A DNA stretch of 34,765 nt from Cytophagaceae bacterium (GTDB taxonomy: Bacteria; Bacteroidota; Bacteroidia; Cytophagales; UBA9547), in assembly GCA_027488865.1 (NCBI GenBank), contig JAIYAU010000048.1:1-34765 (forward strand). The letters are read 5' to 3'. Made by a program: the position numbers and the translations under genes. The stretch's first letter is position 1. The number at the start of each line of letters is the position of its first letter. Under the pieces are notes generated by a model, which saw only the letters and a program-made list of their open reading frames with translations, searched no databases and had not been told where the DNA came from. Positions 1-34,765 of the stretch are shown here, in pieces.

Positions 1-1
1 T

Positions 2-118
2 TCTTACGACTACACCACTTCTCAACTGGCCAACTACTCCAGTGGTTCACATGAGATTGTAATCGGTTATCGTATCGCACATCTTGACAAAAAACCTGCT
101 CCTGCGCAGTTTTGGTAG
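2..118 (+). CDS. PorP/SprF family membrane protein, C-terminal fragment
   Basis: The window opens inside a plus-strand reading frame with 38 residues visible before a TAG stop. The readable tail contains YSSGSHEIVIGYRI followed by a short Pro/Ala-rich end and FW. A 'YSSGSHEI-x-x-GY' segment close to the C-terminus is characteristic of the PorP/SprF family, outer-membrane beta-barrel proteins that work with the type IX secretion/gliding machinery of Bacteroidota. Only the last strand is present, so the start, length and any partner PKD-repeat adhesin upstream cannot be seen. The next gene is convergent (minus strand), so this gene ends its own transcription unit here. The family call rests on one short motif; the coding frame itself is clear. 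Confidence 0.7.
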   Translation, partial: SYDYTTSQLANYSSGSHEIVIGYRIAHLDKKPAPAQFW

Positions 119-228
119 GTGTATTTCAAATAAGTGATATAAAAATTTTGGCAGAACTAGAATAACAACAGATATCTGATGACTGAGATCAGCCTATAAA
201 AGTAAGGGCAATCCATGATTACACCAAA

Positions 229-1746
229 TCACAAATTCAGAACCCAGTTTTTGATATTGAATTCGTTATCAATTGGAGCGATTTTCTTCTTGAGCCTAAA
301 CTTTGCTTTTTTAACACTATCAGTAGATATTCCCATCATGTTGGCTATTTCTTCATTTTTTAGTCTTAGCTTCAACAAAACAGTCAATCTTATATCCCCA
401 GCACTTAGGTCTGGATATTGCTCTCTTAATTTGGTAAAAAACTGAGGAAAAACTAGTTCAAATTTATCTTTAAACTCCAACCAATCTTCGTTTGTTAGCA
501 AATGTGATTTTGACAATTCATCCAGTGCTCTTACTTTATCAATGCTATCAGTAAATTCATTATCTGTGTAGTTAGCGTCATAAATTGGTGTATTTTCTTT
601 ACCTCTTGTTATCAACATTTGGGTGTATTCCTCTAATTTTTGTTTGTTAATAGCCAACTCATTTTCTATAAGTTCATTTTTTAATGTAGTTGCCTTCATT
701 TCAGATTCCAACAATTTTTGTTGGGTGATTTGTAATTCTTTTTCTTTGCCTGTTTTGTATCGATAAGCCCCTAACAACCCCAAAAGAAACAAGGCGATTG
801 CAGCTAGTGCCATAATGGTAACAACCAGCTTAAATTGAGCAATATTTCTCTCTCTATTCAGTTCGTCTATTCTTGATTTATTAAGGGATTCCAATACATT
901 CAATTGCAGTTGAGTAACCTCATCTATTTTCTTTTTAGTTTTGAGAGAGCTATTTAGTTCAAAAAACTCAACATGAGTCAAATATGCTTGTTCAAACATA
1001 CCTAATTCAAAATATGACTTTGAAATATCTTTCAAAGCCGCTCGCTTCTGGTCCTTATTATTAGACAGTTGAGCCAATTGAATTGCTTTTTGATACTGGA
1101 CAATTGCTTTTTGATGTTGAGATTGTTTTCTAAACACATCACCCATGTTATTATAGGTAGTAATAGTTATATTGGTGTCATTGGCGCTTTTGGATAGTGC
1201 CATAGCTTTGACAAGAAGCTCAAATGCTGCTGAATAATTACCCAAATTTTCATAAGTGCTGGACTGATTATTATAAACTTGAACCAAAAGGGACGTATCT
1301 TTAATTTTAACAAAATATTTTTCCGCAAAATCAAAACCTGCAAATGCCTTATCGGTGTATCCAAAGTCTTCCAACAAATCCCCCCATTCTGTCAAGCACA
1401 TGGCCATACCTAAAGAATCATTGGTTGTTTTGAAACTTTGGTATGACTTGCTATAATAGTCAAGCGCTTTTTCTTTATAATCAAAATAGTTATAACAATT
1501 GGCCAATAATAAGTACACCTCTCCAGATTGATTTGGTTTAGGAGTGGTTAAATCAAAATGGACTTCCAGCTTTAATAGATCGTTTAAGCCCTCTACATAA
1601 TCTCCAATTTTGATTTTTGATTTAGTAATAATCAAAAGTGAATCCAGATTTTGTGCACTACTTGAATGTATTGCCCCGAATAATAGAAAAATCAAGGTAA
1701 ATACCTTTCGAAATCTGTCCACCCTATTGTCCACCGTAATTGTCAT
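229..1746 (-). CDS. TPR sensor protein with transmembrane helix and C-terminal HTH
   Basis: This 505-residue protein begins with an ATG and a signal-like hydrophobic stretch (residues about 14-31, ending SSSAQ). Residues about 35-290 form tetratricopeptide-type helical repeats, for example the segments around 'YNNMGDVFRKQSQHQKAIVQYQ' positions 200-220. A single transmembrane helix follows at about 307-329, then a charged coiled coil (about 332-385). The C-terminus carries a LuxR/sigma-region-4-like helix-turn-helix around LKNEEIANMMGISTDSVKKA. This periplasmic TPR / one TM / cytoplasmic HTH plan is a common Bacteroidota one-component regulator design. Its ligand is unknown. It is divergent from the TonB receptor operon and shares the 1747-1934 intergenic region with it, so it may regulate that operon; this is inferred from position only. 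Confidence 0.85.
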   Translation of the reverse strand: MTITVDNRVDRFRKVFTLIFLLFGAIHSSSAQNLDSLLIITKSKIKIGDYVEGLNDLLKLEVHFDLTTPKPNQSGEVYLLLANCYNYFDYKEKALDYYSKSYQSFKTTNDSLGMAMCLTEWGDLLEDFGYTDKAFAGFDFAEKYFVKIKDTSLLVQVYNNQSSTYENLGNYSAAFELLVKAMALSKSANDTNITITTYNNMGDVFRKQSQHQKAIVQYQKAIQLAQLSNNKDQKRAALKDISKSYFELGMFEQAYLTHVEFFELNSSLKTKKKIDEVTQLQLNVLESLNKSRIDELNRERNIAQFKLVVTIMALAAIALFLLGLLGAYRYKTGKEKELQITQQKLLESEMKATTLKNELIENELAINKQKLEEYTQMLITRGKENTPIYDANYTDNEFTDSIDKVRALDELSKSHLLTNEDWLEFKDKFELVFPQFFTKLREQYPDLSAGDIRLTVLLKLRLKNEEIANMMGISTDSVKKAKFRLKKKIAPIDNEFNIKNWVLNL

Positions 1747-1856
1747 GAGTGTAAATTTAAAGGTTTAATATTAAGGCAATGTTAATTAATCAATATCATA
1801 TTGTTTTGTAAAGTTAAATTTATTATACATAAACCTCATTTACAGATATTTAACAT

Positions 1857-1890
1857 TTGTACCCACAACTGTACCCTATAGGTATGTTTG
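1857..1890 (+). promoter_or_regulatory. Bacteroidota-type promoter of the TonB receptor unit
   Basis: TATGTTTG at 1883-1890 matches the TAnnTTTG -7 consensus of Bacteroidota. A TTG at 1857-1859 lies 23 bp upstream, at the long end of the accepted spacing. A start site near 1897 would give a leader of about 38 nt to the ATG at 1935. This placement argues against translation from the in-frame TTG at 1857. Confidence 0.45.
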
Positions 1891-1934
1891 TATTTATCCA
1901 ATACTACCGAACTTTGCACAATCAAAAATACCAA

Positions 1935-4724
1935 ATGCGCACGATTGTAATATTTTTTCTCTCATTATTTTTCATAAAAGCCAACGCTCAGATTGAAGGG
2001 TTGGTTACAGACGAAAAAACAAAAGAAACTCTGGTAGGTGCAGTGGTGCTTCTTACTGGATCGTCCGAGATTAGAGCCACATTGACAGGCCTTGATGGAA
2101 GTTTTATATTTAACCAAGTCGATACTGGATCCTATTCTATTGATATTACCTACGCTTCATACGACGATAAAAGTATTAATACTCATTATAATGGCTCGAA
2201 ATTAAAGATTCAAATTGGATTAATTGATGCTTCAACCAAACTTTCTGAAGTTACAGTCATTGGTGTTAATTCTGGCGATCAAGATGCAGGAGCAAGATTG
2301 ATGGAAAAAAAAGCGGACATGGTTATAAACGTTGTTTCTGCTAAAGCAATAGAGTTGTCTCCGGATTTAACAGTTGCCAACGTAGTGCAACGAGTATCAG
2401 GGATATCGATTGAACGAAACAGCAATGGCGATGGTCAACATGCAATATTGAGAGGAATGGACAAGCGATACAACTATACCATGGTGAATGGTGTGAAGAT
2501 ACCTAGCCCTGATAATAAGTATAGGTACGTACCATTAGATATTTTTCCATCAGATCTCTTACAAAGACTTGAAGTGTACAAATCACTCACTCCCAGCATG
2601 GAAGGTGACGCAGTGGGTGGCGCTGTAAACATGGAAATGAAAGATGCTCCTCAAAACTTTACCGTTACGACCAACCTAGCTGGAGGAGTAAATCAATTGT
2701 TTTTGGATAATAGTTTTATGAGGTATGATAAAAGTGCAGTTAATAGATACTCTCCATATGAATTAAATGATGAAGGATATAATGCTAAGGTGAGTGATTT
2801 CAATACTGGATTAGTAACATATACCAAAAGAAATTCTGCCCCAAATTTGATTGGAGGGGTATCTGCAGGAGGTAGAATTTTGAAAAATAGGTTAGGAATT
2901 ATTACTGCCTTTAGTTTTCAAAACACCTTTAGGGGAAGTATAAGCGAATTTTTTGATTTCGCAAATGTAGGTACTGATATCGTTCCTACACTCACCGAGG
3001 CTAGAAATAGGCGGTATTTTGAACAACAAACTAGATCGGGGATACATTTAAAGATGGATTACCAATTGCATAAGAAACATATCATAAAGTTGTATTTGGC
3101 TTATATAAAGCTAGATAACTTTCAAACAAGAGATACCAGATCTTTGCAAATGTCATTTGGTTATAATCCATCCATTGGAGAGGCCAACCTAGCCTTCAAC
3201 ACTAGATCAAGAAGCACCGAGCAAACAATACTTACACCAACCTTGATGGGTGAGCATCAATTAATGAAAAGACTTACGCTTAAATGGTCAGCTGTTTATG
3301 GTAGTGCAGCCAATAGACAACCGGAAAACACCACTATAAATTTTTTAGGAAAGCAAGAAAATTTTATAGATAGGAAAACCTTTGTAAATGAAATGACCAG
3401 AAGATGGGAAAGAAATAGAGATAATGACCTAGCCATTTACACACATTTGAGTTACAATACCATTATTTCTACTTATTCATCAGTATTTTCCACTGGTTTT
3501 TTATATAGAACAAAGGACCGATACAATTTTTACAACAACTACAGATTTGTTCCAACCAATCCAAATGCTGTTTATGGCGTTAATTATGTAAACAATGAAG
3601 ATATTTCATGGTCATTGGTAAACCCTAGAGGTGCTGTAGCTACTGCTTTAGCTTATGAATCTGATGAAAAAATTCTTGCCTCTTATATCCAAAACAAAAC
3701 AGAGTTTAATAAACTACATGTAATATTTGGTGCAAGATTAGAGTCTACCAACCAAGGTTATGCACTTACTTATGAAACTACTGAGGGTCGCCAAAAATAC
3801 ATTGACATTTTGCCAAGTATACAAGCTAAATATGCTTTAACAAATAAAACCAATCTCAGAACATCATATTTCAGATCGATCAATAGACCAGGATTTTTTG
3901 AAATTGTACCATATTTAATTGTTAATGAAGACTATCAAGAGAGAGGTAACCCTAATCTAAAAAGAGCTAAGGTTAACAATTATGATATTCGTTTTGAATA
4001 TTTTCCAAAACCCTCAGAGCAGTTTATGTTTGGCTTTTTTTACAAGAACCTGAAGGATCCTATAGAATACACGATACAAATCGACGAACGCAGAGGTCAA
4101 GATCAATTTTTAGGTCCGGGTAATTTTGGTATTGCCAGAAATTTGGGTATTGAGCTAGACTACATTAAATATTTTAGGTTGTTTGGTATAAAAACCAATT
4201 ACACCTATACCAACTCAAGTATAACTACTCAAAAGTCAAAAAGAATAACAGATTTCAATGGAAACTTCGTGATGACGCAAGTTGACCAGACAAGGCCATT
4301 GTACGGACAAGCCGACCATGTTGCGAACTTAGCTTTTATGTTCAAACATCCAAAGGGTATTGACATTCAACTAGCATTTAACTATACAGGAAAAAGAATT
4401 CAAACTGTTTCCCAATTTGTAGACGCAGATTTATGGCAACTTCCCGTTTTTTTAGCTGATTTTTCAGCTGAGATTAAACTATACAAGCAATGGCACTTCT
4501 TCGCAAAAGCAAACAATTTGCTTAACTCTCCAATGATTATATATGCCAATGGTATCAATCAAACAAACTCAAATGTTCCAAATCAAGAAATTGAAATTTC
4601 TGGTGTTCAAAGGTTTATAGATGGCTTACTTGGCGTATCATCCAATAACAAAACGTTAATTCAAAAAGATTTCTATGGTCCTTCTTATTTGATGGGGATT
4701 AGATACAGATTTTCTAAAGACTAA
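1935..4724 (+). CDS. TonB-dependent outer-membrane receptor
   Basis: This 929-residue protein is an outer-membrane active transporter energised by TonB. The frame is open from a TTG at 1857, but the ATG at 1935 is preferred because it directly begins a clean signal peptide (MRTIVIFFLSLFFIKANAQ) and lies downstream of a promoter-like site. After the signal, residues about 20-100 form a carboxypeptidase-regulatory-like beta-sandwich typical of Bacteroidota receptors. Next come the plug (VVQRVSGISIERNSNG, LRGMDKRYNYTMVNG, then LEVYKSLTPSMEGDAVGGAV) and a long 22-strand-type barrel ending GIRYRFSKD. The plug wording resembles the TonB-Xanth-Caul type of receptor (a family I recall, not checked). 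No SusD partner gene follows, so this is not a classic SusCD pair. The substrate is unknown; the adjacent phosphatase suggests a phosphorylated nutrient. The lipoprotein gene begins 36 bp downstream, so the two are probably co-transcribed. Confidence 0.9.
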   Translation: MRTIVIFFLSLFFIKANAQIEGLVTDEKTKETLVGAVVLLTGSSEIRATLTGLDGSFIFNQVDTGSYSIDITYASYDDKSINTHYNGSKLKIQIGLIDASTKLSEVTVIGVNSGDQDAGARLMEKKADMVINVVSAKAIELSPDLTVANVVQRVSGISIERNSNGDGQHAILRGMDKRYNYTMVNGVKIPSPDNKYRYVPLDIFPSDLLQRLEVYKSLTPSMEGDAVGGAVNMEMKDAPQNFTVTTNLAGGVNQLFLDNSFMRYDKSAVNRYSPYELNDEGYNAKVSDFNTGLVTYTKRNSAPNLIGGVSAGGRILKNRLGIITAFSFQNTFRGSISEFFDFANVGTDIVPTLTEARNRRYFEQQTRSGIHLKMDYQLHKKHIIKLYLAYIKLDNFQTRDTRSLQMSFGYNPSIGEANLAFNTRSRSTEQTILTPTLMGEHQLMKRLTLKWSAVYGSAANRQPENTTINFLGKQENFIDRKTFVNEMTRRWERNRDNDLAIYTHLSYNTIISTYSSVFSTGFLYRTKDRYNFYNNYRFVPTNPNAVYGVNYVNNEDISWSLVNPRGAVATALAYESDEKILASYIQNKTEFNKLHVIFGARLESTNQGYALTYETTEGRQKYIDILPSIQAKYALTNKTNLRTSYFRSINRPGFFEIVPYLIVNEDYQERGNPNLKRAKVNNYDIRFEYFPKPSEQFMFGFFYKNLKDPIEYTIQIDERRGQDQFLGPGNFGIARNLGIELDYIKYFRLFGIKTNYTYTNSSITTQKSKRITDFNGNFVMTQVDQTRPLYGQADHVANLAFMFKHPKGIDIQLAFNYTGKRIQTVSQFVDADLWQLPVFLADFSAEIKLYKQWHFFAKANNLLNSPMIIYANGINQTNSNVPNQEIEISGVQRFIDGLLGVSSNNKTLIQKDFYGPSYLMGIRYRFSKD

Positions 4725-4760
4725 ATATATCTTAATTCTTAAATTTAAATTAAAACAAAA

Positions 4761-6023
4761 ATGAAAATGAAAATCAATTACCTTTTAGCAGGAACTGCCT
4801 TATTTGCAGGCTTAATGCTGACAAATTGCAACAAAAAAGACGAGAAACCAAAAAGAGTACAAAAAAGTGTTTCTGGTACTATCACTGACAGCGTTTGGAC
4901 TGCAGGATCTGAAATAATCATCAACAATCACATCACATTGCCCGCAGGAAAAAATCTTAGAATAGAAGAAGGCGTAACAGTTTTGTTCTCAGACACGCTG
5001 ATTAAACCTGAATTCATCGTAAAAGGCAACTTATATGTAAACGGTACAGAATCTAATCCGGTTAGGTTCACCATACCTGAGGCCATGCAAGTTGGTAGAA
5101 CTTGGGGACAAGGATGGGGCGGAATACTACCTGATCCAACTACTTGTACTGAAATCGTAATCAACTATGCTGAAATAGCTTATACAGGTGCTACTACCAC
5201 TGAGGAGTCTCCATCTGTAAAAGAGAAACTTTACAAAGCTGAGGCTGGTGAAAACGTGCCTGCAATTTGGTTTGGCAATGAAAATGGTAAATTGGTTGTG
5301 ATGAATTCAACTTTCCACAACCTTAAAGAAGATGGATTATACATTGATGCAGGACAAGTAATTGTATCTAACAATTTGTTTTATACCACTGGACATACAG
5401 GTGCTGATGCAGTAAATACTAAATCAGGTACAAAAGCCGACGTTTGTTACAATATTATGTTTAGTCCTAACACAAACTCCGTTAAAACTTCTAACGGCGG
5501 TGGAAAATCACAAGCTGATATTAGAATTTACAACAACACAATGGTTAATTCTGGTTGGAGAAGGCCTACCATTAAAGGTGGTCTAATTTGGCTTGAAGAT
5601 GGTATAATAGTTCATGCATTTAATAACTTGTTCGTTAACAATCGTTTTGGTATTAAGAGAGATACAAAAAAACCTGAAAACGAAAATACCACTACAGGTA
5701 ATAACTTGTATTATGGTCACGACTCAATTACCGTTGCTCAATTTCAACCTGGAAAAGAGATTTTAGATGGTACAGATGACTTAAGAGGTACTACGGCTGG
5801 TTCAAACGATCCTAAGTTTGTTTCTTTTACTCTGTCCACCGATAAAAATAGCTATACTTTTGACAAAGCTTGGGACTTCCGTATTAAATCGGACTCTCCA
5901 GCTATTAACAAAGGTAAAACTACTGCGCCTTCTCATTACAGTACAACAGGCCTAATGCTTGATGGTAAATTATATAAATCACCTGCTCCTGCCAGTTATA
6001 TTGGGGCAAAAGGAACTAATTAA
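4761..6023 (+). CDS. Surface lipoprotein with right-handed beta-helix fold
   Basis: This 420-residue protein has a type II signal peptide with lipobox LTNC (Cys at residue 23). It is followed immediately by N-K-K-D-E-K. A lysine next to two acidic residues just after the lipid cysteine fits the lipoprotein export signal known in Bacteroidota, so the protein is probably on the cell surface. The body is a parallel beta-helix (pectate-lyase-like): short repeated turns rich in Asn and Val/Ile, such as VVMNSTFHNLKEDGLYIDA, VIVSNNLFYTTG and IRIYNNTMVNSGW, then a region resembling C-terminal chondroitinase/lyase-type repeats. No lyase catalytic residues were recognised, so it may bind rather than cleave. 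It lies between the TonB receptor and the phosphatase on the same strand with short gaps, which implies a shared function at the outer membrane. Confidence 0.8.
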   Translation: MKMKINYLLAGTALFAGLMLTNCNKKDEKPKRVQKSVSGTITDSVWTAGSEIIINNHITLPAGKNLRIEEGVTVLFSDTLIKPEFIVKGNLYVNGTESNPVRFTIPEAMQVGRTWGQGWGGILPDPTTCTEIVINYAEIAYTGATTTEESPSVKEKLYKAEAGENVPAIWFGNENGKLVVMNSTFHNLKEDGLYIDAGQVIVSNNLFYTTGHTGADAVNTKSGTKADVCYNIMFSPNTNSVKTSNGGGKSQADIRIYNNTMVNSGWRRPTIKGGLIWLEDGIIVHAFNNLFVNNRFGIKRDTKKPENENTTTGNNLYYGHDSITVAQFQPGKEILDGTDDLRGTTAGSNDPKFVSFTLSTDKNSYTFDKAWDFRIKSDSPAINKGKTTAPSHYSTTGLMLDGKLYKSPAPASYIGAKGTN

Positions 6024-6038
6024 TAAATTATCAACACA

Positions 6039-6069
6039 AATGGCCATCCAACATTGATGGATGGCCATT
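6039..6069. terminator. Perfect 11-bp hairpin between lipoprotein and phosphatase genes
   Basis: AATGGCCATCC (6039-6049) and GGATGGCCATT (6059-6069) are exact reverse complements around a 9-nt loop. The hairpin follows the lipoprotein stop by 16 bp and covers an in-frame ATG at 6061. There is no U-run behind it, so it may act as an attenuator or an mRNA processing/stabilising element inside the operon rather than a full terminator. Confidence 0.6.
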
Positions 6070-6084
6070 ACTAAAATTGCAAAA

Positions 6085-7032
6085 ATGAAATTAAGAATCA
6101 CAGTTGTCCTTATCCTTACCACATTTACAATCGTCTTAGCACAACAAAAAACAAACAACCCTAGCAAAAGCTTAAATATACCCCAAGACGACGTACTCAA
6201 TTTTTATGTAATTGGCGATTGGGGTCGATATGGAGGACATCACCAAGCTGAGGTAGCTACTCAAATGGATAAATACGCTGCTCAGTTTGACCCTGAATTT
6301 ATTATATCCACAGGAGACAATTTTTACACAAATGGTGTTGCCAGCACCCAAGACCCTCAATGGAATTTATCTTTTGAAAGTATTTACAACAAAGGTGGTA
6401 TTACTTGTTTGTGGTATCCAATACTAGGGAATCACGATTATCTTGGCAACCCACAGGCACAGATTGACTATTCCAAAATCAGTCGCAAATGGAGCATGCC
6501 AGATAGGTATTATACCAATGTTCAAAAAATTGATAAAAACACAACCGCAAGGTTTGTATATATTGATACTAATCCTTTTGTAGAACGCTATCATAAAGCC
6601 AATAAATATTCTGATTTGGCACTACAAGATACTGCCAAACAATGGAAATGGATTGATAGTGTACTGGCTAACAGTAAAGAAGATTGGAAAATTGTTGTTG
6701 GGCATCATCCTGTATATTCATCTAGCAAAAAACACGGTGGACAACCTGAACTACAAAAAAAACTAATCCCTCTATTAGAAAAATATGGTGTTCAAATGTA
6801 TTTCTGCGGCCATGATCATGATCTTCAATATCAAAAACCTGAGGGATCCAAAGTTGATTATATCGTTTCGGGTGCTGGTTCTGAAACAAGAGATATGGGA
6901 ATCGATAAAAACACCATATTTGCCAAGGACATTTCAGGTTATGTAGCAGTAAGTCTTACAAATAACAAAGCTATTTTGTACTTTATCGATTATAAGGGCA
7001 ATGTAATATACAATTTTACTAGGGTAAAATAA
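6085..7032 (+). CDS. Secreted purple (tartrate-resistant type) acid phosphatase
   Basis: This is a 315-residue metallophosphoesterase. An earlier in-frame ATG (6061) lies inside a strong hairpin, while the ATG at 6085 begins a standard signal peptide (MKLRITVVLILTTFTIVLA), so 6085 is preferred. The metal-binding blocks appear in order: GDWG (Asp45), GDNFY (Asp78, Tyr81), GNHD (Asn116, His117), VGHHP and CGHDHD. The GDxxY block with its tyrosine is the hallmark of purple acid phosphatases, where Tyr binds the ferric iron; ordinary calcineurin-type phosphatases lack it. Length and order match the small mammalian-type (ACP5-like) form. The expected reaction is hydrolysis of phosphomonoesters in the periplasm or outside the cell. 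It is the last gene of the TonB receptor/lipoprotein unit, which suggests release of phosphate for uptake; the true substrate is not shown by the sequence. Confidence 0.88.
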   Translation: MKLRITVVLILTTFTIVLAQQKTNNPSKSLNIPQDDVLNFYVIGDWGRYGGHHQAEVATQMDKYAAQFDPEFIISTGDNFYTNGVASTQDPQWNLSFESIYNKGGITCLWYPILGNHDYLGNPQAQIDYSKISRKWSMPDRYYTNVQKIDKNTTARFVYIDTNPFVERYHKANKYSDLALQDTAKQWKWIDSVLANSKEDWKIVVGHHPVYSSSKKHGGQPELQKKLIPLLEKYGVQMYFCGHDHDLQYQKPEGSKVDYIVSGAGSETRDMGIDKNTIFAKDISGYVAVSLTNNKAILYFIDYKGNVIYNFTRVK

Positions 7033-7056
7033 GGTTTATTTATTTGAGATTGAACT

Positions 7057-7089
7057 AATAGTGCATGTAGCTTTAGGCAATGCACTATT
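7057..7089. terminator. Hairpin in the convergent phosphatase / bshB1 gap
   Basis: AATAGTGCAT (7057-7066) and ATGCACTATT (7080-7089) are exact reverse complements with a 13-nt loop. The site lies 24 bp after the phosphatase stop in a convergent gap, the usual position for a terminator, but no clear T-run follows. The rest of the gap (7090-7261) shows no gene or strong repeat. Confidence 0.45.
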
Positions 7090-7261
7090 TATGGATTCGG
7101 TTCAAAATTATCTTCAATACAGCTCATGTTTATGTTAAAATACTAAACGTAACATAATTTTTCCCTACGGACGCGCAATGAGCCTCTGATATTAGCGTGG
7201 GTTACTGAAACGTCTAATTAAATGTTAATTTATGCAGTTTGTATTTTTAAAGATTGTTAAA

Positions 7262-7993
7262 TCAAATAATATCTAACAAAGATTTCACTTTAGGAATAAT
7301 TTTGGAAGTAAACCCTTCTGCAAATTGTACCCCTGCCAACCTACCAAGTTCTTGATGTCTTGAAGTAATGTTATCGTTAAACAATTTACTTGAAATATAT
7401 GTGCCAGGCTCGTTGCTGTTAGGATTATAAAATTGGCTTTGGTAGGCCATTATAGACTTTACTTTTCTCTCCCAGTAAGGGGTTATATCAACAATTAAAT
7501 CGGGCTTAATAAATCTATCTTGAATATAATTAAAAACTGCTTTTGGTCTCCATGGGTCTTGTGGAAGATCTAAATCTAGCGTTTCTATTTTCCTAAGACC
7601 AGCCAAAAAACACGCTTCTTGTACAAGTAAACAAGCGTTCCCATGGTCTGGATGCCGGTCTTCAAGTGCATTTGTAAGAATAACCTCTGGCTGATATTTT
7701 CTTATTGCATAAATCACCTTTAACTGAAATTCCCTACTATTATTTATAAACCCATCTGGAAGCCGCAAATTTTCACGATAAGATATGCCCATTATGGCAG
7801 AAGCAGCCGCAGACTCTTGATAACGTAATGGTACATTACCTCTTGTTCCCAATTCGCCTTCAGTAAGATCTACGATTCCTACCTTATGTCCCAAAGCGAT
7901 ATGATGCATGAGTGTACCACTACATGACAACTCAACGTCATCGGGGTGTGCACCAAATGCCAATACCTCAAGTTTGTAATCAGGCATATCCAT
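7262..7993 (-). CDS. bshB1: Bacillithiol biosynthesis deacetylase BshB1
   Basis: This 243-residue LmbE/PIG-L family zinc deacetylase is expected to remove the acetyl group from N-acetylglucosaminyl-malate, the second step in making the thiol bacillithiol. The N-terminal AHPDD motif (residues 15-19) supplies the catalytic Asp and zinc ligands, and HPDH (114-117) supplies the remaining zinc-site histidine. The TEGELGTRG segment after the first helix and the length near 240 residues are typical of BshB1 rather than of mycothiol or sugar deacetylases. It starts one base after the M23 peptidase stop, so the two are translationally linked on the minus strand. The other bacillithiol genes (bshA, bshC) are not in this window. 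Cytoplasmic. Confidence 0.88.
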   Translation of the reverse strand: MDMPDYKLEVLAFGAHPDDVELSCSGTLMHHIALGHKVGIVDLTEGELGTRGNVPLRYQESAAASAIMGISYRENLRLPDGFINNSREFQLKVIYAIRKYQPEVILTNALEDRHPDHGNACLLVQEACFLAGLRKIETLDLDLPQDPWRPKAVFNYIQDRFIKPDLIVDITPYWERKVKSIMAYQSQFYNPNSNEPGTYISSKLFNDNITSRHQELGRLAGVQFAEGFTSKIIPKVKSLLDII

Positions 7994-7994
7994 C

Positions 7995-9023
7995 CTATCT
8001 AATCCTTAGTTTTCTACCAATACGAAGTTTGGTTTTGGAAGAAATTCCATTTAATCTGCATAATCTAGTGACTGTCACTCCATATCTTCTAGCAAGTTTG
8101 CCAAGACTATCTCCACTTCTGATGGTGTGAAAATAAGCTAAACGAGCTTGTTTTTGATAATTAAAATTTTTGTCGGTGATTAAGCAAGTTCTAAACCTAA
8201 GTTGGCAGTTACTAAAATCATAAAAGAACTTTGGATCGATAGGATTACCTGCATAACGTAATTCAAAGTGTAAGTGTGGCCCAGTGCTTCTTCCTGTGCT
8301 GCCACCATACCCAATTAATTCGCCGGCTTTTACATAAGTTCCCGTCACCACAGCTGCTCTTGTCATGTGGCCATACACTGTTTCTAAGCCATTGTAATGT
8401 CTTAATACCACATAATTTCCATATCCACCTCTATCCCAACCCTTTATTCTGACAACTCCATCAAAAGCAGCAAAAATAGAATCACCTATATTTAACGCAA
8501 GATCTATACCATAATGCCAACGAACACGCCTAAAACCAAAATCAGAGGTCATTCGGCAAGTACTTAATGGTTTGGCCCAATTTCGACCAATTAAGGTATC
8601 GTATAATACAATCGGAACGGAGTCTATAGTGGTGCCGTCCACACGGTACGGATTTACAGTACGAGAATCCCAAATAGAATAGTATTCAGCAATTTTTACC
8701 CACATCGAATCGAACCTAACTTGCTCTTCAACTTCCACTATACTTAGTTCTCCATCGTTTATGGTAGAGGTATCCTCGGCCATTAATGGCAGTTCTTTTC
8801 TAGGTGAAAAATCTTCAGGAATATCAAAATCTACCTCCTTGTTATAATCGTTCTCCATTTCCTCCCCCTTATTATCATCTTCGTGCAAATAATTTGTATC
8901 AGGAGTAACGTACTGGATATCTGGAGTTTTTATTTTTAAGAAGTCTTTGGGATTTTTTGTTGGTGTTTGTGCTACTGCCCACAGCTGCATAAACATAACC
9001 AAAATAATATAATAAACTTTCAT
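7995..9023 (-). CDS. M23 peptidoglycan metallopeptidase with C-terminal LysM
   Basis: This is an envelope zinc endopeptidase expected to cut peptide cross-links in peptidoglycan. The ATG at 9023 begins a compact signal peptide (MKVYYIILVMFMQLWAVAQ); a second in-frame ATG lies 9 bp upstream at 9032. A low-complexity acidic linker covers about residues 40-110. The M23 core follows, with the zinc ligands in WHYGID (His and Asp, about 170-174) and GPHLHFEL (about 249-256). A single LysM domain ends the protein (about 299-342, 'HTIRSGDSLGKLARRYGVT'). With LysM at the C-terminus it resembles NlpD/MepM-like proteins, but no partner can be identified here. It could be an active hydrolase, because all ligands are present. 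A minus-strand -7 box (9075-9082) lies about 50 bp upstream. Confidence 0.87.
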   Translation of the reverse strand: MKVYYIILVMFMQLWAVAQTPTKNPKDFLKIKTPDIQYVTPDTNYLHEDDNKGEEMENDYNKEVDFDIPEDFSPRKELPLMAEDTSTINDGELSIVEVEEQVRFDSMWVKIAEYYSIWDSRTVNPYRVDGTTIDSVPIVLYDTLIGRNWAKPLSTCRMTSDFGFRRVRWHYGIDLALNIGDSIFAAFDGVVRIKGWDRGGYGNYVVLRHYNGLETVYGHMTRAAVVTGTYVKAGELIGYGGSTGRSTGPHLHFELRYAGNPIDPKFFYDFSNCQLRFRTCLITDKNFNYQKQARLAYFHTIRSGDSLGKLARRYGVTVTRLCRLNGISSKTKLRIGRKLRIR

Positions 9024-9323
9024 CTTACACATTCAACAGCGCTTATTCGATAGATTTATTTTTGAAATAAACCACAAAAATAAGCTTTATTGATTAAAAA
9101 TTTGAAATTAATTTTGCACTCAGCAATATTAAGCTCTAAAGTTAACATTAATAACTTTTGTATTGGGAACAATACCTAAAAATTATAAACAAAAAGGATT
9201 AATGATTTGATGGAATGTTCAATTAACCAACGAGTTATATATTGAATTTAAACTAATCGTTAAAAAAAGGAATAAAATCATCAAGAGAACAAGCAATTAC
9301 ATATAATAGTAATTATCTTGCTG
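9024..9323. other. 300-bp intergenic region with two small hairpins
   Basis: No open frame worth calling lies here. On the plus strand a TAATTTTG box (9109-9116) precedes two perfect hairpins. AAAGTTA/TAACTTT occupies 9138-9144 and 9152-9158. GTATTG-GGAA-CAATAC occupies 9060-series bases 9160-9175, with a four-base loop. This could be a small RNA or a fortuitous AT-rich structure. A third weak palindrome, AATTAC/GTAATT (9295-9314), lies just after the thioesterase stop. Confidence 0.35.
9075..9082 (-). promoter_or_regulatory. Possible -7 box for the M23 peptidase
   Basis: On the minus strand this reads TATTTTTG, a full TAnnTTTG match, about 52 bp before the ATG at 9023. No TTG at -33 is seen at normal spacing, so the call is weak. 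Confidence 0.3.
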
Positions 9324-9728
9324 TTAAAAAAATTCCTTTAAAGCAGAAATTACATTTTGAGGTGCTGGAGTGGGTTTCATGGTGGTGGCATCTACAAATA
9401 CCAAGGTGGTTTCACTCACGTTTAAAAGTTGATTTTGTTCATTATATATTTCATAGTCAAATGTGAACCTAACATTTGGGAGGGTTTTAATAACCACCAC
9501 AATAGTTAATAGATCATCGTATTTAGCTGGTCGTATAAATTTTGTTTTATACTCTAAAACAGGCATCATTACTCCCATTTCTTCCAATGCTTTGTAGCTT
9601 ATACCAAATGATCTTATTGTTTCCACCCGCGCCACCTCAAGATAAGTGGCATAATTACCATAATATACGTAACCCATTTGGTCGGTTTCTGCATATCTTA
9701 CCCTAATCTCAACTTTATTGGTATACAT
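9324..9728 (-). CDS. Hotdog-fold acyl-CoA thioesterase (YbgC/FadM family)
   Basis: This 134-residue single-domain protein hydrolyses acyl-CoA thioesters or a related thioester. The N-terminal RVRYAETDQMGYVYYGNYATY block is the YbgC/4-hydroxybenzoyl-CoA thioesterase signature, with the catalytic Asp in the 'ETDQMG' turn (residue about 16) facing the hotdog helix. The rest is the expected five-strand sheet, including the 'TLVFVD' strand near the end. No signal peptide, so cytoplasmic. It is 54 bp downstream of mltG on the same strand and may share its transcript. The substrate cannot be told from sequence; Tol-Pal linkage, as for enterobacterial ybgC, is not supported because no tol genes are nearby. 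Confidence 0.88.
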   Translation of the reverse strand: MYTNKVEIRVRYAETDQMGYVYYGNYATYLEVARVETIRSFGISYKALEEMGVMMPVLEYKTKFIRPAKYDDLLTIVVVIKTLPNVRFTFDYEIYNEQNQLLNVSETTLVFVDATTMKPTPAPQNVISALKEFF

Positions 9729-9782
9729 TTAAAATCAGTTTATCAACGATAATATTCAATATCAACTAATTATACTTGAATT

Positions 9783-10814
9783 TTATCTAATATTTCGTTC
9801 ATCAAGTTCATCTCTATATGATTTGGCATATTTGAGATGCTCCTCATAAGTAGTTGCAAAGGCGTGATAACCAGGTTTGTCGAAATCTGCGCAAAAGAAA
9901 AAGTAATTATGTTTTTCATAATTTAATACTGCATCTATCGACGCGATGGTTGGTAAATTTATGGGGCCAGGAGGCAGACCTTTATATTTATATGTGTTAT
10001 AAGGAGAGTCAGTTTCTAAATGACCATGAAGAATTCTTTTTATTTCAAAATCGCCCAAAGCAAATTTTACCGTAGGATCAGCTTGTAACTTTTGTCCTTT
10101 CCAAAAGCGATTAAGATAAACACCTGCTATCCTTGGCTTTTCGTCGTCTTTGAGTGTTTCTGCTTCCACAATTGAGGCCACAATAATAACCTGAGTTAGA
10201 GTTAGATTTATATTTTTTGCTTTATCAACTCTTTCTGCGCTCCAAAATAAATTATATTCTAATTTCATCTTTTTCAGTAGGTCAATAGTAGATATATCCC
10301 AATATACTTCATAAGTATTTGGAATAAAGATGGACAAAATAGTTTCATTATTATAACCAAAGGCTTTGCAAATAGAATCACTGTCAAGGACTTCCAATAT
10401 TTCTTGACTAGACAAGGCAAGTTTATTACTAATTTTATTGGCCAAATCTTCTTTTAGCCTAACGTTATTAATCGCCAGTTTTACTGGAGTTTGTCGACCT
10501 TTAACCAACATCTTGAGTATTTTAAAATTAGGTGAATTTCCGGGAATTACATACCTGCCAGCAATTACCTTATCCTGATATCCCATTAACTTTGCTAAGA
10601 ATTGAAATGAAAGTTCGTCATGAATGACTTTTTTCATTTTTAAGCTATCCAACACGGCTTTATAGTCCATGTTTTTATAAATATATAAGGTAGTTGATTC
10701 CTTATTTACTTGAAGATTAGGCGTAAACATGATTTGGTAGCCATAAAAAGAAACCATTGCAAATACAATAGAAACAAATATGAGCAAACCAGCTTTAAAA
10801 TTAATTGATTTCAT
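9783..10814 (-). CDS. mltG: Endolytic transglycosylase MltG
   Basis: This 343-residue inner-membrane protein cuts nascent glycan strands inside the chain and so sets strand length. The first in-frame start is a TTG at 10841, but the ATG at 10814 begins the natural anchor (MKSINFKAGLLIFVSIVFAMV, transmembrane to about residue 24) and is preferred. The periplasmic part has a LysM-like subdomain, then the YceG catalytic domain. The segment IIVASIVEAETLKDDEKPRI contains the conserved Glu of the 'ASIVExE' catalytic motif, followed by GVYLNRFWKGQKLQADPTV and 'GLPPGPINLPTIASIDAVL', both near-invariant in MltG. Length fits the family (about 340). The adjacent thioesterase is on the same strand; no pabC or tmk neighbour is present, unlike in E. 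coli. Confidence 0.92.
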   Translation of the reverse strand: MKSINFKAGLLIFVSIVFAMVSFYGYQIMFTPNLQVNKESTTLYIYKNMDYKAVLDSLKMKKVIHDELSFQFLAKLMGYQDKVIAGRYVIPGNSPNFKILKMLVKGRQTPVKLAINNVRLKEDLANKISNKLALSSQEILEVLDSDSICKAFGYNNETILSIFIPNTYEVYWDISTIDLLKKMKLEYNLFWSAERVDKAKNINLTLTQVIIVASIVEAETLKDDEKPRIAGVYLNRFWKGQKLQADPTVKFALGDFEIKRILHGHLETDSPYNTYKYKGLPPGPINLPTIASIDAVLNYEKHNYFFFCADFDKPGYHAFATTYEEHLKYAKSYRDELDERNIR

Positions 10815-10934
10815 TGATGGGCAAACATTGGGTGAATTCAATTGCTAAACTAATATTTCTTTTTCAAATATTAATAAAAAGTAGCAGCAAATAGGCAAAA
10901 AGCCTTTCAAATTAAATTCATGTAAATATAAAAT

Positions 10935-10958
10935 AGGCCAACCGATATTGGTTGGCCT
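10935..10958 (-). terminator. Rho-independent terminator after the BON-LysM gene
   Basis: AGGCCAACC (10935-10943) and GGTTGGCCT (10950-10958) pair perfectly around a 6-nt loop. An A/T-rich flank gives a T-rich tract on the minus strand (ATTTTAT) and TGTTTT on the plus strand. It is 6 bp downstream of the stop of the minus-strand BON-LysM gene. This is the clearest terminator in the window. Confidence 0.75.
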
Positions 10959-10964
10959 GTTTTA

Positions 10965-11432
10965 TTAAAGTGCTGGTATTCTAAGCACTTGACCTGGATA
11001 AATTAAATCTGGATCGGTAAGCATTGGCTTATTAGCTTCAAAAATAACTGGATATTTCATTGGATCTCCATAAACCACTTTCGCAATTTTAGACAAGCTA
11101 TCCCCTTTTACTACAGTGTGATAAGTTGCGGGTTCTTCTACACTAGCTTCTACCTCTAAATTGTTTTCTACTTTTTCTACATTTTCTACGTTACCAACTG
11201 CAATTGCAATTTTTTCAGCATCTTCGTGGGTTGCTACCTTCCCATTAAGCACAACAGTAAATGCTCTTACTTTTATTTCTAAAGCCAAATAAGGCAAATT
11301 GTGGCTTTTTACGTGTTGAAGTAATTTTGAAGCTCTTAATGCTTCTTTTTTTTCAACCTCCACTACTTGTTTTTCTTCTTCGTGATTAAAAAGCTTGTGT
11401 CCAGCGTCTTTTACAAAGTCTATAATATTCAT
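10965..11432 (-). CDS. BON-LysM protein (Kbp/YgaU-like)
   Basis: This 155-residue protein has no signal peptide. After a charged N-terminal helix, a BON domain spans about residues 38-97 (LEIKVRAFTVVLNGKVATHEDAEKI as its first half). A LysM domain spans about 104-154 ('YHTVVKGDSLSKIAKVVYG' to the 'YPGQVLRIPAL' end). Domain order, length and the absence of an export signal match E. coli Kbp (YgaU, 149 residues), a cytoplasmic potassium-binding stress protein. By homology this one may sense K+ or osmotic stress, but that is inferred. It is a single-gene unit with its own promoter-like site upstream and a strong terminator downstream. Confidence 0.85.
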   Translation of the reverse strand: MNIIDFVKDAGHKLFNHEEEKQVVEVEKKEALRASKLLQHVKSHNLPYLALEIKVRAFTVVLNGKVATHEDAEKIAIAVGNVENVEKVENNLEVEASVEEPATYHTVVKGDSLSKIAKVVYGDPMKYPVIFEANKPMLTDPDLIYPGQVLRIPAL

Positions 11433-11479
11433 CTGTTAAAAAATTAATTGTTTGAATTTTAAATATATAATAAATTAAC

Positions 11480-11507
11480 CAAAAGTATATTAACTAAATG
11501 TTAACAA
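11480..11507 (-). promoter_or_regulatory. Promoter of the BON-LysM gene
   Basis: Read on the minus strand: TTG (11507-11505), 17-bp spacer, TACTTTTG (11487-11480), a full match to TTG-N17-23-TAnnTTTG. The predicted start near 11473 gives a leader of about 40 nt before the ATG at 11432. Confidence 0.55.
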
Positions 11508-11519
11508 TTCATACCAAGC

Positions 11520-11527
11520 TACTTTTG
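11520..11527 (+). promoter_or_regulatory. -7 box of dacB
   Basis: TACTTTTG matches TAnnTTTG and is the same octamer as the divergent box at 11480-11487. No TTG is found 17-23 bp upstream. The ATG of dacB lies 75 bp downstream, so the leader would be about 70 nt. Confidence 0.4.
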
Positions 11528-11602
11528 CTTAGTTTAAATAATTATTACTTATTTGTTCATTAATTAATAAAATTTTACCAATCGTAAATGGTATATTAAT
11601 AT

Positions 11603-13045
11603 ATGATTTACCCATTTAATAAGTTTTTGACCATTACAATTATTGTCATCACATCAGCTTGTTATGCACAATTGCCTTATAGTGTGGCATTTGAACGATG
11701 CAGAACAGACCCTTTACTATTAAGTAGTCATTTAGCATTTCAAGTGAGAGAGGTTGTAAGTGGCAATGTTACTTATGATTGGAATGGAAATAAAAACATG
11801 GTGCCTGCTAGTACTTTAAAGCTGATTACAACTGCTTCAGCAGTTGGTATATTAGGTGCTGATTTTAAATTTGAAACTCAACTAGCTTACACTGGCACTA
11901 TTGACTCCATATCTGGTACTTTAAATGGGAATCTATACCTCCTTGGCAATGGTGACCCTACGTGGGGCTCTTTTAGATATAAAACCTTACCACAGTTTTT
12001 TGATTCAATACTGGTAAGTCAAATTAAGAAGTTAAAAATAAAAAAGATAAACGGGGCAATTGTCGTGGATGCTTCGGCATTTGATCAAAATCCAATCCCC
12101 GACTATTACTCTTGGTCAGACATGGGAAACTATTATGGAACAGGGGCTTATGCGCTTAATGTTCATGAAAATCTTTATTATCTCGATTTACAACCCAATG
12201 GAGTAAATGATAGCACAGTAGTGCTTGGTACTCGACCGAGTTTATCACTTGATTTTGCCAATAAAATAAAAACTGGGCAAATTGGTTCAGGGGATAATGC
12301 GTTTATATATGGCGGGCCGTTTGACAATTTTCGATACTTACAAGGTACGATTCCGGCTGGCAAGTCGATATTTACCATTAAAGGTGCCTTGCCCAATCCG
12401 CCACTTTATATGGCCAACTATATTCATCAATTAATTATTAATCAGCAGGTTAAGATAGATAAAATGCCATTCGTCACTTACGAACCAATTACTCAGAAGA
12501 AAAATATTATATATCAATTTTATTCACCATCGTTAAAAGAAATTATTACCCAAACGAATCACAAAAGTATAAACCTATATGCAGAGGCCTTGCTGAAGAC
12601 TATTGGTTATAGGGTATATAGATTAGGTACGATTAACAATGGTGTAAAAGCAATAAAAGCATATTGGGGCAAAAAAAATGTTGATTTTAATAATGTCAAC
12701 CTTTATGATGGGAGCGGATTATCTCCTGCCAATGGAATAAGTGCACGTGTTTTTACCAATATGATCCATAAAATGTATAATGACAAAAAATTTAATATAT
12801 TTTTTGAAAGTTTGCCTGTGGCAGCTCAATCTGGGACATTGTCTAATTTATGCAAAGGTACCCTAGCAAGTAACAACTTACGGGCAAAAAGTGGAAACAT
12901 TAATAACGTAACGGCATACACAGGGTATGTTAAAAATAAGGCAGGAGTGTTACTTTGTTTTAGTATTATAGCCAACCAATATTCTTGTGATAATAGCTAT
13001 GTTATTAAACAATTTGAGAAGGTGCTAAACGCCTTAGCAGAATAA
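11603..13045 (+). CDS. dacB: D-alanyl-D-alanine carboxypeptidase/endopeptidase (PBP4, S13)
   Basis: This 480-residue periplasmic penicillin-binding protein trims pentapeptides and cuts cross-links. It has a signal peptide (residues about 8-23, ending CYAQ). The three penicillin-binding motifs are in order: SxxK at 70-73 (STLK), SxN at 322-324 (SIN), and a KSG in the KTG position at 429-431. A long insertion between the first two motifs is typical of S13 enzymes. 'LYDGSGLSPANGIS' (367-380) is also a family signature. The ATG sits in an AT-rich leader with a small TACCA/TGGTA hairpin just upstream. It is a single-gene unit: divergent from the BON-LysM gene and convergent with recQ through a shared terminator. 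Confidence 0.93.
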   Translation: MIYPFNKFLTITIIVITSACYAQLPYSVAFERCRTDPLLLSSHLAFQVREVVSGNVTYDWNGNKNMVPASTLKLITTASAVGILGADFKFETQLAYTGTIDSISGTLNGNLYLLGNGDPTWGSFRYKTLPQFFDSILVSQIKKLKIKKINGAIVVDASAFDQNPIPDYYSWSDMGNYYGTGAYALNVHENLYYLDLQPNGVNDSTVVLGTRPSLSLDFANKIKTGQIGSGDNAFIYGGPFDNFRYLQGTIPAGKSIFTIKGALPNPPLYMANYIHQLIINQQVKIDKMPFVTYEPITQKKNIIYQFYSPSLKEIITQTNHKSINLYAEALLKTIGYRVYRLGTINNGVKAIKAYWGKKNVDFNNVNLYDGSGLSPANGISARVFTNMIHKMYNDKKFNIFFESLPVAAQSGTLSNLCKGTLASNNLRAKSGNINNVTAYTGYVKNKAGVLLCFSIIANQYSCDNSYVIKQFEKVLNALAE

Positions 13046-13049
13046 AAAA

Positions 13050-13077
13050 AAAGGTGATCTAAATACAGCTCACCCTT
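13050..13077. terminator. Bidirectional terminator between dacB and recQ
   Basis: AAAGGTGATCT... in fact 11-nt arms 13050-13060 and 13067-13077 pair with two mismatches around a 6-nt loop, giving a GGTGA/TCACC core. An A-run precedes the left arm and a T-rich tract follows the right arm, so it can stop transcription from either side. It lies 4 bp after the dacB stop and 26 bp from the recQ stop. Confidence 0.65.
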
Positions 13078-13103
13078 CTTTATTTCAACATATTAAACAA
13101 CTG

Positions 13104-15284
13104 TTAGTTAGCCACTTCTGACAAGAATTTAATTCTCATCAGTCTTAAATCTTCTTCAGAATATTCTGTACCAAACTCTTTTAGCGCAGCTTCAATGGTA
13201 TCGTTCTCAGCATTCATATAATAATCATAAATGTCATTTTGGCGTTCAGCATCAAGCATTTGGTCTATGTAATAATCCAAATTTAGTTTTGTACCTGAAA
13301 AACAAATATGCTCTATTTCTGTAATGAGCTCTTCAGGCGCGATGTCTTTAGACTCACATATTTCTTCCAAATCAACCTTGCGGTCAATCTGCTGAATGAT
13401 ATAAACTTTAAGTTTTGATTTGTTGGCATTTGATTTTACTACTACATCTGAGGCAGTAATAATGTCGTTTTCTTTGACATACTTTGCAATAAGGTCAATG
13501 AAAGGCTTGCCAAATTTTTGAGCTTTACCCACTCCTACCCCATTTATGCGCATTAAATCATCCTCTTTGGTAGGATAAGTTGTTGCCATTTCTTCAAGTG
13601 AAGGATCTTGAAAAATAGCATATGGGGGAATTTCTTTTTCTTTGGCTATTTTTTTTCTTAAAGCCTTTAATTGGTTAAAGAGCTCATCATCATAAGCCTT
13701 AGCGCCACCTGCTGGCTCTTTTTCTTCAAAACTATCTTCCTTTTCTGTATAATCATGGTCTTTGGATAACGTAACAGGAAAAGGTTTTTTAATAAAATCC
13801 AAACCTTTTTGGGTGATATGGATAATACCAAAATTGTCGATATCCTTTTCCAAAAACTCCATAACCAAGGCCTGCCTGAATACAGAATTCCAAAAATCTT
13901 CGTTATTCTCGTCGCCTTCTCCAAAAATGTCTAACTCATCATGACTATAACTTTCTACATATTCGTTCATTTCACCTCTGATCACATCAATCAGGTGGCT
14001 TATTCCAAATCTTTGTTCAGTTTGCACTACTGCTTTTAGTGCTAAAAGTACTTCTTCCATTCCTTCAAATTTTTCTTTGGGTTTTATACAGTTGTCACAA
14101 AATCCACAATCTTTTTCCAAATGCTCTCCAAAATAATGTAAAAGTTGTTTTCTTCTACACACAGAAGACTCAGCATAGGCCGTCATCTCCATAAGCAAGT
14201 GTTTTGCATTGTCCCTTTCGGTTACGGATTTGTCTTTGTTAAATTTTTCAAGTTTTACAATATCCTCATGGCTATAAAACATTATACAATTGCCTTCTAG
14301 CCCATCACGACCACCACGACCTGTTTCTTGGTAATATCCCTCAATAGACTTTGGTGCATCATAATGTATTACAAACCTTACGTCTGGTTTATCAATACCC
14401 ATTCCAAACGCAATTGTGGCCACCACCACTTTCACATCTTCATTTAAAAATGCGTCTTGGTTGGCAATTCTCACATGAGAATCTAGGCCAGCATGATAAG
14501 GAATGGCCTTTACGCCATTAACTCGGAGCAAATCTGCAATTTCTTCTACTTTTTTCCTACTCAAACAGTATATGATTCCAGCTTTTCCAGCATTTTCTTT
14601 TACATATCTTATTAACTGCTTGTCAACATTGACTTTAGGACGAACTTCGTAATATAGATTTTTTCTATTAAATGAAGTTTTGTATAATTTCGACTCCTCC
14701 ATTTGGAGGTTTTTCATTATATCTTGTTGTACTTTAGGGGTTGCAGTAGCTGTTAGAGCCACTATTGGTATTTTCTCCCCAAGTTTTTCAATGATTGATT
14801 TTATCTTTCTATACTCTGGTCTAAAATCATGCCCCCATTCAGAAATACAATGTGCCTCATCTATTGCTACAAAATTAACCTTCACCTTTTGTAGAAATTC
14901 TATATTTTCTTCTTTGGTGAGAGATTCTGGTGCTACATATAATAGCTTAACCTTTCCCTCAAGTGTTTCCTTTTTTACTTTGTTAATCTCTGCCTTATTT
15001 AAAGTTGAATTTAAAAAATAAGCATTGATGCCAAAGGCATTCATTTGATCTACTTGATTTTTCATTAAGGCAATAAGTGGCGAAATCACTAGGGCTGTAC
15101 CTTCGCGCATGAGCGCAGGAAGCTGATAACAAAGAGATTTGCCCGCACCTGTTGGCATGATTACGAAGGTATTATTACCTTCCATAATATTGTTTATGAT
15201 TTCTTCTTGAATACCCCTGAAGTTATCGAAACCAAAAATTTCTTTTAACCTAATTTTTAAATCTGAATCTTGTTCCGTTACCAT
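13104..15284 (-). CDS. recQ: ATP-dependent DNA helicase RecQ
   Basis: This 726-residue 3'-5' helicase acts in recombination and fork repair. The frame opens with a TTG at 15302, but the ATG at 15284 gives the usual N-terminus and is preferred. Motifs in order (numbering from that ATG): FRGIQEEII (motif 0), TGAGKS (Walker A, about 45-50), DEAH (142-145), ALTATATPKV (motif III), and 'GRGGRDG' (motif VI). A zinc-binding block with the CGFCDNC cysteines follows near residue 400, then the RQC winged helix and an HRDC domain (about 535-610; 'INGVGVGKAQKFG'). A further helical C-terminal tail of about 100 residues resembles the helix-turn-helix extension seen in long RecQ proteins. All catalytic motifs are intact. 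A perfect palindrome lies 25 bp before the start. Confidence 0.94.
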   Translation of the reverse strand: MVTEQDSDLKIRLKEIFGFDNFRGIQEEIINNIMEGNNTFVIMPTGAGKSLCYQLPALMREGTALVISPLIALMKNQVDQMNAFGINAYFLNSTLNKAEINKVKKETLEGKVKLLYVAPESLTKEENIEFLQKVKVNFVAIDEAHCISEWGHDFRPEYRKIKSIIEKLGEKIPIVALTATATPKVQQDIMKNLQMEESKLYKTSFNRKNLYYEVRPKVNVDKQLIRYVKENAGKAGIIYCLSRKKVEEIADLLRVNGVKAIPYHAGLDSHVRIANQDAFLNEDVKVVVATIAFGMGIDKPDVRFVIHYDAPKSIEGYYQETGRGGRDGLEGNCIMFYSHEDIVKLEKFNKDKSVTERDNAKHLLMEMTAYAESSVCRRKQLLHYFGEHLEKDCGFCDNCIKPKEKFEGMEEVLLALKAVVQTEQRFGISHLIDVIRGEMNEYVESYSHDELDIFGEGDENNEDFWNSVFRQALVMEFLEKDIDNFGIIHITQKGLDFIKKPFPVTLSKDHDYTEKEDSFEEKEPAGGAKAYDDELFNQLKALRKKIAKEKEIPPYAIFQDPSLEEMATTYPTKEDDLMRINGVGVGKAQKFGKPFIDLIAKYVKENDIITASDVVVKSNANKSKLKVYIIQQIDRKVDLEEICESKDIAPEELITEIEHICFSGTKLNLDYYIDQMLDAERQNDIYDYYMNAENDTIEAALKEFGTEYSEEDLRLMRIKFLSEVAN

Positions 15285-15308
15285 TTTAATATTTTCGTCC
15301 AATTAATT

Positions 15309-15331
15309 TGGATTAAAATAATTTTAATCCA
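15309..15331. promoter_or_regulatory. 23-bp perfect palindrome upstream of recQ
   Basis: TGGATTAAAAT (15309-15319), one central A, and ATTTTAATCCA (15321-15331) are exact reverse complements. The site is 25 bp upstream of the recQ ATG in the recQ-manC divergent region. A symmetrical site this close to a start is a good candidate operator for a dimeric regulator; as RNA it could form a hairpin only with a very tight loop. Confidence 0.5.
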
Positions 15332-15496
15332 GCTCTCCCATCATTTATTATTAAAGATGCCGTCTAGGTTCTACTTTTGACCGCCAATAAAAATATCATT
15401 TTTGAATTACAATATGAAGTTAGAACTATTCATGAAAATAATTTGTGATTTTTTTTATTATTTCGATACTATGTAAGAAAAAACCTTATTATTTGA

Positions 15497-15504
15497 TAAT
15501 TTTG
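15497..15504 (+). promoter_or_regulatory. -7 box of the manC-waaA-rsgA unit
   Basis: TAATTTTG matches TAnnTTTG and would give a leader of about 25 nt to the ATG at 15536. There is no TTG at -33. A second full box, TACTTTTG, lies further upstream at 15372-15379. Confidence 0.45.
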
Positions 15505-15535
15505 AAGTTCAATTACTCTTATTAATTTTTTTGTA

Positions 15536-16609
15536 ATGATAAATAATTACGTTGTTATAATGGCAGGTGGTATTGGGAGCAGGTTTTGGCCTTTTAGTAG
15601 GACCAAGTACCCTAAACAATTCCATGATATGCTTGGCACTGGAAAAACCTTACTACAACATACTGCGGAAAGATTTAAAAATATTTGTCCAACTGAGAAT
15701 ATTTTAGTTGTCACCAATAAGATTTATAAGGATTTAGTACTTCAACAACTTCCCTATATTAAAGAAGAACACCTATTGTTAGAACCCATAGGTAAAAATA
15801 CAGCTCCTTGCATAGCCTATGCTTGTTATAAAATAGCTCAAAAAAATCCTCTGGCCAACATAGTAGTAGCTCCTTCAGACCACATTATATTAAACGAATA
15901 TGATTTTGAAAAAATAACATTAGCAGCCTTAGAACGAACTGCTAAAGACAATGTTTTACTTACTTTAGGAATAAGGCCCTCAAGACCCGACACTGGATAC
16001 GGGTATATTCAATATGATGATTTTTGGGAAGGACAAATTAAAAAAGTAAAAACCTTTACAGAAAAGCCCCACCTAGAACTTGCACAAAAATTTTTAGAAA
16101 GTGGAGAGTTTTTGTGGAATGCGGGTATTTTTATTTGGTCTGTGGCTACCATATTGAAAAGCTTTAGAGAACTATCGCCAGAAATGGCAGACATTTTTGA
16201 AGAAGGTACACATTATTATTATGGAGCGGAAGAATTTGATTTTTTAAAAAAGGCCTATGGTGAATGTAAAAATATTTCGATTGATTATGCCATTTTAGAA
16301 AAGGCGTCCAACGTATTTGTGATCCCTGCTGACTTTGGTTGGTCTGACCTAGGAACATGGAAATCACTTCATGAAATATCTTATAAGGACGAAAACAACA
16401 ATGTAATAGGTGGAAATGTAATAGCCCATGAAACCCAAAATTGCATTGTAAAAACAAGTGAAGGCAAACTTATTGTAGTTCAAGGACTTGATGGGTATAT
16501 TGTAGCCAACTTTGAGGACGCACTAATCATTTGTAAAATGGACGAAGAACAAAGGGTAAAGGATTTTGTGTCAGAAATAAAATCAACATTCGAGGGAAAA
16601 TTTATATAA
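15536..16609 (+). CDS. manC: Mannose-1-phosphate guanylyltransferase
   Basis: This 357-residue nucleotidyltransferase makes GDP-mannose from mannose-1-phosphate and GTP, feeding O-antigen, capsule or glycan synthesis. The N-terminal signature MAGGIGSRFWPFSR followed by PKQF binds the nucleotide and is diagnostic of the family. 'TFTEKP' (about 178-183) is the sugar-phosphate block, and FLWNAGIFIW and 'GWSDLGTW' are conserved core segments. It is only the transferase domain; the isomerase domain of bifunctional ManC/ManA enzymes is absent. It is the first gene of a tight plus-strand set with waaA (20 bp gap) and rsgA. Cytoplasmic. Confidence 0.93.
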   Translation: MINNYVVIMAGGIGSRFWPFSRTKYPKQFHDMLGTGKTLLQHTAERFKNICPTENILVVTNKIYKDLVLQQLPYIKEEHLLLEPIGKNTAPCIAYACYKIAQKNPLANIVVAPSDHIILNEYDFEKITLAALERTAKDNVLLTLGIRPSRPDTGYGYIQYDDFWEGQIKKVKTFTEKPHLELAQKFLESGEFLWNAGIFIWSVATILKSFRELSPEMADIFEEGTHYYYGAEEFDFLKKAYGECKNISIDYAILEKASNVFVIPADFGWSDLGTWKSLHEISYKDENNNVIGGNVIAHETQNCIVKTSEGKLIVVQGLDGYIVANFEDALIICKMDEEQRVKDFVSEIKSTFEGKFI

Positions 16610-16629
16610 CTTTTTAATAGATATTTTAG

Positions 16630-17889
16630 GTGTTTTGGTATAACTTCGGGATCAGCTGTTGGATTATTGTTTTAAGAATAGTGTCCCCTTTTAACACTAA
16701 AGCAAATAAAATGCTGGCTGGGAGAAAAGCTGGCCTAAAGCCATTTATTCAAGACTTTGCTCAAAACGACTTGCCAGTTGTTTGGTTTCATTGTGCTTCG
16801 TTAGGTGAGTTTGAACTTAGCAGACCAATTATTGAACTGTATAGAAAAGAATACGGTAACGCTATAAAAATTTTAATTACATTTTATTCCCCTTCAGGTT
16901 ACGAAGTTAGAAAAGACTATTCCCTAGCCGATTTTGTTCATTACTTGCCATTTGATCAACCCAAATTGATCCATGAGTTGGTTACTATTGTTAAACCAGC
17001 GTTGGTATTTTTTGCAAAATATGATTTTTGGATTCATTTAATTTCAAATCTACATCAACTACATGTGCCGATGGTGGCTTTTTCCTGTAGTTTTAGGAAA
17101 AATCAATTCTATTTCAAAAAATCGGGTCAGTTTTATCTTAATGTTCTTAAAAAAATCGATCATTTTTTTGTAATAGATACCAATTCAGAAACTTTATTAA
17201 AAACATTTGGAATTGTCCAAGTGACATCCGCAGGAGATACCCGATTTGACAAGGTACTCGCTACTTCCAAAACCAGGGAATCCAACGAAATTGCAGCTAC
17301 TTTCAAAGATGATTGTTTGCTATTTATTGCAGGAAGTGTTTGGCCTGAAGATATAGATATTTTGTTGCCACTATTTAATAATCCCAATTTTGAAGCTAAA
17401 GTGATACTAGCACCTCATGAGATTAATCAAAAGGAAATCAATAAATTAACCAAGAAATTCAAAAGAACACCTTTATTATATTCTCAAGCTACAAACGCTT
17501 GTTTGCCTTGTCATGATGTATTGATAATCGATAACGTGGGATTGTTGGCTTCTTTGTATCAATATGCTGATGTTGCGTATGTAGGTGGTGCTTTTAAACA
17601 AGGGCTACATAATATTTTAGAACCGGCCGTATTTGGTATTCCTATCGTATTTGGACCAAACATTGAAAACTTTGTTGAAGCAAAAGCTTTGGTAACCTTA
17701 AATGGTAGCTTTTCTGTAAAAAATACCAATGAGCTGCAACATGTATACTTTAATTCTCTCGTCGATCCCATTAAAAGAAGAGAGTTTGGAAAAGCCTGTG
17801 ACCAATATGTTGCTGATAATGTTGGTGCGGCACATAGAATATTTGACTTTACTTACCACCGACTAGCTCCACAACAACTTAAAAACTAA
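16630..17889 (+). CDS. waaA: 3-deoxy-D-manno-octulosonic acid (Kdo) transferase
   Basis: This 419-residue GT30 glycosyltransferase adds Kdo to lipid IVA at the inner membrane, the first step of the LPS core. It starts with GTG (16630-16632) and begins with a short hydrophobic anchor (residues about 1-20). 'FHCASLGEFELSRPII' (about 54-69) holds the conserved Glu of the GEF motif that acts as catalytic base. The C-terminal half has the nucleotide-sugar domain with 'AYVGGAFKQGLHNILEPAVFG', including the conserved GG and the H-N-x-x-E-P block that contacts CMP-Kdo. Whether it adds one or two Kdo residues cannot be told. It ends 5 bp before rsgA. Confidence 0.92.
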   Translation: MFWYNFGISCWIIVLRIVSPFNTKANKMLAGRKAGLKPFIQDFAQNDLPVVWFHCASLGEFELSRPIIELYRKEYGNAIKILITFYSPSGYEVRKDYSLADFVHYLPFDQPKLIHELVTIVKPALVFFAKYDFWIHLISNLHQLHVPMVAFSCSFRKNQFYFKKSGQFYLNVLKKIDHFFVIDTNSETLLKTFGIVQVTSAGDTRFDKVLATSKTRESNEIAATFKDDCLLFIAGSVWPEDIDILLPLFNNPNFEAKVILAPHEINQKEINKLTKKFKRTPLLYSQATNACLPCHDVLIIDNVGLLASLYQYADVAYVGGAFKQGLHNILEPAVFGIPIVFGPNIENFVEAKALVTLNGSFSVKNTNELQHVYFNSLVDPIKRREFGKACDQYVADNVGAAHRIFDFTYHRLAPQQLKN

Positions 17890-17894
17890 CAGAC

Positions 17895-18821
17895 TTGCGA
17901 GGACTTATAATAAAAACCACAGGATCATTTTATGAAGTTCTTTCTCAAGACAATGGTCAACTTTATACAGCAACATTAAGAGGTAAACTTAAAATAAGTG
18001 GCTTAAAAGTAACCAACCCTATCGCAGTAGGAGATTTTGTTCATTTTGAGGAAGATCCTAAAAACCATGAAAAAGGTGTAATTTATGAAATTGCAGCCAG
18101 AACGAATTATATAATCAGAAATTCCACGCACAAAACAGCCCACGGCCATATAATTGCAGCTAACATTGATCAAGCAGTGTTGGTAGCAACACTTGTGCAG
18201 CCGCGAACTTCTCTTGGATTTATTGATAGATTTTTGGTAACTGCTGAGGCTTTTAGAATTCCTGTTATCATTGTATTAAATAAAAGCGACGTATATGATG
18301 AAGACATGGAAAAATATGCGCAGGCCTTAGAAAACATGTATGCAAACATTGGATATCCCCTACTCCACACTTCAGTTGTTAATGAAAAAGGAATTGACAC
18401 ACTTAAATCTACATTAAAAGGTAAAAAAACGTTATTTAGCGGACACTCTGGAGTAGGCAAATCCTCCTTGCTTAACTTGATAAGTCCAGGTCTTGGGCAA
18501 AAAACTCAGGAGGTATCTAATTTTGCGCAAAAAGGAGTACATACCACCACTTTTGCCGAAATGTTTAGATTGCCAGAAGATACCTATATTATAGATACAC
18601 CAGGAATAAAGGAATTGGGAATTAACGAAATTGCCTCTGAAGAGCTGTCACATTATTTTCCAGAAATGCGTGCACTACTAAATCAATGTAAATTTAACAA
18701 TTGTTTACATGTGAACGAACCACAATGTATGGTTAGAACAGCCGTAGAACAGTCGAGAATTCCACTTTCAAGGTATAACAGCTATTTAAGTATGTTAGAA
18801 AACGAAGACAATCGAAGGTAA
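17895..18821 (+). CDS. rsgA: Ribosome small-subunit GTPase RsgA
   Basis: This 308-residue circularly permuted GTPase helps late 30S subunit maturation. Translation appears to start at a TTG (17895-17897), 5 bp after the waaA stop; no nearby ATG gives the full N-terminal domain. An OB-fold spans residues 1-80. The permuted G motifs follow: NKSD (G4, 129-132), GHSGVGKSS (G1, 183-191), a switch with TTTF near 217-220, and DTPG (G3, 234-237). The C-terminal zinc knuckle is Cys265, Cys270, His272, Cys278. All signature residues are present. Close packing behind waaA indicates co-transcription despite the unrelated function. Confidence 0.95.
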   Translation: MRGLIIKTTGSFYEVLSQDNGQLYTATLRGKLKISGLKVTNPIAVGDFVHFEEDPKNHEKGVIYEIAARTNYIIRNSTHKTAHGHIIAANIDQAVLVATLVQPRTSLGFIDRFLVTAEAFRIPVIIVLNKSDVYDEDMEKYAQALENMYANIGYPLLHTSVVNEKGIDTLKSTLKGKKTLFSGHSGVGKSSLLNLISPGLGQKTQEVSNFAQKGVHTTTFAEMFRLPEDTYIIDTPGIKELGINEIASEELSHYFPEMRALLNQCKFNNCLHVNEPQCMVRTAVEQSRIPLSRYNSYLSMLENEDNRR

Positions 18822-18888
18822 ATGAATAATTGAATTATTGATAGTGGATAATTGGTAATTGCCTTAATCAATTTAAAGCATAAGTACA

Positions 18889-18896
18889 TATATTTG
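18889..18896 (+). promoter_or_regulatory. -7 box of the arginyltransferase-like gene
   Basis: TATATTTG is a full TAnnTTTG match, with a predicted leader of about 19 nt before the ATG at 18922. No TTG at 17-23 bp spacing was found. It suggests the gene is expressed separately from manC-waaA-rsgA. Confidence 0.45.
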
Positions 18897-18921
18897 TAGC
18901 AGTCAAAAGCATTTGTAAAGA

Positions 18922-19983
18922 ATGTATTCTAAGTCAATATATCCACTGGAACTATCCAAGGAGGCACTAGATGAATATTTAATAAAGGGATGGTTTAGAA
19001 TGGGTCAAAGCCTTTTTACCACCAATTTTCTTATTTTTAATGGTCAATTATACAGTGTAGCATGGTTAAGGGTTGGTTTAAGTCGTTTTAAGGAGGATAA
19101 AAAATTAGCGAAACTAAAAAAACTTAATAAAAATTTTAGGGTTGAAATTAAACCTGCCAATCTCACAACTTCACATGAGCTGCTTTTTGAAGATTATAAA
19201 AAGCACGTCGACTTTGAAGCTTCTGATTCCTTGCATCATCTTTTATTTCATTATAAAACATACAACATTTTTGATACATATCAGGTCGATTTATATGATA
19301 ATGACCTATTAATTGCCTGTGGAATCTTTGATATTGGACAAAAAACCGCACAAGGCATTACTAGCTTTTACAACCACAACTACAAAAAAAACAGTTTAGG
19401 TAAATACCTCATTTGCCTCAAAATGGAATATTGTGCAAATATTGGGTTGGATTATTTTTATCCAGGTTATTTTGTTCCCGGTTATGAACCGTTTGACTAT
19501 AAACTTGAACTTGGTCGCGACTCATTAGAATTTTTCTTATTCAGAAGCGGCACTTGGGAGCCTATTGAATACTTTAACATTAGAGAAACTACTATTCAAA
19601 CTATTTGGAGCAAACTTACTCGTGCACAAGAGGTATTGGCTAGAGCAAATTGTACAGTAGCTTTAATGTATTATCCTTATTTTAGTTTTAATCTGATTGA
19701 GGAGATGTATCAAAACAATTTGGTGGATATCCCAATGTTTTTAAAAATTAGCAATCTAAACCACCCTGTAGATCAGATTTTAGTTTATCAATTGGCAAGT
19801 CAAACATTTCAATTAGTTACCTACAAGGCTATTTTGAATTTTGATCATATAGAACCAGTAATTCATAATTTTAATAAAGAAGTTATAGTAATTGACAAGA
19901 TACTGTTAGGCTCTACTGAACTCCAACAAATAGTTGACTACCTTACCAATCAACAAAAAAATAGTATAGTTGAACAGTTGTAG
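18922..19983 (+). CDS. Arginyl/leucyl-tRNA-protein transferase-like protein (GNAT fold)
   Basis: This 353-residue cytoplasmic protein resembles the ATE1/Bpt aminoacyl-tRNA-protein transferase family over its first 215 residues. Seen in order: GWFRMGQSLF (23-32); WLRVGLSRFKEDKKLAKLKK (48-67), the position of the family's 'R-x-x-F-x-x-S-x-S-x-R-R' basic block; LLFEDYKKHV (87-96), like the family's 'LY..Y...RH'; and the C-terminal acyltransferase core 'SFYNHNYKKNSLGKYLICLKME' (148-169) with YFYPGYFVPGYEPFDYK (178-194). The N-terminal CxxC pair of canonical members is absent; the region has no cysteine until residue 133. About 140 further residues at the C-terminus were not recognised. The likely role is adding an amino acid to protein N-termini, but donor and targets are unknown and it may have diverged. 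Confidence 0.68.
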   Translation: MYSKSIYPLELSKEALDEYLIKGWFRMGQSLFTTNFLIFNGQLYSVAWLRVGLSRFKEDKKLAKLKKLNKNFRVEIKPANLTTSHELLFEDYKKHVDFEASDSLHHLLFHYKTYNIFDTYQVDLYDNDLLIACGIFDIGQKTAQGITSFYNHNYKKNSLGKYLICLKMEYCANIGLDYFYPGYFVPGYEPFDYKLELGRDSLEFFLFRSGTWEPIEYFNIRETTIQTIWSKLTRAQEVLARANCTVALMYYPYFSFNLIEEMYQNNLVDIPMFLKISNLNHPVDQILVYQLASQTFQLVTYKAILNFDHIEPVIHNFNKEVIVIDKILLGSTELQQIVDYLTNQQKNSIVEQL

Positions 19984-20164
19984 ATACTAAAGTGCAATAA
20001 TTTTACTCAACATATTGAGAAAATCACATTTTAAGTATTTTTTGGTTTTAGAGTTTCTAAATAATGTTAATTTACACAAAATAATAACCTATTTTACGCA
20101 AATAGGAATTTAAGCCTTAATTAACAATGGGTTATGGGTTTAAAAATCAACCTATAATTGTACT

Positions 20165-20195
20165 AATTAAAATCGGCAGTTCGCGATTTTTAATT
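20165..20195. terminator. Bidirectional hairpin between convergent genes
   Basis: AAAATCG (20169-20175) pairs with CGATTTT (20184-20190) around an 8-nt loop. The stem extends outward through AATT/AATT with one bulge. T-rich sequence follows on both strands, and the site touches the stop codon of the minus-strand beta-barrel gene. It most likely ends both convergent genes. Confidence 0.55.
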
Positions 20196-21111
20196 AATAC
20201 ACTTTATTCCTACCAGAAGACTTCAAATTAAATGCACGGCTTATATTAAAACCAAAGCTTATATCACCTTCGTTCCAAAGGCTATTTGATTTTATGTTTT
20301 CCGCAATAAACTCCTTTTCGATTATACCTTGGGCATTGGTAAAAAACAATTGAAAAAGATGGCCTCCAGTTTCTATATCAAAGCCGACAGAAAAACAGTT
20401 GGCATACTCATCGGCGGTTTTGCCCGGGAGGAGATAAAAATACTCCGCATTAATACTGGTTCTTTTGGTTATTTTTAATCTACCAGCAGCGCCACCAGCA
20501 AATACATCGTTTTGGTCTTGAGGTGTTTCCACAAGGTTACGATGGATAATTGTGGGCATAAGTTGTAGTGAAAGTTTTGAACTGAACTTTCGAGCTATTA
20601 TTGCTTGATATACATAGGCCAATCGACCTACAAAATAGTCATTTATGGCTTTATCACTTTCTCTTCTTGTTTTGACAGATGCATCAAAATACAACACCAC
20701 CGACACTGGCATGGCTTTGTACCCTGTTGACTGTCTTAAAAGTTTGTATTTAAGCGATAAATCCACATTTTTATCTGGCTTTCCTGTTCTACCTATTCCT
20801 ACTTGAAGTTTATCGGTAATACCATATTCAAAGCCTAATTTAACGTTGGCTCCATTGTCAAGTCCTAGAAAATTATTATACCCTTCGTTTAACTTACCAA
20901 AGCGATGCAACACCAAAAACGTTAAATTATTTTTGCTATTGGTTTCTACAGTTTGCGAATTTATAACCCTAACACCCTTAAATGTACTAGTAACCAATTC
21001 GTTAGTCTTTTTTATAGTTTGTGCACTATCTAAAAAATTTAATAAATCTTCTTGGGCAAGGGTTATATTAATGGTAGAAATTATAAAGAAAATAAGTCCA
21101 AAAAATCTCAT
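20194..21111 (-). CDS. DUF5777-type outer-membrane beta-barrel protein
   Basis: This 305-residue protein has a signal peptide (residues 1-19, ending TLAQ). After a linker (about 20-55) it runs as amphipathic beta-strands, for example NLTFLVLHRFG, LGFEYGITDKLQVGIGRTGK and VDLSLKYKLL, to the C-terminus. The 'LHRFG' strand followed by 'GLDNGANVKLGFEYGITD' fits the family named DUF5777 in Bacteroidota, as I recall it. Function is unknown; the protein is expected in the outer membrane. It is the last gene of a minus-strand set: a peroxiredoxin-like protein, a mono-haem cytochrome and a YceI protein lie 9-25 bp apart upstream, so it probably belongs to the same envelope process. Confidence 0.75.
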   Translation of the reverse strand: MRFFGLIFFIISTINITLAQEDLLNFLDSAQTIKKTNELVTSTFKGVRVINSQTVETNSKNNLTFLVLHRFGKLNEGYNNFLGLDNGANVKLGFEYGITDKLQVGIGRTGKPDKNVDLSLKYKLLRQSTGYKAMPVSVVLYFDASVKTRRESDKAINDYFVGRLAYVYQAIIARKFSSKLSLQLMPTIIHRNLVETPQDQNDVFAGGAAGRLKITKRTSINAEYFYLLPGKTADEYANCFSVGFDIETGGHLFQLFFTNAQGIIEKEFIAENIKSNSLWNEGDISFGFNISRAFNLKSSGRNKVY

Positions 21112-21135
21112 TGGTGGTAGTAATTGGTAGAAAAA

Positions 21136-21696
21136 TTATTTAGTCAATTTGTTGTAAATCATGTCAACAGAAACTTCAATCTCCTCGGCAATTTTTGCGA
21201 ATACAATTTTAGGAATTTGTATGTTATAGTCGATTAACTTTATTTTAAATTTTGATAATATTTTGATGTTATCAGTTTTTAATTCTAGCGTACCTTTAAA
21301 CTTAACTTTTTTGGCTACATTATGAATGAACAGCTCGCCTTCTGCCTCCACCTCGTTGACACCATCTTGTCCAAAATTTACAGATTCGATATTTACTATT
21401 TTACCTTTGAAGGTAGCTTTAGGGTATTTGTCAGATTCTAGATAGTTTTCATTAAAATGTTCCTGCATTAGTTTTTTGTCAAATTTGAAATCTTTGATAA
21501 ACAACGAAAATGCTATATCGCCAGTTTGAATATTTAAAACACTAGAAACTAGATTATTATCTGCTTCAATGTCTTCAACTGGGGTACTTGAGAAAAACGA
21601 AATATGACCAGTATTGGTGAAGTATTTAGTATTGTCAAGCTTAAAAGAAGACAATGTTATCAAAAGAATTGCCCAGATTATGTAAAATGGTTTCAT
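21136..21696 (-). CDS. YceI family lipocalin-like periplasmic protein
   Basis: This 186-residue secreted protein has a signal peptide (about residues 1-18) and then an extended antiparallel barrel. Diagnostic segments are 'GHISFFSSTPVEDIEADNN' (32-50), FDKKLMQEHFNENYLESDKYPKATF spread over 73-97, and 'AEGELFIHNVAKKVKFKGTL' (119-138). The last matches the conserved YceI strand pair with the 'L-T-I-x-G-x-x-x-x-V' pattern. YceI proteins bind long isoprenoid chains or amphipathic lipids in a hydrophobic pocket; the ligand here is unknown. It is 24 bp upstream of the beta-barrel gene and 21 bp downstream of the cytochrome gene, so the three are probably one transcript. Confidence 0.88.
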   Translation of the reverse strand: MKPFYIIWAILLITLSSFKLDNTKYFTNTGHISFFSSTPVEDIEADNNLVSSVLNIQTGDIAFSLFIKDFKFDKKLMQEHFNENYLESDKYPKATFKGKIVNIESVNFGQDGVNEVEAEGELFIHNVAKKVKFKGTLELKTDNIKILSKFKIKLIDYNIQIPKIVFAKIAEEIEVSVDMIYNKLTK

Positions 21697-21717
21697 GTAA
21701 TGTTGTTTTATGGTAAA

Positions 21718-22092
21718 TTAATTTTCAGGCGAACCGTTATCCACCCAAGCCTTTATTTTATTAATATCACAGTTAGATAATTTGTTCCCTCTTGGTGGCA
21801 TAGCGTGGTACGGAAATGGTAAATGTGCTACATTGCCATAAAGATAACCATTTGAAGCAAAAACTTTTAATGTATTATAGTCTTCTAAAATTATTCCGCC
21901 ACTGTTGTCGTTGGTGTTGGTTCCGTGGCATGAGTAGCAATTGGTTTGTAGGATAGGTTTTATGTGGTTGTTATACGATACCGCATTGGTATCACAAACT
22001 GGAAATTTAGTTTCTACATTACTATACTCACAACCTACCATAAAGGTAATAACACCTACAAAGACAAAAAGCTTATTATTCAAAAAGTTCAT
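21718..22092 (-). CDS. Mono-haem cytochrome c-type lipoprotein
   Basis: This 124-residue protein has a signal peptide with a probable lipobox ending MVGC (Cys at residue 21), so it is expected to be membrane-anchored. One haem site is present, CYSCH (about 52-56). The likely distal ligand is the Met in 'HAMPPRG' (about 97-103), and the 'KIKAWVDNGSPEN' terminal helix is typical of small c-type domains found beside membrane sensors or DUF-type oxidases. It should carry electrons in the periplasm or on the outer membrane. The redox partner is unknown; the neighbouring peroxiredoxin-like and YceI genes, separated by 9 and 21 bp, are candidates by position. Confidence 0.85.
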   Translation of the reverse strand: MNFLNNKLFVFVGVITFMVGCEYSNVETKFPVCDTNAVSYNNHIKPILQTNCYSCHGTNTNDNSGGIILEDYNTLKVFASNGYLYGNVAHLPFPYHAMPPRGNKLSNCDINKIKAWVDNGSPEN

Positions 22093-22101
22093 ATTTACTA
22101 C

Positions 22102-22650
22102 CTAAGCTATGTTTGCAAATTTTTTTAACTCGTCCAATGGAATATGGCCATCAATATTGTCACCATAATGTGCCTTTACCACCACAAAATTCTCATCAAT
22201 TAAAAAATCAGCAGGAATTAAATTTTGAGAAGTTTCATTATCATTAGGGGGCAAATTCAAAGATTTGACGTCATTTCTAGCTTGTTTTATGTCCGCTTTA
22301 AATAATGTATTGATACTTTTAAGTATCGAACTTTCAACACCATATTTTTTATAAACGGTTAAAGTAGGATCGCCAATAAGTGGCCATGGAGAAATACCTT
22401 GGTGAAAAATACTTTGAGTTAGCTTTTGATTGGAACTTTCAAACAAAAATACAAGCTGCGTACCACTATTTTGAAGCGCCAAGTTATTGCCCATTATCTG
22501 ATGTACACGTCTGTTGCAAAATGGACAGCTCACATTACGATAAAAACTTACAATTATCTTTTTGCCTTTATGGTCAGACAATCTAAATTCACGGTTATAA
22601 ATGTCAGTCGCTGAAAAATCTGGAGCAACCATTCCTGCTTTAATCTTCAT
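22102..22650 (-). CDS. Peroxiredoxin-like (AhpC/TSA) protein
   Basis: This 182-residue thioredoxin-fold protein lacks a signal peptide. The frame opens with a TTG at 22701 that would add a 17-residue aromatic extension, so the ATG at 22650 is preferred because it gives the standard MKIKAGMVAPDFSATD start. The active site is 'SFYRNVSCPFCNRRVHQI', with a Cys42-Pro-Phe-Cys45 pair where classic peroxiredoxins have a single peroxidatic Cys. This CPFC type belongs to the peroxiredoxin-like AhpC/TSA branch and could be a thiol oxidoreductase instead of a peroxidase. It is the first gene of the cytochrome/YceI/barrel set and starts 59 bp after the patatin stop. Confidence 0.85.
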   Translation of the reverse strand: MKIKAGMVAPDFSATDIYNREFRLSDHKGKKIIVSFYRNVSCPFCNRRVHQIMGNNLALQNSGTQLVFLFESSNQKLTQSIFHQGISPWPLIGDPTLTVYKKYGVESSILKSINTLFKADIKQARNDVKSLNLPPNDNETSQNLIPADFLIDENFVVVKAHYGDNIDGHIPLDELKKFANIA

Positions 22651-22709
22651 ACCATCTAGGTTTTTGTTATAAAAGCAAAAGTTAAAGAAAAAATAGCTCA
22701 AACAACCAA

Positions 22710-25049
22710 TTATTCGTTTAAAATCATTTTTAATTTATGTAGCGCAGCTTGGTTGTTCGATTCAAATATGGTTCTTTTGAGACTTTCCTTCTCTCTTGTG
22801 GTAAGATGCCAGCTTAGTGAAGCACGTTCCGATTTTTGAAGTTTTTCGATATATTCTGGATTTAAGTTTTTGTCTTTAATAAGTTGCCAATATTTAGGTT
22901 TGGGAAGATATTGAAAATCAACCACATCAAGATCTCCCTTAAACCAAGTTTTAGCATAATCTACGATGTTGTCGTTATTAATATCTTGAAGAAAATCCCA
23001 ACTGTTGTACAAGCTACCAATGGGAGTAAATGCCTTCTGCATAATACTTTGCCCTTCTGTTTTTTCTATTTCAAGTTCTTTTTGCGAATCTCTAATAGAT
23101 ATAAATACTACGCCTGAGGTATTGTTTGCTATCCAATCTTTAAACACATACAAAAATCGAACAGCATCTGTAAAACCAAAATTATCAGCAAGACCAGCAT
23201 CCATAATTTCCATCGTTGGGCTACTAGGCAACGACACATTGGGTGTAATATATGGAAAAGTAGCACTCATACGTAATGCGCTTAAAAAAGCCAAGTCATC
23301 AGCGCCTTGGTCTTTGTAAAAACGCATAAACTCAATACCCTTTAATCGTTGGTTGTTAAGACTTTTTTTACTTTGAAGTGATGCGGTGCACATGTAGGAC
23401 ATATTTTGTGCAGAAATAATGAGCTTACGCCCATCATTAATAATGGTTGGCGACAAGATAAGCATCGGTATTTGTGCCATCTGCTCAGCCTGTTTGTAGT
23501 CTTTCACTTTTTTCCACAGGCAGCCACCTGCATTCTTATTGAGCTGTGTTTCAAAAGCATAGCCTCTATCCTTGGAGTACTCATTGTTTGCAAACGTAAA
23601 CTTTTGAGTACGTAAAAACATATCATTGACTACAAATGTAAACAGCACGGGATTAAGCACATCCTTAGAAATGTTATAAAATTTATCTTCTGAATAGATG
23701 TCTGTATTAGCTCCTTGGAGTTTTTGCAAATAATATTCTCTAAAAAAACTAGCGCCAACCATACCACCCGAAGCACCTGTGATTAATGAGGTATGTTTAA
23801 AAAGCGCCCCATGGGTAGAGCTATCAATTACCTGCAACGTGCGCATGACCCACACCGCTGCACGTTGGCCTCCCCCACTAGTGCACACAAAAATCATTTT
23901 AGGTTTTTTTTCTACGGGAAATTTGGCCCGCCAATTATTTAAAGTTATCAGTGTGGAATCAAAATCTTTAATGTAGTTTTCATCGCTACATAATGCATTG
24001 ATTCTGTTTAATGAATAATTGGCTGGTGTGCTGTTGTATTGCAACCCAAAGGCCTTATAGGTAGTATCAAAAAGTTGATTTTTAACAAAAGTGTTCACAA
24101 TTACCAACAATGCAATAGTGCCCGTAATGGCCCATCCTCTTAACCAATAGGATAAAAACCCAGTAATCATGATAAATATTGAAAACAGAATCATGGCACT
24201 GGCTGCCGCAGGTATTTGAAAATAAGGCAGATCTTTAAAAAGACCCAAAACCAAAATACTTACCAACCCTATTATTTGAATAATAGCTGCATTTAAATGG
24301 TTTTGATCAAATACCTTGGAAATAAATTCTTTGTCATACACGACTGTTTTGTTGATGTGTATAAACTTAAAAGGAAAATCGAAATAAGAATCTACTCTGT
24401 TTTTTTTCTTAAATGGATTCACCTTAAATTGCCTCATTACATTTACCTTATTCATCTGTTTTTTGGTAATGGAGGTATCAATATTGTTAGCCAATACCTT
24501 AAAAATATCTTTGTTGGTATAATTAAAATAGAGGTAGATAATCACATGTATGCCAATATAAGCTGAAGCAAAGCCAATGGCCTCTAATATCACCACTTGA
24601 GTTTCTTGAAAACCACTACTCACTTGGAAATTATAGAAATAACCCAAATAGACTATTAAAAATAGCAAGGGAATAATACTATTGTTGATTACAAATTTGC
24701 CAAAAGGTCGGCGAAGGGTGCCTAAAAATGAAAACCGGGCACTATCAAGGATGTAGTTCGTGATTTGAAAAGACATAGAAAACGCCCCAAATGAAGCCCC
24801 TAAAATGATGAGGCTCACCACGTTTACCTTGTCTAAATATTCAGGATCTAAGAACAGATAAGGTATACCAAATAAACGGCCAAAGGACTTGGTAACAAAC
24901 CCGAATAAAAGCATCCAAATCAATAACATGACTTGGTTTTTTTTAAAATTATTTATTAGTAGTTGAACTGGAAATGAAAAATAAAATGCGTCAAACCCCG
25001 TTTTGAAGGTACTCACAACTTTCTCATAAATATTCTTTATTTTTTCCAA
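22710..25049 (-). CDS. Membrane-anchored patatin-like phospholipase
   Basis: This 779-residue protein joins a multi-spanning N-terminal half to a patatin lipase. The start is a TTG (25049); an in-frame TAG lies upstream with no ATG between, and the next Met is residue 41. Hydrophobic spans are visible at about 38-56, 76-100, 122-142, 152-174, 253-272, 278-299 and 305-322. The lipase domain begins near 385: the oxyanion hole is GGGQR (392-396), the nucleophile elbow is GASGG with Ser427, and the second dyad member is Asp617 in DAG (617-619). The dyad is complete, so it is probably active on membrane lipids from the cytoplasmic side. About 105 bp separate it from the YyaL-type gene. Family members range from toxins to lipid remodelling enzymes; the role here is unknown. 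Confidence 0.88.
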   Translation of the reverse strand: MEKIKNIYEKVVSTFKTGFDAFYFSFPVQLLINNFKKNQVMLLIWMLLFGFVTKSFGRLFGIPYLFLDPEYLDKVNVVSLIILGASFGAFSMSFQITNYILDSARFSFLGTLRRPFGKFVINNSIIPLLFLIVYLGYFYNFQVSSGFQETQVVILEAIGFASAYIGIHVIIYLYFNYTNKDIFKVLANNIDTSITKKQMNKVNVMRQFKVNPFKKKNRVDSYFDFPFKFIHINKTVVYDKEFISKVFDQNHLNAAIIQIIGLVSILVLGLFKDLPYFQIPAAASAMILFSIFIMITGFLSYWLRGWAITGTIALLVIVNTFVKNQLFDTTYKAFGLQYNSTPANYSLNRINALCSDENYIKDFDSTLITLNNWRAKFPVEKKPKMIFVCTSGGGQRAAVWVMRTLQVIDSSTHGALFKHTSLITGASGGMVGASFFREYYLQKLQGANTDIYSEDKFYNISKDVLNPVLFTFVVNDMFLRTQKFTFANNEYSKDRGYAFETQLNKNAGGCLWKKVKDYKQAEQMAQIPMLILSPTIINDGRKLIISAQNMSYMCTASLQSKKSLNNQRLKGIEFMRFYKDQGADDLAFLSALRMSATFPYITPNVSLPSSPTMEIMDAGLADNFGFTDAVRFLYVFKDWIANNTSGVVFISIRDSQKELEIEKTEGQSIMQKAFTPIGSLYNSWDFLQDINNDNIVDYAKTWFKGDLDVVDFQYLPKPKYWQLIKDKNLNPEYIEKLQKSERASLSWHLTTREKESLKRTIFESNNQAALHKLKMILNE

Positions 25050-25154
25050 TTTATAGTACTGATTGATTAGATAAACCTAACAGCAAATACGAATAATACT
25101 ATTTATTGTTGTGGAAAACTAAAATAATATTAACAACAGAAAGCTAGAAACGTC

Positions 25155-27167
25155 CTAAAAATTTACCTGATTCCAAGCTTCTTCTACGCCAACGGTAGGC
25201 AATTGACAGGTATTGTTATAACATACATAAATGGCCGTGTTTTCTCCCATTTTTGTGCGATTTTGTAATAAGGCCAGTTCACTTTTTGTGGCTGTTCCAG
25301 TTATGATCTTATTTGGATAATACTTTTGATCCAATTGATGTCTATATGCTTGCGCTTGCTCTCCTACAATGGCAAACTCAACGGTAGGATGCAATTTATA
25401 GGTGAATAAACTTGCCCAATTCGCTAAGTAATAAATTTCAGTATGGAGCGGCTTTACCATATAAGAAACCATCCGTTCGGCCAGATCGAGGTAGGATTGG
25501 TTGTTGGTAATTTTACCTAAATGAAACAAATTGTTGGCCATTATAGAATTGGATGCTGGAATTACATTATCAAAAATTTCTTTCTTTCTGGCAATTAATG
25601 TTTCGGAATTGGCATCGGTGTAATAAAAAAGTCCTTCTTCTAAATCATAAAAGGAAAGAATACAATAGTCACTAAGTTTGATGGCTTCAGTTAACCACTT
25701 TTCATCAAAATTAGCTTGATACAATGAAATAAACCCCTCAATCACAGCAGCATAATCCTCTAAATAGCCAATAATGGAAGCTTTTCCATTTTTGTAGTTT
25801 CTGTGGAGAATATTATCTACGATTAAACTATTGACAATAAAGTTGGCACAATCCACAGCGAACCTTAAGAATTTTTGTTCATTAAAAACCCTGTAAGCAT
25901 CGGCAAGCCCCTTCACGGTAAGGCCATTCCATCCAGCTAATATTTTGTCATCTAAACCAGGTCTAATGCGCTCATTTCTTTTGTTTAACAAAGCGGTTTG
26001 AGAACTACTTATAATTTGCTCAGCATCAATGAGGTTAATACCAAAATCTTCTGCTATTACTTGAAGCGATTTATCTCTATAAAGTATATTGTTGTAATGT
26101 TCCCAATTACCCCCATCCGTAATGTTATAATAAGCCGCAAACAAAGGATAATGATCGTGTAAAATCGTTTTTAACTCTTCAGCACTCCATACATAAAATT
26201 TACCTTCTTCTCCCTCGCTATCTGCGTCCAACGCACTATAAAATCCACCTTCAGGCGCAAGTAATTCTCGCTCCAAAAAGTCTATCGTTTGATATATTGT
26301 GTCCTTATAAAGGTCTTTTTGTGTTAATTGAAAAGCTTCTGTGTAAAGGGATATGAGTTGTCCATTGTCATAAAGCATTTTTTCAAAATGTGGTAAAAAC
26401 CACTCCTTATCCGTGGAATATCTGGCAAATCCACCACCGATTTGGTCATAAATACCCCCTAGTGCCATTTTATCAAGGGTAAGCAACACGTGGTCTAACA
26501 CGTCTGCTTTTTTAGAAACAAAATAGTACTTTAGCAAAAACGAATACACACAAGGCATTGGAAACTTGGGGGCGCGATTTTGACCACCAAAATCAGCATC
26601 TACTTCATTTAATACCTTGTCAATACTAGCGTTAAGTACTTCCAACCTAAAATTATTTGAAGGTTGCAGTTGGTATTTATCAATCTCTGATCGATTGATG
26701 GAGTTTACAAAACCTTCAGCCGAGTTTTCTATATCTTCTCGATGGTCGTAAAAAGCATCTGCTATATTTAGTAGTAGTTTGGCCCAGTTTTGTGGTGGAA
26801 AATAGGTACCTCCATAAAATGGTTTTGCTTGTGGCGTGAGTATCACATTTAATGGCCAGCCACCCTGAAGCCCCATGGCTTGAACGGCCTCCATATAAAT
26901 TTGATCCACATCTGGTCGTTCTTCCCTATCTACTTTAATGCAGACATAATATTGATTCATGATGGCTGCAATGTTCTCATCTTCAAATGATTCTTTCTCC
27001 ATCACATGGCACCAATGGCATGCAGAATAACCAATACTTACAATGATGGGTTTATCTTCTTTAATGGCTACTGCTAAAGATTCTTGATTCCATGGACGCC
27101 AATTCACTGGATTGTGTGCGTGTTGTAATAAATAGGGGCTTGTTTCTTCTGAAAGTAGATTTGCCAT
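25155..27167 (-). CDS. Thioredoxin-domain protein of the YyaL/SSP411 (DUF255) family
   Basis: This 670-residue cytoplasmic protein has an N-terminal thioredoxin-like domain (about 1-165), with 'NPVNWRPW' (19-26), the CHWC active site (Cys50, Cys53) in [16 protein letters not shown], and [12 protein letters not shown] long (alpha/alpha)6 barrel related to six-hairpin glycosidases or N-acylglucosamine epimerases follows, including the segment '[17 protein letters not shown]' near 255. Length matches the family (about 670-680). The human homologue is SPATA20; no enzymatic activity is firmly established. The gene lies between a TerB-like gene (59 bp upstream) and the patatin gene on the same strand. 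Confidence 0.92.
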
Positions 27168-27226
27168 AAAAAATTAAAAAATAAACCAAAAACTAATTAT
27201 AAATACTCACCCAACTCACCAGAGAA

Positions 27227-27592
27227 CTAAAACGAAAGTTTTTTCACTAAATCAACAATTTTAGAAACCTCTCTCTCTTCGTATCCCATTCTTTTGGCAA
27301 TACTTACGCACAAATCATATTCCTTCTTGTGCAACTTGCCATTGATCATGGCTACATAAACCGCATTTTCTATTTGTTCTTCACACTCTTCGGCTGTAGT
27401 GGGAATTTGAAAACTTAAATCAGAGGCACTGTCAAGCACGCGTTGGGTGGCTATGTTATCAATTCCCAACTCTTGCGCTTTTTCTTTTAAAAATTCTGCT
27501 TCGTCCTTATCTAAAAATCCATCAGAAAAGGCTACCGCTACTAAATTTTCAAAGTGCGCTAGCTTAATTTGTCTCTTTTGGGCATCTGCCAT
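27227..27592 (-). CDS. TerB-like helical protein
   Basis: This 121-residue all-helical protein has no signal. Residues 10-40 (LAHFENLVAVAFSDGFLDKD and on) and residues 72-95 ('NAVYVAMINGKLHKKEYDL') repeat one pattern: hydrophobic helix, DG or NGKL turn, then an acidic helix. This 'A-x-x-D-G-x-x-x-x-x-E' pattern is that of TerB/DjlA N-terminal domains, which bind metal in some members. Tellurite resistance is only a family name; no other ter genes are present. The gene lies 59 bp upstream of the YyaL-type gene, so the two may be co-transcribed. The specific role is unknown. Confidence 0.75.
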   Translation of the reverse strand: MADAQKRQIKLAHFENLVAVAFSDGFLDKDEAEFLKEKAQELGIDNIATQRVLDSASDLSFQIPTTAEECEEQIENAVYVAMINGKLHKKEYDLCVSIAKRMGYEEREVSKIVDLVKKLSF

Positions 27593-27670
27593 ATCTAAAA
27601 ATGATTTAGTTATGGTTTTTAACGCAATTATTCTCTCTTAGTTACCAATTTTACAAATTCTACTCTTTTT

Positions 27671-27910
27671 TTATTCGGATATTTTAACATTTGTACTTAT
27701 CCATTCAAGTAATTCATTCGTTTTTTTAACACCTGCCTTTTTCATTATTAACCGCTTTTGGTTAGCTACAGATTTTTCTGTAATTAATAACAAATCAGCT
27801 ATTTGCTCATTACTTCTACCTTTGCAGATATATTTTATAATCTGCATCTCCACTTCATCAAATATTTTATTCGCACCACTTCTTGCACCTAAATCGCTAT
27901 ACATGTTCAT
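27671..27910 (-). CDS. Stand-alone LuxR-type HTH protein
   Basis: This 79-residue protein is essentially one LuxR/GerE DNA-binding domain: 'EMQIIKYICKGRSNEQIADLLLITEKSVANQKRLIMKKAG' (spanning about 21-60), with the usual recognition helix around 'TEKSVANQKR'. The customary receiver or ligand-binding domain is missing. No frame for such a domain is present in the 200 bp upstream, so it seems to be naturally short and not a truncated response regulator. Regulation could depend on abundance or on a partner protein. It is divergent from the secreted lactonase and lies 78 bp upstream of the TerB-like gene. Targets are unknown. Confidence 0.75.
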   Translation of the reverse strand: MNMYSDLGARSGANKIFDEVEMQIIKYICKGRSNEQIADLLLITEKSVANQKRLIMKKAGVKKTNELLEWISTNVKISE

Positions 27911-28111
27911 ACATAGAAATTAAAAACATTATTTACTTTATAAATCGCTCCTTAACAACTCGGTAAATAAACTAAGTAATATTGAATTTTCAAAGAATTA
28001 TTAAGAACCAATCTAAACTATATTTACAACAGTTTGTGATTACACAAGTTTATCCAATATTTGGTTTTATTTTATAAATTTCCACATTTAATTAACATAA
28101 ATCTTTAGGCT

Positions 28112-29221
28112 TTGAGAATCATAGTAATATTTACCTTATTGGTTGGTTGCATCCATCATCTAATTGCACAAAATAGGCATCCTTTAATCATAGGCACATA
28201 TACCAAAGGTATAAGTGAAGGTGTTTATGTATATGATTTTGATTCGAAGTCAGGCAATTCTTATTTCAAAAGCAAAATAAAGTGCAATAATCCTTCTTTT
28301 GTGGCCATAAGTAGCCATAATAAATGGGTTTTTGTGGTAGAAGAAGAAAACGATAACCCGCAAGTGGCAAGTTATGCCTTTGATAACGCCACGGGCAGTT
28401 TAAAACTGATCAATAAACAACCAACCCTCGGTGCACATCCATGTTATGTAAGTGTAGATAAAACTAACAAATGGGTATTTGTGGGTAACTATACTGGTGG
28501 CAGTGTAAGTTGTTTTGGAGTGGATGATAACGGCCGTTTGCAACCTGCTACGCAGACCCTTCAACACAAAGGAAGTAGTGCCAACACAAAAAGACAAGAG
28601 GCAGCCCATGTGCATGGTGCATTTATTGCTCCTAGTGAAAAATTGTTGTTTGTTCCTGATTTGGGCATAGACCAATTAAAAATCTATTCGATTGACAAAT
28701 TAAATGTGAAACAACCCTTAAGTATTTCAGATTCTGTAAAAGTAAATCCTGGTAGTGGCCCTAGGCACTTAGCGTTTCATCCTAATGGTAAATATTTGTA
28801 TTTGTTACTTGAACTTACTGCTGAAATCGAAGTATTTGAATTTGTAAATGAACAACTTATCTCCAAACAAAAAATATCGCTGTTGCCTGTAGGCTATAAA
28901 GGCTCTTATAGTGGTGCAGACATTCATACCTCCACAGATGGTAAATTTTTATATGCTACCAACAGAGGAGACGCCAATCACATAATATCATACAACATCA
29001 ACGAAACTAACGGCCTACTAAGCAAAATTGATATACAATCAACAGGAGGGCTTATTCCAAGAAATTTCACAATGGATCCTTCAGGAAATTTTTTACTGGT
29101 GGCAAATCAAGAAAGTAGCGAAATTATCGTTTTTAAAAGAAATCAAAAAACAGGCTTATTAAAAAAAACCAAGAAGAAAATAAGCGTTGGCCATCCCGTT
29201 TGTTTGGTGTTTGCTGAATAG
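28112..29221 (+). CDS. Secreted lactonase, 6-phosphogluconolactonase-like beta-propeller
   Basis: This 369-residue protein begins with a TTG (28112) directly after an in-frame TAG, so no other start is possible upstream. A signal peptide covers residues 1-19 (ending HLIAQ). The rest is a seven-bladed propeller of the YkgB/Pgl lactonase family: 'IIGTYTKGISEGVYVYDFD' (26-44), VSVDKTNKWVFVGNYTGGSV (109-128), 'HVHGAFIAPSEKLLFVPDLG', SGPRHLAFHPNGKYLYLLLE and 'YSGADIHTSTDGKFLYATNRG'. The conserved His and Arg of the putative active site are present. Because it is exported, it is unlikely to be the cytoplasmic pentose-phosphate enzyme; it may act on sugar lactones outside the membrane. The last gene before the defence island. 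Confidence 0.85.
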   Translation: MRIIVIFTLLVGCIHHLIAQNRHPLIIGTYTKGISEGVYVYDFDSKSGNSYFKSKIKCNNPSFVAISSHNKWVFVVEEENDNPQVASYAFDNATGSLKLINKQPTLGAHPCYVSVDKTNKWVFVGNYTGGSVSCFGVDDNGRLQPATQTLQHKGSSANTKRQEAAHVHGAFIAPSEKLLFVPDLGIDQLKIYSIDKLNVKQPLSISDSVKVNPGSGPRHLAFHPNGKYLYLLLELTAEIEVFEFVNEQLISKQKISLLPVGYKGSYSGADIHTSTDGKFLYATNRGDANHIISYNINETNGLLSKIDIQSTGGLIPRNFTMDPSGNFLLVANQESSEIIVFKRNQKTGLLKKTKKKISVGHPVCLVFAE

Positions 29222-29239
29222 TGAATTTGCTGCTGAATT

Positions 29240-29266
29240 GAGAATGGTGAATGGTGAATGGTTCTC
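29240..29266 (+). repeat. Triple GAATGGT tandem repeat inside a short hairpin
   Basis: GAATGGT occurs three times head-to-tail (29242-29262) and is bracketed by GAGAA (29240-29244) and TTCTC (29262-29266). It lies 18 bp after the lactonase stop and could act as a weak terminator, or be one of the short degenerate repeats often seen between Bacteroidota genes. Confidence 0.45.
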
Positions 29267-29324
29267 CTCCTCCATGGCCAGCCCTTCTTTTTTGTTCGCA
29301 GTGTCCGCTCATTTTGTCTGTCCG

Positions 29325-30710
29325 CTATTTTAAATAGATTTCGTCTCTCACGTAAGTGTTATTAAGCCAAAAACATTGCTTGGTGTATTCTGTGGCGTTA
29401 GTCAATCCGTCTCTTGTCGGTAAAGGATATGTGTCGGCCGCATTTGAAGCATGAGGTCTAACATGAGAAACTGAATTGAATTTCTTGTTTGGAAAGTTTG
29501 TAAGTCGAATGCCTTTTCTGATTTCCTTAACAATCTGACCATTAGCAACAATGTCTTTCGTTTTTGCCCAAACTTTCTCCGCTTCCATAATATCGGAATA
29601 TGGCATATTCCAGAATTTTACTTTTCTCAAAACCAATTGTTTATTCTCAAACTGAAAGAATACAAAGAGGAATTTATGCTCCAAAATGTCCTTGAAATCC
29701 GAGTCGTCCCATTCTTCGTTTACAATTTCCTCGTACTTGAAATTTGGGAAAGAAATGTCCTCTTTGGGAAGATTGTTTTCTTTGAGTCGAACTGTTTTAA
29801 CTATGATTTCAGCCTTTTCAAACTCTTCAATTTCTTTGTTGAGTTCGATGCCTAAAATTGCTTTTGTGAGACTTGCATAAAAGCTTTTCGCTTTCGTATT
29901 CAATTCAACACCGGTCAAAGCAAGGATCTGCTCAATTGTCTTGCCGTAATAAGGCTTGAACTTTGAAATTACAACATCTTCAATCGTCTGTATTTTCGCA
30001 ATGGCAACTGACGAAATTAGTTTGCCATAAATTCCAGTCGGTTCGTTTGCTATTGAAGCAATGATGTGGTTTACATAGCCTTGCTTTAATGAATATGCTC
30101 TTTGTTTTGCAGGAATGTCACTGTTAGGTTGTGCTCGTAAATTTCCTCCTTTTCCACCTTTGGTGCATGCTCCTAAGTAAAAAGTGTCGCCTTCTGAAAG
30201 TTCGTGGGCTTTACCGTTCTCAATCTTTTGTTTAATGATTTGCCAGTCCTTTTTGATGATTTCCAAATCTGTGTTTGGGAAATTCCACTCGTCTACCAGT
30301 TTGATTAAATAGTCAAGTATATTATAACCAGTTTGATGTAGATAAAAAACCAAAAGAATATTGGCATTCTTTTTCCAAAACGAACTTGTCTCAAATTCCT
30401 GATTTACAACTTCCAAATAGTTGATGATGTTGAGAACCAACCGCTCCTTGGAGCGGAATTCATTGGTCTGTAATTGTTTTAGAGGAGTGGATTTTAATTC
30501 TAGTCCTGCAATTGCAAAATCGGGTTCTGATTCAGAATTGGGTTCATACAGAAAGTAATATTTCTCAAGAATCTGACCAAAGTTTCCCTTTCCTGAATAA
30601 TCGTGTTCGAGAATGGTTTCATCACAAGCTTCTCGTAACGTTTTGCCTTTGAGTAGTTTGGCGAATTCCAGTATTGAGTTCTTGTCGTTAGGATTGTATG
30701 GCAACTTCAT
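29325..30710 (-). CDS. Type II restriction endonuclease, MutH/Sau3AI fold
   Basis: This 461-residue protein is the endonuclease of the R-M operon. Residues 42-73 carry the MutH/Sau3AI active site: Glu49 within 'GNFGQILEKYYF', then Asp64, Glu71 and Lys73 in DFAIAGLELKS. The Asp-to-Glu spacing of 7 and the E-x-K triad match MutH (Asp70, Glu77, Lys79), from memory. A length near 460-490 with a second, diverged domain fits Sau3AI-type enzymes, which cut at GATC. The recognition sequence is inferred from the family only. Its start overlaps the methyltransferase end by 23 bp, so the two genes are translationally coupled and the nuclease is made last. The catalytic residues are intact, so it is probably active. 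Confidence 0.85.
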   Translation of the reverse strand: MKLPYNPNDKNSILEFAKLLKGKTLREACDETILEHDYSGKGNFGQILEKYYFLYEPNSESEPDFAIAGLELKSTPLKQLQTNEFRSKERLVLNIINYLEVVNQEFETSSFWKKNANILLVFYLHQTGYNILDYLIKLVDEWNFPNTDLEIIKKDWQIIKQKIENGKAHELSEGDTFYLGACTKGGKGGNLRAQPNSDIPAKQRAYSLKQGYVNHIIASIANEPTGIYGKLISSVAIAKIQTIEDVVISKFKPYYGKTIEQILALTGVELNTKAKSFYASLTKAILGIELNKEIEEFEKAEIIVKTVRLKENNLPKEDISFPNFKYEEIVNEEWDDSDFKDILEHKFLFVFFQFENKQLVLRKVKFWNMPYSDIMEAEKVWAKTKDIVANGQIVKEIRKGIRLTNFPNKKFNSVSHVRPHASNAADTYPLPTRDGLTNATEYTKQCFWLNNTYVRDEIYLK

Positions 30711-31986
30711 TTGCGATTTTTTGGTTTAATGCAATTCCAATTTTTTCAATTACTCCTACGACTAAGGCATTTCCCATAAAGAAAGCTCTCTTTGTGTCGG
30801 AAACTCCGTCAAGCTTGGTATGGTCGTCAGGGAACATATTTAATCTCTCAAGTTCGACTGGCGATAATCTTCTATAGCCTTTTGAAGTTTGAATTACGTG
30901 TTTAAATCTTGAAGGCGATTTTCCTCCTTCACCAGTTATGATGGTTCTTGATGGCTTGTCTAATGGGTCAGGAAATATCATACCTCCCTCGCTATAATTG
31001 TACTCAAAACCATCTGCGTTTTTACGCATTTCCTTTTTAGGGCCTTTCAAATAGGTCCACTTGTCAAGTTCCGTCTCGTTTATATAGAAATCTTGGGTTA
31101 CTTCTCCATTTTGCACCAAATCCCGAAGCACAGTGAAGCTACCATCATAATTAGGTTGAGTTTTTAAAGTTGTAACAGTGCCATTAATCATGATTCCACT
31201 GTTCTCAAACAAACCAGTCGTTCCGTTTTTATTAAAGTTTTCGGAAATAGAAACGATGTCACCTTTTAGTTTAAATTCTGTTGGAAACAACGTGTTGTCG
31301 GTAGTTACAGGCAAACCTTCCGCTAAAGTTCCTTCTTTCAAAATCCATTCTTTCGGGGATACTTCGTTGAGTGATTCATAAATTGAAGTGCCTTTTAGGT
31401 AGGCAAGAATGAATATTCTTCTTCGTCTTTGAGGCATTCCAAAGTCTGCCGCGTTAATTACTCGCCATTCAACTGCATAGCCTAATTCATTTAAGCTTTG
31501 TAAAATAATCGCAAAGTCTCGTCCTCGTTGCCCTGATGGAGAAATCAGAAGTCTGTCAACATTTTCGAGAAAAAGGTATTTGGGTTTATTCTTTTTGGCA
31601 GAAAGAATTTTTTCGATACTCCACCACAAAACGCCTTTTTTACCAATCAGTCCTTTGGAGTTTTTCAATGTTGTTGCCACTGAATAATCTTGGCAAGGAA
31701 AGCCCCCAACCAACAAATCATGGTCAGGAATTTGAGTTACATCTTCAACAACGTCTGAAATGTTTTCATTGCTGTGGCCTTTCTTACCAAAACGATTTTC
31801 GTAAACCAGCGAGGCATGTTGTGTTTTGGTGGACGGTTCCCATTGGTTGCTCCAAACAATTTCATAAGGAGATTTCAAATCTTTTTTATAACCTGATGAT
31901 GCAGATTTTCCGTTCCAGCCTTCAAGTCCAAGCCTAAAGCCTCCTACACCAGCGAACAATTCTATTACTTTAATCTTACTTGCCAT
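30688..31986 (-). CDS. DNA (cytosine-5) methyltransferase of the R-M system
   Basis: This 432-residue C5 methyltransferase should protect host sites from the adjacent nuclease using S-adenosylmethionine. Conserved motifs in order: I, FAGVGGFR (11-18); IV, GGFPCQDYS with catalytic Cys98 (94-102); VI, ENVDRL (141-146); VIII, QRRRRIFI (186-193); then a target-recognition region (about 215-350) with KTQPNYDGSFTVLRDLVQNG; and motifs IX-X near the end ('RRLSPVELERLNMFPDDH', FFMGNALVVGVIEKIG). Given the Sau3AI-like partner, methylation of the C in GATC is expected (inferred). It overlaps the controller gene by 11 bp and the nuclease by 23 bp, the tight C-M-R packing of a self-contained module. Confidence 0.93.
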   Translation of the reverse strand: MASKIKVIELFAGVGGFRLGLEGWNGKSASSGYKKDLKSPYEIVWSNQWEPSTKTQHASLVYENRFGKKGHSNENISDVVEDVTQIPDHDLLVGGFPCQDYSVATTLKNSKGLIGKKGVLWWSIEKILSAKKNKPKYLFLENVDRLLISPSGQRGRDFAIILQSLNELGYAVEWRVINAADFGMPQRRRRIFILAYLKGTSIYESLNEVSPKEWILKEGTLAEGLPVTTDNTLFPTEFKLKGDIVSISENFNKNGTTGLFENSGIMINGTVTTLKTQPNYDGSFTVLRDLVQNGEVTQDFYINETELDKWTYLKGPKKEMRKNADGFEYNYSEGGMIFPDPLDKPSRTIITGEGGKSPSRFKHVIQTSKGYRRLSPVELERLNMFPDDHTKLDGVSDTKRAFFMGNALVVGVIEKIGIALNQKIANEVAIQS

Positions 31987-32302
31987 TGCTCACAGTTTTT
32001 AGGTATTTCACTTTGTCCTCGGCAACTTTCAAAACATTCAAATCAGCATCTTCATCCAATATTTTGTAAGCGATTTGATCACTTAAAAAGTCGTTTAATA
32101 ATGATTGTTTGTCAACCTTAAAGAATTCTGCAACTTGGTGGATAATCTGTTTTGTTGGTTGTCTTTCGTTTCGCTCAATCTTCGCAAGCAATGAAGTGTC
32201 GATGCCGATTTCCTCAGACACTGATTTCAGTGTCAAGCCGCTTTTCTCCCTCAAATTTCTCAGGTGTTCTCCGAACGATTCTGTTTTTTTAATTGTCTCC
32301 AT
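31976..32302 (-). CDS. XRE-family controller (C protein) of the R-M operon
   Basis: This 108-residue protein has an N-terminal helix-turn-helix of the Cro/CI type (residues about 10-65): 'FGEHLRNLREKSGLTLKSVS', EEIGIDTSLLAKIERNERQP, then a helical tail that could form dimers. It is the first gene of the controller-methyltransferase-nuclease operon and overlaps the methyltransferase by 11 bp. The ATG at 32302 is the first base of an operator arm, and the predicted transcription start is only about 10 nt upstream, so the mRNA has a very short leader. The symmetrical operator over its promoter suggests autorepression. Alternatively it could activate the operon at low level, as other C proteins do. 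Confidence 0.87.
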   Translation of the reverse strand: METIKKTESFGEHLRNLREKSGLTLKSVSEEIGIDTSLLAKIERNERQPTKQIIHQVAEFFKVDKQSLLNDFLSDQIAYKILDEDADLNVLKVAEDKVKYLKTVSNGK

Positions 32303-32348
32303 TGGACTTTATTTGTCCAAATATAATTAATGGACAAATAAAGTCCAA
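32302..32348 (-). promoter_or_regulatory. Operator-promoter of the R-M operon: 18-bp perfect inverted repeat
   Basis: TTGGACTTTATTTGTCCA (32302-32319) and TGGACAAATAAAGTCCAA (32331-32348) are exact reverse complements, 11 bp apart. Each arm is itself a partial dyad (TGGAC-N7-GTCCA). On the minus strand the same DNA holds a promoter: TTG (32348-32346), a 20-bp spacer, and TATATTTG (32325-32318), both full matches. The distal arm covers the -33 element and the proximal arm overlaps the -7 end, the start site and the ATG. Binding of the controller at both arms would block RNA polymerase. Confidence 0.85.
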
Positions 32349-32440
32349 AAAGTAGTTTGTAAAAATTTGTTTTAACTCTCGGTACTGTTTTATCGTCCTT
32401 TCCCATTATTGAAGTTTGCAAACATAAATCCCGCTAGGGT

Positions 32441-32575
32441 TGCACCTAACGGTTTGGTATTGCAGAAGGCGGGGATTTTTAGCACAAAAGTTCAATAGAA
32501 TTACCAAAGTTGAACCTTGCACAAATGTCCAATCGAAGCCGTTCAGCCCCGCTTTTGGCAATACCTTATTGGCGG
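32441..32575. repeat. Long imperfect palindrome, possible attC-like site
   Basis: Arms GGTATTGCAGAAGGCGGGG (32456-32474) and CCCCGCTTTTGGCAATACC (32547-32565) are reverse complements at 16 of 19 positions. The 72-nt loop contains its own AGTTCAA...TTGAACC hairpin. On the minus strand the outer left flank reads GTTAGGT, matching the integron R' box GTTRRRY; the right flank reads CGCCAAT, only a partial match to RYYYAAC. It lies directly behind the stop of the minus-strand DUF262 gene, where the attC site of a gene cassette would be. It could equally be a large terminator or another repeat family. Confidence 0.5.
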
Positions 32576-32582
32576 TTCGTTT

Positions 32583-34301
32583 TTATTTTATCTTTATGTT
32601 GTCAAAACTCCATTTAGGTATAGCAAAGTTCGTTACAATTTTTTCGTGTCGTTTGTCAATTTCAATTTTTCCCCATTTATCAGGTTTTTTGTCTTTATCA
32701 GTAAAGTCAACGATTTCTGCTTGTTGCTTCAAAAGTGGATTTGATTTGTAAGAAATAAGTTTTTCTAAAAACGGCTTGTTTCCAATAGATGCGTTATGTG
32801 AACCCGAAATAAGCATTAGATTCCCCAAACAGTTTAATTCTTTCTCTGCAAAGCCTTCAGGATATTTGTTGTTTTCATCAACGTCATATCCTGTTGCTAT
32901 TGGTTCGCCATTAGTTGGATTTTGTGGTGAGATGTGTTCAATTTGTTCGCTTTCTATAGCACCGTTTCCAATACTGTAACCTTTATTTTGTATAGACTCT
33001 TCATATTTCCAAAGCAAATAATGTAAAATGGGATTTTCATACATATATCCGTTCAAAAATTCTTTCGTTCTATTGTCGCCCCAATAGTAAGCATCATTCA
33101 ATTTTGTTTTGAAATGAGTTTTCAATTTGTCAAGGTCGCCACTATAAGCTAATAAAATTTCATTTAATCTACTAATGAAGTCTGCACGACTGCTGATTAG
33201 TGTGTAACGAAAAACAACAACTTCTAAAATGTTGTAAAGGGTATTCAAATAATCTTCATTGTAGTTGTAATATTTATAGCCTTTGATAACAAAAGGATAT
33301 ACAAATGCTGGAATAGATAACTCTCGTAAATCTTGTAAATACGGCAACTTTGAGTTTTCCATTTTTTTGATGTTGGAAAAAGAAGTGTGCAATTCGGTTA
33401 CAAAATCTTTAATCCATTTTACTTTGTCTTTCTCGGGTGAACTTTTAAAAACTTCTTTTATGTCGTCTATTGTTCTGTATGGGTATCCTTTAATAAATGC
33501 GTTGCAATGATAAATTAGGACACTGTCTTCATTTATTTTCAAATCGTTTATGATAAGATAAATCAACTTAAATACGCTTGCAACAAATTCAATGTTTGTT
33601 TCAGTTTCTTCTTCTGGACTGTAAACATACATTTGATACATAAAGTAAGATTTGATTTTTTCCATATTGGTCAAATCTTTCCCACGATTGTTTTGCAGTT
33701 CAAACATTAAAGCGGAATCTTTTTTGCCACTTAATTCAATACAAGTAAGTTCAGTTGATTCTAATTTTTCAAAAATCTTTAATAAATCTGCGGTTGTTAG
33801 TTTGTTAAGTTCTGTCGTAAAGTGTTTTTTACTGCTCTCAATTCTTTTTTGTGATGGTGTAGCGGTTTCAAATTTTGATTTTCCTTCAATAATTAAAGTA
33901 TCAAAACAAGCTCTATCATATTCAACTGGTCGTAGTTTGATGTTTCCGCCATTTTTTAAATAAATCTTTTCTTTTGAATCAAAGTCGATTTTAGTATCAA
34001 TCTCTTCGTTTGTTTCACTACGTTTTTTCAAAACATCAAGTAACGCACGAATAAAAATTGTCAGTGTAGTTAGTCGTTGTTGCCCGTCAATTATTTCGTA
34101 TTGAATGTCTTTTTTGACAATTTCAAGTAATAAATTTCCGTAGAAGTAGTTATTGTCGCCAACAATTTGTTCTTGCAAGTCGGTTAAAAATATATTCCAT
34201 TGGTCTTTGTCCCATGAGTATGCCCGTTGGTAAACTGGAATTATGAAATGTTTTTGTGAACTGTCAAAAAGTCCAAGAACTGTTGTTGGTCTAAATTGCA
34301 T
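32583..34301 (-). CDS. DUF262-DUF1524 nuclease, GmrSD-like type IV restriction enzyme
   Basis: This 572-residue protein joins both parts of a GmrSD-type enzyme. The N-terminal DUF262 domain has IPVYQRAYSW (21-30) and 'IDGQQRLTTLTIFIRALL' (71-88); these ParB/sulfiredoxin-like motifs are the nucleotide-hydrolysing half. The C-terminal DUF1524 domain is an HNH nuclease, with EHISPQ (455-460; His456), then GNLMLISGSHNASIGNKPF (493-511) providing the asparagines and the N-x-x-F end. GmrSD of E. coli cuts glucosylated hydroxymethylcytosine DNA of T-even phages; specificity here is unknown. It is on the same strand as the R-M operon but separated by 280 bp that contain the R-M operator and the palindrome, so it is a separate unit. 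No promoter with a full consensus was found upstream. Confidence 0.87.
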   Translation of the reverse strand: MQFRPTTVLGLFDSSQKHFIIPVYQRAYSWDKDQWNIFLTDLQEQIVGDNNYFYGNLLLEIVKKDIQYEIIDGQQRLTTLTIFIRALLDVLKKRSETNEEIDTKIDFDSKEKIYLKNGGNIKLRPVEYDRACFDTLIIEGKSKFETATPSQKRIESSKKHFTTELNKLTTADLLKIFEKLESTELTCIELSGKKDSALMFELQNNRGKDLTNMEKIKSYFMYQMYVYSPEEETETNIEFVASVFKLIYLIINDLKINEDSVLIYHCNAFIKGYPYRTIDDIKEVFKSSPEKDKVKWIKDFVTELHTSFSNIKKMENSKLPYLQDLRELSIPAFVYPFVIKGYKYYNYNEDYLNTLYNILEVVVFRYTLISSRADFISRLNEILLAYSGDLDKLKTHFKTKLNDAYYWGDNRTKEFLNGYMYENPILHYLLWKYEESIQNKGYSIGNGAIESEQIEHISPQNPTNGEPIATGYDVDENNKYPEGFAEKELNCLGNLMLISGSHNASIGNKPFLEKLISYKSNPLLKQQAEIVDFTDKDKKPDKWGKIEIDKRHEKIVTNFAIPKWSFDNIKIK

Positions 34302-34765
34302 ATTTCTGTAGTTTATTAAATTTTGGTTTTGTGGATTGTCCTAAAATGACCGCCAACTCTTAAATATACACAAGTTTCGAATTCGTAAAAATGTACTCTT
34401 TACTTACTAATTCATTCAAAATCAATAACAATGAAAGAATGCGTAATCGCTAATGCAATTGCGCAATATAAATTGCTGGCTTATTCCCACTGTCCGCCTT
34501 CGTAATGTGGATTAGCAAGAGCAGCGAGAGCAGTATTTGCAACGCCCTCTCCACACCTCCTACCCCCCTCCAATCCTAACCCGTATAAACTATACTTTAT
34601 TTAAAATAGATGATTCCGTTGAATTAAAGCTTTTAATCTTCATAGAAATCACCTTAATCACAAAAATCACAGTTCAGACACCCAATATTACCCAACCCTT
34701 ACCACAAATCCAACCTTTTATCCCTTTTATTTTACCACCTAACCTTTCAAAGGATACGGCTGCAA
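34302..34765. other. 464-bp non-coding end of the window
   Basis: No convincing gene. The first 60 bp are the leader of the DUF262 gene and hold CCGCCAAC (34350-34357), an inverted near-copy of ATTGGCGG at 32568-32575 on the other side of that gene. A short mixed palindromic stretch (GCAATTGCGCAAT) lies near 34457-34469. From 34540 the plus strand is strikingly pyrimidine-rich (CCTCC, CCCCCCTCC). The last 130 bp contain a 9-bp periodic repeat listed separately. Confidence 0.5.
34647..34679 (-). repeat. Three AATCAC copies in exact 9-bp phase
   Basis: AATCAC begins at 34647, 34656 and 34665. On the minus strand this reads GTCTGAACT followed by three GTGATT units. The pattern resembles a short repeat I recall from the 5' side of some environmental Bacteroidota genes (GTCTGAA then GATT units); this was not verified. 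Confidence 0.45.

Follow-up and report, generated by a model that had tools for sequence, protein, structure and literature searches.

R-M (restriction-modification) controllers have been studied mostly in Proteobacteria and Firmicutes. In the contig described here, which was analysed over its whole length of 34,765 nucleotides (the window), a perfect inverted repeat of 47 bp runs into the start codon of an XRE-family regulator gene that heads a putative R-M operon of the Bacteroidota. The question raised by this locus is whether the repeat is an operator through which the regulator controls its own promoter and the genes behind it, and, if so, whether such control would activate, repress or do both.

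The inverted repeat and the overlapping predicted promoter

The initial annotation of this DNA described two 18-bp arms as exact reverse complements, and a repeat scan agrees, placing the arms at 32302–32319 and 32331–32348 with 11 bp between them (Table 1). The runner-up among perfect inverted repeats with loops of up to 30 bases in the window has arms of 12 bp, which is also the best arm length obtained from eight dinucleotide-Markov sequences with the same loops. Each arm was correctly read as a TGGAC-N7-GTCCA dyad (32303–32319 and 32331–32347), and the proximal 18-bp arm does end on the A of the ATG of the XRE gene, at 32302. A search of the window against Rfam at gathering thresholds gave no match.

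Table 1. Coordinates of the genes, dyads and predicted promoter elements in the window
Feature	Position	Strand	Remarks
Sau3AI-family restriction endonuclease, 461 aa	29325..30710	-	NF040973, 548.9 bits (cut-off 300)
C5 cytosine DNA methyltransferase, 432 aa	30688..31986	-	dcm TIGR00675, 226.6 (cut-off 100.65)
XRE-family regulator, 108 aa	31976..32302	-	HTH_3/HTH_19; predicted recognition helix, residues 36–43
47-bp inverted repeat	32302..32348	.	two perfect 18-bp arms, 11-bp spacer
Proximal dyad TGGACAAATAAAGTCCA	32303..32319	-	17 bp; predicted operator; overlaps the -7 box and reaches the ATG
Expected transcription start	32312..32315	-	inferred from the position of the -7 box
-7 element TATATTTG	32318..32325	-	end runs into the proximal dyad
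Distal dyad TGGACTTTATTTGTCCA	32331..32347	-	17 bp; predicted operator over the -33 element
-33 element TTTG	32346..32349	-	outer half of the distal dyad

The 4.33-Mb genome contains three exact copies of the dyad pattern, two of them being the dyads of the window. The third match (C40:67968) was set aside as an operator, as it lies inside a long ORF of 567 aa that looks like a phage tape-measure gene. A genome search for further operators with TTTGGAC-N7-GTCCA and two mismatches returned 152 + 126 matches, which is the level of the reversed-pattern control (137 + 130). In viral contigs, double dyads at the spacing of the window gave no exact match, and L114, the one XRE relative detected in them, is 64% identical over 92 residues and has no recognisable dyads.

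On the minus strand, TTTG (32349–32346) and TATATTTG (32325–32318) are separated by 20 bp. The TTG-N20-TATATTTG arrangement that had been proposed inside the 47 bp is thereby borne out; the initial T of the complete TTTG falls outside by one base. The consensus described for the primary sigma factor of Bacteroidota combines a -7 TAnnTTTG with a TTTG near -33 (PMC7366714, PMC2483708). From position 29000 to the end of the window, the minus strand contains a single TTTG-N17-22-TAnnTTTG match, and there is no further one between the XRE and endonuclease genes; on the whole strand, 2 matches were found against 1.7 expected, so that the promoter match taken by itself is at chance level and the weight of the assignment rests on conservation among relatives. 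The position of the -7 box leads us to expect a leader of approximately 10–13 nt. This is short in comparison with the mRNAs of Bacteroides, in which the 5′ UTR is reported to be mostly 23 nt and falls below 10 nt in approximately 3.7% of cases (PMC7366714), and it counts against the main explanation given below.

The reading frames downstream of the promoter overlap by 11 bp (XRE/methyltransferase) and 23 bp (methyltransferase/endonuclease), and the simplest reading of this arrangement is that one operon promoter would serve all three genes. The juxtaposition of a Sau3AI-family endonuclease and a C5 methyltransferase agrees with the earlier assignment to a GATC-type R-M system, GATC-type being a designation by family name; by the same token, the system would methylate and cut GATC. 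In a comparison with PADLOC profiles, the XRE protein gave a weak match to Control_protein (E = 4.5e-6), ranking after HTH_VI (1.3e-13), RmrA (1.2e-9) and capH (4.6e-9). A GmrSD-type restriction gene, for which the best PADLOC assignments are HEC-06 and Orf5, lies directly upstream of the repeat on the same strand (32583–34301).

The dyads among relatives of the regulator

A genome scan yielded 103 confirmed XRE relatives, the best 80 of which (58–83% identity) come from records that name Bacteroidota lineages, except for L048 (Limnohabitans), L091 (Acholeplasmataceae) and L100 (Kapaibacterium), three cases that wrong binning or outlier status may explain. Both the methyltransferase (at least 70% identity) and a Sau3AI-type endonuclease accompany the regulator at 32 of the 80 genome-contig loci, a lower bound because contigs end early. 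The close set used for comparison of upstream regions comprised 86 loci at no less than 57% identity, including the window, relatives from other searches and some near-duplicates, and a dyad was called when at least 7 of its 10 specified bases were present. Both dyads were recognised at 75 of the 86 loci, the proximal one only at six, the distal one only at three and neither at two; thus, 11 loci are without one or both recognisable dyads. This distribution supports the earlier suggestion that the XRE gene has a putative double operator overlapping its promoter. All ten bases are retained in 57 of the 78 distal dyads. Among the 81 proximal dyads, 65 have nine of the ten bases and four, including that of the window, have all ten; the commonest deviation is GACC in place of GTCC, an A being present in 27 regions of the non-redundant set of 39.

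The promoter letters are retained together with the dyads. TAnnTTTG overlaps the proximal dyad at 80 of 81 loci, and in most cases (62 of 81 loci) the distal dyad supplies the -33 TTTG through its inner half (TTTGTCCA), located 18–21 bp before the -7 box. The fit of TTTG and TAnnTTTG to the consensus and their retention in relatives argue that the promoter is probably of the Bacteroidota type, as had been claimed. When 39 upstream regions that were less than 70% alike were aligned on the proximal dyad, conservation peaked over TAnnTTTG-GAC-N7-G.CC, and an alignment of 24 regions by their distal dyads also showed conservation of the TTT before GTCC, letters that had no part in the scoring. The ten dyad bases served as the anchor, so the height of their conservation is partly built in, and the independent signal consists of the TA and TTT of the -7 box and the distal TTT before GTCC.

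The 47-bp perfect repeat did not prove to be a conserved feature: complementarity from arm to arm was found at one of the 75 loci with both dyads, the window itself, where the proximal dyad has all ten specified bases and its N7 complements that of the distal dyad exactly. Therefore, the conserved unit is the single dyad. In the regions compared, the perfect repeat is local to the window and the dyads are common to its relatives.

The window also differs in spacing. The distance between dyads, measured from start to start, is 38 bp at 44 of the 75 loci, 39 bp at 20, 40 bp at eight and 37 bp at two; the window, at 28 bp, is the sole case of its kind and is shorter by approximately one helical turn. 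Of two close relatives within its own family, L265 has the usual wider spacing of the dyads; in L264 the distal dyad is clear and the proximal one, placed at the wider interval that is common elsewhere, is degraded. Among 75 relatives, the distal TTTG is present in the inner half in 63 and in the outer half in 41, and where both halves of the distal dyad have TTTG, the two copies are 11 bp apart. In the window, the inner copy is 9 bp from the -7 box and the outer copy (TTTGGAC) is at 20 bp, so that use of the outer TTTG where most relatives use the inner one keeps the promoter spacing. As TTTG occurs twice at an interval of 11 bp, a loss of about one turn leaves the -33/-7 spacing intact and the dyads on roughly the same helical face.

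These features invite a broader generalization, which we put forward tentatively and hold with somewhat more doubt than belief. There may be an operator code throughout the Bacteroidota in which the R-M autorepressor dyads of one XRE family double as promoter letters (TAnnTTTG-GAC-N7-GTC); in a two-site subfamily, the distal dyad would carry TTTG in both halves, 11 bp apart, and sliding by about one turn would keep both the phasing of the proteins and the -33/-7 spacing, so that deletions of one turn would be tolerated. Provided that the XRE protein binds the dyads, the window would offer a natural one-turn variant for questions of phasing.

In the wider family, members were found in 123 of 395 class genomes by a profile search and in 52 of 395 phylum genomes by a single-sequence search. 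Among the 246 members assembled (duplicates and the window included), 156 have a GAC-N7-GTC dyad with at most one mismatch on TAnnTTTG and 90 do not; many of the distant members have one dyad only, with ends of the form TTTGAC...GTCAA. At 20 hand-picked loci (which include L007 and L008, at 62–63% identity), the next gene encodes a DNA methyltransferase at 14 and an AAA/helicase/HsdR-type protein at three, and has no assignment at three, and at ten hand-picked close relatives with other partners it encodes a methyltransferase at eight, an AccI endonuclease at one and a ResIII helicase at one. This exchange of next genes indicates that the module of regulator and operator recurs with different R-M payloads. 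A search of the 395 phylum genomes for a full dyad plus a half dyad with a free gap gave nine matches in eight genomes, as compared with 13 in 12 for the reversed control; by itself, then, the pattern does not rise above chance, and only a position upstream of an XRE gene lends it meaning. The XRE systems among these nine matches are the window (two rows), L256 and L258; at L259, two dyads precede an XRE frame that, as judged by eye, may be decayed, other ORFs lie behind the dyads of L257 and L261, and L260 and L262 were left out of inspection.

Several members depart from the common arrangement. At L100, an AccI-type endonuclease gene (PF09545, 695.9 bits) directly follows the XRE gene, i.e., the restriction gene comes first. 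At L021, L027, L028, L029 and L032, the XRE domain opens a protein of 349–363 residues and a GAC-N7-GTC dyad lies near the start. Nine members with a QSTL recognition helix (L025, L026, L157, L199, L204, L215, L219, L220 and L223) have no GAC-N7-GTC match; the dyads of L025 and L026 were read by eye as TTTGACA...TGTCAA with a 6-bp core, and L158 and L178, which also have the QSTL helix, carry the N7 form.

The regulator and the probable mode of control

Covariation between the predicted recognition helix and the operator was followed across the family. Ser37, the second residue of this helix, pairs with C after GTC: below 60% identity, the counts are 11 for Ser/C, 5 for Ser/other, 0 for other/C and 14 for other/other, and the corresponding raw counts are 94, 14, 0 and 48 of 156, the 90 members without a site on TAnnTTTG being left out. 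In shuffles, residue 37 ranks first (z = 7.93) with residue 40 level (7.92), and several columns (82, 80, 86 and 24) have higher raw mutual information than residue 37. On a tree built without the helix, there are four changes of site and five of residue, with one branch bearing both. The covariation was consequently dropped as a proof of binding, since on the tree it is mostly one deep ancestral split; it is consistent with binding of the dyads by the XRE protein. Position 26 was equated with the activating Glu of C proteins by alignment on the shared G-L before helix 2, and is occupied by R in 158 members, K in 60, T in 25, E in one, S in one and a gap in one; it is thus basic in 218 of 246 members and is Lys in the window protein. 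Activation by C.Csp231I and other C proteins is described as proceeding through contact of an SQE segment with sigma (PMC4824078).

We consider it likely that the 47 bp constitute a two-site operator fused to a Bacteroidota primary-sigma promoter and that the XRE protein represses its whole operon from it. An XRE homodimer would bind each TGGAC-N7-GTCCA dyad. The distal dyad covers the -33 TTTG, and the proximal one extends from the TTTG end of the -7 box across the expected start as far as the ATG. Since both dyads cover promoter elements, their occupancy should exclude RNA polymerase, and through this exclusion the protein would keep its own operon, with xre, the C5 methyltransferase and the Sau3AI-family endonuclease on one shared transcript, at a low set level. 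Entry into a naive cell would be followed by a brief unrepressed burst and by shut-down as the regulator builds up, possibly with cooperativity between the sites. The -33 element is reported to be needed for full activity and yet not to be essential (PMC2483708); for this reason, the better distal and weaker proximal sites of the relatives could give repression in two steps, and the two equal sites of the window predict a sharper response. The regulator apparently works like an R-M controller that represses only, a design that seems to recur across Bacteroidota with exchangeable R-M payloads, and if binding by the XRE protein is true, the operator could be used for predicting the regulation of such defence operons.

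The "complete autoregulatory switch" of the initial annotation is supported as to the double operator on the promoter and finds no support as to activation followed by repression. A classical C-protein switch, in which a distal dimer activates at low concentration and proximal binding represses at high concentration, would suit the unequal operators of the relatives, the distal one being better than the proximal one in a manner that recalls OL/OR logic, and has a precedent in C.Csp231I, which is described as both activating and repressing from palindromes approximately 18 bp apart (PMC3115060, PMC4824078). It is nevertheless unlikely here: the distal dyad sits on the -33 element itself rather than upstream of it, no upstream activating site was seen at the window promoter, the two sites of the window are equally good, and the residue aligned with the activating acidic one is mostly K or R. 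Moreover, the endonuclease and methyltransferase genes lie within one overlapping set in the order XRE-methyltransferase-endonuclease, so that a delay of the endonuclease alone is not evident.

The repeat could also act as RNA, if read-through from the GmrSD gene, which has the same direction, folded an 18-bp stem that hides the ATG and insulates the operon. Such a stem has a predicted energy of -27.5 kcal/mol (z = -7.5; none of 200 shuffles as stable), but the dyads persist in relatives that lack perfect complementarity of the arms, a transcript from the predicted promoter would be without the upstream arm, and no T-run follows the stem. We regard this role as very improbable, although a hairpin could arise as a side effect confined to the window. 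Finally, the dyads might serve some other host protein as operators, or represent a motif that promoters have in common, with the XRE protein acting elsewhere. The weakness of the helix covariation after correction for ancestry leaves room for this possibility, to which we give hardly any credence: the dyads recur directly upstream of the XRE gene in many genomes while the downstream genes are exchanged, and this linkage makes a foreign regulator unlikely; in its own genome, furthermore, there is no second exact double site, and near matches are at control level. Autorepression by the XRE protein remains the preferred explanation.

Known controllers and neighbouring elements

Close among described controllers are C.Csp231I and C.EcoO109I (motif-8), which share with the window a regulator of approximately 100 aa (98 in C.Csp231I), extra C-terminal helices, two separated palindromes in their own R-M promoter and A-rich half-site spacers (PMC3115060, PMC4824078). 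Their operator is given as CTAAG-N5-CTTAG, with the proximal site over -35 and with both activation and repression (PMC3115060, PMC4824078), whereas the window has TGGAC-N7-GTCCA on -33 and -7, a Bacteroidota-type promoter and a basic residue at the aligned position. C.Csp231I is absent among the 50 fold matches listed for the predicted model, which is no argument against the likeness. The C proteins of the PvuII/AhdI/Esp1396I type are likewise autogenous R-M controllers with two operators in their own promoter, but are reported to use GACTtatAGTC with a conserved central GT in a site of approximately 35 bp, for activation and repression (PMC3115060); the family profile matched the sequence of C.AhdI weakly (E = 0.0016), and the fold comparison gave Z = 8.8 with an rmsd of 2.7 over 64 residues.

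Two further regulators resemble the window protein in their place in the operon. HsdC of Mycoplasma gallisepticum, a C-family protein encoded first in an R-M operon, appears to repress the entire operon, but it belongs to a Type I system of Mollicutes and is associated with the direct repeats (GTGTTAN5)2 (PMC5282649, PMC12707154). RptR is described as an autorepressor encoded by the first gene of an R-M defence island, and palindromes are repeated across its -10 box; it differs in its 6-bp TAGCTA palindrome, its three direct repeats and the binding of a dimer to a single major groove (PMC12255303).

The predicted fold of the window protein consists of an HTH and long C-terminal helices, and the nearest solved structures are HigA-type antitoxin repressors (Z = 10–12, 83–97 residues aligned), followed by XRE repressors. 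HigA-type antitoxins autorepress through promoter palindromes. They differ from the window protein in sequence (11–16% identity) and in context, the neighbours in the window being a methyltransferase and a GmrSD gene rather than a HigB-like toxin. In the literature searched, which lay outside the principal compilation of sites for C proteins (Sorokin 2009), no title or abstract opening concerned a TGGAC-N7-GTCCA operator; an undescribed half-site, as suggested earlier, is at most a possibility.

Other elements occur near these promoters. An imperfect palindromic element at 32400–32590, between the GmrSD gene and the XRE promoter, is present in one copy in its own genome and in partial copies in four of nine other genomes of the family. 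One copy (G732:C222) lies approximately 200 bp upstream of a related XRE/methyltransferase operon, and the copies on G735:C37, G735:C48 and G733:C40 share their contigs with integron-integrase-like recombinases, which score below the family cut-off, the same profile matching in all 14 control genomes. The element is possibly an attC-like cassette element. A motif resembling TTGTTGAAAAC, with variants such as TTGTGAATAAC, was often noted by eye directly upstream of the distal dyad or of promoters with one dyad (L015, L017, L024, L030 and many of L034–L113), in some cases after CCACCACCC, and may mark a cassette boundary.
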